From contig JAZHRO010000036.1 of assembly GCA_037157565.1 (NCBI GenBank), positions 22,184,501 through 22,248,500 on the forward strand: a stretch of 64,000 nt of DNA. The letters are read 5' to 3'. A program made the translations under genes and the position numbers. Positions 1-64,000 of the stretch are shown in pieces; positions within the stretch are counted from its first letter, which is position 1; the number at the start of each line of letters is the position of its first letter. Source of the stretch: Thalassia testudinum (taxonomy: Eukaryota > Streptophyta > Magnoliopsida > Alismatales > Hydrocharitaceae). The notes under the pieces are model-generated. The model was given only the letters and a program-made list of their open reading frames with translations. It was not told the DNA's origin and did not search any database.

Positions 1-185
1 GGGTGGTGGGGATACACTTATAGAACCTTCATTTGCACTTTTCTCCCATCTAACCGCTCTAGACCACCTCGGAAGAGTACCTACAATCATAGTAAGATCA
101 GAGAAAAAGTGAGATAAAAGTTAAGTAAGGCGGAAAAATGCGAGAAAAACTAAAGAGCGTTGCTACCCTGGCAACGGCGCCAAAA
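1..185 (-). other. 5' leader of LTR element G, cut by window edge
   Basis: This is the beginning of the internal region of a minus-strand LTR retrotransposon. Reading the minus strand, LTR G ends at 186, the primer binding site follows, and the leader runs out of the window at base 1. No coding sequence is visible. The body of the element, including gag-pol if present, must lie to the left. Confidence 0.7.
166..182 (-). promoter_or_regulatory. Primer binding site of G (tRNA-Asp type)
   Basis: On the minus strand the site reads TGGCGCCGTTGCCAGGG, complementary to the 3' end of plant tRNA-Asp(GTC) apart from one base. It starts three bases after the LTR's CA end. This primer is typical of Athila-type gypsy elements. 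It fixes the orientation of G as minus. Confidence 0.85.
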
Positions 186-1982
186 TGGTGGGCGTGTTTT
201 CACGATGGAAATGTTACGATTTTGAGAACCTGTCATCATAGTCACAAAAATCGCTACCAGATAAAATTTATACCGAAACTCGAAGTGCCAAGTTGAACAT
301 AGGGAGGCGAATGTTTGATTTTGAAATCCGCACTTTGATTTTATTTCTTTTTGTTATTTTTATCTTTTGTAATTTTTTTTGATATTTTATATGGCAAGAG
401 ATCAGATCGATGAAATCTAACTAATCGACTTGCAGAGAGAGAGAGAGAGGGAAGCAGTCATATATATGTCTAAACAAGCATTTGCTACAATGAAGAAAAG
501 AAAACTATATTAAAAAGTGAATAAATGATAGAATGGGTTGAGAAGAATCCCCCTCGATGGTTGCTTGGTGGACGACTCGCTTTGACGATGCCCTAAATGA
601 AGGTGGTGGGAAGCTGCATGAAGGAGAACAGTGTCGGAGGAAGGAGGATGGGGTAGGATGGCGTCATGGCGAGGATCTACTTCCTGAAGGTGGTGAGAGG
701 ATGACCACGAGATGCTCCATGAAGGGGGGTGAGAGGTGGGAAAATAATTTGATTTTCTACTCTAGAGGAGCATCCCAGGCTTTGGACAACCTCTCTCTAG
801 AGCCTTGGAAGTAGTGAGGGAGAGGGGAAGAGATGAAGAAGAATGGGAGGGGTAGGGGTCCTTTTATAGTGGAGAAGAAGAAGCTTTGGTCGTCCATGGT
901 CAATAGTGACATCAAAGACATCATTGTAGCTCCACTGTAAACGTCGCTATAGGACCCAGCTCATGCTCACACACATGCACGCAGTGCTTTCACAGCTATC
1001 ATCGTGCAAGGTTGCTCCCCACCGTTGGATCCAAGATGAGCAGTCACGACCATGCGATGATCGTGCCCTTTAGATTGCGTTAGATGGTGTGTCGATTCGT
1101 GCATCAGTCAGCTCATTATCACCGAGTTCAGATCACGTGGCGCTGATTGCGCCACGTCGCCTCCTCTGCCACCTGATTTGATCCAATGGGTAAATTTCAA
1201 CCATGCACGGTTTGCAGTGAATTAATCCATGTGCGTGGCTTCAATCGTGGATCCTTGCGTCGCAGGTGAGGGCACTACCCAATGTGCTACCGGCGTGGAT
1301 TGTCGAGAAGTTGAAACCATGTGCACCTGCTCCTAACCATTGGATCTCGATCTAACGGCCGACATTTCATCTTCGCATTCTCCTTTGAAGTAGAGCTGTA
1401 CACTGAGGTGATTCTCAGACGTTGGATCACGATCCAACGGCTAGGATAGGATGGTGGCGCTGCCTACAAGATGGAGAGGAGGGGCTTGGATGGATTTGGG
1501 CGGCTGTGATGGTGCCATGTGGTGCCATCATGGCCGTCCATTTTCTTCGCTTTGTAGGTGGCACCACGAATGTCAGATTGGGTCGATTCTTATGCTATTG
1601 GGCTATGATTGTCGATCCGGATCCATTCATGCGGTTGGATTTGTCGTATGAGGTTCAGATTGGTGCCACCTTGTCCCTTGTCCTTTGGTCTTACTCAGAT
1701 TGTATGATGTGCTACGGGACTACAATCAAGATGATTTAGGAGTTGTTGGACTCTGTTCAACATCTTGATTAGATCCATATGGTCAGATCGTTAATCCGAG
1801 GCCCTGAAATAGATCTGCTTCTCTCCTTGCCATAAAAGGACCCAAATTAACCTAAACTTTTTTCAAACTATTCTAAATGCAAAATGATGCATGCTATGCG
1901 ATATTTATACTATGGAATGCATATCTAAACGTAGGAACATACATAAATAGGTATTTCATTCTAAATGGATGTGTCTACATCG
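186..1982 (-). repeat. 5' LTR of element G
   Basis: LTR of about 1.8 kb in minus orientation. The low-coordinate end abuts the PBS. The other end matches the outer end of solo LTR F (48650-48744), with a last base changed (cg for ca). It shares the U5 block ('gttcgac' type, seen here as its complement near 290) with B, C and F, so these form one superfamily. It contains palindromic TCCAACGGCT-type motifs near 1335-1360 and 1418-1442. Short open frames in it (for example 557-814, 1422-1739) are LTR noise. Confidence 0.8.
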
Positions 1983-2707
1983 GGGAGCTACCTTAGTTGG
2001 CTTAGCTTGCTAGTTCTTCTCTAGCTACTAAGTAAGATAAGATGAGTTGGCTTCTACTAAAATGAGCTGAGGTGAGCTGGGTCTGGTCTTCCCAAAGTAT
2101 ACCTAACTAGTTGGAGTAGCTAGCTTAGGTCAAGTTGCTCAGCTCAACTAAGTTGAGCTGAGTTAAGCCTCTGGGAGCTGGACTTGAGTTGGCCTGAGCT
2201 AGTTGATGACTTCTTCAGCTGACTAGGTCTAGCTAGTAGCTAGTCCTAGTTTGGTTGAGCTTCCAGTGAACTATTTTGGGCTGGAGGAGCTGGAATGGAG
2301 TTGGCATCAACTATCTTGAGCTAGTTTGAGTTGCTATCTAGCTCAGGTGAGCTAAATGGAGCTGAGGTGAACTAGCCTGAGCTACCATTTAGCTGAGATG
2401 AATTGAATGGAAATAGGGATGAGTTGATCCAGCTAGAATGAGCTAGGATGAGCTGAATCTAGCTGGGATCCAGCTAAATGGAGCTTCTTCGTCATTTTCT
2501 GCCTTCCTGAGTGCCAAGTTATGTGGGATCTGACTCTCTTCTTATCCTTGACACTCAAATAAACTCATCAAAAAGATAATAAAATGTAATGCATGCTTAT
2601 CTTAAGTAAATGCCTAAAAGTAGCCCGAAAGCCTGTTTACGGAGTTCAAACCCTAAGAGCTAGATCTGTTTTAGGGCATACGAATTATGATAAACTGGAG
2701 TTTATCA
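1983..2707 (-). repeat. Fragment of an E-family LTR
   Basis: This stretch matches 17276-18020 of solo LTR E base by base with moderate divergence, including the GAGCT/AGCTGA-rich domain and the terminal 'tttatca'. It is the outer (U3) part of an E-type LTR in minus orientation. Element G inserted into it at 1983, so the remainder of this LTR lies left of the window. Confidence 0.75.
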
Positions 2708-3152
2708 AGTCCACATAATTATGTTTAGAAAGTAGGGTGTACCCACTTAGGTTTAGAATGTGAATTATTTTTTTGATTGTGGGGTGTACTCACTTTCTTT
2801 TGATTGTTTATTTGATTCTATTATGTATGTTTGATCGATTTAGCAAATTGAATTTGATTTTATTATGTACCCAGTTTATGTTTGTTTGATTTTATTATTT
2901 TAATGAATTTATAGATACACACACATAACTCTAGATGCACTTGAGACAAAACAATAGGTATTCTAATCCCCAGGATATAGGTTTTAGGAGGGGATAATCA
3001 TGTCAAAATACTTGCCTGTTAACACTTATGATTATGTTATATAGACAATGTAGAGTATTGGTATACCTTACTTACATTCATGAAGCTTTGTCTTTATAGC
3101 ATGCCATAAGAGTCATCATCCTTTGCTCAGAGAAGTTCTAAACAAAAGGAGG
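2708..3152. other. Unassigned AT-rich stretch upstream of TNP2
   Basis: No gene is supported. Two loosely similar blocks carry 'gggtgtac' (about 2730 and 2785) followed by T-rich DNA. It may be the 5' part of the CACTA element that encodes TNP2, but I see no CACTA terminal inverted repeat, so this is only positional. Confidence 0.3.
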
Positions 3153-3413
3153 TCCTTGAAGATTTTATCACAACCTAGGGTTACTTGTTACATGGAACCG
3201 ATGTATGGAGGAACGGTAGTATCTTTTTGCTCTTCTCCGATAGACCAACTGATCTTATCTACATTCCTAAAGCACCCTTAAATGTTAGTTATTAGGAATG
3301 TAGTTAAGGTTAGTCTTGGGGGGTATACTGGAGAAGTGCAAGGAGATGTTGTCGAAATTTCTCCAGACACCAGTTACATGTAACAAGTAACGTTGTAATC
3401 AAATCTTCAAGGA
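3153..3413. repeat. Long imperfect inverted repeat (foldback)
   Basis: Two arms of about 120 bases face each other around a loop of about 21 bases (3271-3291). Perfectly paired blocks are 3153-3165 with 3401-3413, 3181-3194 with 3377-3390, and 3259-3270 with 3292-3303. The arms are otherwise imperfect. It lies just upstream of the TNP2 start. It could be a MITE or foldback element, part of the CACTA subterminal region, or a small-RNA hairpin source. Confidence 0.75.
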
Positions 3414-3509
3414 TGGGCTATTAAGTGAAATCCCTAATCAAAATACAGACACTGTTATACAATTAGAATTTAATTATTAGGTGGTTTTATTTCATTTTTA
3501 AAGATTATC

Positions 3510-4600
3510 ATGGATAAGTCTTCGATTAGTTTGAGGAACTTGGATTATTCTTGATACAAGAATGGAGTGAGAGGCTTCCTTGATTAGGTATTTCATGGCA
3601 ATAGGAAGTCATTTAGACAAGGAGACAAGTTCGATAGGATTTGTTGCCCATGTAGGAGGTGCTTGAATGGATATTCACTTGATAGGAACACTATATACAA
3701 GCACATGATTTGCAATGGTTGGTGGCAACATTATACTCAGTAGATTACTCATGGAGAGAATCTTACAGAGGAAGTCAGGCGATCTCTGATAGATTTCGAT
3801 GAGGAGGCTGTGGATATTAAAGCTGATGACATCGACAAAATGTTTGATGAAATGAGAGCAAGAGTTGAAGATCTAGCTAGTGGGGAAATTTCTAATCAGT
3901 TTAATGATGCTATTTGGGCAGTGGATGAACCTATTGTTCTTGGGATCACGTCCATTTCTAGGTTGTCATTTCTTTTGAAGTTATTTCGGATGAAGATTAT
4001 GAATAGAGCAGCCTCTAAATTGATGTCCGAGGTGCTTGAATTCATTGGAGAGCTTTTAAATGATCTGAAAGGTTATCCAAAGACATGGTATGAAGTAAAG
4101 AAACGAATTCATGTACTTGGTTTAAATTGTGAGAAAATTGACGCTTGTCCAAATGATTGTGTGTTATATATAGAAATGAATATGCAAAGTTGACTAGTTG
4201 TCCACAGTGTGGTGTTAAGAGATTTAAAGTGGGAAATTCACTAAATATAAGAAACAAAAAATAGCTGGAGAAGGTTTTACGTTACTTTCCATTAATTCCT
4301 AAGCTTCAATGCCTTTTTATTTCAAGTAGAACTGCAAATTTGATGACATGGCATAGAGATAACATGTCACGAGATGGTTGCATTTGTCATCCCATAGATT
4401 TAGAAGAGTGGAAAATGTTTAACAACACTCATTTAACATTTGTAGAGGATGCAAGAAATGTTAGATTGGGTCTTGTAAGAAATGGGTTTAATCCTTTCAA
4501 GAACATGTACCCATCCTATTCAATTTAGCCAGTCGTGATGGTAACTTACAACTTACCTGCATGACTTTGTATGCTATCGTCGTTTTTGATGTTGACCCTC
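3510..4600 (+). pseudogene. CACTA transposase TNP2, 5' half (broken)
   Basis: The frame from the ATG at 3510 encodes a Transpos_assoc-like region (residues about 1-80, with the motif ICCPCRRCLNG and a following HMICNGW) and then the start of the Transposase_21/TNP2 domain (KIDACPNDCVLY, then CPQCGV, LRYFPLIPKLQ, NVRLGLVRNGFNPF). TNP2 cuts and joins CACTA element ends in the nucleus. In-frame stops lie near 3552, 3588 and 3735, and the frame shifts near 4160. Element D interrupts the gene at 4601; coding resumes at 19396. It is a dead copy. The family assignment is firm. Confidence 0.85.
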
Positions 4601-4761
4601 TGTTTCGTCGATGCGAGATGCATTAGAAAGATTTAATCTTATCGTTGCAATATGAATTGTGACAGAACAAAAAAATTTATAAACTCTGGTGAGTATGGAG
4701 TCGTTCACAGGGAGGCAATCTTGATTTATGTAGAAGCTTTTCAATAGAAATTGCTCTAAAT

Positions 4762-4795
<34 letters not shown>

Positions 4796-6260
4796 AACAT
4801 GCAGAAGATCAAAATTTTATTGCATTCAAATAGAATTTTTCAAAATAGAAATTCCTAAGATAGATAGCAAATAGATAGAAAGAAAGAGAGAGAGATGAAG
4901 ATAGACGACGTCGCTTGTGGGATTCTCATGTGAGGTACGGTAGCACCTCAGATCTAGAGCATCGAGACGAAGGTTGGAGTTGTAGAGAGAGAGGCGGAAG
5001 ATCATGGAAGAAGGTGGAAAAGAGAGATAGTTATCTAATAGGGGGCCTTGGGTCTTCTTTAATAGCTTTGATGGAGGGCAAAGAGGGTATTTTGGCCTTC
5101 CAACTCATGCAACAACCTTAGGTGAATTAGATCCGTCGATCGGGATATCAACAGACCTAATTTGGCCTTAAAAATCCTTCAAAATCCCCTTCTACGCTCT
5201 AGGCACACGAGATGCTGACACGTGGCACACCCAGAGCCCTTGATCCATGATCGTACAACTCCTCCTCCATGCATGTCTGCTTCTCTTCTTTGCGTGCTCG
5301 CTCGCTCAAAATGAGCACCTGATCCTCAGTCATCCGATCTCACGATCGGATGGGTTAAATCACACCTGCTGCCTTTGCATCGAAGCAAGTGCGTGAGATC
5401 GTGTGTGGGTTCTTATGTCCAACTGCAGCGTGCTTAGATCATGCCATGCAGTCGCATCCATGTGCTCCGCTTGCCATTCAACAGTCCAATTGCGCTTGCA
5501 CCTAACGTTCTCCTGATTTCTCACGCGGCGTGGATTGAGCGCGGGTCACTTGCTTGCGAGCGAAGGTGCGAACTGCTGCGCTACTCCGTCATTTTGTTGT
5601 CTTTTTGTTTTAAGGCAACTTCACTCTCAACCATTGGATGAAGATCCAACGGTCAAGATCTTCTCCTTGTTTGATGAGGTGTGGATGGAGTAGGGACATG
5701 GCGGCTTATGGATCGTTGGATGGCCATCTAACGGCCCATAACGGGCGAGGAATGATCTTCAGAGATGGGGTGGCGGTGAAGGGTGGCTGTGATGGCACCA
5801 CATGGCACCATCATGGCTGTCCATCTTTTTTTTGTATCTGGTGATGTAGACCTCAGATTAGGTTGATTTTGCGCCATTAGACTGCAATAGTTGATTCGGA
5901 TCCATCCGTGCGGTTGGATTTTTATCTAAGGCTTGAATCTTTGTCCTCTGGCTCCATGCCCTTTATTCTTTTATTGACTACACAAGATGCTCTGGTTGTC
6001 TGATCAAGACGATTTCGGAAGCGTTGTACTCCTGTCGTTGTTCTAATCTGGTTCGTACAGTCTGATCTATCATTCGTAGCTTCAAATCATCTGCAATTAA
6101 CTTCATCACTCTTTTAGTATATAAAATGACAATATTATCTATGCAGGTAATCAAACTAACTATTATTCAAATTATGATGCATATGCATGCATTGTTCCTA
6201 AGTTATGCTAGAATCTAACTTAATTCAGGTGATTTAGGTTGCATGATTACTGTGCAATCA
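4601..6260 (-). repeat. 3' LTR of D
   Basis: The 1660-base LTR starts at 'tgtttcgtcg' and ends 'tgtgcaatca'. It aligns along its length with the right LTR at 15564-19390 once solo LTR E is removed. It contains MSA-like motifs at 5645-5654 (TCCAACGGTC) and 5727-5736 (TCTAACGGCC), each half of an inverted repeat. The small open frames in it are not genes. Confidence 0.9.
4764..4792. repeat. (TA)n microsatellite
   Basis: About 14 TA units inside the 3' LTR of D. The other LTR of D has only a short TA stretch at the same place (about 15727-15738), so the repeat expanded after insertion or differs by slippage. Confidence 0.95.
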
Positions 6261-6276
6261 CACTCCCATACCTAAA
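6261..6276 (-). promoter_or_regulatory. Polypurine tract of D
   Basis: Read on the minus strand, a purine-rich run ending in GGTATGGGAGTG sits directly before the 3' LTR start. It corresponds to AAGCATGGGGGTA before the 3' LTR of B and A. It would prime plus-strand DNA synthesis. The upstream words TGCTAGGGACTAG are also shared with B. Confidence 0.7.
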
Positions 6277-7237
6277 TCTTACTAGTCCCTAGCAAATGCA
6301 AGACTAAATGCAAAGTGGTCCTATATGGCTAATTTTTATCAAGAGTTTGACTAGAGATTTATTTCTTTTGTTTTCGTCCAAAACTTTAGAAACCCAGACA
6401 ATTGAAAAAGTGTATTGCTGTAGCCTATGCAATAAATCCAAGTGAAAAGCCAATCCTAATCTACAGCTTGTACTTGACCCTTAGTAAAATTCTATTGGGA
6501 TAAGCAACTTCTTCCCTCAGGGTTATAAAGTAATCTGTAAATTCGGCCCCAGCTTTTGGCTTAGGTAGGAGATAATTTCAGACATGTGGATTTGTATTTG
6601 GTGGCTCACACTCATCTGGTGCTACATATAGACTAGTACTTTAGAATTTAGATTTCCAGACTATAAATAGTTTAACTCAAAGAGAGGCGAGAAACTATGC
6701 TCTCTTTAGTTCCTTTGTACGTATTGTCTCTCTTTATTTTTTTCTTTTTCTTCTCTTTTCTTCTCTTTCTTTTTGAGCTCACAATCTCACCAGATTTGTC
6801 AATATATTTGGTGGTCTCTCCTGGAATTTAACACTTTGATTAGGTTGTGATAACCCTATGACTAAGTCAGAAAAGCAAGTCAAGGCTGTATTTGGTGGAT
6901 CATGAGGGTGGCAGGTGTTGTTGCCTCAATATACTTGAAATAAACTATAAACTCATTTTTTTTTCTACTTTTTCTTTTCTCTAATTTTTTTCTATGTATA
7001 TATATATTTTTTCTTTTTCTTTTTCTTCCTTTTTTTCTTTTTTTCTACTTTTTTTCTATATATGTATATTTTTTTTCTCTTTTCTCTATTTTTTTCTTTC
7101 TCTAATTTTTTTCCTTTGCATCCATATATCTACTAATGCAACATAGTATTGCATAAAAACTTTTATTTATGAGACATTATTTGGAATTGGGCATGTTCAA
7201 GAGGATATTGGGTGGCTTATCTGGTGGAAGTGCCTAC
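6277..7237 (-). other. 3' noncoding region of D, part 1
   Basis: No coding signal. It holds long C/T tracts at about 6720-6770 and 6955-7115 (purine-rich on the element's own strand), which match in position the purine blocks of A (about 35700-35810) and B (about 46980-47050). Phrases with 'tatttggtgg' recur (about 6595 and 6890), suggesting short diverged repeats. H interrupts this region at 7238. Confidence 0.6.
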
Positions 7238-7714
7238 TGTTGAAGCGATTAGATCGTGTTTTAACAATTATTACGCTGTAATATAGACGAACTTTCCGCG
7301 AAAATAAATAAAGATTTATAACTCGAAAATCAGAGTATCCGAGGTCAAACATAGGGAGCAATCTAAGTACTTCCAAAACTTGAGAACACAACTTTTTAAA
7401 TGAGAATAAATGACTAATTCAATGAGAGATATAAAAAGAAATTGCTCAAAGGGAACAAAAATGGACGTTTGATACAATATGAGACGTCTTAAAATAGAGC
7501 TCCTTCTCTTCTCTTCCCTTTCTGCTTCTGTTTCTCTTTCTTTATTTCTTTTCTTCCTGTGATCAAGGTTTGGCTTTCCTCTCTCTTTCTTTTTTCTTTT
7601 GCGTTTCTCCTTCTTTTCTGCCTTGCCTTTCTTCCTTGGCAGAGCCTCGTTCCTTCTTTCTTCCTCTGCTTGCAGCGGCTAAGTCCCTGCATCCTGCACA
7701 CAACTACGCATAGC

Positions 7715-7955
7715 AAAACCTAACCCTCTACCCACGAGTCTCTCTCTATCTCTGTGTAAACCACTCTCAGCATGCTCTCCCAGAGCCGAGTAAATGGGTC
7801 AGATCGTGCGCCCGGGACCAGGCGCACCGGCATGAGGGTGGTGCGCGAGGTGTGCTTAGGACAGGGTCGAGTCGGGTTGCGCCAAATCCATGTAGTGAAC
7901 TCGCGGACGAGGCACAGTGGTAAGGTGAGGGACCTCACCCCAAGTGTGACTGGAG
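7715..7955 (-). ncRNA. Candidate Pol III transcript in LTR H
   Basis: If transcription starts about 25 bases past the TATA box, the RNA would begin near 7955, open with a hairpin (GGTGAGG..CCTCACC at 7924-7940) and meet its first T4 run on the minus strand at 7715-7718. It shares the block GCTCTGGGAGAG (7775-7786) and surrounding sequence with the same region in A and I. No known RNA family was recognised. It may simply be the R region of the LTR. Confidence 0.3.
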
Positions 7956-7979
7956 GCAACCGTCGTATATGACAAAAAC

Positions 7980-8022
7980 AATATAAAGGATATGCATGCG
8001 TCGTGACTTACCGATGTGGGAC
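7980..8022 (-). promoter_or_regulatory. snRNA-type USE plus TATA box in LTR H
   Basis: On the minus strand GTCCCACATCG (8012-8022), a perfect match to the plant snRNA upstream sequence element RTCCCACATCG, is followed after exactly 24 bases by TTTATATT (7980-7987). In plant snRNA genes this closer spacing marks Pol III (U3/U6) promoters, while Pol II snRNA genes have about 33-34 bases. The sequence match is direct; function is inferred. Confidence 0.6.
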
Positions 8023-9866
8023 TAAAGCCCACTGCTTTCCCTCACGCACCCGTAGCAGACCGTGCCTTCAATTCCCTCAATTGCAGGCTCTGTTGTCTTC
8101 ACTTGCTGGGTCAGCTACCTTCGCAAGACCTTCCCAAGATAGTTGCACCTGGAGCCCTGAAGTCCTATGACCTAGAGCAAACGTGGAGCTTCTTCAAGTT
8201 GCTGTCAATGGCGACCAGAGCTTGAGATCTGTCTGACACAAAAATTGCCTCGCGACCTAATCAGATCACCGGGGGACCTTCGCCGTGTCACGGCAAAGGT
8301 GAGGAGCTATGTGGCAGGCCGCGGGGCGGCCTAGGCGTGAGTGCCTAGGTCGCTCTATAGCTGGATGGGTGGGTGTGTTCGGGGGGTTGTTGTGGTGGTG
8401 TCAAGGGACTGTGGATGAGTGGAGGGTACTCAGTGAGGTGAGGCAGAGGTTATGCGATGGTCGGCGAGACGTGTGGGGCTACGAAGCGACGGGAGCATCT
8501 CACCGGAGGGTGGCCGGAGATGAGGAAGGTGGCGGTGGACAGGGACGGTCGAGGGTCGATTGTGTGAAATAGAGTGAGGGAAATGAAAGAGTGGAGGATG
8601 GGGAACTTATCTGGACTATTGGGAGAGAAAGGGGGCAACGGAGTCAGATAGCTCGTTGGTGCCGTCGTCGGAGAAGATAACCCTGAGGGAGATAACGGCG
8701 ATGAGGAGGAGGTCAGGGAAGTGTGCTCTTGGTGCGGCGCGACACGGGAAGATGAGGCAGAGTAGACTCTACTACTGGTGTGGCAACAGAGCGAGGAGAA
8801 GGCTGAGAGGTAATCGCCAGAGCTTGCGAGTTTCTTGGCTGGAGAGAGGAGAGAAGAAATTTGGAGGATTCTACCGCCAAGACAAGTCTGAGAGATTTCG
8901 CAGAGGGTCGGAGATCTTTTTATAGGTGCTGGCCAAGCTTTCTGGTGTGTGGAGGGCAAGCTTTTGGCCATCGTTGTCTCACCGGAGAAGGAAGGTGGTT
9001 GGGATCCAAATCTTTCATGCATTCACACGAGAGATTGGATAGGAATCAGAGATCATGATCGAGCTCAGATGGAAGGGGATTCCTCAGAGAATCTCCCTTA
9101 CAATTCTGGGAGGGGATCTCTGAGGGATCTGAGCGTATCCCCCCTGTCATCCTTGCTGGAGAAGGATTCTTCCCCAATAATGGGGGAAGGACTTGATTGT
9201 AAGATTGGCGAGAAAGCTAGGTGGGGTTTATGTGATGGTTTTCAAAAGATAAGGACCAAAATGTGATTCGGTGTACTAAATTGCAAAGTAGGTCAAGATG
9301 ACCTCCCCTTAGGTCCAAATTTTGGTACAAACCTAATTTTGACCTAAGGAATCCAATGGTGAAGTTGGATTTTATGTTTGACCACGTTTGGCTAGACATT
9401 TTGCGTAAAAACCTAAATTAGGTCAATTGATGAGCTAGAACCCTATTCTAGGTCAAACTAGGTTCCAAAGGCCAATTTGAATGTTCTAAACCCTAAGGAA
9501 TATTTTGCCATGAATTTTAGAGGGTTTACTTGATTTTTATCCGAACCGAAACCTTGTTGAATTAAGCGGGTCTGTTTTAGGGTTACCAAATGTCATTTAA
9601 TTCCTGGATTGCACATGAACCCATTTCTGATTGATTCAACCCACTTTTTATCTTATTTAGACCATTTGACCTATGATATATCTCTGAGAAATTTCATTTA
9701 TGTACTGCAATGGTAAAATTACAATTTTAACCTTTATTTCATGTTTTCTTCTCAGAACACTTATTCCTCCAATTAAGCCATCTTCTAAGTCATGTAGGAG
9801 CTTTTATTCTCTTTATTAGGTCAAAATGAGCTAGTTATGGCTCATGATGAGGCTCTCATCTCCTAC

Positions 9867-10913
9867 TCTCGGCACCGAGAAAAGAATGAATAGGACAGCA
9901 TATTTCTAACCTTAACATTAATACCCTCTTTCAGCCGAGGATTCCATAAAGGACAGTTGTGACCATCCACCTCAGTCCTAGTTTTATCAAAATTTGCCTT
10001 CTACATATTTGCCTTATTTAGTGGCTCTCAAACGATTCACACTAAGAATTTATACCCAGAAAATGAGAGCGAAAACTTATGCCTAACTCGGAGTATCATT
10101 ATCTACCTATCTAGAATTTAAGATTCCTCGTACTAGCCTTAGAGCACCAGTAGACTTTCTACTCTCACCTCACACTTGTTTGGTGGATTTGTTAGAAGAT
10201 AGTTTGCCTGACTCCCTAATTGCCGTCCAAGGTCTCAGGAGAAGAAACATTACTTCTTCTCGACAAACTAAAGATGTTTATCAATCTTCACACCATTGCA
10301 AATTCTACGTGTAAGTGTGAAGTTGTACCGGATTCTAAGCTCAGGAATCAACTTAAGAATAAAACCTTTTTGATAAAAGATCATTATGCATGAATGAATT
10401 TCTTTTTTGACATAAAAATAAACACATGCAATGTCCACCCCCCCATGCCTATTCATTATAATGTCCTCATTGAAATATATGCAGGAAAATCAAAATATAA
10501 TAAGCAACAGGAGGGGATATCAACTGACTATGATTGTTAATCCAGGTCAGCATGGATGCAGAACTACTTGTAATGAATACTAGGTTGCCTCCCAACCAGC
10601 GCTAACTTTAATGTCATTTGCCGGACCTAAACCCAAAAATTTGTAATTCAATATTGTGGGTCAAGAGAAGGAGTAATAACTGTTGCAGAGAGATTCAAGA
10701 TTAGTATAAAGATATGATCATTTGGTCCAACAATCAGTGATCCACAAATGCAAACCAGCTGATGATGCAGCCCTACTCCAAAGAGTCTTTCTGATTTGAA
10801 ATATGAAATAGGGTCAGGTGGATGAGGTTCCAAATGTAGAGCTTGTTCGTTAACCTAGTTCCATAAATCAAGAAGAGGTGGAATAGGGTCTGGATTGAGA
10901 TCATGGCTGAAAT
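9867..10913 (-). other. Noncoding region of D after the gag-pro frame
   Basis: No convincing coding sequence; short frames at 10268-10456 and 10648-10833 look random. It contains a second polypurine-like site at 10434-10475. This is where pol would be expected in a complete element, yet no RT, RNase H or integrase motif is seen on either strand. Confidence 0.6.
10434..10475 (-). promoter_or_regulatory. Second, internal polypurine-like site of D
   Basis: On the minus strand AATGAGGACATT is followed by GGCATGGGGGGG. The same pair of words occurs after integrase in A (35592-35629) and, slightly changed, in B (about 46421-46456). It resembles the PPT next to the LTR and may be an extra priming site or a duplicated PPT. 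Confidence 0.55.
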
Positions 10914-11804
10914 TTAAGCCTGGTTCTGAATCAGAGTCATAAGGGTCTTCATAATATAGTCAATATCAAAAATCATGAGTTCTCCAGGCTCTGGGTCATA
11001 TGAGGACAAGGGTAGAGTTGTGTTGAATTCGTCAAAATCTTCATCAGAAATTTCCTCTTCCTCATCCGAAGTCACTTCTGATTTAAGCCATCCATTTGAA
11101 CCAATTGGCTTATAAGTTCTTCCCCAATCCATTATGTTTCTAACTTCTTCTGGGGTTATTTTTTGGTTCATGTCCTTAGACTGTCCATTTCCTTAAACTC
11201 CCTCAAAATTTAATAGTTCTTGAATTTCAGGGTGGATGTATTGAGGATTCTTTATATTATCATCAAATTCATCATAAGTTACTCCCAGGAGTTTCTCAAT
11301 CTCACTAATGTCCTTTTCAATTTGATTTTCCATGAAAGGTGGTAGATTAGAATCATCCTCAAGTATATTCCTTTCTTTACTTCAATGCTGGTCTTGAGCT
11401 TTGGTAGGATTTGGATCATCTTTAGTGTAAATTGCCCAAACTTGTTCAATTGTTCCTTCAACCTTGATGAAGCCACAATTCACCTTATTCTTTTGGGAAG
11501 CTTTAAAGATATTAAGTTGACAATTCCTCCTTCCAGAGGTGATGTGCATAATCCCTATCTCACAATTGATTAGAGCCATGGCAGTGGCCAAGAAAGGTCT
11601 CCCTAAGATTATCGAGGTGTGGTTCAAGTTTTTTGATGCCTCCATATCTAAAACATGGAAGTCCATAGGGTATTCAAAATCCCTCACTTTTACAATTACA
11701 TTTTGTAGAAGGCCCTTTGGAATTTTGGTTGACCTATCAGCAAGCTGAAGGGTCACATCAGTGTGTTGCAAGGGGCCTAAATCCAACTCTTCATATAATT
11801 CCAT
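10914..11804 (-). pseudogene. Protease of D with an acidic C-terminal extension
   Basis: The minus-strand frame from 11804 encodes an Athila-type retropepsin tail: LQLADRSTKIPKG, then VDFHVLDM-like and IILGRPFLATA. The frame continues past stops (near 11380 and 11190) into an acidic segment with EEEEISDEDFDEF (about 11020-11070) ending at 10914, instead of reverse transcriptase. The extension's function is unknown. A related role is possible for the acidic frame in I (62886-64000), but I see no clear residue match. Confidence 0.65.
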
Positions 11805-14004
11805 GGGGATTAAGTTGATTGAGGCACCAAGGTCCAGTCAGGCTCTATCCAGGATGAAACCATCTATTTCACATGAAATTAAGGGGGTCCCTGGATCTTT
11901 CTTTTTAGGAGGGAGCTTATTTAGGATGATGGAATTGGCTTGTTCAAAAATCATGACCCTTTTTTATGATTTGGCTTGGCATTTCGGTGTGCATATTTCT
12001 TTCAAAAGTTTTGCATAGGCCGGGATGTTCTCAATGGCTTTAGCTATGTTTACCTGGACTTGCTTTTAAATCTCAAGGCACTCCTTAGATTGGTTGGTTT
12101 TCTTTTCCCTAGGTTTGTTCAAGGCTTCAGGAAAAGGTGCTTGAGAGACATCATGAGTGTTCAAATCCTTAGTCTTGTTTTCTAGATTGCTTGGTTTCCC
12201 AGGTTAGATTTAGGCTGCTCAAGATCTTAGTAAGATTTCGATGTAGAGGGATAAGGATCTTGGATTTGTCTCTCACTTCTCAAGGTGACAACACAAGCAT
12301 AGGCATTAGGGTTGGAAGGTTGAGGTGGGTTTAGCAAGATAGGTTGAGCCTGGGTTGGGTTGGGGTTAATGAAACCAGGTGGGTGCTGGGGAGCAGTTTG
12401 AACTATATGTGCCTGTTGCTCCAGTGTGTTGTTTTAATTAACCCTATTGAAGTTTCTTGGGTTGGGGACGGGTTGGAATGGCAGCATCCCATGTTGTCTA
12501 TAAGAAACTAGCTGGTCTAGTCGTCCCATCAATTCTGTCCTCAATTGATTCATTTATTCCTTATGTCTTAGATTTATTTCTTGCATTTCTTTGAGGACCA
12601 GACTCAGATCAGAGGGCTGGTTTTCCTGGGTAGGTTGTGGCTGATAAGTGCATGGTTGTGTGTACCTACTGGGTTGCCCATAAGTGTTTGGCTTAGTTAA
12701 GTTAGGACCTTGGGTAGGTTTCTGACTTGACCAAGCAAAGTTAGGATGGTTGCACCATCTAAGGTTGTAAGTGTTTGAATAAGCTCATTTCTAGTGTAAC
12801 CCTAGAGTGCATTCACATCGTCAGGATAATTAGGCATCGGGATGTCTAGTTTAGAATTTGAGGGCATCAAGGTCCCTCCTTGGTACCCAGAAAGAGATGG
12901 GTCCAAGTACAGTTGGCTCATAGGTGGAGCACGGTTAGGTCATTGATGTTGTGCGCTAATTCCTGACCTAGGGGGTTAGGTAGTTGGGTATGGGTTAACA
13001 TAGGAACTCCTTGGGTAGGCATAGGATTTACTCTGGAATGTGTACCTAAGGAACTCTTGCCCTTTAGAAGATTATCCAATTTCTTTTCCAAATTCTCCAC
13101 ATTCTTTCCCACGAGTTCCACCTTGTCTAATCGTTATGCAATTAGCTCTAAATCAACTGAGTGTGAATTGTTGTTAACTTCATAAACTTTGCTTCTTGGT
13201 TGATTAGCTTTGTTAAAGGTGGACATTGAGGCATTGTTGAGAATTTTTGCTCATATTTTCAAATAATTGAAAGGCTCCCCCAGCATCTCTGCTTAGGAAA
13301 TTGTCCCTATATGCTGCATCAACAAAATTCTTCAGATTATCACTCAACCCATAATAGAAACTACGGACCAAATGCCACTTTGGAATCCCATGATGAGGGC
13401 ATTTCCTAGTTAAATCGTTAAACCTCTCCCAAGACTCATGTAGTTGTTCCCCAGGGTTCTGCTTAAAGGTTGTAATGGCCCATCTAAGGGCGTTGGTTTT
13501 TCCTAAGGGAAAGAATTTCTTCAAGAATGTGCTTCTCAGATCTTCCTAGGTTAGGATTGGTCTACCAATAGTCCTCAACCAATGAGCAACTTTATCTTTC
13601 AAGGAGAATGGGAACATTTTCATCATCAAGGTATCCTCATTCATGTTCTTAGGGCCAATGGTCCTTCCTATGTGTAGAAGTCCTTCAAGGAGGTGGAAGG
13701 GGTCATCATAATCGCAACCATAGAAGTGGGGAATTAAATTGATAATTAGAGGTTTGAGTTCAAAATCATCCCCATCCTGAGGTACCCTGACAAAGGGTTC
13801 AGGTTATGCATTAGGAGGATTGTAATAGTCACGGAGAGGCTGGTCAGCTCTCCTAGTTTGGAGTCAGGTGATGGCCTGCATGATGACCTACATCTGCCTA
13901 TCATGGTGCTGGCCCTGCTTAGTGATTTGCCTCTGTAAGAAGGTCATTAGAACCAAATTTTATTCTTCCTCTTTGATCTCATCTTCCTCGTGGTGACTAG
14001 CCAT
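11805..14004 (-). pseudogene. Gag of D (broken)
   Basis: Starts at the ATG at 14004 (MASHHEEDE..), comparable to MADQQ in B and MAQPV in A. Visible gag motifs are MMKMFPFSLKDKVAHW, FLKKFFPLGKTNALR and RKCPHHGIPKW (about 13370-13640), the usual Athila/Tat gag signature. Stops are frequent, and the frame shifts between about 13120 and 13210. Further on comes a proline/asparagine-rich linker and an LRSE motif (LRSG in relatives, about 12280). Gag would form the particle that packages element RNA. It is nonfunctional as it stands. Confidence 0.8.
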
Positions 14005-15543
14005 TGCAGAGGGTTTATATTTAGATTCTAGATAAATAGGTCTTCTCCTAGGATTCCTTTCTAATGGTGGTAGCAAATTAGGATTTTGAGATCATCTACC
14101 TTGCATGCACCAGAAGTGTCTGTAGATGAGAGGGAGAAGATAGATGAGAGAATACCCCGCCCTTTCATTGCAAGCAATCAAACTAGTCCTTAAAGTGTTA
14201 ACCTTAATAAACTTGATCCTGGCTCCCCAAAACACGACTGAGTTAGATCAACCCTTGAATTACTTGCCTAGCCAGAAGGATGGGACCCCCTAGGACACCT
14301 CGCATGGCGAGACACCACTAGGGGTTAATGCGGTTACCGCATTGACCTTTCTTGTCACCAATGGGTTCAAGTAGACAAGGCCTTGACCTTAACCCAATCT
14401 AATCTCAAGTCCCCAAAACTATTAGCCTGGCCTAGGGCACGTCTACTTAGTTTTAGGCTTAGGTTTGATGTGCTTTTGGAATATGATGGGCATTAGGGGG
14501 TTGTTTGCCCATAAAATTGATTTCAGATGTGTGAAGTGATCAGGCAAAGGGTTTACAAGTAATTTTCTTTTATGATGAAGTGGATTTTAAGATTCAAATG
14601 CTTGTATTAATGCGTTTTAGGGATAACTTGAGTTAATATCGTCAATCAAGGTTGTAATGAGGCACACAAGATTTTTGCAAATCCCAATTTGTTTGATATA
14701 TTTCCTTTAAGTATGGAAATGCAAGTGTGCTCTATCCTTAATGTGAAACCCTAAACACAGATAGTTCTAAATAATTCTTTTAAGCCCAAAAATCAGATGA
14801 GTGGTGTGACCCAAGCAACGCAATCAATTGGTCCTATTTCACCACTAACTAGGCACCCAGAAAATATTTTTTAATAACTTTTAATGCACATTTTTTTTAT
14901 TTTTTTCTAATTTAAAGTGTATTAGGGGTTTTGTAGTTTATTTTGACCCCTAGTTCGTGATTGAATAATTTATGCAACCAAACATGCAAGAAATATTTTT
15001 TTTCAGATTTTTCCTAAATTCTTGATTTCAACATGAATTCAGTGCCATAAATTTCAAGTCAATCAAAGTTTTATAAAAATTCTTATGATATTTTGAACTT
15101 TGAAAATTTAGGAACAATAACAGTTTTGATAACAAATCAGTGCACAAATTTTTAAAATTTTTCTATAGCTTTGATTTATAGAAAAATTTGGATATGTTGT
15201 TTCTAATTTCAAAACTCACGTCCAATGAACATTTGAGAATTTTTGGAAGTGCAGATCTTCAGGAATTGAATTTATAATTTAAGAGTTTCTCTTAGCCTGA
15301 AATCAAGAGATTTTTTATTTTTCTCAATAAGCAAGCAAATTCTAACTAATCCTAAGGTTCAAGCAAATCCTAATTTTTATAAATCTAACTAATCTAAACT
15401 ATGGGTACTTACCTAAGATTCAAACCCACGAACCCACGATTTCTCCATTTGTCGTGTCCTATTCAGATTTCCATGCTTCTTGAAAAATAGCAAGTTAGAG
15501 ATCTCGAATAAGCATCTAAAAGCTTCAAAAATTTTCGTTGCCT
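14005..15543 (-). other. 5' leader of D
   Basis: About 1.5 kb between PBS and gag, without coding sequence. Most of it is A/T-rich, but 14270-14470 is a G/C-richer island that resembles the islands upstream of gag in A (29390-29620) and I (62480-62700). In D it contains a perfect 7-base-pair hairpin, AATGCGG-TTA-CCGCATT, at about 14327-14343. It is a candidate RNA packaging or translation element. Confidence 0.6.
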
Positions 15544-15560
15544 CTCCGGCAACGATGCCA
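15544..15560 (-). promoter_or_regulatory. Primer binding site of D
   Basis: On the minus strand TGGCATCGTTGCCGGAG, matching the tRNA-Asp complement with two changes. It lies three bases from the 5' LTR end at 15564 and fixes the direction of D. Confidence 0.85.
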
Positions 15561-15563
15561 ACT

Positions 15564-18500
15564 TGTTCGTCGATGTGAGGCATGTTGAAAAGATTCAATC
15601 TTATCATTGCTGTGCGAATCACAATGGGTAAATAAATTTATAAGAACGGGTGAATATCAGGTCGTTCGCAGGAAGGTAATCTCGATTTATGCAGAAGCTT
15701 TTCAATAGAACTTGCTCTAAATAGATATTTATATATATGTATAGATCAAACATGCAGAAGATCAGAATTTTATTGCATTCAAACAGAATTTTTCAAAATA
15801 AAAAAATATGTCGTTGTAACGTGCAAAATCGATCAGCTCTTAAATTTATAAACCTAGATAATGAGGTATCTAGGGTCGTCCAAGGAGGCCAAATGTTTGC
15901 AAAAAATACGTCTACTGCTTGGAAATGAAATTCACCTTTCTTTTTGGTCTTTTTAATTTATATTTTTTTTAGGGTTTTGAAATAATGAGCATTCGCAAAG
16001 TTGTTAATGAAGAAAAGGTGATCTAAACCTAATCTACTAAACTATTACTAGAGTGACAAGAAAGGCCTCTCCCTAAACTCACTCTAGGCATGTGGGGGCC
16101 TAGAGTAAATAGGGAGAGGGAGTGAAAAAGTGCTAGATCAAGATAAAAGACAATTGCGACAAGAATTTAAAAGAAGGCAACTTGAATTGAATTGAACTTG
16201 TTATACACAAAAAGCATAGAGGAAAGCTTCTAATCTACTTGAAATGCAAGAAGATAAAAACACAAATCCTCTAAATGAAATGGTGAAGAAGATGATGGCT
16301 TCTTCTCCAAGCCTGGTAGCTCCCGTACTTGAAAAGAGTCCTCCAACTCCTTCCTTGTAAAGTTCCTTCAAATGGTGTCCTCCAAGGTGGAAGCTTCCAC
16401 CTTAACTTTCCTCCTCCAAGGGTAGGCGTGCACCACCCTTGCTCCTCCTTGCCTGGCCGTCCTCCTGTTGGGGAAGTGCTCCTCCTCTTTGGCGTGCACA
16501 AGGGAGAAGAAAGAAGGGGAAGAAGGCACCAAGGGAGCGGGTAGGATGCCCCCTTAATCTTCTTCTCTTCTTCTCCTTCCTTGGCCTTGAATTATGGTGG
16601 GTGTATTTGGAATTAAGCTAATGGGAGGATGGTGAAAATGGTGGTGGGTGATGGGTTTTTATAGAGTGGGATGGAGGTGGTTGGAGTGGCCTTTAGTGGA
16701 AGGCTAGGATGGCTTGATGGGAGGTGGTTAGGGATCTAATGGAGAGGGTTAAATGGCGCCAACCAAGGGGGTGTGAAGGGGATTTGATGGTGGCTTTTGG
16801 TGGGCGAGTGTGGGGTGGAGGGGCACCTTGTTTTGGTGCCAACTTTGGCTTCTAGAAGGGGGTGTTCTTGGCGCCAAAAATCAAGGGTGGAGATGGGTTG
16901 GTTGGTGAAGTGTAGGGTGGTGATGAGGAGATGGGTTCGCGCCATTTTGGTGGTGGTTATGGGGGGTGTTTTGGCACCAACTTAGGTGGCTTTCAGAGGG
17001 AGGTGAGGGGTGAAAAGGTGGCTATGGTTGGCACCAACTTAGGGGTGGACTAGGTTAGCTTGGTGGACTTAGGGTTAGGGTTGATTGCCAGAGCTAGTTA
17101 GGTGGGTTTTTAAGGTGGTAAATACCAAGGGAGCTGGAGCATAGCTAAGCTAAGCTAGCTTAGCTTGTAATGGAGTAGAGGAGTAGGCAATGGGAGCTAG
17201 GGCTTGAGGAGAGGAGCTAGACAGAAGAAGTCTGGAGCTGAAATGAAGTTGGCAGCTACTGAAGAGGGTGGCATGGGGCTACTCTAGCTGGCTTAGCTTG
17301 CTAGTTCTTTGCTAGCTGCTAAGCCAAGCTAAAGCAAGCTAGCTTCTACCATAAGGAGTTGAGGTGAGTTGGGTCTGGTGCTCCCAGGGATGATCAAGTT
17401 GGTTGAGGTAGCTAAGGTAGCTTAACTCAACTGAGTTGAGCTAAGCTGAGTCCCTGGGAGCTGGACTTGAGCTTCCTGAGCTAAAATGAAGTCATCTTCA
17501 GCTAGCTGAGGTTGAGTGGAGTAGGATGTAGTTGGATTTGAGATGGGGTGAACTCCAGTTAACTCAGCTGAGCTAGCTAAAGCTCCCTATGGAATAATGG
17601 GAGGTGAGATGAGCTAGACTCAGCTAAGTTAAGTTGGATCTGAACTGACTTAAGCTAGAGTGAGCTAAGATGAGCTCTCTTGAGCTGCCATTCAGCTGAG
17701 ATGAGCTGAATGGAGCTAGGATGAGCTAACCTTAGTTTAGGTGAGCTAGATTCCAGCTATGGTGAGCTGGATTAAGCTGAGTTCCAGCTAGTGAGAGCTT
17801 CTCCTTTACTAGTTACCTTCCTGAGTGCTAGGGTTCTAGGGATCTGGCAATCTGCTTATCCCTAACACTCAGAAAAGCACATTAAAAAGATAATAAAATG
17901 TGCAATGCATGCCTAACCTAATTAATGCCTAAATGTAGCCCAAAAACCCATTTGTGGAGCAAAATATTAAGAATTAGTTTGTTTTAATGCATAAGACTAA
18001 TGCTAAACTGGCATTTATCAATAGCAGATAGATAGAAAGAAAGAGAGAGAGAGAGATGCAGATAGATGACACCACTTGTGGGATTCTTGTGCGAGGTGCG
18101 GCAGCACCTCAGATCCAGAGCGTCAGGACGAAGGTCGGAGTTGCAGAGAGGGAGGTGGAAGACCATGGAAGAAGGTGGAAGTGAGAGATGCCATCCAATA
18201 GGGGGCCCTGGGTCATCTTTTATAGCTTTGATGGAGGGAAAATAGGGTATTTTGGCCCTTTAACTCGTGGAACAACCTTAGGTTAATCAGATCCGTTGAT
18301 TAGGAGATCAACGGACATGATTTGGCTTTAAAACTCCTTCAAAATTGCCTTCTATGCTCTAGGCACACGAGATGTTGACATGTGGCATGCCTAGAGCCCT
18401 TGATCCACGATCGCACGGCTCTTGCTCCTTCGCTCATGCCCGCTTGTCTTGTTTGCGTGCCCGCTCGCTCAAAATGAGCACTTGATCGTCAGTCGTTCAA

Positions 18501-19390
18501 TCACATTATCAGATGGCCTAAAGATCGCACCCGCTGCCTTTGCATCAAAGTAAGCGTGTGGGTTCCCGCGTCCATCTGTGACGTGCTCAGATTATGCCTC
18601 ACGGTCTCATCCTTGCGCTCTGCTTGCCATCCAATGGTCCAATTGCTTCCGCACCTAACATTCTCTTGATTTCTTATGCGTCGCTTGCTTGCGAGAGAAG
18701 GTGCGAACTGCTGTGCTACTCCTTCGTTTTGTTGCGTTTTCGTTTTAAGGCAACTTCGCTCTTGACCATTGGATGAAGATCCAACGGTCTTGATCTTCTG
18801 CTTCTTTGATGAGGTGTGGATGGAGTGGGGACGTAGCGGCTCATGGACCATTGGATGGCCATCCAATGGCCCACAGTGGGCAAGGAATGATCTTCAGAGA
18901 TGCGGCGGCGGTGAAGGGCCTCTATGATGGAGCCATCATGGCTGTCCATCTTCTTTTCTTTGTATCTGGTGGTGTAGACATCCAATTGGGTTGATTTTTG
19001 TACCGTTGGACTACGATCGTTGATTCAGATCCATTTGTACGATTGGATTTTTTCATTTGAGGCTTGGATCTTTGTCCTCTACATCCGTGGCCTCTATTCT
19101 TCTATGGACTGCACAAAATGCTTTGGTGTCTGATCGAGATGATTTTGGAAGCGTTGGACTCCTGTCATCATTCTGATCAGATCTATACAGTCTAATCTAT
19201 CATCCGCGGCTTCGAATCATCTACGATTAATTTCATCTCTCTTTTAGTACATAAAATGACAATATTATCTATGCAGCTAATCAAACTAACTATTATGCAA
19301 ATTATGATGCTTATGCATGCATTGTTCCTAAGTTATGCTAGAATCTAAATTAATTCAGGTGATTCAGGTTGCATGATTGTTGTGCAATCA
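15564..19390 (-). repeat. 5' LTR of D, split by solo LTR E
   Basis: Two arms, 15564-15808 and 18021-19390, together about 1.6 kb and colinear with the left LTR. It keeps an MSA-like motif at 18780-18789 (TCCAACGGTC). The second palindrome of the left LTR has decayed here (TCCAATGGCC near 18862). It ends 'tgtgcaatca' directly before the TSD. Confidence 0.88.
15809..18020 (-). mobile_element. Solo LTR E
   Basis: About 2.2 kb starting 'tgtcgttgtaacg' and ending 'ggcatttatca', inserted in the 5' LTR of D. It is in minus orientation, as shown by its match to the fragment at 1983-2707 and by its U5-like end at the left. No clean 5-base TSD can be read ('aaata' against 'atagc'), so the junction has mutated. 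About 17140-17800 is strikingly rich in GAGCT/AGCTGA words. Open frames at 16270-17000 on both strands are not supported as genes. Confidence 0.75.
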
Positions 19391-19395
19391 CCCTC

Positions 19396-21530
19396 CTCAT
19401 CACAAGTCTAAAGCAACCAGGAAATGCAATTGACGTTTATCTTCAACCATTGATAGATGAACTGAAACTGTTGTAGTATAACGACATTCATACATATGAT
19501 GCACACAGAAAAGAATTCTTTAATATGCATGCTACATTATTTTGGACCATTAATGACTTCCCCACATATGCAAATTTGTCGGGATGGAGTACAAAGGGAA
19601 AGTCTGCTTGTCTAGTATGTATGGATGACACTCATCATCTTCAACTACTTGAAAGCAGCATGTCCTGTTATTTGGGACATCATAGATTCCTGCCTGTTGA
19701 GCATACATGGAAAACTTCAGTGTTTAAGGATAAGTTCGATGGTAAAAGTTGTCTATATTCTTCCAAGAATCCAAGGAATAAGCTAAGTACAAATTCAATA
19801 AGGTTGTTAAATTTTTAAATAATGGAGAAATTACAACAACTTGGCAAAATATGATTAGGTCATCTATTCAAGAATGATCAAATAGCTTTAAAACATACAT
19901 GTTTTAAAATGAAGAGCATTTTCTTCATGGAATTCCCATATTGGAAAGATCTACCTATCCAACATAATCTTGATGTGATGTATATTGAGAAAAATGTTAT
20001 GGACAACATTTTGGATGTGTTCAACTTAACTAATAGTCCAAAGGATATAATGAAAATGAGAAAAGACATGATAACTTTAGGCATTCATCTAGAGTTACAT
20101 GTTATTGAAAAGGAAGACAGCTGTTATGACTTTCTGGAAGCCATTTACAACCTAAATAATGAACAATGAGAGAAAATTTTCACCTTCTTGAAGGAAGTAT
20201 AGGTGCCAGATGATTATTCTTCACAACTTTCTCTATGTGTAAACGAGGCTCAAAAGAAAATTAGTGGGTTAAAGAGTCAAGATAGTAACGTTTACATGCA
20301 AGTCTTGTTGCCACTAGCTATTCATGGCGTGCTACCTGATCTAGTTGTAGATTCATTTATAGAGGTGAGTTGATATTTCAAAGTTATTTATTTGAAAATT
20401 GTAGATTTTGATTTATTAGAGTACTGGGATAAGCAAATAGTCGTCACATTATGTAAAATTGAGCAGATATTTCCTCTAGCCTTCTTTGTTGTCATGGTTC
20501 ATTTAACTCTGCATCTTGCAAATGAAGTAAAAGTTGGTGGGCCTGTGCAATACAGATGGATGTATCCAGTTGAATGATTTCTAAGGAAACTTAAAGATTA
20601 TGTGTTAAATAAGGCTAAGCCTAAAAGACCTATTGTTGAAGGATATCTTGTGGAAGAGTCCATTAACTTCTATGCCATGTATATGGATGAGACAAACAAT
20701 CAATTTAATTGATTACAGAGAAATTATGATGGAGAGTACAATGAGAATGACGAATATTGTCTTTCCATATTTGATATTCCAGGAAGGTCTATCCTCAACA
20801 CAAAGTATAAATCAATCTCTAAAATTAATTGGCCTCTAGATCACTTGTACATTCTTAAGCAGATTCCAAAAGTTGATGCAATTTATAATGAATTTAAGGA
20901 GTGTTCACATCCAGAAACACGTGAAGTCGACTTTCTCGAGTGGTTTAAACAACTTGTTATTCAAATGAAAGAAGAGAACGACCCACGATGGTTGGAGGAC
21001 TTTGACATAATATTCAATCAACCATGTTTTATGGACATTACCATTCAGGTTACATTATAAATGGATTCAGATTAAGGACAAAATCCATAGATGATGCGAA
21101 AGACACATAGCATGCTGGTGCAGTTGTCAGTTATGATTTGAATACTGGTTATGATGGCTACTATGGACATATCAAAGAAATCATTGAGATGATCTTCGGA
21201 TACGATCATAGAGTTATCCTTTTCAAGTGCAATTGGTTCAACGTGTTTAAAGAAGGCAATTGCTTCAAACTTGACAAGAAGCACGATTTTTAAGTTTGAA
21301 TAAGAATCATCGAATTCTTCATTCTTCAGAACCATTTACATTAGCATGTCAAGTATCTCAAGTCTTCTACGTCCCTGATAGCAAGAGAAATGGATGGATT
21401 ATACCGGTACGAACATTCCACATGAATATTTTGACCCATAAAAAGATGTCGATCATGAAGTAGAAGAAGATGCTTATCAGGAACACTTACAAGAAGTTGG
21501 TGCAGGTTAATGGATATTGATATGTAGGAT
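19396..21530 (+). pseudogene. CACTA transposase TNP2, 3' half (broken)
   Basis: Continues the gene cut at 4600. Visible parts in order: IDVYLQPLIDELK (about 19430), LFWTINDFPTYANLSGWSTK (about 19540-19600), a GHHRFLP motif, HNLDVMYIEKNV (about 19960), a DUF4218-like region (ILCKIEQIFP-type, then VHLTLHLANEV and GPVQYRWMYPVE, about 20440-20575), and a DUF4216-like C-terminus (FRLRTKSIDDAK, VLFKCNWF-like, PFTLACQVSQVFYVP, about 21060-21390). Several stops and frame changes are present. Dropping D and one TSD copy joins the frame at the split. Confidence 0.85.
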
Positions 21531-21881
21531 ATAATTATCTTCTATATCATTTATCTTTTCTACCAATTTGCATAGTTGCACTTTTGACAAGGTTTTATAT
21601 GCATCTCTTTTTTTCCAAAGGGAGCAGAGTAATCCTAATGGAGCAATCCATGTTGGCAGGCATATCGCTGTGAGGAAATTTGGGGAAAATATCAGAAATG
21701 ATGATCAGCTGCTTTCAACTCTTCATGAGTGATCCTGATAATGATGTTGTTGTTCTTGCGAAGTTGGCTAGTTAACTATACCTTTATGAATTCCAAATAT
21801 TACTCTTTCATGTACAAGTTAGAAACATTTATGGTAGAGGTTATTCTCCTAAATTGTTGATTCCATAGTTTGTTTACCGCA
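21531..21881. other. Decayed tail downstream of TNP2
   Basis: A/T-rich, with no open frame I can assign. It probably holds the remaining 3' part of the CACTA element, but no CACTA terminal repeat is visible before LTR C starts. Confidence 0.35.
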
Positions 21882-24028
21882 TGATGTAAACATGTTTATA
21901 TCACATAAACTGTCTATTTTTGTGTGTTCTTAGACATAAAGTTGTATCGTACATTATAAATATTGCATAACATGCATCATCATGCATTTAGATTAGGTTG
22001 TATAAATTTTAGGCTAATTTCTTCTTTTTATGGTTTGGTGACAGGGTGACATTTGATTGGGGCCTTGGATTGAAGATCCAACCATACAGATCTGATCAGG
22101 GCGATGAGAGGAGTTCAACGACTCCAAGATCGCCCCGTTCGAACTTTCGTAGCATCAAATGCAGTCCGAGAAAGATCATAGGTCAAGGGACAAGGTGGTG
22201 CAAATCCGTACCTTAGATGACAAATTCAACCACATGGATGGGTTCAGATCGATGATCGCAGCCCAATGGCATGAAAATTGGTCCAATCCAACATCCATAG
22301 CACCATTTACAAGTCAAAGAAGATGGACGACCATGATGGCATCATGTGACGCCATCATAACTGCCCAGCATCTGCGGCAACATCTCTTCTTCTCTTTCTC
22401 GATGAATCCAAGCTGTTGGAAGCCCATCCAACGGCTGAGAACACGCCATGTTGCACCCCAAGTGGCGCTCTCATCTTTTGAAGGCAAAAGGTCAGATGAT
22501 CTCGACTGTTGGATTGAAATCCAATGGTTGAGAGAGCATGTGGAGGAATTCAAGAATGTGCCTCAAACCGCTGTGTAGCACAGCAGTCGGGGCACTATTC
22601 ATGCAAGAGGCTTGCGTTCGAATCGAGCGTGTTGCCCTTCCTCTTCGCACGTGAGTGTGAAATCAAGCCGTTCGATCGAGCGCCAACAGCATAGATCAAC
22701 TGATTGGCCAAACGAGCGAGATGATGCTTGATCTCATGCTAGATCAGACGCGCAGGAGGCGTGATTTGTGAAGTTGTGTGAGCGTGGTTCTGGGCTGTTG
22801 ATCCTCGCATCCAACGGCGATGAAAGAGGCCACGTCGCCCTTAACGCACGAAGGCGATGAGGCAGGCGTGATCTTAAGCTGTTGGATGAGAGGATCGGAT
22901 GGCTGAGGATTTAAGGACGTGCGCATGCATTGAGCGCATGGGGAGAGGAGAAGGTAGCACGTGTGCGAATCTAAGCCCACGTTTAGGGTCTTTAGTGACA
23001 CTTAAATCCTTTACTAAAGACCTTGAATTAATGTTTTAAAACATAAAATGACCAAATTTCCCTCAATCCCTACAACTATGAAAGGAGACCCCTACCACTG
23101 GAATTCTTCACCCCTTTCTCTCTTCTCTCACCCCCTCAAAGGCTCTACGAGCTTGTCCCAAACCAGGGATGCTTAATTGGAGTTAAAATTAGAATTTTCC
23201 ATCTTCTCACCTCCTTCTTGGAGCATCCCGTGGTTGTCTTCTCACCGCCATTTGGGAAGTGGATCCCACTATGACGTCACCCTGCCCCGTTCTCTGTTGT
23301 CCATCATCATTCTCCTTCATCCATCATCTCACCACGTTCTTCTAGGCACTCTGTCAATGCGGCGCATTCTCCAAGCAGCCATCAAGGAGGATAATTTCTC
23401 ACCTCCTTTCTCTTTACTGCTTTCTAGAGTAGATTTACCACTTTCTAGTTGAAAGATTTCCTACATTCTAGTGTAACGAGTAGTTGTAATCAACTTGATT
23501 CAATGATTATGAAATATCTGTTCATTCTCTCTCTATTTTGTCTTTATTTGTATTATTCTCTCTCTCTCTTTTATTCTTTTTTCTTTAAGTAGAAAGCTAA
23601 TGTAGATTCAATTCAACTAGCTAATCTACTTTGTGACAACAAAACAAACATGACTTTTAATCAAACATTTGCCTCCTTGTGTTCAACCTGCAATTCTTTT
23701 TGAGTTTCGGTTAAAATTATCAACAATGGGTTATGAAATCCATGTTTATTATATCTCTATCTTGTCTTTATTTGTATTATTCTTTCTCCCTTCTATTAAT
23801 TATTCTTTAAGTAGATAGCTAGTTTAGATTTAATTCAACCAGCTAATCTGCTTCATGACAATAAATCAAACGTGGTTTTTTATCGAATGTCTGCCTCCCT
23901 ATGTTTGACTTGGAATTCCTTTTGAGTTTCGGTAAATTTATCCGTTGATGAATTTTTCTCGTAAATTGTGCTACAACGACAGGTTTTCCAAACTCAAAAT
24001 CTTTCTGCGCAGATTTTTCGCTGCAACA
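21882..24028 (+). repeat. LTR of element C (5' LTR)
   Basis: Starts 'tgatgtaaacatg', as does the outer end of F read on its own strand, and ends '..tgcaaca' just before a PBS. It is about 2.15 kb. It carries TCCAACGGCT at 22427-22436, and contains a 224-base tandem duplication (23505-23952). The downstream PBS shows plus orientation. Only about 150 bases of the internal region follow before LTR J. Confidence 0.75.
23505..23952 (+). repeat. Two-copy tandem duplication inside LTR C
   Basis: Copies at 23505-23728 and 23729-23952 align over their full length, each starting 'ttatgaaat' near its left edge and ending after 'gagtttcggt'. The copies have diverged visibly. The duplicated part spans the C/T-rich run and the conserved U5 block, so the LTR has two U5-like ends. 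Confidence 0.85.
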
Positions 24029-24175
24029 TTTTGGCACCATTGTTGAAGAGGTGACATTGTTTGATTTTTCATGTTTTCTGACTTACTGATCATTTACCTC
24101 ACTTCTCTCCTTTCTCATTGTGGTTGCAGGTACTCTCTCGAGATGGGCAAAAGAGGTAGATTGGAGTAAAGTGCT
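24029..24175 (+). other. PBS and leader fragment of C
   Basis: PBS at 24032-24048, TGGCACCATTGTTGAAG, is a decayed tRNA-Asp complement. Then comes a stretch beginning 'gtgaca' (24051) and ending 'tggttgcag' (24129), resembling a 79-base intron, as in B. The following words 'gtagattggagtaa' also occur in the leader of B (about 25870). J interrupts the leader at 24176. Confidence 0.7.
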
Positions 24176-24580
24176 TGTTGTCATGCTCTTACCATGTTTT
24201 AAAATTTATTTTGCATCGTAGTATAGTCAATAGAAGCACATTTACATTCAAAATTTATAACTCAAATTAATTGAGAAAATCTGAGGTCGTCTCTAGGAGC
24301 AATCTAATGTGCGACTATCACTATCTCATATGCTTCTCGAAATCTTACAGTTCACAATCGCAGTTATAATATTCAAGATAAAATCAAGTGCGAAGAAAAT
24401 CAGTCATTTAATGCTTAATTCAAGAGAATGATCAACAATGATATTTGAATAAGTCAATGCACCCAAAGCTCTAGAAAAATATTACCAATAGTGCTTGATC
24501 AAGTTATGGTAGTCAACAATCTATTCCAAGTTAAAATGTAATTACATCTCAATAATTTAATGCTTAAAATAGTTAATCAT
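24176..24580 (-). repeat. LTR J fragment, target of LINE-2
   Basis: The left end 'tgttgtcatgctc..gttttaa..cgtagtatag' matches the minus-strand ends of LTRs H and I, so this is the inner end of an I-like LTR in minus orientation. Bases 24568-24580 (aatagttaatcat) are the left target-site copy of LINE-2. The continuation should lie beyond 53353, but I could not recognise the far end of J there. Confidence 0.6.
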
Positions 24581-24795
24581 TTTTTTTTTTAAAGATGAGG
24601 AATGCTATCGACGACGATAGCAGATCGGAAACATTTTATTCATGGAAAAACATGAAAGTTATAGGGAGTCACACCACTCTCTAACAATTCTCTTACACTC
24701 CCTTATGATACCCCCAACATTTAACACACCCCCATCAAACAGACGGTCATTGCGAGCCCACCACACACACCACATTATGCCCACATCTCCCACAA
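24581..24795 (-). mobile_element. LINE-2, 3' terminal piece
   Basis: Poly-T followed by about 200 bases resembling the 3' end of LINE-1 (56596-56720): both contain 'cattttatt' followed by an 'aaaacatga' word. In the minus direction this is the C-terminal end of ORF2 plus 3' UTR and tail. The break with LTR B is at about 24795, give or take 15 bases. Confidence 0.7.
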
Positions 24796-25732
24796 ATAGG
24801 ACCATTAGACGCTAGTGGATGCTCGATGGACATTCGCGATGGCAACTGGCGACGCGAGACAGAGGACTAGCGAGGCTCGAGCATGATCAATGCACAAGAA
24901 GGAGGGCCAGTGCAGCGTGTGCGTGAACGAGGGCAAGTTGGCTACAGCGGCACTTGAGATGGACCTACAGTGACGTCTTGAAGGTCGTTATTTGTTTTAT
25001 GCCTATTTTAACCTACTCTCATCCACTATATAAAGACCCACAGCCCTTCCCTTCGAAGGCATCTCTACCTTTACTACACCCACCTACTCTAGAGCTCTAG
25101 AAGCCCATCAAAGCTCCCAATAGCTCATTCCCAAGCTCCAAAGGTCCCCTATTAGTATAACGATCCTTTATCCCACCAAATATTCATCCCTCATCCCATC
25201 ACCTTCATAGGTCACCTTGGAGCCATCCTCCCACCTCCATTCCAGTAGCTGATCACCTCCGCCTCCTCATCTCCATTCCAGAGCCTCGGTGAAGCATTTC
25301 TCTACCCAACATCCTCCTGCATCTGACCTCCATCGTCCTGCATCTCAACTCCTTCATCCAAGCTTCCTCCAGGCACCGTCGTCTCACCGAACAGCCGATT
25401 CGGGATATTTCCTCTCACCCCTATCTCTTTCATGCTTTCATAGATCATTGTAATTAACATTGGAGTGATATATATCATATTGTTCCATCTCTCTTGTGAA
25501 TTTATTCTACTTGTATTTTTATTTCAAAAACACAAAAAAGATAACAAAACCTCAAAATACCAAAAAGAAACAAAATGAAGCGTGGTTTTCAAGCGAAGTA
25601 AACGTCGCTTCCCTGTGTTCGATGTGGGACTCCCTTGGAGCTTCGGTAAAATTTTATTTGATAACGAGTTTTGCGACTACAATGACGGGTTCCTCTAAAC
25701 CCCATTTTCTACCACGCGAAACACGTTCATCA
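24796..25732 (+). repeat. 5' LTR of B, left part deleted
   Basis: Aligns with about 49992-50923 of the 3' LTR and lacks the first 840 or so bases. It keeps the TATA box and the U5 block, and ends 'acgttcatca' before the PBS. The words 'agctcattcccaagctcc' are shared with the 3' LTR. Divergence from the 3' LTR is easy to see, so B is older than A. Confidence 0.85.
25027..25035 (+). promoter_or_regulatory. TATA box of B 5' LTR
   Basis: TATATAAAG followed by ACCCACA; the same box is at 50218-50226 in the 3' LTR. It is a normal Pol II TATA box, with no snRNA-type element upstream, unlike A, H and I. Confidence 0.7.
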
Positions 25733-25964
25733 TTTTGGCACTGTTACCAGGGAGGTAATGGAATTTACTTTCTTGTTTTCTGTGCTTCTTTGCATTTACA
25801 TATTACAAACCCCGCTTATCATTGATGTTTTGTCTTGCAGGTACCCTAGCATAGAGATCCAAGTGTGGTAGATTGGAGTAATGTGTGGATAGAGTAATCT
25901 GTAAGTGCCCCTCACATTCCCCCCCACTAGTTTCATTTCGCCACATTCATAACCAAGACCTAAT
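25733..25964 (+). other. PBS and first part of B leader
   Basis: PBS at 25736-25752, TGGCACTGTTACCAGGG, is a decayed tRNA-Asp complement. An intron-like segment follows, from 'aggtaatgg' (GT at 25755) to 'tgtcttgcag' (AG at 25840), 86 bases. The leader stops at 25964, where A inserted, and resumes at 39641 after the TSD copy. Confidence 0.75.
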
Positions 25965-27794
25965 TGATGAGAACCTCATCATGAGCCATAACTACCTCAT
26001 TTTGACCTAATACAAAGGATAAAAGCTCCTACATAACTCAAGGAAAGGCTTAACTCAGAGAATTCTGAGTTTAAGGAGAAAATAAGTCATAAGGGGTAAA
26101 AATGCAATTTTACCAGTATAATCTGCATACAGGGTAATTCAGGGTCCAAACATAGGTCAAACAAACCGAATAAGAAGGAAAGTGGGATGATCTGATAAGG
26201 GCTACAGCAATTCCAAGGAACTAAATGATAATCTGTAACCTTAAAAGAAACCCACTTCAATTCACGAGGTTCAAGGCAAAGTAAAAATAGAATAAACCCT
26301 CTAAAATTCATAGAAAAATAATCTCTAGGGTTTAGAACCTTCAATTTGGCCTTCGGAACCCATTTTGACCTATATTGAGAACCATGCCTAATTAATAACA
26401 TAATTTGGATTTTTGCGTAAATTGACTAGTCAAACAAGGTTTTATCTAGAAATAAAATTCACCATCAGAATCCTTAGGTCTTAATTAGTCACGTATAAAA
26501 ACTTGAGCCTAAGAAGAAACCTTCTTAGCCAACTTTACATTTTGGTCCTCATCTATTTACTTTTTGGCCCTCAACTTTTGAACCTCGCATTTTGGCCCCT
26601 AACTCTTCTTCGTTCTTTACATTCAGGTCCTCCCTGCAAAACCTGCCAGCACCACACTCCGGCGACCATGCGCGGAGCATGGCGCCGCGCAGGGTGAGGG
26701 GCAGGGCCTGCCAGGTCAAATGGGGGTGCCCTACGTCGTCAGCCGTCGTAGGAACACCCCCTGGTCGCTGCAACCCACCATACCGGCCGTGCGAACGCAT
26801 GGACGGTATGGGTCTCCTTCTTCCGACGTCCACCGGTGAGGGAGACACGTCGTCTCCCTCCGCCCTCCTCTCTGATTCCACCCTTATAAATACCCCCATC
26901 GCTCCGCCGTTCTTGTCAGCTCAGTCCTGAAGGAGAACACCCTCCTTTCACTCTCTTCCCACTCCGACAGGAAGCCCTCCAGCTCCGGCGGTTTTTCCCT
27001 CCTCCTCCTCGTCGTTCTGCCGCACTACCAGCAGCAGAGCTGCCTTCCCCTGATCTTCCCGCGCCGTGCCGCACCCAGCGCGCGCCTCTCCAGCCCTCTC
27101 CTCGCCGTCGCTCCTTCCTCTGGGCAGCTTCTTCTCCGGCGACAGTCGATACGACTGTCGCCTGTTCCGGCCCCTCCTTGTCCTGCTAAGTAGGTATAAC
27201 TCCTCACCTTTCTCCCCTCTTCCTTTTCCTCACTTTAAACCCTTACTGTCGCCCTCGATTTTGACCAATCATCCTCACCTTCTCCACCTCCGGCCACACT
27301 CCGGTGACTCGCTCCCATCACTCCAGCACCCCACATGGCTCGCCGACCTGCACATAATCTCCGCCTCCTCACCCTGATCCATTTCCGTCCTTCCAATTCC
27401 CACCACCCGACCTCTGCAAATCCACCGAACACACCCACTTCCCGACCCACAGTCCGACCTAGGGCAGCCCTTAGGCTCCGCCCCGCCGCCTGCACACCCC
27501 CCGACCACCTTCGCCGTGCCACGGCGAAGGTCCTCCGCGTTTCTGATTGGGCCAAGAGGCCGTTTCTCTTTGGGCAGGTACCTGCGCTCGCCGCCGCCAT
27601 TGTTGAAGCGAAGCAGCTTCTTCACCTGCTGCCCCAGGTACGCCACGCCCAGGTCACGCTCCCAGGCAGTGCGAGGCATCTTCGCGAAGTGCCAGGCTGC
27701 AGTTGAGGCAAAGCTCTCGCGCGAAGCCCCTACGCTTTGCCTCGACTGCCGCTGCTTCCTCTGCGCAGGCATCCAAATTGGGGTGGGACATTTA

Positions 27795-27837
27795 GTCCCA
27801 CCTCGGAAAGCCACTGAGGCGAACGGGCGCTTAAAGG
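27795..27837 (+). promoter_or_regulatory. snRNA-type USE plus TATA-like box, 5' LTR of A
   Basis: GTCCCACCTCG (27795-27805; one change from GTCCCACATCG), then exactly 24 bases, then CTTAAAGG (27830-27837), a weak TATA-like box. The same layout and spacing is in LTRs H and I and in the 3' LTR of A. It probably places the start of transcription shortly before 27871. Confidence 0.5.
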
Positions 27838-27861
27838 CAAAAAGTGCCTTAAGCTGTTCGC

Positions 27862-28105
27862 CTTAGTTCACGGGGTGAGGTCCCCTTCACCTGCCCGACT
27901 ACCCGGCCTCGTCCGCACGCACACCTCGCGGACCTGGCCCGACCCGACTAAGCCCGACCTGCACTCCTCGCCCACCACCGCACGCCGGTGGGCCTAGACC
28001 CGGGCGCGACTCGCGTAGCCGATTACCCGGTTGCTCTGGGAGAGCTTTCCTAAGAGCGGCTTCTGTGAGAGAGAAACGCGGGTGGGGGAGGGTAGAGTAG
28101 GTTTT
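27862..28105 (+). ncRNA. Candidate Pol III transcript in 5' LTR of A
   Basis: Begins about 25 bases past the TATA-like box, near a hairpin (GGTGAGGTCCCCTTCACC at 27874-27891), contains GCTCTGGGAGAG at 28033-28044, and reaches its first T4 run at 28102-28105. Related sequence occurs at matching distances in I and H. It is unlike any snRNA, 7SL or tRNA I recognise. The same bases must also be R or leader of the element's own mRNA. Confidence 0.3.
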
Positions 28106-28714
28106 GCCATCTCTGATTGGAACTTTGAGTGTGCAGGCACAGATGCAGGGACTACGGAAGGGCTGAAGAGAAGAAGAAGAAGACTGAAGGAAGGAGCACC
28201 GCGCGGCACTGTAGCAGCAGTGACTTAAGTCGTCTGAGTGGAAAATCAGATGACGCTCTGAAGGCAGAAAAGAAAGAAGAAGAACATCACCATTGCTACA
28301 GATAAAGAAGATAGAAAGAAAAAGAAGAAAGGAGGAGAGACGACGTCCTGACAGCAAAAGCAGAAGAAGAGCACGAGAAGAAGATCAGAAGAAAGAAGTA
28401 AAAAGAAGATCTGAAGAACAGAAGGCAGAAGAAGAAGACCACAAGGAGATAAACAAAGAAGAAGAAACCAAAAGCCAAAGAGAAGAGAAAACAAAGAGGA
28501 AGAAAGAAGAGAAGAAGAAGATTTTCATCTCTCTCCCTCTCTCTCTCTCTTTATCTTTTGTAATAAGAATTTGTACCCCTAGAATACAACTTGCTCCCTG
28601 AGTTCGACCTCGGGAACTCTTTATTTTCTGAGTAAAAAAAATTATATATTTGAAATGATGGCAATAACTGGCTATACTACAACGCTATAACAAAACCTAG
28701 TTATCGCCACGTCA

Positions 28715-29799
28715 TTTCTTGGCGTCGTTGCCGGGGAGCAACGGCTATTCTAGAGGTAAACATTCCTGTTTCTTTTTAGTTTCTGATAATCTCCTCTCTT
28801 TTGTGCAGCTACAAGAAATCAAGAAGACAAGCAACCGCACGACGACCACTCTGAGGATAGGTAATTTTTTCCTCTCGCTATTAACCCCTAAACTCTAAAG
28901 AGGAAGAAAAGAAAAGAACAAGCAATATAGGGCTAACCTGTCTTCCATACATAGTAACCATAAAAAGTTGCATGTTTTCAACCCATTATTCCTGCACACT
29001 ATTAAGGGTATTTAAGGGCTAACACATTCTTGCTTGAGCCCTAATTACCCAACAAAGAGCTAACTGGACCAAGTAGAGCCAACCTAGGATCCAACACTAG
29101 GGATTTAGAGACACACTCCTTAAGCAAGAATTGAGAAAACCAAATGAAGTGTGCCCAAGCCCTTGTCTGAAAATACCTATTCAAAGAAAACCTAAAACAA
29201 TTGGCTCTCTAAACACTTGAACCCTAAAAGACAAGACCCAAAAACTCTCAAAGGAAATAGGAGGTAAAGTTGCCCCCTTGGGTCAACCAACCTTAAATTA
29301 GGTCACTCTTTGCACTCAAAGAACTAAAAGTTCAAGTGAAACCTTAAGCACCCTGATCTTAAAGTAAAAATTGGTAGACTTAAGAGGTCAAGATCCCCAT
29401 TCTGGTCTACCTGGAACCGCAGTGACAAGAGAGGTCGGGTGGGGGAAACCCTGTAACCCGTGGGGACGCTCTACCGTGTAGGGGTCTTTGCGGGACTCCC
29501 CCTCTCTGGCTGCCCAGGTAATTCTCAGGTGGACGATCTTTCTAATCAAGGGGTCCATCTGCCCCGCACCTCTATAGTCACCCAACACATTTTTGGGTGA
29601 CTTGATTGGGTCCAGCACCTTCTAAACTCATCTCTCCCAACAGTTCATGTACGGTAGGAGGTCCTTAAGACCACCCTTAAGACCTCCTTTAGAAATTCAC
29701 TCTCATCAAGGCCAAGCCTCGACGCCCGTGTTTGTGCAGCAACCCCCTCACATTATTCTCTCTTCTGATTCAGAACCAAGTTCTTCTTCTTCCCCCATC
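28715..29799 (+). other. PBS and leader of A
   Basis: PBS at 28720-28736, TGGCGTCGTTGCCGGGG, one base from the tRNA-Asp complement. An intron-like stretch starts at 'agaggtaaac' (GT at 28756) and ends 'ttttgtgcag' (28808); at 53 bases it is short for a plant intron. An A-rich part follows, then a G/C-rich island (29390-29620). In-frame sequence upstream of 29800 extends to 29647, but the ATG at 29800 fits better by comparison with D and B. Confidence 0.75.
29390..29620 (+). other. Conserved leader island of A
   Basis: Matches 62480-62700 of I over nearly its whole length (shared words include 'ccctgtaaccc', 'gtaggggtcttt', 'ctggctgcccaggta' or close variants) and more weakly 14270-14470 of D. 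It sits just before gag. G-runs and C-runs suggest a folded RNA. A packaging, dimerisation or translation role is inferred from position only. Confidence 0.5.
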
Positions 29800-31838
29800 A
29801 TGGCTCAGCCAGTTGAGGAAGAAAACAATCTGGAGCACCAGCTCCAGTGACTCAATGACCTCTTCCAAAACTTCATGCACCCACCACAGCGTCCTATGAT
29901 GCGGGACCACTACAATCCTGCTGCGGTGGCCATTGAGCCTCGAGTCAGAATCCCGATTGGAGGACCTGATTCTGAATTGAAGCCCAATATGATTCATGCT
30001 ATACCTAAATTCCATGGGCTTAATTCTGAAGATCCCTTCTAGCACATCAAACAGCTAAAGCACCTGGCCCAAACTTTTGGGTCAGATGCACAAAATTGGG
30101 ATATTCTTCTCATGAAGATGTTCTCCTTTTCTCTTATGGACAAGGCCGCCCATTGGTATCAAACTCAGACCCGGCCGATCAACACTTGGGAAGAACTTCA
30201 ATCCGAGTTTTTGAAAAAGTTTTTTCCCTTTGGTCGGAGCAACGCCTTGCGCCATCAGATTACACACTTCACTCAACAATCAGGAGAACCTCTCCATGAG
30301 GCATGGGATCGTTTTCAGGATCTCATGAGAAAGTGCCCCCATCACGGAGTTCCTAAATGGGAACAGGTCCAATCTTTTTACTAGGGACTCCGTGAGGACA
30401 TCCACCTTTTCGTCAATGCAACTTGCGGAGGAAATATCATGGGTCAACATGAAGACACCGTGTGGGAGATTCTCGAAAACATGTGCGAGCACTCCATCAA
30501 CAATGACTCCATGGGAGTATTCGACAGGACGAATACCCGCGCAGCGACGAATCTTAGGGGAGCACATGAGACGCAGGGCCTGTCCGCATCAGTCGATCTG
30601 GAATTAATGGCCAGTCGATTGGACAAGGTTTCAATCATTGAGAAGAAGGTGGATGAGCTGACTCAGCACTTGCAGCGAGCCACCTCTGCGCGTAACTCCT
30701 TTGCACAACCTCCTTCCACACAGGAAACTGTGCAGAACATTCTCCACCGATCTTCCCCTAGGATGGATCCATATCCATCCCCATCTGATTCTCGGATCGG
30801 AGGATCATCCGATCCTATCTACACCAGCCCGGGGAATTCCATTCCCTCTTTCCCAGATTCTCTAGAGGTTCCTCAGACCTGCGAGGACCTCAACGCCATC
30901 CAGAACGACCCATTCTCCAACACCTACAACCCTGGATGGCGAAACCATCCCAATTTTCAGTGGACGGGAAATTCCCAAACTCAAAGACCACCTTTTCAGT
31001 CCTGCCCACAGCCCTCTCGTCATTACCAGCCGCCTCAGCTTCGGCCCAACCCTACTTATCCATCAGGGCCAAATCAGGATCAAATGTCCCTAATCCTTCA
31101 GACTCTGGCTGACATTCAAAGAATGAATGCGGCTATTCAAAAACAACACAAGGACGAACTTACAGAGGTTAGAACTCAATTGGCCCAGTTGGCAAATTCT
31201 CGCCAGCCAGGCACACTCCCTTCCCAACCTCTTCTTAACCCGAATAACGTGCCGACCCAGAAGCGCGTTATGAATCCAAATTTAGGCCACGCACAATGGA
31301 TTTATCAGGCCCCTACTACTCCATCTCCAGATGAGATGGAGGCTTCAACTTCTTATGCGGGATTTCAGCAGCAGCCACCCCTCTTACCAAACCCAAACCA
31401 AAATCAGGCCGGATTAAATTCTGTAACAACACGTAGTGGAAAAACAACTCAAGACCCGCATTATCCGAACCACTCCAAGCCTCATAACCATGACCCTAGG
31501 ATAGTTATCCAAGATACCACTGTCCCAGATCAAGAACCCAGAGCTATCCTAGAAGAACCAACCAAGGTCCCATTCCCTGAAGCCTTAACCAAAGGGAAGA
31601 GACGAACCAAGCCCGTGGCACCTGAGGAGGACCTGGTCAAGCTCTTTGAGCAGGTCCACATAAACATCCCCTTGATGGATGCAATCCACCACGTACCAGC
31701 TTATGCACGATTTTTAAAGAATGTGTGTACACCCCAGCGTAAGCCGCGAACCAAGAGTGGGAGTCCAATTGTTCTGTCAGAGCAAGCCAGCTCTGTAATC
31801 CTAAGCAGACTCCCACCCAAGGCTAAAGATCCTGGTAC
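29800..31838 (+). pseudogene. Gag of A
   Basis: Starts at MAQPVEEE (29800). Gag motifs: MKMFSFSLMDKAAHWYQ, EFLKKFFPFGRSNALR and RKCPHHGVPKWEQVQSFY (about 30110-30380). Then comes a Q/P/N-rich linker with NPGWRNHPNFQW (about 30930) and VTTRSGKTT (about 31425), the RSG motif usual before Athila protease. Gag would build the cytoplasmic particle. Stops at 29848 (TGA), about 30040 (TAG) and about 30382 (TAG) interrupt an otherwise continuous frame. No CCHC knuckle is visible. Confidence 0.88.
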
Positions 31839-32229
31839 TCCCCTGATTTCCTGCAAGATAGGTGATACACAATTTGATAGAGCATTGCTAGACTTGGGTG
31901 CTTCCATAAATCTGATACCCACATCCTTACTTAACCATCTAGAAGAATCTAAGCTGAAACCAACTGAGGTGACATTACAATTAGCAGATCGATCTATAAA
32001 GTCACCAAAAGGGATTCTCGAGGATGTTATTGTGAGAGTGCGGGATTTCTATTTTCCTGTAGACTTCATAGTCTTAGATATGGACGCACCTGAGAACCCT
32101 AGGGATACACCAATCATCTTAGGGAGACCTTTCTTGGCTACTGCTAGAGCCAACATTAGCTGTGAGGAGGGCCAAATAGAGCTCAAATTTGGGAATCAAA
32201 CACTGAAAATTGATATATTTAAGGCCCAA
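31839..32229 (+). pseudogene. Protease of A
   Basis: In frame with gag. The aspartic protease active site would be expected as D-(S/T)-G, but here it reads LLDLGASINLIP (about 31888-31923), the form usual in this lineage's copies with L for S/T. Then LQLADRSIKSPKG, VDFIVLDMD and IILGRPFLATARA follow. It would cleave the gag-pol polyprotein. A TAA at about 32230 separates it from pol in the same frame. Confidence 0.85.
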
Positions 32230-33945
32230 TAAGGAATCAATTGCGGTGTCATCGAACAGATTTGTGACATTAGGACTTTGGTTGATGAAACACACTTCCA
32301 GAATGATCTAATTATACCTCATCAACTGCAGAAAGATCTTGATCCTCAAACTGAGGAGTCGAATCCAGATATGAACAACCTAGTAACTCCCACCCTTGAA
32401 CCTCACATCTATACTGAACCACCCGCTGCTGCTGATAACCCCATCCTCGAACTGAAGCCCCTTCCTGCTCACTTGAAATACATCTTTTTGGGTTCTAATC
32501 AGACCCTTCTTGTGATTATCAATTCCAACCTCTGTCCTGAACAGGAATCCCGTCCGATTATTGTCCTCCAGCAACATCGCAGAGCCATCGGGTGGACTCT
32601 CGATGATTTGACTGGAATAAGTCCCTCTTATTGTACTCATCATATCTATTCAGAAGAGGGCACACGACCTTCTCGTGAAATGCAGAGACGCTTAAACCCC
32701 AATCTGTAGGAGGTCGTGAAAAAGGAGATCATCAAGTGGTTAGATGCCGGAATCATCTACCTGATCTTCGATAGTCGTTGGGTGAGCCCAATTCAGGTCG
32801 TACCCAAGAAGGCAGGACTCACCACTATAACGACTGAGATTGGAGAAATCATTCCTACCCGATTAGCCAACTCGTGGAGAGTCTGTATAGATTACCGCCG
32901 ACTCAATTCCTCCACGAAGAAGGATCATTTCCCACTACCCTTCATTGAACAAATTCTCAAAAAACTTGTGGGAAATAGGTTCTTCTGCTTTCTTGACGGG
33001 TACTCCGGTTATAACCAGGTGGCAATCCATCCTGAGGACCAAGAAAAGACCACGTTCACCTGCCCCTTCGGAACATATGCTTTCCGAAGGATGCCTTTCG
33101 GTCTTTGCAATGCACCCGCTACTTTTCAGCGATGCATGCTTGCCATATTCTTAGATATGGTAGGTGATTATCTGGAAGTCTTCATGGATGACTTTTCAGT
33201 TTTCGGAGCATCATTCGACGATTTCCTCCAACACTTGGTCCAGATACTCAGGCGGTGCATCGATGTGAATTTGGTTCTTTCCTGGGAAAAGAGCCATTTC
33301 ATGGTGCCTGAGGGAATTGTCCTGGGGCACTCAATTTCGGAAAAAGGCATCCAAGTGGACCGAGCTAAGGTCGATCTGATTTCTCACCTTCCTATGCCTA
33401 GCTTGATCAAGGACATCCGATCTTTTTTGGGGCATGTCGGTTTTTATCGACGATTTATCCCTGATTTTTCAAAAATCGTGCGCCCCCTGACCACTCTTCT
33501 CTCCAAGGATGTACCTTTCGAAATTTCCCAGGAATGCACTCAAGCATTTGAGATCCTGCGTGACCGAGTAACCCAAGCCCCGATCCTACAGTCCCCTGAT
33601 TGGTCTCAACCCTTTGAGATCATGTGCGATGCATCCGACTTCGCTGTAGGCGCTGTGTTGGGGCAGAAAATTGACGGGAAACCTGTGGTCATCTACTACG
33701 CTAGCAAGACACTTGACGAGGCTCAGCGTAACTATACGGTTACGGAGAAATAGCTGCTAGCCGTAGTATTTGCCCTTGAAAAATTCCGATCGTATCTTCT
33801 GGGTTCCCATGTCATCATTTACTTGGATCACACGGCTGTAAGGCATCTCCTTGCCAAGAAGGACGCGAAGCCCCGACTAATCCGTTGGATCTTGCTGTTG
33901 CAAGAATTCGATCTTGAGATTCGCGACAAGGCGGGAAGGTAGAAT
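32230..33945 (+). pseudogene. Reverse transcriptase and RNase H of A
   Basis: Same frame as gag-protease. After a TAG near 32708 come RT motifs KKEIIKWLDAGIIYLI, WRVCIDYRRLNSSTKKDHFP, FLDGYSGYNQV, FGLCNAPATFQRCM and the catalytic FMDDFSVFG (33181-33207). RNase H follows with CDASDFAVGAVLGQ (about 33630), YTVTEK and [20 protein letters not shown]. Stops at 33751 and about 33940 are in RNase H and its linker. It would copy element RNA into DNA inside the particle. Athila lineage by motif wording. Confidence 0.9.
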
Positions 33946-35345
33946 GTGGTAGCCGACCATCTGTCCCGTCTTCCTTCTGAGATCATCAACCCTTCCAGAC
34001 CCATCACGGAACATTTTCCTGATGAGCACTTGCTTTCTATTGGTACTAGACTTCCATGGTTTGCTGATGTAGTAAATTACTTGGCATCTCATCAGATCCC
34101 GTCCGATTGGCCGAAGGCCAAGAAGGACAAATTACGCTCCGATGCCAAGTATTACATTTGGGAAGACCCGTACCTCTTCCGCATAGGTGCTGATCAGATC
34201 ATCTGGAGATGTGTCCCGGAAGAGGAAATCAGCAATATCCTATCTTTCTGCCATGACCAGGCATGCGATGGCCATTTCGCCGGGCATAAAACCGCATCAA
34301 AAGTCCTCCAGTGCGGCTTTTACTGGCCCACACTGTTCAAAGACGCGTACAGTCACTGCAAGGATGCAGTCGTTGCCAGACTTTGGGCAACATGAGCCAT
34401 CGCGACATGATGCCTATGCAACCGATTCTAGTATGCGAAATCTTTGATGTTTGGGGGATTGATTTTATGGGCCCCTTTCCTGTTTCGGATGGTTTCGAAT
34501 ACATTCTGTTGGCTGTGGACTACGTGTCCAAATGGATCGAAGCCATACCGACCCGAACCTGTGATCACAAAATCGTTCTCAAATTCATTCATCAAAACAT
34601 TTTCTCAAGGTTCGGGATTCCTCGTGCAATAACCTCTGATGGGGGGACCCATTTCACAAATGCTCAGTTTAGGTCACTGATAATCAAATACGGGGTGTCT
34701 CACCGAATCTCTACTCCTTATCACCCCCAAACTAATGGTCTAGCTGAGCTGTCTAATTGGGAGATCAAGAAAATCCTGCAAGTCACTGTTCGGCCTGATA
34801 GGAAGGACTGGTCGTCCCGACTTCTGGAAGCATTGTGGGCCTATACGACCGCCCACAAAACCCAATTAGGCATGTCTCCCTTTAGACTGGTGTACGGAAA
34901 GGCGTGTCACCTTCCCGTAGAACTGGAGCATAAAGCCTATTGGGCAGTACGGAACTGTAATCTAGATTTTTCGAAGGCTGGAACCCACAGAAAACTTCAA
35001 ATCAACGAGATCGATGAATTACGCCTAGACGCGTATGAGAACTCGCAAATCTACAAGGAGCAGGTTAAAGCCTTCCACGACAAGAATATCTCGAGAAAAA
35101 TCTTTCATCCTGGTCAGAAGGTCCTACTCTTTGATGCCCGACTCAAACTTTTCCCAGGAAAGCTGCAATCCAAGTGGGTCGGACCATATTTAGTCCGACA
35201 AGTTTTTAGAAATGGAGCTATCGAAATCAGTCCACTCAGCCACAATTCCGAACCTTTCATTGTGAACGGTCAGAGACTCAAGCCGTTCATTGATGTGACT
35301 TCTACTGATTTGGCTGAAGCATCTTATATCCTCCATTCCCCTTGA
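33946..35345 (+). pseudogene. Integrase of A
   Basis: The zinc-binding region ([19 protein letters not shown]) is followed by a frameshift near 34380. The catalytic core shows D in [10 protein letters not shown] in SDGGTHF and E in [12 protein letters not shown], so the DDE triad is present. PYHPQTNG and the [17 protein letters not shown] motif are typical of plant gypsy elements. The C-terminal part ([20 protein letters not shown]) is complete, to the TGA after 35342. I see no chromodomain, as expected for Athila. It would insert the element DNA into the chromosome. Confidence 0.9.
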
Positions 35346-35591
35346 GCTTATTGCGCCCAGCCGATGTAATAAAACTCTGCGCTTAACGGGAGGCAACCCG
35401 TCATTTTCCAAAAAATCCAAAACTTTTTCTAACACCTTTTTGCACTTAAGGTTCACCCTTGTAGACAGCCGACCCCACCTCAGATGCTTGCATCTGGATT
35501 AGAAATCGTCCGCAAAATTCAACCTGACCCATTCACTCATCCAAATTTCTGTCTTAAGGAATGAACTAAGTTGAATAAAAACCCCCTAGGT

Positions 35592-35629
35592 TACAATGAG
35601 GACATTGCAAATCTTAGGCATGGGGGGTT
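35592..35629 (+). promoter_or_regulatory. Internal polypurine-like site of A
   Basis: ACAATGAGGACATT followed by TTAGGCATGGGGGG. It repeats the wording of the terminal PPT about 1.3 kb upstream of the LTR and is shared with D and B at the same structural position. Confidence 0.6.
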
Positions 35630-36322
35630 ATGAAAGTGCAAAACTTGTAAGAAAAGGTTTCAAGCAAAAAATTCACATATGCCAAAAACACCATAAAAAT
35701 TAAAAAAAAAAAATTTCGAAAAAGAATAAGAGGAAAAGAGGAGAAGGAAATTTTGTGAAGGAGAAGAGAAAAGAAACAAAAGGAAAAAAGGAGCACAAAA
35801 TATGAGAAAAAAGTAATAGTCATTAGTAAGGAACTAAGGAATAAACCTAAGTTCTAGACCTCATTCAAGAAAATAACTGAAAAGTGCATAATGAGATTAG
35901 TAAGAACGCAAACCTTAGGCATTCTTGAGTAGACTCTTAGTACCCATTAAGATCTAGACATTCCTCAAGAGGTTGAGGAAAATGAAAAGCTGAAGTATTA
36001 GGTCGAAGGCTTAGGAAGTATTTGACCTCGCTAACTAACTTCTGGTTTACGGGACTCAGTAACCTAAGCACCCTAACCTCACACACAGCCTGGTTCAATA
36101 AGCGTAAAAATCAAAATCACGCAGAAGCGTCGCAAAATTCTGAAAAGTACACCTAGAGTAGGAGCAGCCGATCAACACAAGTTGATTTGGATGAGTTCCC
36201 AGTGCAGAGAGGCGGGAAATCCCCTCGAAGATGCGTAACAAAATATCATCTCCTCGGTGCTTGTCTCTTAGGATATTTACATATCCTACTGGGGGCATGT
36301 AAGCACTCTGCTGGTTCAGATT

Positions 36323-36472
36323 CCATGGATGGCATTATCTCGAAGTGTCAATTGCCAGGGTCTGGATTCGGCCACGGAACACCATGGATGGGATTATCTC
36401 GAAATCTCAATAGCCAGGGTTCCGGGGGTTGCCATGGGCGGTGCTATCTCGAAACATCGATTGCCAGGAATC
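36323..36472 (+). repeat. Three-unit direct repeat in A
   Basis: Units start CCATGG at 36323, 36382 and 36432 and each runs through 'tatctcgaa' to a 'gccagg' word. Spacing is 59 then 50 bases, and the units differ at many positions. They lie about 450-590 bases before the 3' LTR. Confidence 0.85.
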
Positions 36473-38719
36473 CTTGAGGATTGATGATGGGAGCAAGGAA
36501 TCTAATACAGACCGTGTTGAAAAGCCAATCCTAGGCTAGAACTAAAAAGAAAAAGAGAGAGAAAACTCTCCAAACAGGAAAACTTTCTATCTCTCTCTTA
36601 TAAAACGCACTGTGAACTGAGCCAGGGCTAAAATCATTTCAAGCACGGGTGCTTTAACCACAAAGTCCAATAAACCTTAGGTTAGTTCTTGTGGGCCTTA
36701 AAAACCTTTGCTAAAGACTGAGGCTAAGGCTAGACAGATTTGGATCTTGATTGGTACTAGAGTACCTTTTAGGCCTATGGTCAGCATTCTAACCTAATCT
36801 AAGTTTAAATGAAAAAGCACTTATCTGAAGCTATTAAGAACTTCATGGTCTAGAACAAGGGTTGAAACCTTAAGTTTTTGCTAAGGGACTAGCAAAAGCT
36901 AGGCATGGGGGTATGATGAGAACCTCATCATGAGCCATAACTAGCTCATTTTGACCTAATACAAAGGATAAAAGCTCCTATATAACTCAAGGAAAGGCTT
37001 AACTTGGAGAATTCTGAGTTTAAGGAGAAAATAAGTCATAAGGGGTAAAAATGCAATTTTACCAGTATAATCTGCATACAGGGTAATTCAGGGTCCAAAC
37101 ATAGGTCAAACAAACTGAATAAGAAGGAAAGTGGGATGATCTGATAAGGGCTACAGCAATTCCAAAGAACTAAATGATAATCTGTAACCTTAAAACAAAC
37201 CCACTTCAATTCACGAGGTTCAAGGAAAAGTAAAAATAGAATAAACCCTCCAAAATTCATAGAAAAATAATCTCTAGGGTTTAGAACCTTCAATTTGGCC
37301 TTCGGAACCCATTTTGACCTACATTGCAAACCATGCCCAATTAATAACTTAATTTGGGTTTTTGCGTAAAATGATCGGTCAAACAAGGTTTTATCTAGAA
37401 ATAAAATTCACCATCAGAATCCTTAGGTCCTAATTAGTCACGTATAAAAACTTGAGCCTAAGAAGAAACATTCTTGACCAACTTTACATTTTGGTCCTCA
37501 CCTATTTACTTTTTGGCCCTCAACTTTTGAACCCTCGCATTTTGGCCCCTAACTCTTCTTCGTTATTTACATTCAGGTCCTCCCTGCAAAACTTGCTAGC
37601 ACCACACTCCGGCGATCTTGCGCGGAGCATGGCGCCGCGCAGGGTAAGGGGGAGGGCCTGCCAGGTCAAATGGGGGTGCCCTGCGTCGTCAGCCGTCACA
37701 GGAACACCCCCCTAGTCGCTGCAACCCACCATACCGGCCGTGCGAACGCATGGACGGTATGGGTCTCCTTCTTCCGGCGTCCTCTGGCTAGGGAGACACG
37801 TCATCTCCCTCCGCCCTCCTCTCTGATTCCGCCCCTATAAATACCCCCGTCGCTCCGCCGTTCTTGTCAGCTCGGTCCTGATGGGGAAACACCCTCTTTT
37901 CACTCTCTTCCCACTCCGACAGGAAGCCCTCCAGCTCCGGCGGTTTTTCCCTCCTCCTCCTCGTCGTTCTGCCACACTACCAGCAGTAGAGCTGCCTTCC
38001 CCTGATCTTCCCGCGCCGTGCCGCAGCCAGCGCGCGCCTCTCCAGCCCTCTCCTCGCCGTCGCCCCTTCCTCTAGGCAGCTTCTTCTCCGGCGACAGTGG
38101 ATACGACTGTCGCCTGTTCCGGCCCCTCCTTGTCCTGCTAAGTAGGTATAAGTCCTCACCTTTCTCCCCTCTTCCTTTTCCTCACTTTAAACCCTTACTG
38201 TCGCCCTCGATTCCGACCAATCGTCCTCACCTTCTCCACCTCCGGCTCGGCGACCCGCTCCCATCACTCCAGCACCCCACACGGCTCGCCGACCTGCACA
38301 TAATCTCCACCTCCTCACCCTGATCCATTTCCGCCCTTCCAATTCCCGCCACCCGACCTCTGCAAATCCACCGAACACACCCACTTCCCGACCCACAGTC
38401 CGACCTAGGGCAGCCCTTAGGCTCCGCCCCACCGCCTGCACACCCCCAGACCACCTTCGCCGTGCCACGGCGAAGGTCCTCCGCGTTTCTGATTGGGTCG
38501 AGAGGCCGTTTCTCTTTGGGCAGGTACCTGCGCTCGCCGCCGCCATTGTTGAAGCGAAGCAGCTTCTTCACCTGCTGCCCCAGGTGCGCCACGCCCAGGT
38601 CACGCTCCCAGGAAGTGCGAGGCATCATTGCAAAGTGCCAGGCTGCAGTTGAGGTGAAGCTCTCGCGCAACTGCCGCTGCTTCCTTCGCGCAGGCATCCA
38701 AATTAGGGTGGGACATTTA

Positions 38720-38762
38720 GTCCCACCTCGGAAAGCCACTGAGGTGAACGGTCGCTTAAAGG
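38720..38762 (+). promoter_or_regulatory. snRNA-type USE plus TATA-like box, 3' LTR of A
   Basis: GTCCCACCTCG (38720-38730), 24 bases, CTTAAAGG (38755-38762): identical in layout to the 5' LTR. The downstream hairpin is at 38799-38816 and the first T4 run at 39027-39030. A transcript from here could also run into flanking DNA if it is not terminated. Confidence 0.5.
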
Positions 38763-38786
38763 CAAAAAGTGCCTTAAGCTGTTCGC

Positions 38787-39030
38787 CTCAGTTCACGGGG
38801 TGAGGTCCCCTTCACCCGCCCGACTACCCGGCCTCGTCCGCACGCACGCCTCGCAGACTTGGCCTGACCCGACTAAGCCCGACCTGGACTCCTTGCCCAC
38901 CACCGCACGCCGGTGGGCCTGGACCCGGGCGCGACCCGCGTACCCGATTACCCGGTTGCTCTGGGAGAGCTTTCCTAAGAGCGGCTTCTGTGAGAGAGAA
39001 ACGCGGGTGGGGGAGGGTAGAGTAGGTTTT
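38787..39030 (+). ncRNA. Candidate Pol III transcript in 3' LTR of A
   Basis: Second copy of the unit at 27862-28105, of the same predicted length (244 bases) and closely similar in sequence. It has the same opening hairpin and the same T4 stop context (TAGGTTTTGCC). Confidence 0.3.
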
Positions 39031-39640
39031 GCCGTCTCTGATTGGAACTTTGAGTGCGCAGGCACAGGTGCAGGGACTGCGGAAGGGCTGAAGAGAAGAA
39101 GAAGAAGACTGAAGGAAGGAGCACCGCGCGGCACTGTAGCAGCGGCGACTTAAGTCGTCTGAGTGGAAAATCAGATGACGCTCTGAGGGTAGAAAAGAAA
39201 GAAGAAGAACATCACCACTGCTGCAGATAAAGAAGACAGAAAGAAAAAGAAGAAAGGAGGAGAGACGACGTCCTGACAGCAAAAGCAGAAGAAGAGCACG
39301 AGAAGAAGATCAGAAGAAAGAAGTAAAAAGAAGATCTGAAGAATAGAAGGCAGAAGAAGAAGACCACAAGGAGATAAACAAAGAAGAAGAAACCAAAAGC
39401 CAAAGAGAAGAGAAAACAAAGAGGAAGAAAGAAGAGAAGAAGAAGATTTTCATCTCTCTCTCTCTCTCTCTTTATCTTTTGTAATAAGAATTTGTACCCC
39501 TAGAATACAACTTGCTCCCTGAGTTCGACCTCGGGATCTCTTTATTTTCCGAGTAAAAAAAATTATATATTTGAAATGATGGCAATAACTGGCTATACTA
39601 CAACGCTATAACAAAACCTAGTTATCGCGACGTCACTAAT

Positions 39641-40742
39641 CTACTTAGGTGTTTGCATAAACCCTAGGATAGAATTGTTTGTCTTGTTTGCCACCTCCAT
39701 TCATCTCACCCTCGCATAATATAAAAAAAAAAACAAAAAGATACTTTCTGTGGGACAAATCAATGTACACACTTTATACACCCACATTTGAGGCACATAA
39801 CCTAACTTGACTTTCATCTACTCAACCAGGATTTCGATCTGTGGAACCGGTACACCAATTCAACACATAAAGGAGTAGAAATCATATTAGGTTAATCACC
39901 CTTCTATGTGCCTTAATCAGTGGTTCATTTGGCCTGATTAATTGAATTGCTTGGGCCACACCACCTAATTTAAAAGAGATTCATTTTGTAGCTGCCCCAT
40001 AGCATTCAATATTGAGGTCAAGCCAGGCACTCCATATTTTCTTGATTTATAAAGGAAAAACACTTAAACTCGTGCTTTCAAAACTTGGTTTGCCTCACAA
40101 AACTTTTTTGAATACACCTAATATTTGAATCCTAAAAGCTACTAAGCCTGATTCAAACCCTAAAACTCACCTCATCATTAATAATCTTGCTTGAAAACTT
40201 CTTATTTGTGCATATTCACACATTCTCAAACAAATCATCAAGGGCACAACCCATTAAGGGCCCATCACATTCCAGAAGCACCAATATCCCAAGCTTAACT
40301 AAAATTGATTAGATGTTGTCCCTAAGGACTGGTTCGCTCGTCGGGATCTAGATTGAGATTGTTCATGATTAACTTGCTTATACTAGTCAATCAGATGTCT
40401 AGTTAGGAGAGTAGCGTCAAACGACCGCGGCTCGGGGGTACACTAGGAGCCAGAGGCGTAAGCGAAAGGAAGAACCTTCTCCCTAGTCCCTCCTTCTAAC
40501 TGGTTGCATTTCTTGGATATAAGTAGAGTAAATCGCCCATAATCTTATGATGGATTCTGAGAGTCTGTAGACTTTTAGGGTACCTAACCTAAGGATAGGC
40601 TTGTATTTTTTGTGTTACAGGGCTCCTCTTTCCCATCCTTTCGACTTCCTTCCAGTATATGCTGAGGTCATTGAACCCTAGATTGGAATGACCTTTAGAC
40701 CATTCCTGGAGGCAGAGGTTGAGCTATAGCCAAGTTGATCCC
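39641..40742 (+). other. B leader, second part
   Basis: Continuation of the leader interrupted at 25964. A/T-rich, without a gene. A G/C-richer patch with 'gaccgcggctcgggggtaca' (about 40422-40441) and 'ccctagtccctccttct' (40480) is placed like the leader islands of A, D and I but is not clearly the same sequence. Confidence 0.6.
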
Positions 40743-42484
40743 ATGGCTGATCAACAACCACCTCCCTCGGCCCCAAACTAGTAGGAGATGATTCAAAGGC
40801 AGTTGGAAGAATTGCAGCAGATGCAGCAATGGTTCCAAGAAATGAATGGTCAGGGCACTCGACCCTTGAAGGAATTCTATGATCCTTCAAACTATGGGGA
40901 ATGTCCCAGCATCATGATTCCCGCTAGAGACATAGAAATCAAGCCCCAAGTCTTAAGTTTGATTAAGCATTTCCATAGGCTGAGCCACTCCAACACTTGG
41001 AAGATCTACCACTTTGGTTTAAACCACTAAAGCAAGGAGTGTGAATGAAGAGCAAATGATCATGAGGCTCTTTCCCCACTCTTTGAGGGATAAGGCCGCA
41101 CATTGGTACCAAACCATCGAAAGGCTTGTAGAAACACAGGCTGCTCTTAAGTTGGCCTTCCTAAAGAAATTCTTCCCAATCGGATGGACCAATGCCTTGC
41201 GACAGGAAATTACCACTTTCACCCAGCGGTTGGAGGAACTATTTCATGGTGCCTGGGAGCGATTCTAGGAACTTTTGATGAAGTGTCCACACCACGAGGT
41301 GCCGAAATGGCAACTCATGCAGATTTTCTATCACGGGTTGGTTGAACAACTCCATAATCATGTGGATGCCTCTTACGGAGTTAATTTCCTCAACAGGGAT
41401 GCAGATTGCACATATGACTTGTTTGAGGAAATGAGCAAGAACTCAATTAATCATGCCTCCATGGATGCATTCAACTGGTCCCAACAACCCAAGTCAAATG
41501 CTAATGAGATACAGGATTCTCATTCATTTGGCATGGAATTGATTTGTAATAAGCTTGATAAAATGCAGTTGGTTGCTAAAAGAATGGAAGAATGGATGTC
41601 TGGGAATTTAGGAAACACTTCTACACCTACTCAATCCCAAATTTCGGGATTTCATTCTTCACGAGCTCCCACAGGGTGGGAGTTCGTGAAACAACTTGAT
41701 TTAGCTCAACCTATGAGCCAGTATTTCTTAGAACATTTTGAGTTCCAAACTGGGGCCTTTGATCCCAGTTTTTCTAATCCTTCCTTCTCTCCATCCTCAT
41801 CCTATGAGGATATGTATGCAATGAAGGAGAATGCTAGGTCCAACCCATATTCCAATACTTATAACTCGGGTTGGAGGAACCACCCTAACTTCTCCTGGAA
41901 AAGTCAGGGGCAACAGACCCAAACATGAACCAGCAACTATGCATCTCAAAGACGTGTGGGTCAGGGTCAAGTATACACCCAGTTGTCCACGAGACCGATT
42001 ACTCAGCCATCTTGGAATGCCCAACAATCTGCAAGGTAGGCTGATTTAAACCGGCAAATGGTAGAAATGTAAGGGTCCATGCTTCAGCTTATGCAGCAAA
42101 TGAAGACATCATTGGATAACTTGCAATCCGGGTTAATTGCTAACACCCGACAACCTGGATCTCTACCATCCCAACCCGTACCCAACCCGTGCAATGTGCA
42201 AAATCAGGGCAATAGAGAGCCCAAGGGTAAGGGAATCAAAGGGACCCACATGCACATGCTCAAGTGGTTTAGTAGGGTCCCTCCTCTTCTACTTCTGGTT
42301 ACATGACCAATCAAGGCCCTCCAATCTTCACTAACCCACCTCAAGACCCGAACCCATATGCCTCTGCAAACTCTGTCACCTTGAGAAGTGGAAAGCCGAC
42401 CCAGAACCCTGAATTACCTTCTAGAAGCCAAAACCCTGGGGAGCTTGAGAGAAAGGAGGAGATTGAAGAAGACAATAAGGCCTA
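40743..42484 (+). pseudogene. Gag of B (broken)
   Basis: Starts at MADQQPPPSAPN (40743), followed by stops near 40780. Motifs: MRLFPHSLRDKAAHWYQ, FLKKFFPIGWTNALR and MKCPHHEVPKWQLMQIFYHG (about 41060-41340), then NSGWRNHPNFSW (about 41865) and SVTLRSGKPTQNP (about 42375). The frame shifts near 41030 and around 41930-42310, with several TAG stops. It is the same gag type as A and D and is not functional. Confidence 0.85.
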
Positions 42485-43285
42485 GAGATCGAAAATTGAA
42501 AATACCACCCACATCATGTTCCCTGAAGCCCTATTGAAAACCAAGAAGAAGAAAACATTAGATAGCAATTAGGATCTCTTAAATTTATTCAAGAGCGTAG
42601 AGATCAATATTCCACTCCTCGATGCTATTAAGCACATCTCGGCTTACACTAAATTTCTGAAAGAACTTTGTACCCAAAAGTGTAAGCCGAGAGAACCCAC
42701 TCTGAGGAAGGTGATTCTCTATGAGCAGGCAAGTTCTGTCATCCTACATCACCTTCTTTAAAGGAAGAAAGATCCAGGTGCCTCCTTGATCTCATACGTT
42801 ATTGTGGAATACACTTTAATAGGGCACTATTGGATCTAGGAGCTTCCATCAACCTAATCCCAACTTCTCTTTATGAGAGGTTTGAGTTAGGCAAACTTAG
42901 GCCAACCTCAGTAATGCTACAATTAGCAGACCGCTCGGTCACCACACCGAAGGGAGTTATTGGGGATGTAATCGTTAGGGTCAAGGATTTTTATTTTCCT
43001 ATAGATTTCTTGGTCCTTGACATGAATGTATCTAATGATTTGAGGAACATGCCCATCATTCTGGGGTGCCTATTCTTAGCTACCACCAAGGCCAACATAA
43101 ACTGTGAGAGCGGTAGAATGGAGATCGCCTTTGGGGATAGGCAGCTAGCTCATGATATTTTTAAGGCGATAAGAGGATTTGAGGATTGTGGATTTATTGA
43201 AGAGCTCGAGGATCATGATTTTGAGAATTGTATGACAATCAGTGCACTCGAGGACTCCACCAGCTTTAGTGAGCCCAATCCATAA
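42485..43285 (+). pseudogene. Protease region of B (broken)
   Basis: The segment before 42815 is the linker ('LFKSVEINIPLLDAI' type, partly readable). Protease motifs are DLGASINLIPTSLYERFELG, LQLADRSVTTPKG, VKDFYFPIDFLVLDMN and IILGCLFLATTKA (R of the usual GRPF changed to C and L). It ends at a stop at 43283. Damaged by frame changes. Confidence 0.82.
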
Positions 43286-44925
43286 CCCTCCATGGCAGAC
43301 CTGCCACATCTTGAAGAGGCTATTGATTTTGTTCATTCCTAGCCTCTTCCACTGGATCGTCCTGATGAATCTTCATCGGCGTCCTCCCTACCTTCGATAC
43401 TAAACCTACCTCAACTTGAATTGAAACCATTGCCTAAAAATTTGACATATGAGTTTTTAGGACCTGAGAACATGCTCCCTGTGATTATTAGTGTTGATTT
43501 AACTAAGGAGAAAGAATTGAGGTTGATTAAGGTCCTTAAGAACAATAAGGAGGCAATTGATTGGACCATTCACGACCTTTGGGGGATCGAGCCATCTTAT
43601 TGTAATCATCGTATTTTCATGGAAGATGGATCCTGCCCTTCTCACGAAATGCAAAGGAGACTAAACCTGAATATGCGAGAACTAGTCAAGAAGGAGATAA
43701 TCAAGTGGCTCGATGCTAGGATTATATACCTAATCTTGGATAGTTTGTGGGTTAGCCCCATTCAGATTGTACCCAAGAAGGTAGGAATAACCATTACGAC
43801 TAATGAGAAAGGGGAAACCTTCACCACTCATTCAGCTTCTGCTTAGAGAGTCTGTATTGGCTATAAGAAGTTGAACACAACCATCAAAAAGGATCACTTT
43901 CCCATGCCATTCATCGATCAAATCCTAGAAAGGTTAGCTGGGCAAAAATACTCTTGCTTCTAGATGGTTATTCAGGATATAACCAAGTCCCTATCCATCC
44001 CAAAGATCAGGAAAAGACAGCTTTCACATCTCCCTACAGAACCTTTGCATTCCGTAGAATGCCGTTCAGACTTTGCAATGCACCCGCGACTTTTCAAAGG
44101 TGCATGCTGACCATCTTTTCTGGTATTCATGGATGATTTCTCCATTTTCGGAGATTCTTTTGAGTCCTGCCTAGCTAACTTGGAATTGATCCTCCAGAGA
44201 TGCATCAATACACGACTGGTCCTTAGCTGGGAAAGGAGCCATTTTATGACTCGGGAAGGCATTGTCCTAGGTCATGTGGTTTTTAATCAGGGTATTGAGG
44301 TTGATAAGGCTAAGGTGGATGCTATCTCTAGACTACCTTCACCCACATCCGTAAAACAAGTCCGCTCTTTCCTTGGGCATGTGGGTTTTTATAGAAGATT
44401 CATCACGGACTTCTCGAAGGCTGCTCAACCCTTGAGTAATCTTTTGGCCAAAGACACACCGTTCAAGTTTGATGAATCATGCTGTAAGGCATTTGATTTA
44501 TTAAAAATAGCAATCACCTGTGCCCTGGTGTTACAATCACCGGTCTGGATAGACCCATTTGAGATTATGGCTGACACATCTGACTATGTCGTTGGGGCTA
44601 TCTTGGGTCAGAAGATTAAGAAAAAGGCCTCTGTGATTTACTAGGCTATTAAGACTCTGGACAAGGCCCAGAGGCACTACACCATTACTGAAAAAGAATT
44701 GCTAGCTGTAATTTTCACTTTGGAAAAATTCAGGGCTTATCTTTTAGGTTCTCATGTAATCATTTATACCGACCACTCGACCTTGAAACATCTCTTGGCC
44801 AAAAAGGATGCCATGCCCTAGCTTATTTGCTGGATTCTGTTACTTCAAGAATTTGATCTTGAAATCAGGGATAAAGTCGGGGCACAAAATGTAGTAGCGG
44901 ATCACCTCTAGAGAATCCTAATTGA
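43286..44925 (+). pseudogene. Reverse transcriptase and RNase H of B (broken)
   Basis: Motifs: KKEIIKWLDARIIYLI (about 43690), KKDHFPMPFIDQI (about 43890), DGYSGYNQVPIHPKDQEKT (about 43960), RLCNAPATFQRCM (about 44070), FMDDFSIFG (about 44126) and SFLGHVGFYRRFI (about 44370). RNase H: ADTSDYVVGAILGQ (about 44573), TLDKAQRHYTITEKELLAV and LLAKKDA. Frame breaks occur near 43840, 43950 and 44120, and stops at 44642 and 44820. Same lineage as A. Confidence 0.85.
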
Positions 44926-46285
44926 TTCTCCTCATCTGGATATCCCTATTTCAGACACTTTTCAGGATGAGACTATCCTTACAGGCTTAGGTATCCGAAC
45001 CCCCTGGTTTGCGGATATCGTCAATTATTTGGCTGTTGGTCAAATCCACAGGACCAAACAACAATGGGATAGACTTGTGTCTAAGGCCAAATACTATTTT
45101 TGGGATGATCTCGAGCTGTACCACATCGACGCCGACTAGATTATTTGTTGATGCATCCCAGAAATTGAGTTCCATAGTATACTTGAGTTCCGTCATACAT
45201 CTACGTGTGGTGTACACTTTTCCGAGAAAAAGACGGCAGCAAAAATCTTGTAATCTGGATTCTATTAGCCGTCATTATTTAAGGACACCTAGGAATTCTC
45301 AAAGTTGTGCACCCGAAGCCAGAACTCGGGAACATGGCTAAGAGAGATATGATGTCCCTAAACCCAATACTTTCTGTCGAAATTTTTGACATTTGGGGCA
45401 TTGACTTCATAGGACCTTTTCCTCCTTCAATTGGACACTAGTATATTCTAGTTGCTATTGATTACATGTCTAAATGGATTGAGGCAATCCCCACCTGGAC
45501 CACTGACCACAAGGTGGTCATCGATTTTGTGAAGAATATCTTCAGTAGGTTCAGGATTCCTCAGGCGATTATCAGTGATGGTGGTGCGCATTTCACTCAT
45601 GCCCAGTTTCAGAATTTATTGGGGAAATATGGGGTGAATCATTAGATTTCCACACCCTACCACCCTCAGACGAATGGACAGGCCGAGGTTTCCAATCGGG
45701 AGATCAAAAACATTTTGTAGAAAATCGTAAGGCCTGATAGGAAGGATCGAACCCAAAAGCTAGATGATGCTCTTTAGTCCGGGCCTACCGTACGGTGTAC
45801 AAAATGCCTATCGTTATGTCTCCATTCTGTCTGGTGTTTGGTAAGGAGTGTCACTTACCTATAGAGCCAGAACACCAGGCATTTTGGGCCATCATAAAAT
45901 GTAATTTTGAACTAGAGTTGGCTGGAAGACTAGGAAACTCCAACTATCTGAGTTGGAGGAGGTTAGAAATGATGCTTATGAAAATGCCATAATCTATAAG
46001 GCAAGGACCAAAGCTCTCCATGACCAGATGATTTCAATTAAGAGCTTTGAGCCAAACTAAAAGGTCTGGCTTTTCGATTCTCAACTAAAGCTCTTCCTCA
46101 GTAAGCTTAGGTCTAAGTGGGACAGCATGTTCGTTATTGAGCGAATTTTCCCTAATGGGGCTGTTGAAATCTCTGACCCAATGATGGGTAATTTCTTCAA
46201 GGTCAACAGATAGCATCTCAAACCCTTTGTTGACCATGTGCTCCTTGAACTCATCTCGAACAAGGTTGCCCTTACCTTGCCCTAA
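44926..46285 (+). pseudogene. Integrase of B (broken)
   Basis: Linker TPWFADIVNYLAVGQ (about 45000), core WGIDFIGPFPPS (about 45390), [27 protein letters not shown] (about 45575) and [19 protein letters not shown] (about 45657-45715), so D, D and E are all visible. GKECHLPIEPEHQAFWAI follows at about 45845. Many TAG stops and frame changes are present. The C-terminal part ends near 46285. Confidence 0.85.
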
Positions 46286-47287
46286 GCATCGCGGGCCAAT
46301 CATCACCTAGCTGAAGGCATTAAACTCAGCATTTGTAAAGACTACCCGATCTGACCAGAATCTTACAGAAACCAAGTCCTATTCTTCCACTTCTACTCTC
46401 CTGCTTGCTTTCATTTTTAACAATGAGGACATTACATTGGCTAAGCATAGGGGGTGGATATTTCTTATGAATCTTTTTGTCAACCGTAACAGTAATTTCC
46501 AGTTTTCCATCTTAAAAAAGAAAAAAAAGAACAAAAAAAAAAGAATTAGGAGACGAGAACTTAGGCATTAGGAGTTGCAAACTTTAGGAATTGATACTTT
46601 GGGACCTGAATAACTTAGACTCTTTAGGTCTTCGGGCTTAATTAGCCTGGTGTCCACTTGAATGTGGACTTAGTCTAGAGTCCTTGCCAAGTAATTCTAT
46701 TTTAAATCATTCAATAAATTGGGATGATAAGTATATGACTTATCAACCTGCCCTCTGATTTTAGGTGACTTTAAGCCTAAGCATCTACATACTGTTTGCA
46801 CTGACTCACTTTTCGGCGGTTTCTTCGGAAATTAGGTAGCTAATGAACTATCTAGGGTGGTATGGCTAGTAAGTTGTAGATGGCAACAGATTATCGGCCA
46901 GTTGTCTAGAGCCCAGCCACAAGGCCATTTTCTTTATATTGCCTTTAGGTAAATCTTAGATCAGAGAAGCCACCTACTTAGGAAAAAGAAAAAAAAATAT
47001 ATACAAGAAAAAAGAAAAAAAATAGAAAAAGGAGAAAATAAAAAAATAAATGAAACCACACTTCACCACACGAGTATGGCTGGCAAGTTACCATGGGTAA
47101 TAGCCCATAGGTCGGTTGTCCAGAGCCCAACTCAAAAAAATGCACAATAACTCCCAAAACACTTAGGGAAGAAGCGGGCAAGTAAAATAAACCGGAGAGA
47201 TATACACTGGGTTAGCCCTTATGTTGACCCCATAAACAAAAGTATGGAGAAAGCTACCGTTCGAAAAGATAAAACCTTTAGGAAAGG
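46286..47287 (+). other. 3' noncoding region of B
   Basis: No gene. It contains the internal polypurine-like site (about 46421-46456), an A/G-rich block (about 46980-47050) and two diverged copies of a 60-base unit with 'gtatggct..gttgtc.agagcccaac' (about 46859-46920 and 47073-47132). Solo LTR F interrupts it at 47288. Confidence 0.65.
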
Positions 47288-48744
47288 TGGTCGTGTCGTG
47301 TTTTACATGTTAGAAATTGAGGTTACAAGTAACCTGTCGTCGTAGTTGCAAAACACGTTGATCAAATAAAATTTATATCGAAACTCCAACGGAGTCTTGA
47401 GTCGAACATAGGGAGGCGATGTTTACTTTAAGTGAAAACCGTGCTTCGTTTCATTTCTTTTTGGTATTTTAGGGTTTTGATATTTTTTTTGTATTTTTGA
47501 AATAAAAGAAATCAAGCAAACGTATCACAAGATAGAGATCTGGAACAAGTCTGATATATATTGCTTCTAATGTCAGTTACAAGAAACTATGAAAGCATAT
47601 AAAGAGAGGGAGGTGAGAGGAAATCCCCGGAATCAGTTGTTCGGCGAGACGATGGCGCCTTGCAGAAGCTCGGACGAAGGAGGTGGGGAGCAGGACGATG
47701 GAGGTGAGATGTTGGAGGACGTCGGGTTGAGGAAAGCTTCGGCGTAGCCCTAGAATGGAGGTGAGAAGACGGAGTTGATCTGCTACCAGAATGGAGGTGG
47801 GAGGATGGCTCCAAGGTGACCTATGAAGGGAGATGGGAAGTTGGAGCCGTATTTAGTTGGGTAGAGATTTGCTACACTAATAGGCACCTTGGGAGCTTGA
47901 GAACAAGCTCTAATGGAGCGTTGGTAGGCTTTCTAGAGCTTGGGAATAGGTGGGAGTAGAGTAGGTAGAGATGGCTTGGAAGGGAGGGGATGAAAGTCCT
48001 TTTATAGTGGTGGAGAAGAGGCAAAAATCGGTATGGGACCATTAGTGACATCCAGGCCGTCGCTGGAAACATCGCTGTAGGCAGCTCATACCCGCTGGTG
48101 CCCACAGCTAGCTTTGCTGGCATGCGATGAATTACCGGCGGTTGTAAGCATCGCTGTAAGTCCAGCTCATGCGTCGCTGTAGTCCACCTCACGCTGCGCT
48201 GGCGTCGCTCCTGCCTTGCCGTGCACACGTGCGTGCCCACGTGCTGGCGCTGTGCGCATGCACTGGCAGCCTGGCCTGTGCCACGTGGTGCAGTCTGGGC
48301 CATCCATCTTCTTGTCGTAGGGGCTGCTACAGAGGTTGAATTGAGTCGATTTTCGCATCGTTAGGCTACGATTGTCGACCCGAATCCATTCGCACGGTCG
48401 GATTTATCATTTGAAGCTTCGAATTATGTCTCATAGTCCCTTGACCATTGATCTTCCTCGGACTGCATATGGTGCTACAAAACTCCGATTGAGGTGATTT
48501 CAAAGGCGTTGGACTCCGATCGTCGTCTTGATCAGATCCGTACAGTCAGATCATCAATTCGAGGCTCCAAAATAAATATCCTTCTCTCCTAACCACAAAA
48601 AGGATGCAATTAACCTAAATTATATACAACTACTCTAAATGCGGAATGATGCATGCTATGAAATATTTATAACATGAAATGCAAATCTAAGCCTAGGAAC
48701 ATCCATGAATAGGCATTTTACCCTCAGTAAATGTGTTTACATCA
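47288..48744 (-). mobile_element. Solo LTR F
   Basis: 1457 bases in minus orientation, starting 'tggtcgtgtcgtg' and ending 'tgtttacatca'. Flanks are aaagg (47283-47287) and caagg (48745-48749), a TSD with one mutation. It resembles G and C and, more distantly, the LTR of B. No internal sequence is attached. Confidence 0.82.
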
Positions 48745-49151
48745 CAAGGTGACCTAGGGTTGTAGAAACTCGAAGTCAGTTTTAACGGTTGCCTAGTAAG
48801 TCTTTCACCGTTGGACAAGATGTTTACCACTTAGAGTCCTTTCTGAGTCTTGGGCGGGTCGGGTAGCCGTACAAAGTTATCCCGAAACTCTCAAACTCCA
48901 AAAGTACAAAAAAAAATAAGAAAAGAAAAAAAATTTTTCTATCTTTTTTTTTCAAATAAGGAGAGGGATTGGGTGGTTTGCATTCTGGTAGACACCTGAG
49001 CACTGTTGAATTTTTGTAATTAGGTCTTGAGGTTGAGATTTTCTAAAGCAATCGACGAATTTTGCCTAAGTAATCGAATCCTGATTTTACTTTTATAAAT
49101 AGCATTTAGGTTAATTTTGCTAGGGACTAGCAAAAAGTAAGCATGGGGGTA
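48745..49151 (+). other. End of B 3' noncoding region with PPT
   Basis: About 400 bases of B after F. The polypurine tract is at the end: 'tagggactagcaaaaagtaa' (49121-49140) followed by GCATGGGGGTA (49141-49151), directly before the LTR. Confidence 0.8.
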
Positions 49152-50923
49152 TGATAAACATGCATGAATTCATGATAAAATGCTTATTTATGATAGTTCC
49201 TAGGCCTAGCATTACATATCATAGTATAAATATTACATAACATTCATTACACTGCATTTAGGATAGTTGTACATTATGTACATTAATTCCAACAGTTTAT
49301 ATGGCCAAGAGGCAGTGCAACATCATTGTAGGCTTCAGATGAGAAATCTGACCATACGGATGGATCCGAAGCTACGATCACAGTCCGCTAATATGAAAAT
49401 CACGACGATCAGAGCTCCGTAGCACCCTATAAAGGAAGAAGAAGGTGGACGGCCATGATGGTGCCACGGGGTACCATCGCAGCCCTCTACCCTAGCCGTA
49501 GCCCCTCCACCCAAGCAGCACCTACGAAGTCTCAACCGTTGGATTCAAATCCAACGGTCGTCAAAGCACCACGTGGTATGCTTCAAGCCATGAAGAGAGA
49601 GGGCTTCGCACAATCGCAACCGTTGGATCAAGATCCAACGGTCATAGCATGCTGAGCCTTAATTCTTAAGTGAGGCACAAAACCAACCTAAGTGCAACGG
49701 TTGGTGCTTTGGCTCACAACGCACGGCCGCACGGTCGAAGCCCCACGAGTGGATTTTATCCATTGAGGGTGCGCGGGTAAGAAATTGAGCTGTCGATGGA
49801 TGATCGAGCGGCGAGGGAAGTAGCACGTGGTGTCACTGATGCGCGAAACCTATGCATGCGAGATCCGATGTGCGGGCGTACGCGCAATGCACGCGCACCG
49901 AAGGCATGGTCCAAAGCATTATCTTCCATGCACTCAAAGCCCTTCATCGTCCATCCAAGGGTGGGGATCTACTTTGCTCAGATCAGTATGTGCCAACGGA
50001 TGCCAGCGAATGCTCGATGGATGCTTGTGATGGCAGCTGACAATGTGAGATGGACGGCCAACAAGGTTTGAGCACGATCAACGCACGAGATGGAGGGCTA
50101 GCGTAGCGCATGCGTAAGCGTGCGCGAGCTGGCTACAGTGACACTTGAGCTAGACCTATAGCGATGTCCTGAAGGTCGCTATTTGTCTTATGCCTATTTT
50201 AGCCTCCTCTCATCCATTATATAAAGACCCACACACCTTCCCTTCGAAGTCATCTCTCCCTTTGCTACACCCACCTACTATAGAGCTCTAGAAGCCCATC
50301 AAAGCTCCCAAGAGCTCATTCCCAAGCTCCAAAGGTCCCCTATTAGTGTAACGATCCCTTATCCCACCAAATATTCATCCCTCATCCCATCACCTTCATA
50401 GGTCACCTTGGAAACGTCCTTCCACCTCCATTCCGGTAGCAAATCACCTCTGCCTCCTCACCTCCATTCCAAATCCTCGGTGAAGCATTCCTATACCCGG
50501 CATCCTCCTGCATCTCACCTCCATCGTCCTACATCTCAACTCCTTCATCCAAGATTCTGCCAAGCGCTGTCATCTCACCGAATAGCCGATTCGGGAGATT
50601 TCCTCTCAACCCTATCTCTTTTATGCTTTCATAGATCATTGTAATTAACATTGGAGTGATATATATCATATTTGTTCCATCTCTCTTGTGAATTTATTCT
50701 TCTTGTCTTTTTATTTCAAAAACATAAAAAAATAACAAAACCTCAAAATACCAAAAAGAAATAAAATGAAGCACGATTTTCAAGCAAAGTAAACGTCGCC
50801 TCCCTATGTTTGACCTGGGACTCCCTTGGAGTTTTGGTAAAATTGTATTTGATAACTAGTTTTGCAACTACGACGATAGTTTCCTCCAAACCCTGATTTC
50901 TTCCATGCGAAACATGTTCATCA
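49152..50923 (+). repeat. 3' LTR of B
   Basis: 1772 bases, from 'tgataaacatgc' to 'atgttcatca'. Two long palindromes, at 49534-49559 and 49619-49643, each carry TCCAACGGTC on the plus strand and TCCAACGGTT on the minus strand. TATA box at 50218-50226. The U5 block ('cctatgtttgacctgggact') is near 50805. Confidence 0.9.
50218..50226 (+). promoter_or_regulatory. TATA box of B 3' LTR
   Basis: TATATAAAG, same context as 25027-25035 in the truncated 5' LTR. Confidence 0.7.
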
Positions 50924-51790
50924 TCTGCCTATATTCTTTCAACATTAGCCGCAAGTCTTTCGGTTTCCTCGCCAGTCGATAAGTTGCTGAACCATCCACA
51001 TGCTTTCGCTTCCTTCATCGACACACCATCTCTTTAAATCCCTCTTCCTTAAGCCAAGACCTTTTGAATTTAAAATAAGTACCTGTGATGGATTCCTCCC
51101 CGCTATCCCACAACAAGGGAGTATGATCTAAAAAGGGTCTAGGCATTCCTATCACAGTAGGGAGTTGGAATCTCGCCAGTAAATCCGCATTCCCAAAGAT
51201 CCTATCCAATTTTGAAACTAGCCCATTCCCATTCCTCCATGTAAACTCAACCCTAGCAGAGGGGTACTCATTCAAGCCAAGCTCAGAGACCACCAGTTGG
51301 AAACCAAGGGAAGCTCAGTCAGCTCTTTTGTTCCCTCTATCATTCTCTGATAGCACACAATTAAAATCTCCTCCCATGTGCCCCTATATACCCTCAGTAC
51401 TGCTCGACATCTGACGCAGTTCATTCCACAAGTTACTCCTGAATTGATTTGCACATGGACCATAGATACAAGAGATGACCAAGTCATGACCATCCCCTAC
51501 TGATTGAAATTTGTAAGACACCTGGAATTGGCCCTTCCAAACTTCTTTCAGAACCAACTTAGATGTCTTCCACCACACGGCCAGACCTCCAGATCTTCCC
51601 TGTGAATCCACTGCCCGGACATCAACTTGGCCACCCTAAAGGAGTGATTGCCACAAAAAAACTCCTTCAATGTGGGTTTCCTGTAGCAAAGCGCAATCCA
51701 TCTCCCACTCCCAAAGGTAGGGAGCCAGATAAGCTCGTCGCACCCCATCGCGCAACCCACACACATTCTGAGTCATAATCTTCTTCCCTT
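50924..51790 (-). pseudogene. LINE-2 ORF2, endonuclease part
   Basis: Minus-strand apurinic-like endonuclease (exonuclease-endonuclease-phosphatase family). Visible: NVCGLRDGVRRAYLAPYLWE (about 51715-51770), SGGLAVWWK (about 51585), VISCIYGPC, MGGDFNCVL-type (about 51345-51370), GVEFTW-like VEFTWRNGNGLVSKLDRIFG (about 51190-51250) and the D-H pair in FLDHTPLLWDSG. Stops and frame changes are present. The frame ends at 50924, where B inserted; RT is missing. Confidence 0.8.
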
Positions 51791-53352
51791 GGGCTCTTTA
51801 ACCCCCTGTTGCTCCCCAGCCCTTCTCTCTATGCATAGAATGGACACAATCTTCTCTTCCTTAAATTTCTAACCTCCACCAGTTATTCTTTTCCGAAGCT
51901 TATAAGGGGAGCGCATAGCCTTACCCTTTGAGGACGTCCCCATATCATAAGAGAAGGGATCTGAATTGTGTGATGAGGTGAACTGTGTAACCTCCTGCCC
52001 CTACCGGTCTGAATTCAGCACCACATGATCCCTACTGATTTCTGCCTCTTTCATCATGCCAATCACTGTTGATGGTTGTTCCACCCCCTTCATCTCCTCC
52101 TCCAGCATCTCTAAGAAATGTAGCTCCTTTCTATTCTTGAGTTTCGACTGATCTGTCTCAAAGGGCCCGCAGCTGTTGTCAGCAATGTGCACTTCAACCT
52201 CCTCCTCGTGTGCCCTTTGCTACCCCTGTTGCGATTCTTCATCACGAAGGATAGCTAGCTTCAACCGAAGGAGCCATGAGCTTCCCCCACACCTTAGTAT
52301 AATTTTGTCTGGAATTGGCCCCCCTCTCAGTACAGTCACCTCCACCTTGATTGATCTCCTATCCCCTTAGTAGAGGCCCACCCTTTCATTCTCTGCCAAT
52401 GCGGTGAAGCCTTCCATCACCCCCGCCACCACCCCTTTTGTTCGAATTTGCAAAGGAAGCCCCTAAATTTCCATAGTGCCCCTCTTATTCTCCTCCCTCT
52501 ACGGAGGTCGATCCTACAAGGCCCTATCGAATGGGGACAATATCCTCCACAAAACTGTCGTCCCCTTGAAGATTGTTGTGTGAAATGAAGACCTTCCACA
52601 TCAAGCATACCCAAGTCGATCAGAGCCACCCAGATGTGCCACCTTCCAACCCTGAGATGATAAGGATAGGGATCTTACCAGGTTTTGAATCTGCTCAAGG
52701 GAGAAAGAGTCGGTCATAATCTCTCCAATCAGGGTGCCCCTTATTGCCATCTTGCCACCTTAACCTCCTTTGTTTGAGGGATTTCAACATCGTATGCTTG
52801 CCCTATACTCACTGGTGGTGGTGGTGGCACCACCCCCTTCACTTCTTGGCCCCTTTGTTGTTCACCTTCATTCTGGCCCTTCTTCCCCACCCTCCTGGAC
52901 AAATCCTTCTTATGACCCTAGCCTTCGCATGCCAAACACAGTGTAGGATATTTGGAAACTACTACCATGTGACCCCTTCTTCTGCATCGATAGCACATTA
53001 TATCTGCATTCCCACCTCTCTATCTCCACCAAGAGTCACCAACCCTATGGGTCACACGAGTGTTAGCCCTGCCAGTCTCCATCCTCTCTCTTTGATGCCA
53101 CCTCCTAGACCTCCACACCCTCCAGCCGTCATCTTCTTCCCTAACCCTAGCCGCCATCAAGAGTTCCAAAGCCCTGGATTATGGAAGTATCAAGCTTCTA
53201 AATTAATTCCTCTACAAATGATTATGAAGCTACGCGACTAGAAATCGATCCCTATGATCAAAGTTATATACTCTATAACATAGGACTTCTACACACAAGC
53301 AACGGAGAACATACAAAGGCTTTGGAATATGATTTTCATGCACTAGAACCAG
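51791..53352 (-). pseudogene. LINE-2 ORF1 and 5' end
   Basis: A decayed nucleic-acid-binding ORF1. A zinc-knuckle remnant reads CLACEG then stop, GHKKD (about 52920-52960), with the last cysteine lost, in the same place as CLACGGHGHKRDAC of LINE-1. A DUF4283-like region is suggested upstream (about 52420-52630). 52813-52830 holds a short GGT repeat. From about 53200 to 53352 there is no coding; by the target-site copy at 53353 this is LINE 5' sequence or filler. Confidence 0.65.
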
Positions 53353-53841
53353 AATAGTTAATCATCAATGAACCGAATTCTAACTAATCCATAGAATATT
53401 GTTTGAACACAATAATGTAAATAAGCCATGATTTCAGAAGTAAAATTGAATCATAAATAAGTCAAATCTAATTTTCGAATCAACCCTTTCAAGTAGATCT
53501 TGTCTTACATTTCAGTCCCTAATAGCTTGCAAATGTACCCTACGAAATTGTATGCAGGTCCCTACCTTCTTTCAAGTTGCTCCCTACCAACTTTACTTCT
53601 TTCTCAGTCTAGTTCCTACGTGCTGGGTGGAGGAACGCTTCTTCACCTTTGTGTTTGCTGGCTAGTCTCGTCGAAACATGGCCAGAATCATGCTGCTGCA
53701 ATTGCATGGCTCCAGAGAAGGGTGGCAGACGATTGTCGAAGGAGGATCGACTTGATGGCAGCTTCAGATCTTCGATTGAAGTGGTGGGAAAAGGGGGAAA
53801 TGGAAAAGGAAGTTGGCGGCTCCGATGAAGGTTGAGGGGTG
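53353..53841. other. Target flank of LINE-2, unassigned LTR-like DNA
   Basis: Begins with the right copy of the LINE-2 target word. Phrases such as 'tacatttcagtccctaatag' (53509-53528) and 'ctccctaccaactttac' resemble the middle of I- and A-type LTRs. It should continue J, but orientation cues conflict. The 111-residue frame at 53500-53835 is not convincing. Confidence 0.35.
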
Positions 53842-55713
53842 TGATGGGAACATCATCATGAGCCATAACTAGCTAATTTTGACCCAATTAAGTCAGTAAA
53901 TGCTCCTACATAACTGCTAGAGAGTCACAAGTCACTGCATAATCATTTTGAGGGAAAAATAAGAAACTAGGGTTAAAACTACAATTTATCCAACCTATCG
54001 TCAATGCAGTACAACCACGGGTTTCCTCAAGGGTTAAATGAAGGTTAAATGGTCTTAGAAAGTTAACAAGTGGGTTAAAACAATCAGAAAAGGGTTTGCA
54101 TGTGTTCTTAGAATTAAATGAATTTTTGAAACCCTAAAAATAGACCTGCTTAATTAATTGAGGTTCTAATCAAGATAAAATTCACCTAAACCCACTAAAA
54201 TTCATAAAAAAATATTATCTAGGGTTTGGAGCTTTCAATTTGACCATCAGAACCCGTTTTGACCCAGAACGGAGTCACCGATAGACATTTACCCTAATTT
54301 AGATTTTTACATAAATTACCCAATCAAATATAGTAAAAACCAAAATCCAACTTCACCATTAGATTCCTTAGGTCCAAATTAGGTTTGTACCAAAATTTGG
54401 ACCCCAGATGAGTTTGTCTTGATCTAGCTTGCAAATTGCTCCTATCTGATTACATTTCTGCCCTTAACTTTCAAAATATTTTCAAACAGACCCCTAACTT
54501 TGTTGTCGTTCTCACAAAAGGTTCCTACTGCCATTAAACCTGTTCCTACTTGCTCTGGAGACCTTAAATTGGAAAGAACTCTCTGATTTCTTGACGAATC
54601 CCTTTCAAATTTGAAAGGGAAGTTCGTTAAGAAATTCCATTCCTTTTGAACCCGAACCTAATCCCCAAAACTTACCCAATCTCTCATGCTAACGCATGAG
54701 AGATTTGGGTTCACATGAGAGATTGGGGACTCAAGGGATTTTCCAATCTGGAAAGCCTTCCAAGCTTGGGAAGCTTGCTTCCCAAGCTGTGATCGCCCTC
54801 TGATGACTTATAAAAGAAAGCCCAAGCCAGGTCTAACTTCTCAAGCTTGAACTCGATTAGAGTAACCCCCAAATTCTTCCCTCCTCCACAGGTCGAATTG
54901 CTCTTCAAGCTTTGGCGACCCTCCTTGCCTCACCTCATCGTTTGACCGCAATACTAGTGGCAGATTGTCCTTCCTTGCCTTCTTCCACGTCGAGCAGCAC
55001 CAGCTGACGTCCCTATCTCCTTCATCCTCATCGTCCAACACTTATCAAAGCAAGCTTTGTCTCCAGTGTCGGCCATACCAGAATCGGTGCCAGCTCCACT
55101 CCCCATTGTCTGCTACTTCTCTAAAATGACTCCTCGGCCTCCCCTCATCACAACAGCAACTCCACACTTCATTTCAACCCCACCAATGACCTTCACAACT
55201 CCATCTTCCAACTCGTCGGTAGACCTCCGGTGAGCCGTAGCGGCTTCCATAGTTCACTTTCATTGCTGCTTCCACGCTCCACACCTCTGCCTCGACCTCA
55301 GGAGCAAAAGCCCTAACTTAGTTAGGTCAATTGCTCCTTCAGAATCTGCACCCAACTCACGCACCTTTGGCCACCCTTCTCGAGGTCGTCAGACCTCCTC
55401 ACACACGTTCACGCCACACAACCACCACCATTACACTCGCCACTCCACAGCGAATCTGTTGAGCCTTCTGACACGGCTGTGAGGCCTTTATTCTTGGATT
55501 TTAGGTTCCAGCCTCCTCTGCCATTGACGTAGTAGCTGCGGGCTTGCTTGAAGCTCTAATCAGGTCTGCAGCTCTAGGATCTCGACTCTAGACAGAGTGG
55601 AATTGGCCTAAGAATGTATTCATGTGGTCAATTGCAGCCTTTGACCACTCCTTACGGTCGAATTGGGCGAAGGAAGGAAGTAGCAGCGTGCGCAAGCAAA
55701 GCAGGGATGTTTA

Positions 55714-55756
55714 GTCCCATATCGGAAACAACTGAAGCAGCGCCATCGCATATATT
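55714..55756 (+). promoter_or_regulatory. snRNA-type USE plus TATA box in LTR I
   Basis: GTCCCATATCG (55714-55724; one change from GTCCCACATCG), exactly 24 bases, then CATATATT (55749-55756). Spacing equals that in H and A. A hairpin (AGAGG..CCTCT, 55768-55783) and the common GGGGTGAGGTCCC (55791-55803) follow. Confidence 0.55.
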
Positions 55757-55780
55757 GAATTTGTGTTAGAGGCTTATCAC

Positions 55781-56029
55781 CTCTAAACACGGGGTGAGGT
55801 CCCTCTCACCCATGCACACCCTTCACGCTCCTCGTCCGTGACCCCTCCTTCGCAGACCTGATGCACCTGACCCGCCTAAGCCTTCACTCCTCGGTCACTA
55901 CACCACGCCGATGACCTTGGACCTGGGTACGTGGATCCTCCGATTACCTAATAACACGATGTGCATGGCTCTGGGAGAGTAGAACCTAAGAGAGAGAAAG
56001 AAAGAGTGTGTCGGGCAGGGGAGGGTTTT
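55781..56029 (+). ncRNA. Candidate Pol III transcript in LTR I
   Basis: Predicted from about 25 bases past the TATA box to the first T4 run (56026-56029, GAGGGTTTTG). It shares GCTCTGGGAGAG (55968-55979) and a run of G/C-rich words with A and H. No T4 run lies inside. Not recognised as a known RNA. Confidence 0.3.
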
Positions 56030-56721
56030 GTTCTTCTGTGCATTGGCTAACACTTAGCCAAAATTTGAGCCCTTTCCCCTATGCTTAAAGAAGAAGGAAG
56101 AAGACATGCAGAAGCAGAGAGGACAGAAGAAGGAGAGATACATAGGAAGAAATCAGAAAAGAAGAAGAAAGCAGAAGCATAAGAAGAAGGAAAAAGCGAA
56201 AGAAGAAGAGAAAGGAGAAACAAAGGAGAGGGCTATTTAACGCATCTGTTTACTATAGCATTCAAGCTACTGTGTGGATATTTGATCCTGACTACTGTGG
56301 CATTATTGATTACTCTAGTTTCATATATCTATACTAAGTAATTGGTGATCTAAATTGCAATTATTTTGTTATAGATTTCTTTTTATCGTGTTGAATTATT
56401 GTTATACTTATGTTCTACATTGATTATCATTTTTCAGTAGTTTATTTGGGTTAAATTCTTGTGCTCATTTGCATTATTAGAGATTAGTGTGTGAATTCAT
56501 ATTGCTCCCTGTGTTCGACCTCGGACTTTCAAATTCGAGTAATAAAATTTATTTGTTTGAGTGCTATTTTGGCTATACTGCAACGCGACAATCTTTTTTT
56601 TTTTGAAACAAAAAGGAAAGTTATAGTGCAACGATAGTAATCCGGGAGAGCATTTTATTAATCACTATAAAACATGATTACAACGTAGACCCCCAGATAT
56701 GTATGAAAGACCAACAAACAT

Positions 56722-59700
56722 TTACACTTTGCTCTGCACATATTGGTCTCTCTTGAAACAAAAAATCATTTCTTGCTCTCCACACATACCACATGACTGC
56801 CGCCATGTGATTAGGTAGCTTTCATGCAACAAAAAATTTTTCCATAAGTCATCCCAAATGGGGAGAGGTTTCCTGCAAACTTTTCTCCATACTACATCAG
56901 TAATTATGCAGGAAGAAAAAATATGGGTGGAGCTATCAGTCGGCAAAACACAAAGCAGGCAGGATTGCAATACAACACCCATTCTTCTGTGTCTGAGATC
57001 ACTTGTCACCAATCCATCCCTCCTGCATAGCCATAGAAAAATCTATATTTTAATTGGGATCTTTAGTAGCCACAATTTTTTTCCTATCACATCCGTTTCC
57101 AATGAGTGGGAATGCCTCATGAGTTTTTCATATGCTCTTGTAGGAGTGAAGGTTCCATCCTAGCAATATTTGTCTACACAACCAGAAGAAAGTCTAAAAG
57201 CCCTCAGATCTTGCTCTAGGCGTGTTCTTTCCTCCCATGTTCTTGTGCCTTCTCTGGTAGAGTCACCCCCTTTGATTCGCCAATCATTACTCCCATCAGA
57301 CCAAAACCTGCAGACTGGAGCCCCTTTATTCTTGTCAGCCGCATAAACTCTTGGATAGGCATTCTTTAGTTGACCTAAGGGTGACCATTCCTCCTTCCAA
57401 AATTTAAAGGACCATCCATCACCTAAGATAGGCTTAAACATCTACTAGTTGTTCTTCATAGCTTGTACCACAAACTTCTAGAAGGGAGATGGCTTAAATG
57501 GTTGGAGTCAGTCTAGAGAGCTATGCGAGCTTCCATAATTTTCTTTAATTAGGTGCACCCAATTCTTATGTTCCCCATTAAACAATTTGATGGCCCACTT
57601 AAGCAACAAAGCATCATTGAACTCTTTAAGAGATTTAATTCCCATACCACCATGGTTTTCCAATTTACAAAGACCATCCCACTTCATTGGTTGGAAAAAT
57701 TTACCTTCATGATTTGCTCCCTTCCAGAAGAACCGCTTCCTCATCACATCAATACACTTCCAGATGGACTTGGGTGCTTTAAACATGGAGAAGAAAAACA
57801 CAAGGATGGAGGTTATTACTGAGTTCTAGTGAATAAGTCTGCCCCCTTTGGATAGATATCTGCTGCTCCACCCTTGTACTTTGACAGAGATTTTATCAAA
57901 TAAGGCATGCCATTCACTCTTCTTTAGTTTAGTACATTCTAGAGGTAATCCCAAATATTTGATTGGGAGAGTAACCAAGGGGTTACCTAGTGTTGAAGAG
58001 ATGGCTGTTGGTTCTTCTCTTTTAGGCCCAAAACAGACTAAAGAAGATTTATCACCACTCAGTTTCAACCCTGATATTTCCCCAAATATCTGTACCATGT
58101 GGAATAGTGCCTGAGCTTCTTGTTCATTCCCTTCCACAAAGAATACTGTATCATTAGCATATTGCAACACTGGAGCCAATGCACTTCTGTTGGAGATGGA
58201 ATACCCTCTAATGAGTACAAACTCCAATAGTCTGCAGGCATACCTTGCCAGAATGTCAACCGCAAGGTTGAAAATAAGTGGAGCCAGTAGACATCCTTGT
58301 CTGACACCACGTTGAGGTTGGATCCACATCCCACACGGTCTACCATTAATCAAGGGTGAGAAGGAAGCAGTGGTGATACATCTTTTCATCCAATGTAGCC
58401 ATTTAGCTGGAAACCCCCTTCTCTTAAATATTTCCCATAGATACTACCAAGACACTGAATCATATACCTTCTAGAAATCAACCTTTCAGAGGAAAGCTTT
58501 GCACTTTCTCCTGTGCCAGCCCATCACCATCTCCTATGCCATAATGAATGATTCTTGTAATGACCTATTGGGAAGGAAAGCGGACTGTACTAGGAGGATG
58601 ATGTCCTGAAGAACCTACCATAATCTGTTTGCCAAAACCTTACTCACCAATAAATATATGGAGTTAGACCGAGCAATTAGTCTAAACTCTTGAAAATAGT
58701 TCACACTTGGCTTTTTTGGAAGTGAAGAGGTAAGATCTGTTAATTTTATCGAAGCCATAATTGCCCCTTTGAAATTCCCCAATTACCTCCATCACCTCCC
58801 CCTTCAACATAGTCCAAAATTCTTTGTAGAAGAAGACCAACATACCATCTAGACCCGGCGAACCTTCAGTATTCAAATCATTGACTGTTTCCAACACCTC
58901 ATTTTTAGAAATGGACGTCACCAAGTTATCATCTTACTGCGAAGAGATGTGAGGAAAGACAGACCTTGCTATCTTCCATGTTCCCCTTGCTGCAGCCTGA
59001 GAACTATCTTTAAAATATCTGGTAGCTGCTTCTCTGATTTCATGCACAGATGAGGTTTCCTGACCATCCACCACAGTGGAGGAGATGAGGTTATATCTTC
59101 TATGTGCACTGGCTACCAAGTGGAAGTATTTGGTGTTAGCGTCCCCCTCTTTGAGACAAAGTTGCCGGGAGTGCTCACGCCAATCCATTTCTCTTTTTAA
59201 CTCTTCCTCGGCCACAATGTGCTGCCATTGCTTCCTGTCTCGCCTCTCCTGTTTAGTTAGACTGGTTGCCTCCACTTTCCCATCCAAATACTGAATTGCC
59301 ACCAATGCTTCAATGCATTTTTGGTTCTTTAATACTGCAACTATTGCACCATACTCCTTTAGCATAGATCGGATAGACGCAAGTTTCGCAGCTAATTTGA
59401 CAGTTGCAGTGCCTTCAGCCTAGTTAGAACACCAACATTCCACCATCTCATGGAAGCTCTGCTCTCTAAGCCAAGATTTCCTGAGCTTGAAGTAGGAACC
59501 CATATGTATACTGTCCCCACTATCCCAGGCCAGCGGCATATGGTCTGAGAAGGGGTGCTCCAACCCTGCCACCAAAGACAAATGAAACTTTTCCATTAGC
59601 TCCGCATTCCTGAAGAATCTATCCAATTTGGAGCATGAGCCACTTCCACTTCTCCAAGTGAATTCCACCCCAGTGGTAGGGAATTCAGTCAATCCCAATT

Positions 59701-60186
59701 CTTGAACTGTTATTTGAAAGCCAAGGGAGGCATTGTCCATTAACCCACTTGATCTGTCTAATTCTGTCAAGGTACAGTTGCAGTCTCCCCCCACTAACCA
59801 TGGCAGTCCCTGGGAATGTCTCGCAAGGTATGTCAGGTCCTCTCATAGTTCAAACCGACTGCTCGCCACACATGGGCCATACACACTAGTGAGAAGACAC
59901 TCAATCTCCCCTTGGATCATCTTACATCTACAGGAGATAGCATGCCTAGATTTAATGACCTCAAACACCTCCAAGCATGCCTCCATCCACCAAAATGCCA
60001 ACCCTTCAGATTGCCATTTGCTTCTATTGCGACACTGCCAGCATACCCATTCTTCTTCAAATCAATCCACATGGAGCTGTTCTCACTTTCTATATGCATT
60101 TCTTGAATGAGAGCACATTCAATGTCCCATTCTCTGAGATATCTCATAAGTGTGGCTCTTCGAACTTTAACGCACAACCCACGCAC
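56722..60186 (-). pseudogene. LINE-1 ORF2: endonuclease and reverse transcriptase (broken)
   Basis: Endonuclease: MRGLCVKVRRATLMRYLREW (from 60186), VGGDCNCTLTELDRSSGL, VEFTWRSGSGSCSKLDRFF and FSDHMPLAWDSG (about 59510-59800). RT: EGSPGLDGM-type motif (about 58860), PQRGVRQGCLLAPLIFNLAVD (shown in part, about 58245-58310), and the catalytic box YANDTVFF (about 58140) in which the first aspartate of YADD is asparagine. GLPLECTKLKKSEWHALFDK and GWSSRYLSKGGR follow, then zf-RVT-like sequence to about 56722. It would nick DNA and copy LINE RNA at the target; the YAND change and stops make it inactive. Confidence 0.88.
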
Positions 60187-61600
60187 ATTCCAGGAAAGAA
60201 CTCTTATCTCCCCTTTTGAGAGCCCCCCACGTTTGCTTGAAGCCTACGTTCAGCACCAAGTATCAAAGCAACAAAATTTTCATCCACCTTCTTGGTAGTC
60301 AAATTCATTTTCGTTTTCCATAGTTTATATGGGGATCTCCCCAATCCTGATTTTGATAAGGCTCCAGCCCCATATTTCAGTTACCCATCAATATTGAAAG
60401 GAGAATTTTGTACAACCGAATTCACTGAAATTTCTTGTAGCACCCCCACAGACTGTTCACCCTCTTTTACAATATGGTGATCCCCCATCTCATCCATCTC
60501 CTTATGATGATGATCCTTCCTCTTTTTTGGTTTGGGAGATCCCTCATATGTACCTCTCTCTGCGTGATCTAGGTGAGGCTACTTGCGAGCAATCTCTACA
60601 TAGGTTCGTTGTTCCTTCTGCTCATAGACCTCCTTCACCGTCCCCGTAAGTTGCAACCGCAGGAGCCATGAACTCCCACCGCATCTGAGAATGATCTTCT
60701 CCAGCAATGATCCCCCTTTGAGAATCTCCACATTAACATGTAATGTTCTGCCATCACCTTCTCTCAAGCCAACCTTTGCCTCCTCAACCACAGTCGCATA
60801 TCCAGCCAGAGCAGCAGCTACCATGCTTCGTGACCTAAGATCCAAAGGCAGACCACTAATTTATAGTTTCCCTAATCAAGCGGCAACCCTTTGAGGTGGC
60901 CTGTCGGGCAAGGCCCTATCAAAAGGTGAGATGAGTCTCTAGATCATAGTTAAAATTTCAAAATTAGATGATTTAAATCGAATACTCTCCATGTCCATCA
61001 TACCCAAACAAAACAGAACAAATCTCATAAGTGATAGGGTAGAAATCTTCCAATCTGCAAGAGAGAGTGAAAGAGATTTTACCAAACCTTTGATGCGGTC
61101 TGTCAACAGATTTCCAGCCATCACCTCCCCTACCAAAGCACCTCTGAGCATAAGTTCGGAAATCTTAGTATCATCAAACATTGAAACATCAACATCAATG
61201 GTAAAACCCCTATAGTTATCTAGCGGCGGCAGTGGTCTAACATTATGCATCAGCTTAGGGCACTAGACCGATGACTTATTAGGTCCCCTTCTTTGCCTCT
61301 TGCAGGCATCTCTCTTATGCCCATGTCCACCACAAGCCAGACAAACAAGAGGGGATCTACAGATCGCCAATATGTGGCCTCTCCTTCAGCAGTGATAGAA
61401 GACAGCTTCTCTGATAACCCTTCTTCCCATCTCCCTCTCATTTCGGTCCCCATCTAGCCGATTGCTACCCCTTAGGGATTCCCCTCTCCTATCTCTCCTC
61501 CGCCCTACCCTCAACTGCCAAGTTGACCATCCCTCACCATGGTCGATCACTCCTCTCCACTTCCCTTCTCTTTCCCTCACCATGGGTTCTCCTGGTGAGA
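60187..61600 (-). pseudogene. LINE-1 ORF1, RNA-binding protein (broken)
   Basis: A DUF4283-like segment, VGEVMAGNLLTDRIKGLVK with LSLADWKISTLS (about 60950-61150), and a zinc knuckle CLACGGHGHKRDAC (C-x2-C-x4-H-x4-C, about 61305-61350) preceded by RGHILAICRSP. This knuckle is standard for plant LINE ORF1. Several frames are needed to read it through. It would bind LINE RNA. Confidence 0.75.
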
Positions 61601-61623
61601 ATACTCTGCAACGCGACAATCTT

Positions 61624-61648
61624 AAAACACCGACTTAACGCACGAACA
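61624..61648 (+). repeat. LTR I, right end
   Basis: The last 25 bases of the LTR after LINE-1, ending 'gcacgaaca' right before the PBS at 61652. 61606-61623 is the duplicated target. Confidence 0.85.
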
Positions 61649-62885
61649 TTTTGGTGCCATTGCCGGGGAGCAATGTGCAATTCACTGCTATTCTCTGCAT
61701 TATTTGATTATATTTGAGCACTGAATTGTCCTATTTGCTTTCTTGTGATTTTGCGAGGTACATCACGAGGAGAGGGTAGAAACACCAGGGCAGGTCACAT
61801 CTCTATTCTTCATTAATCAACCTCCTAATCTTGGGAAGACAAAAAAAAAATAGAGAAAAGAGGAACCAATCAATTAGGAATCAGCTGCCATACTTTTCAT
61901 AGTAATCAACATTTAAAGGGCAAGTTTCCTAATTCATGAAAATTTCAAATTTAATTGAAGATTGAGATTATTTTGTTTAGAATTCCCTACCCCAAATTGC
62001 ATGTGCCTATTAGGGACTATGCTTACTTTCTAATCTTCTTAGACTACACACTTCTTGTTTGAAGTCCAAGGAGAACATTTTAAAGATCAATTGGACTTGA
62101 AAATAGAGCTAATTAGGGTTTTGGAGTGCTAGTTCACACTTGTCAGCATAAAAGGAAACAAACCCACCCGCATTTGTGTGCTATCCAAGCCCTTGGTTGA
62201 AAAGATCTAAATCATTAAAACCCTGAAACCAGACCCTAAATTCACTTGAACCCTAAAATCCTTGGACCTAATAACCTGGGAGTCAAATCAGGGTAATTTC
62301 TAGGTCTTGACCTAGATCTCATTCTGCCATCTTTAGGTAGGTCAAGTGAAGTTGGTCTACATTGTAGGCCAACCAACCTCCAAATTAGGTCACAAGTTGA
62401 ATTAATTTCTAATCAAGTGAAACTCAAGGCACAAATTAGGACATAAAATTGGTAGACTTAAGGACTTAAGTTCATACATTTCGGTCTATCTGAACCCTCA
62501 GTGACAAGGAAGGTCGAGTGGGGAAAACCCTGTAACCCGTTGGGACACTCTACCATGTAGGGGTCTTTGAGGGGCTCTCCTTTCCTGGCTACCCAGGTAC
62601 TTCTCAGGTGTGTGAATTTCTAATTCAGAGGTTCATCCACCTCGAAGTTGCCCTATTCACCCAAAAAAATCTTTGAGTGCCTTGATTGGGTAAATCTCAC
62701 ATCCAGTCCCTCATCCCTTCTATTTAGAGCACACACACAGATTTTCTTGGGAATCTCTTCTCAGATCTAATCAATTTCAATTTAATCTTGAATTTTGATT
62801 CTACATCTTGATTCCACCATCTGATTCAAAAATGTAGCCTGGCTATTTAGGAAAACCATTGATAAAACCAGAATCTTAAATATCC
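61649..62885 (+). other. PBS and leader of I
   Basis: PBS at 61652-61668, TGGTGCCATTGCCGGGG, two changes from the tRNA-Asp complement. The leader is A/T-rich up to about 62470, then has the G/C-richer island 62480-62700 shared with A. A splice-like 3' end ('ttttgcgag' near 61752) is degenerate compared with A, B and C. Confidence 0.8.
62480..62700 (+). other. Conserved leader island of I
   Basis: Aligns with 29390-29620 of A: 'cagtgacaag', 'accctgtaaccc', 'gtaggggtcttt', 'ctggct.cccaggta', 'ccttgattgggt'. It lies between PBS and the first reading frame, as in A and D. Confidence 0.55.
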
Positions 62886-64000
62886 ATGAAAGATAGAATG
62901 GTTGAGGATGCCCTTAGATTTTATGAGATTGATGACAAAACCTCAAAACCAATTGAAGACATTCAGGTTAATGTATCGATAACAACAACCTTCATCATAA
63001 ACTGCGCCCAAATAATTATAACACAATTAACAAATGGATCTACCTGGGATGTTCTCATGACAGGATACATTGAGTTAAAGAAATTACATAACTTTGAATA
63101 TCTCCAATGCATGACAAATCCTGTACTTTGGGAGAGACATCAAGATGATCTTGAAAAATGGGAGGAGATGATAAAATTATTAAAGTAGACTATCAATCAA
63201 AAATACCCATACATTCCCCAAACAGTTAGCAAAACATCTTGGAACAATACTGAGAATTTATCTAATTTTCCAAATCCTGGGTTCGAGAATCAAGGTTGTT
63301 GTAGACCTCCAGCCCAAATGGAATATGATCAACCTAATATACAGATTGATACACTTAACCTTGAGACAGGTTGGGAGGACCCAATTGCAGGAGAACGTGA
63401 TTTCGAGCCAGCCTTATAGACACAAAACCCTAGTTCGCCAAGCATAGAATTCCTAGACTCCTGTGATAATGAGATTGAATCAGAACCTCTCAAGAGTGTA
63501 AATTCGATTCCTTACTCTAATAAGGTGACCCTTAAAGGCAATTCTGACATCCCTATAAAGCTCAACCTAGATTCTAGTGATTCAACCCACACCCTTAGCC
63601 TAGAATCTGGATCTGAACCTTCATGGGAGGATTATAAGGCCCCATGTGATGAAAATCAGAGTTTGAATTTGGATTATGATTCTGTACCTTTATTTGATGA
63701 ATGTACCTCTCCAACACCCTCAGAAATACAGATTGATTTTTCAAAAGTCATGCCGATCTACAACATAGAAATCGAGGAGTTGGAGGAGTTGGGTTTTGAT
63801 TAGGTCTTCCCTACAAGCCAAAAACCCGAGCCCAGACCCAACAAGGACACTTTTTTGAGCTCGGAATCTGAGAATAGGCTAGACCCAAGTCAGGTTGCTG
63901 AGTCTACATCTTATGATTTATTCTATGGTGGAAACTCTAATCTCAAATCAAATTCGAAGCTTGATTCCTGCAAATTCTTCGACGATTTTGAATCTTACTA
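62886..64000 (+). pseudogene. Unrecognised acidic reading frame of element I
   Basis: A single frame runs from ATG 62886 to the window end, with TAG stops at about 63186, 63416 and 63800. It stands where gag would start, but no gag motif (CPHHG, AAHWY) is present. The N-terminal 100 residues are helical in character (LRFYEIDDKTSKPIEDIQV, WERHQDDLEKWEEMIKLL). The rest is rich in S, D, E and N (SLESGSEPSWEDYK, IEIEELEELGFD). It could be an extra ORF ahead of gag, as in Ogre-type elements, or a non-autonomous element's own protein. Confidence 0.45.

Follow-up and report, generated by a model that had tools for sequence, protein, structure and literature searches.

The upstream sequence element (USE) of the plant U6 and U3 genes is one helical turn closer to the TATA box than it is in the snRNA genes transcribed by Pol II, and this spacing between USE and TATA is described as separating the two polymerases (PMC9845283). 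In barley U3 the USE, TCCCACCTCG, is 25 bp before the TATA box (PMC6181210), and is of the variant found in element A below. A U6-like promoter in which the USE occurs outside of the snRNA genes, with Pol III features, is described for the trans-species miRNA loci of Cuscuta in a commentary (PMC10226582). Among the retrotransposons, Cassandra, Helenus, and Ajax (TRIMp3) are short, non-autonomous elements that have 5S- or tRNA-derived Pol III promoters in the LTR (PMC10886601). TATA boxes, and no USE, are described for other plant LTRs in the available portions of two further papers (PMC3485330, PMC2829016). Splice donors are predicted in the LTR of Diaspora, a relative of Calypso whose PBS is of the tRNA-Asp type, and in 2005 introns upstream of gag were called unreported in any LTR element; in the available portion of that paper the splicing is predicted only, and no USE/box promoter is described for Diaspora or Calypso (PMC1142308). 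No report of a USE-type promoter in an LTR was recognised in the open-licence literature, a scope outside which most subscription papers fall.

The window is the whole stretch of 64,000 nucleotides of Thalassia testudinum DNA that was analysed here. It contains a retrotransposon, A, and LTRs of two further families, I and H, at these positions:

25965 to 28714, plus strand: 5' LTR of A, Ty3-type, with the TSD CTAAT; the LTR pair is 94.8% identical, and the assignment is from the ends and the TSD
36914 to 39635, plus strand: 3' LTR of A, from the pair identity and the ends
53842 to 56586, plus strand: LTR of family I, from the start motif and homology to A and H; the 3' end is approximate
7241 to 9861, minus strand: LTR of family H, from homology to A and I; both ends are approximate

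The open frames of A encode protease, RT/RNase H, and integrase, in Ty3 order. This domain order, the 5 bp TSD, CTAAT, and the sequence of the PBS, which we take to be of the tRNA-Asp type, are traits of the Athila lineage of Ty3 elements. Among the 120 relatives listed for the gag-protease frame, those that are named are nearly all from flowering plants, and no relative of the RT was found in a scan of IMG/VR. On these features the lineage of the LTRs would be Ty3-type and Athila-like, and like Diaspora and Calypso it has long LTRs and a tRNA-Asp-type PBS. As in TRIMp3, there is a Pol III-type promoter layout inside the LTR, but here the layout is that of an external snRNA-type promoter, the LTR is 2.7 kb, and the element has frames of the gag-pol type, with RT and integrase. 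A promoter of tRNA, 5S, or other Rfam origin in the LTR was considered and rejected, there being no match to tRNA, 5S, or any such family. With consensus strings for the two boxes, there is no match to the A box in the A, I, and H LTRs and one match to the B box, in A only.

The USE and the sequences that follow it are arranged in these LTRs as follows:

27795 to 27805, plus strand: USE of the 5' LTR of A, GTCCCACCTCG, with one mismatch, the same as the barley U3 variant
27830 to 27837, plus strand: AT box of A, CTTAAAGG, 24 bases past the USE; relatives have CATAAAGG
27860, plus strand: predicted +1 of A, a G, at the start of the USE +65, as in host U6 (64/65)
38720 to 38762, plus strand: the same USE, again with one mismatch, a 24-base spacer, and the box in the 3' LTR of A
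55714 to 55756, plus strand: USE of I, GTCCCATATCG, with one mismatch, a 24-base spacer, and the box CATATATT; the predicted +1 is 55779, an A
7980 to 8022, minus strand: USE of H, GTCCCACATCG, without mismatch, a 24-base spacer, and the box TTTATATT; the predicted +1 is 7957, a G

The four sites at which an earlier note on this DNA had recorded a USE, 24 bases, and a box are all present as it described them, including the perfect element of H. The box of A is the weakest among the A, I, and H sites, and in H the USE is followed directly by GTAAGT, which is like a 5' splice site. There are six matches to the USE with no more than one mismatch in the window, where 1.17 would be expected from 60 first-order Markov simulations; two of the six are in the paired LTRs of A. 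Perfect matches number two, against 0.05 expected. The perfect USE at 25630 on the minus strand was rejected as a further case, being in another repeat and having no TATA at 24; the two other copies of this repeat in the window do not have the USE, so its presence there is probably due to chance. The layout is also absent from the one-mismatch USE at 45118. The USE of A is spanned by an inverted repeat, GGTGGGAC-ATTTA-GTCCCACC, at 27782 to 27802, which is incomplete in I and H.

The LTRs of A, I, and H have 66–72% identity over stretches of at least 150 bases other than the USE/box unit. They are therefore homologous, which rules out the independence of the three sites, and their equal spacing carries no independent weight. 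In the alignment of the three, TTTAGTCCCA is invariant and its surroundings are poorly conserved, and the ungapped block around it is only the 7th longest of 60, so that selection on the spacing is not provable from these three LTRs alone.

The host assembly that contains the window is 4.26 Gb in 237 contigs. There are 62,416 matches in it, with up to one mismatch, to a 16-mer containing the USE, TTTAGTCCCACATCGG, against 28 for the reversed control. Among the 64 matches listed for contig C1 there are 19 neighbouring same-strand pairs 7.3–12.6 kb apart, as LTR pairs would be. The 16-mer is absent from L009 in the scan of that locus, and in scans of IMG/VR the matches to the USE pattern are without recognised LTR context. 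From the 100 exact places listed, 68 were read (8 and 60 loci), making 71 sites with A, I, and H. Six of the 71 were dropped, five being spliced copies and the other, L015, diverging from its relative shortly past the USE, and the remaining 65 form 25 families at 80% linkage.

In 23 of the 25 families there is an AT-rich octamer about 24 bases after the USE, to within a base, although the spacers differ widely. The families of L013 and L043 have TATAAATA at 32 rather than a box at 24, and some of the boxes at 24 are weak, such as CAAAGATT in L028. With one representative per family, the octamer is richest in AT at offset 24, where the mean content is 0.84, against about 0.45 in the middle of the spacer. 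Offset 24 has the best TATA-like octamer to itself in 18 of 25 cases and ties with other offsets in five, the best octamer being elsewhere in two; these cases are 23 families (without L013 and L043) with A and H, and the octamer was defined after the boxes had been seen. As the families share ancestry, their number overstates their independence.

Twenty further places were chosen by a 15-mer past the predicted start, GGGGTGAGGTCCCTC, and not by the USE. This 15-mer has 48,158 matches in the genome, against one for its control, and the 20 are from the 100 places listed, several being of one family. All 20 have the USE (nine perfect, ten with one mismatch, and one with two), while two mismatches or fewer are seen in 44 of 2000 shuffles; all 20 have an AT-rich box at exactly 24 and, by eye, a G at USE+65. 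Random spacing or a missing USE in other members, which would have spoken against the earlier note, had been looked for, and what was found was a spacing of 24 in 23 of 25 families and a USE in all 20 LTRs of the second sample. The layout of USE, 24 bases, and box is a general feature of this lineage of LTRs. The proposal that the spacing is kept in diverged LTRs is thus borne out across the families, while the equality of A, H, and I, from which it had been drawn, does not count as independent.

Constraint on the distance to the predicted start was assessed in 21 families, leaving aside L013, L043, L041, and L077. From the end of the USE to the CCTC at the predicted start there are 55 bases in 15 families and 54 in three, with three having no CCTC, while the adjacent interval from CCTC to GGTGAGG has five different lengths, from 13 to 17, in the 15 families with both motifs. 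The base at USE+65 is a purine in 21 of the 25 representatives, and a pyrimidine precedes the predicted +1 in 22 of them. Transcription is predicted to start at USE+65.

For the host U6 genes, 48 matches were scored, which is a lower bound, and 30 loci were read. Five of the best genes (L078, L079, L080, L082, and L083) have a USE with 1–2 mismatches and the +1 at USE+64/65. In L084 the USE is perfect and the start reads 61, L081 has a perfect core and no recognisable USE, and the matches from L085 onward are mostly degenerate-looking copies. The boxes of the host U6 genes, placed by eye, are at about 24–26. Of the four best U2 genes, three have the +1 at USE+75, 75, and 77; two of these three have a TATA, at 31 and 32, and the other has no exact one. 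In L151, the remaining gene, the start is uncertain and reads 79. The LTR box, at 24, is not at the position of the TATA of Pol II snRNA genes, about 31–34 past the USE. As the geometry of box and start fits host U6 and not host U2, the LTR unit is U6-type rather than U2-type, in agreement with the earlier identification of the layout as that of plant U6. In having a USE, a box some 24–25 bases on, and a predicted start at USE+65, it is like the type 3 Pol III promoters of plant U6 and U3; unlike those genes, it is part of retrotransposon LTRs, has a TATA box upstream of it in some families, and has no known snRNA as its product. Its location in LTRs also sets it apart from the Cuscuta miRNA loci. 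Transcription of the unit by Pol III is likely, judging from the spacing.

A short repeat of the L013/L043 type carries the Pol II snRNA spacing. There are 133 genome matches to GTCCCACATCG-N30..35-TATAAATAG and none to its control; among the matches listed, the spacing read by eye is exactly 32 in all but 13, of which seven are at 30, three at 31, and three at 33. This repeat would suggest that Pol II use of the USE in mobile elements is possible. Among the matches listed there are also seven same-strand pairs 1.7–2.0 kb apart, as the LTRs of short elements would be, and no Pfam domain was found in seven ORFs beside L013 and L043.

Upstream of the unit, the three LTRs have a TATA box at aligned positions:

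26885 to 26892, plus strand: upstream TATA of A, TATAAATA, about 900 bp before the USE, a putative Pol II promoter
54809 to 54816, plus strand: upstream TATA of I, TATAAAAG
8917 to 8924, minus strand: upstream TATA of H, TATAAAAA

This TATAAA box is at about position 920–970 of the LTR in A, I, and H. When the 25 family representatives were scanned together with A and H, 12 of the 27 rows, or 10 of the 25 families, had a TATAAA without mismatch between -822 and -906 relative to the USE, while 10 rows had no TATAAA within 1.25 kb and five had it elsewhere. On this sequence, the USE/box unit is not the only candidate promoter of the LTR.

Members of the largest subfamily have GTAAGC after the USE, and there are relatives that are without exactly the stretch from this GTAAGC to the GCAG that precedes GCACAG. 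The joined form, TCCCACATCGGCACAG, has 209 exact matches in the genome, and the unjoined form, TCCCACATCGGTAAGC, has 5,146; the control for each has none. Of 20 joined places that were read, 19 are such LTRs, and L110 is unrelated. Within the sample, the closest unspliced relatives of the spliced copies vary (L012, L064, L036, L030, L076, L054, and others), for which recurrent splicing is the best explanation. Since reverse transcription takes R from the 5' end of the genomic RNA, the spliced copies show that this RNA began upstream of the USE. They show also that the box, the start, and the block that follows are an intron of the genomic RNA in the subfamilies that have such copies, and so document, recurrently, an intron within the LTR leader. 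GTAAG is missing after the USE in most of the 25 representatives, which makes splicing a trait of subfamilies, and the unit of USE, box, and start general. In A, the 3' splice-site sequence is present and a matching 5' splice site, GTAAG past the USE, is absent:

28130 to 28136, plus strand: 3' splice-site sequence TGTGCAG before GCACAG in A, which matches the junction of the spliced relatives

The spliced copies are often in LTR-like pairs. Spliced lineages have multiplied without box and start, and the unit is dispensable for transposition there. Some same-strand pairs of spliced LTRs (e.g., at C4:76370975 and C15:47875823) are about 6.9 kb apart, with others at 10.6 kb; the pairs at about 6.9 kb suggest that a shorter group of elements has multiplied with an intron-less LTR.

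Two features of A are downstream of the predicted start:

27872 to 27884, plus strand: conserved block GGGGTGAGGTCCC, past the predicted +1, with a predicted hairpin
28102 to 28105, plus strand: first TTTT past the predicted +1, aligned in I and H, a putative weak Pol III terminator

The block GGGGTGAGGTCCC is among the most conserved of the LTR. A hairpin is present at this block in all three predicted folds (A, I, and H), and the putative RNAs of A, I, and H are not stabler than shuffles (z of -1.23, 0.49, and -0.48), so that an unusually stable RNA was rejected. A run of four T is a weak terminator. In 21 families, such runs are not depleted from the predicted +1 to offset 280, with 14 against 10.0 expected, and T-run depletion was rejected as proof of Pol III. 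The first 114 bases are free of runs of four T or longer, against 1.15 expected in these families, and at 280–310 there is a T4 in 11 of the 21, where 4.5 runs are expected, the others having an earlier T4. The excess at 280–310 may be explained by common descent.

Taken as a whole, the explanation that is on balance probable is that these Athila-like LTRs have an upstream Pol II promoter and, nested downstream of it, a U6-type promoter that is probably used by Pol III, a reading with two promoters that is limited to the families with the upstream TATA box. The TATA near LTR position 920–970 would start the genomic RNA through Pol II. The second core promoter would be about 900 bp further on, in the transcribed leader, and would be made up of the USE, the AT box, and a Py-Pu start at USE+65. 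SNAPc and TFIIIB are most likely to bind the USE/box unit and to recruit Pol III, and the product would be a short RNA of about 120–260 nt, with the GGGGTGAGGTCCC block in it and its 3' end at an early T4 run. The USE/box unit of the largest subfamily would sit within the intron of the genomic RNA. Its role is most likely to be in LTR accessibility in cis or as the source of a short leader-derived RNA. More tentatively, and at slightly less than even chances, a plant Ty3 lineage would have taken up a complete U6-type promoter, carried it to tens of thousands of copies, and come to make both a Pol II genomic RNA and a short Pol III RNA from one LTR, with a second repeat using the USE at Pol II spacing.

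The unit might instead be a SNAPc-dependent promoter for Pol II, from which an alternative shorter genomic RNA, or a subgenomic one, would start inside the LTR. Several of the boxes, such as TATAAAAG and TATAAGAG, are good Pol II TATA boxes, the T4 runs downstream are not depleted, and in the other short repeat the USE and TATAAATAG do lie at the spacing of Pol II. However, the spacing of 24 and the start at 65 fit host U6 and not host U2, and in plants it is the USE-TATA spacing that distinguishes the polymerases (PMC9845283), which makes transcription of the unit by Pol II unlikely, if still a serious alternative.

Retention of the USE for some other purpose, as the flank of a splice site, part of an inverted repeat, or the site of another DNA-binding protein, with the AT box inherited along with it, would be in keeping with the common ancestry of the families, with the USE abutting a used 5' splice site in the largest subfamily, and with its position inside the inverted repeat in A. 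Yet most of the 25 representatives are missing the GTAAG, the inverted repeat is not complete in I and H, and neither a splice flank nor an inverted repeat would explain the box at 24, the purine at 65, and the near absence of indels beside an interval of variable length. Such a relic or multipurpose block is therefore improbable. That chance matches have been handed down in a neutral stretch is hardly credible: the three LTRs of the window are indeed homologous, with an ungapped block only 7th of 60, but in 23 of 25 families box and start are conserved although the spacers have diverged, the reversed-pattern controls are near zero, and the 20 of 20 in the sample not picked by the USE contradict it.

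If the reading of a nested U6-type promoter is correct, large gag-pol elements with an external promoter of the snRNA type would represent a further way for transposons to recruit Pol III, and these elements may also use the small-RNA transcription machinery of the cell. U6-type promoters would then far outnumber the 48 scored host U6 matches, themselves a lower bound. The LTR units would also put the plant rule by which USE-TATA spacing selects the polymerase to a natural test, and they would affect any search that relies on USE and TATA to find small-RNA genes or promoters for guide RNAs.

Two matches to the plant snoRNA family snoR71 of Rfam are present in the window, at 30244 to 30351 on the minus strand and 13385 to 13491 on the plus strand. 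One of these is antisense in the internal region of A, upstream of the gag-protease frame, and the snoR71 family may overlap a retrotransposon sequence.
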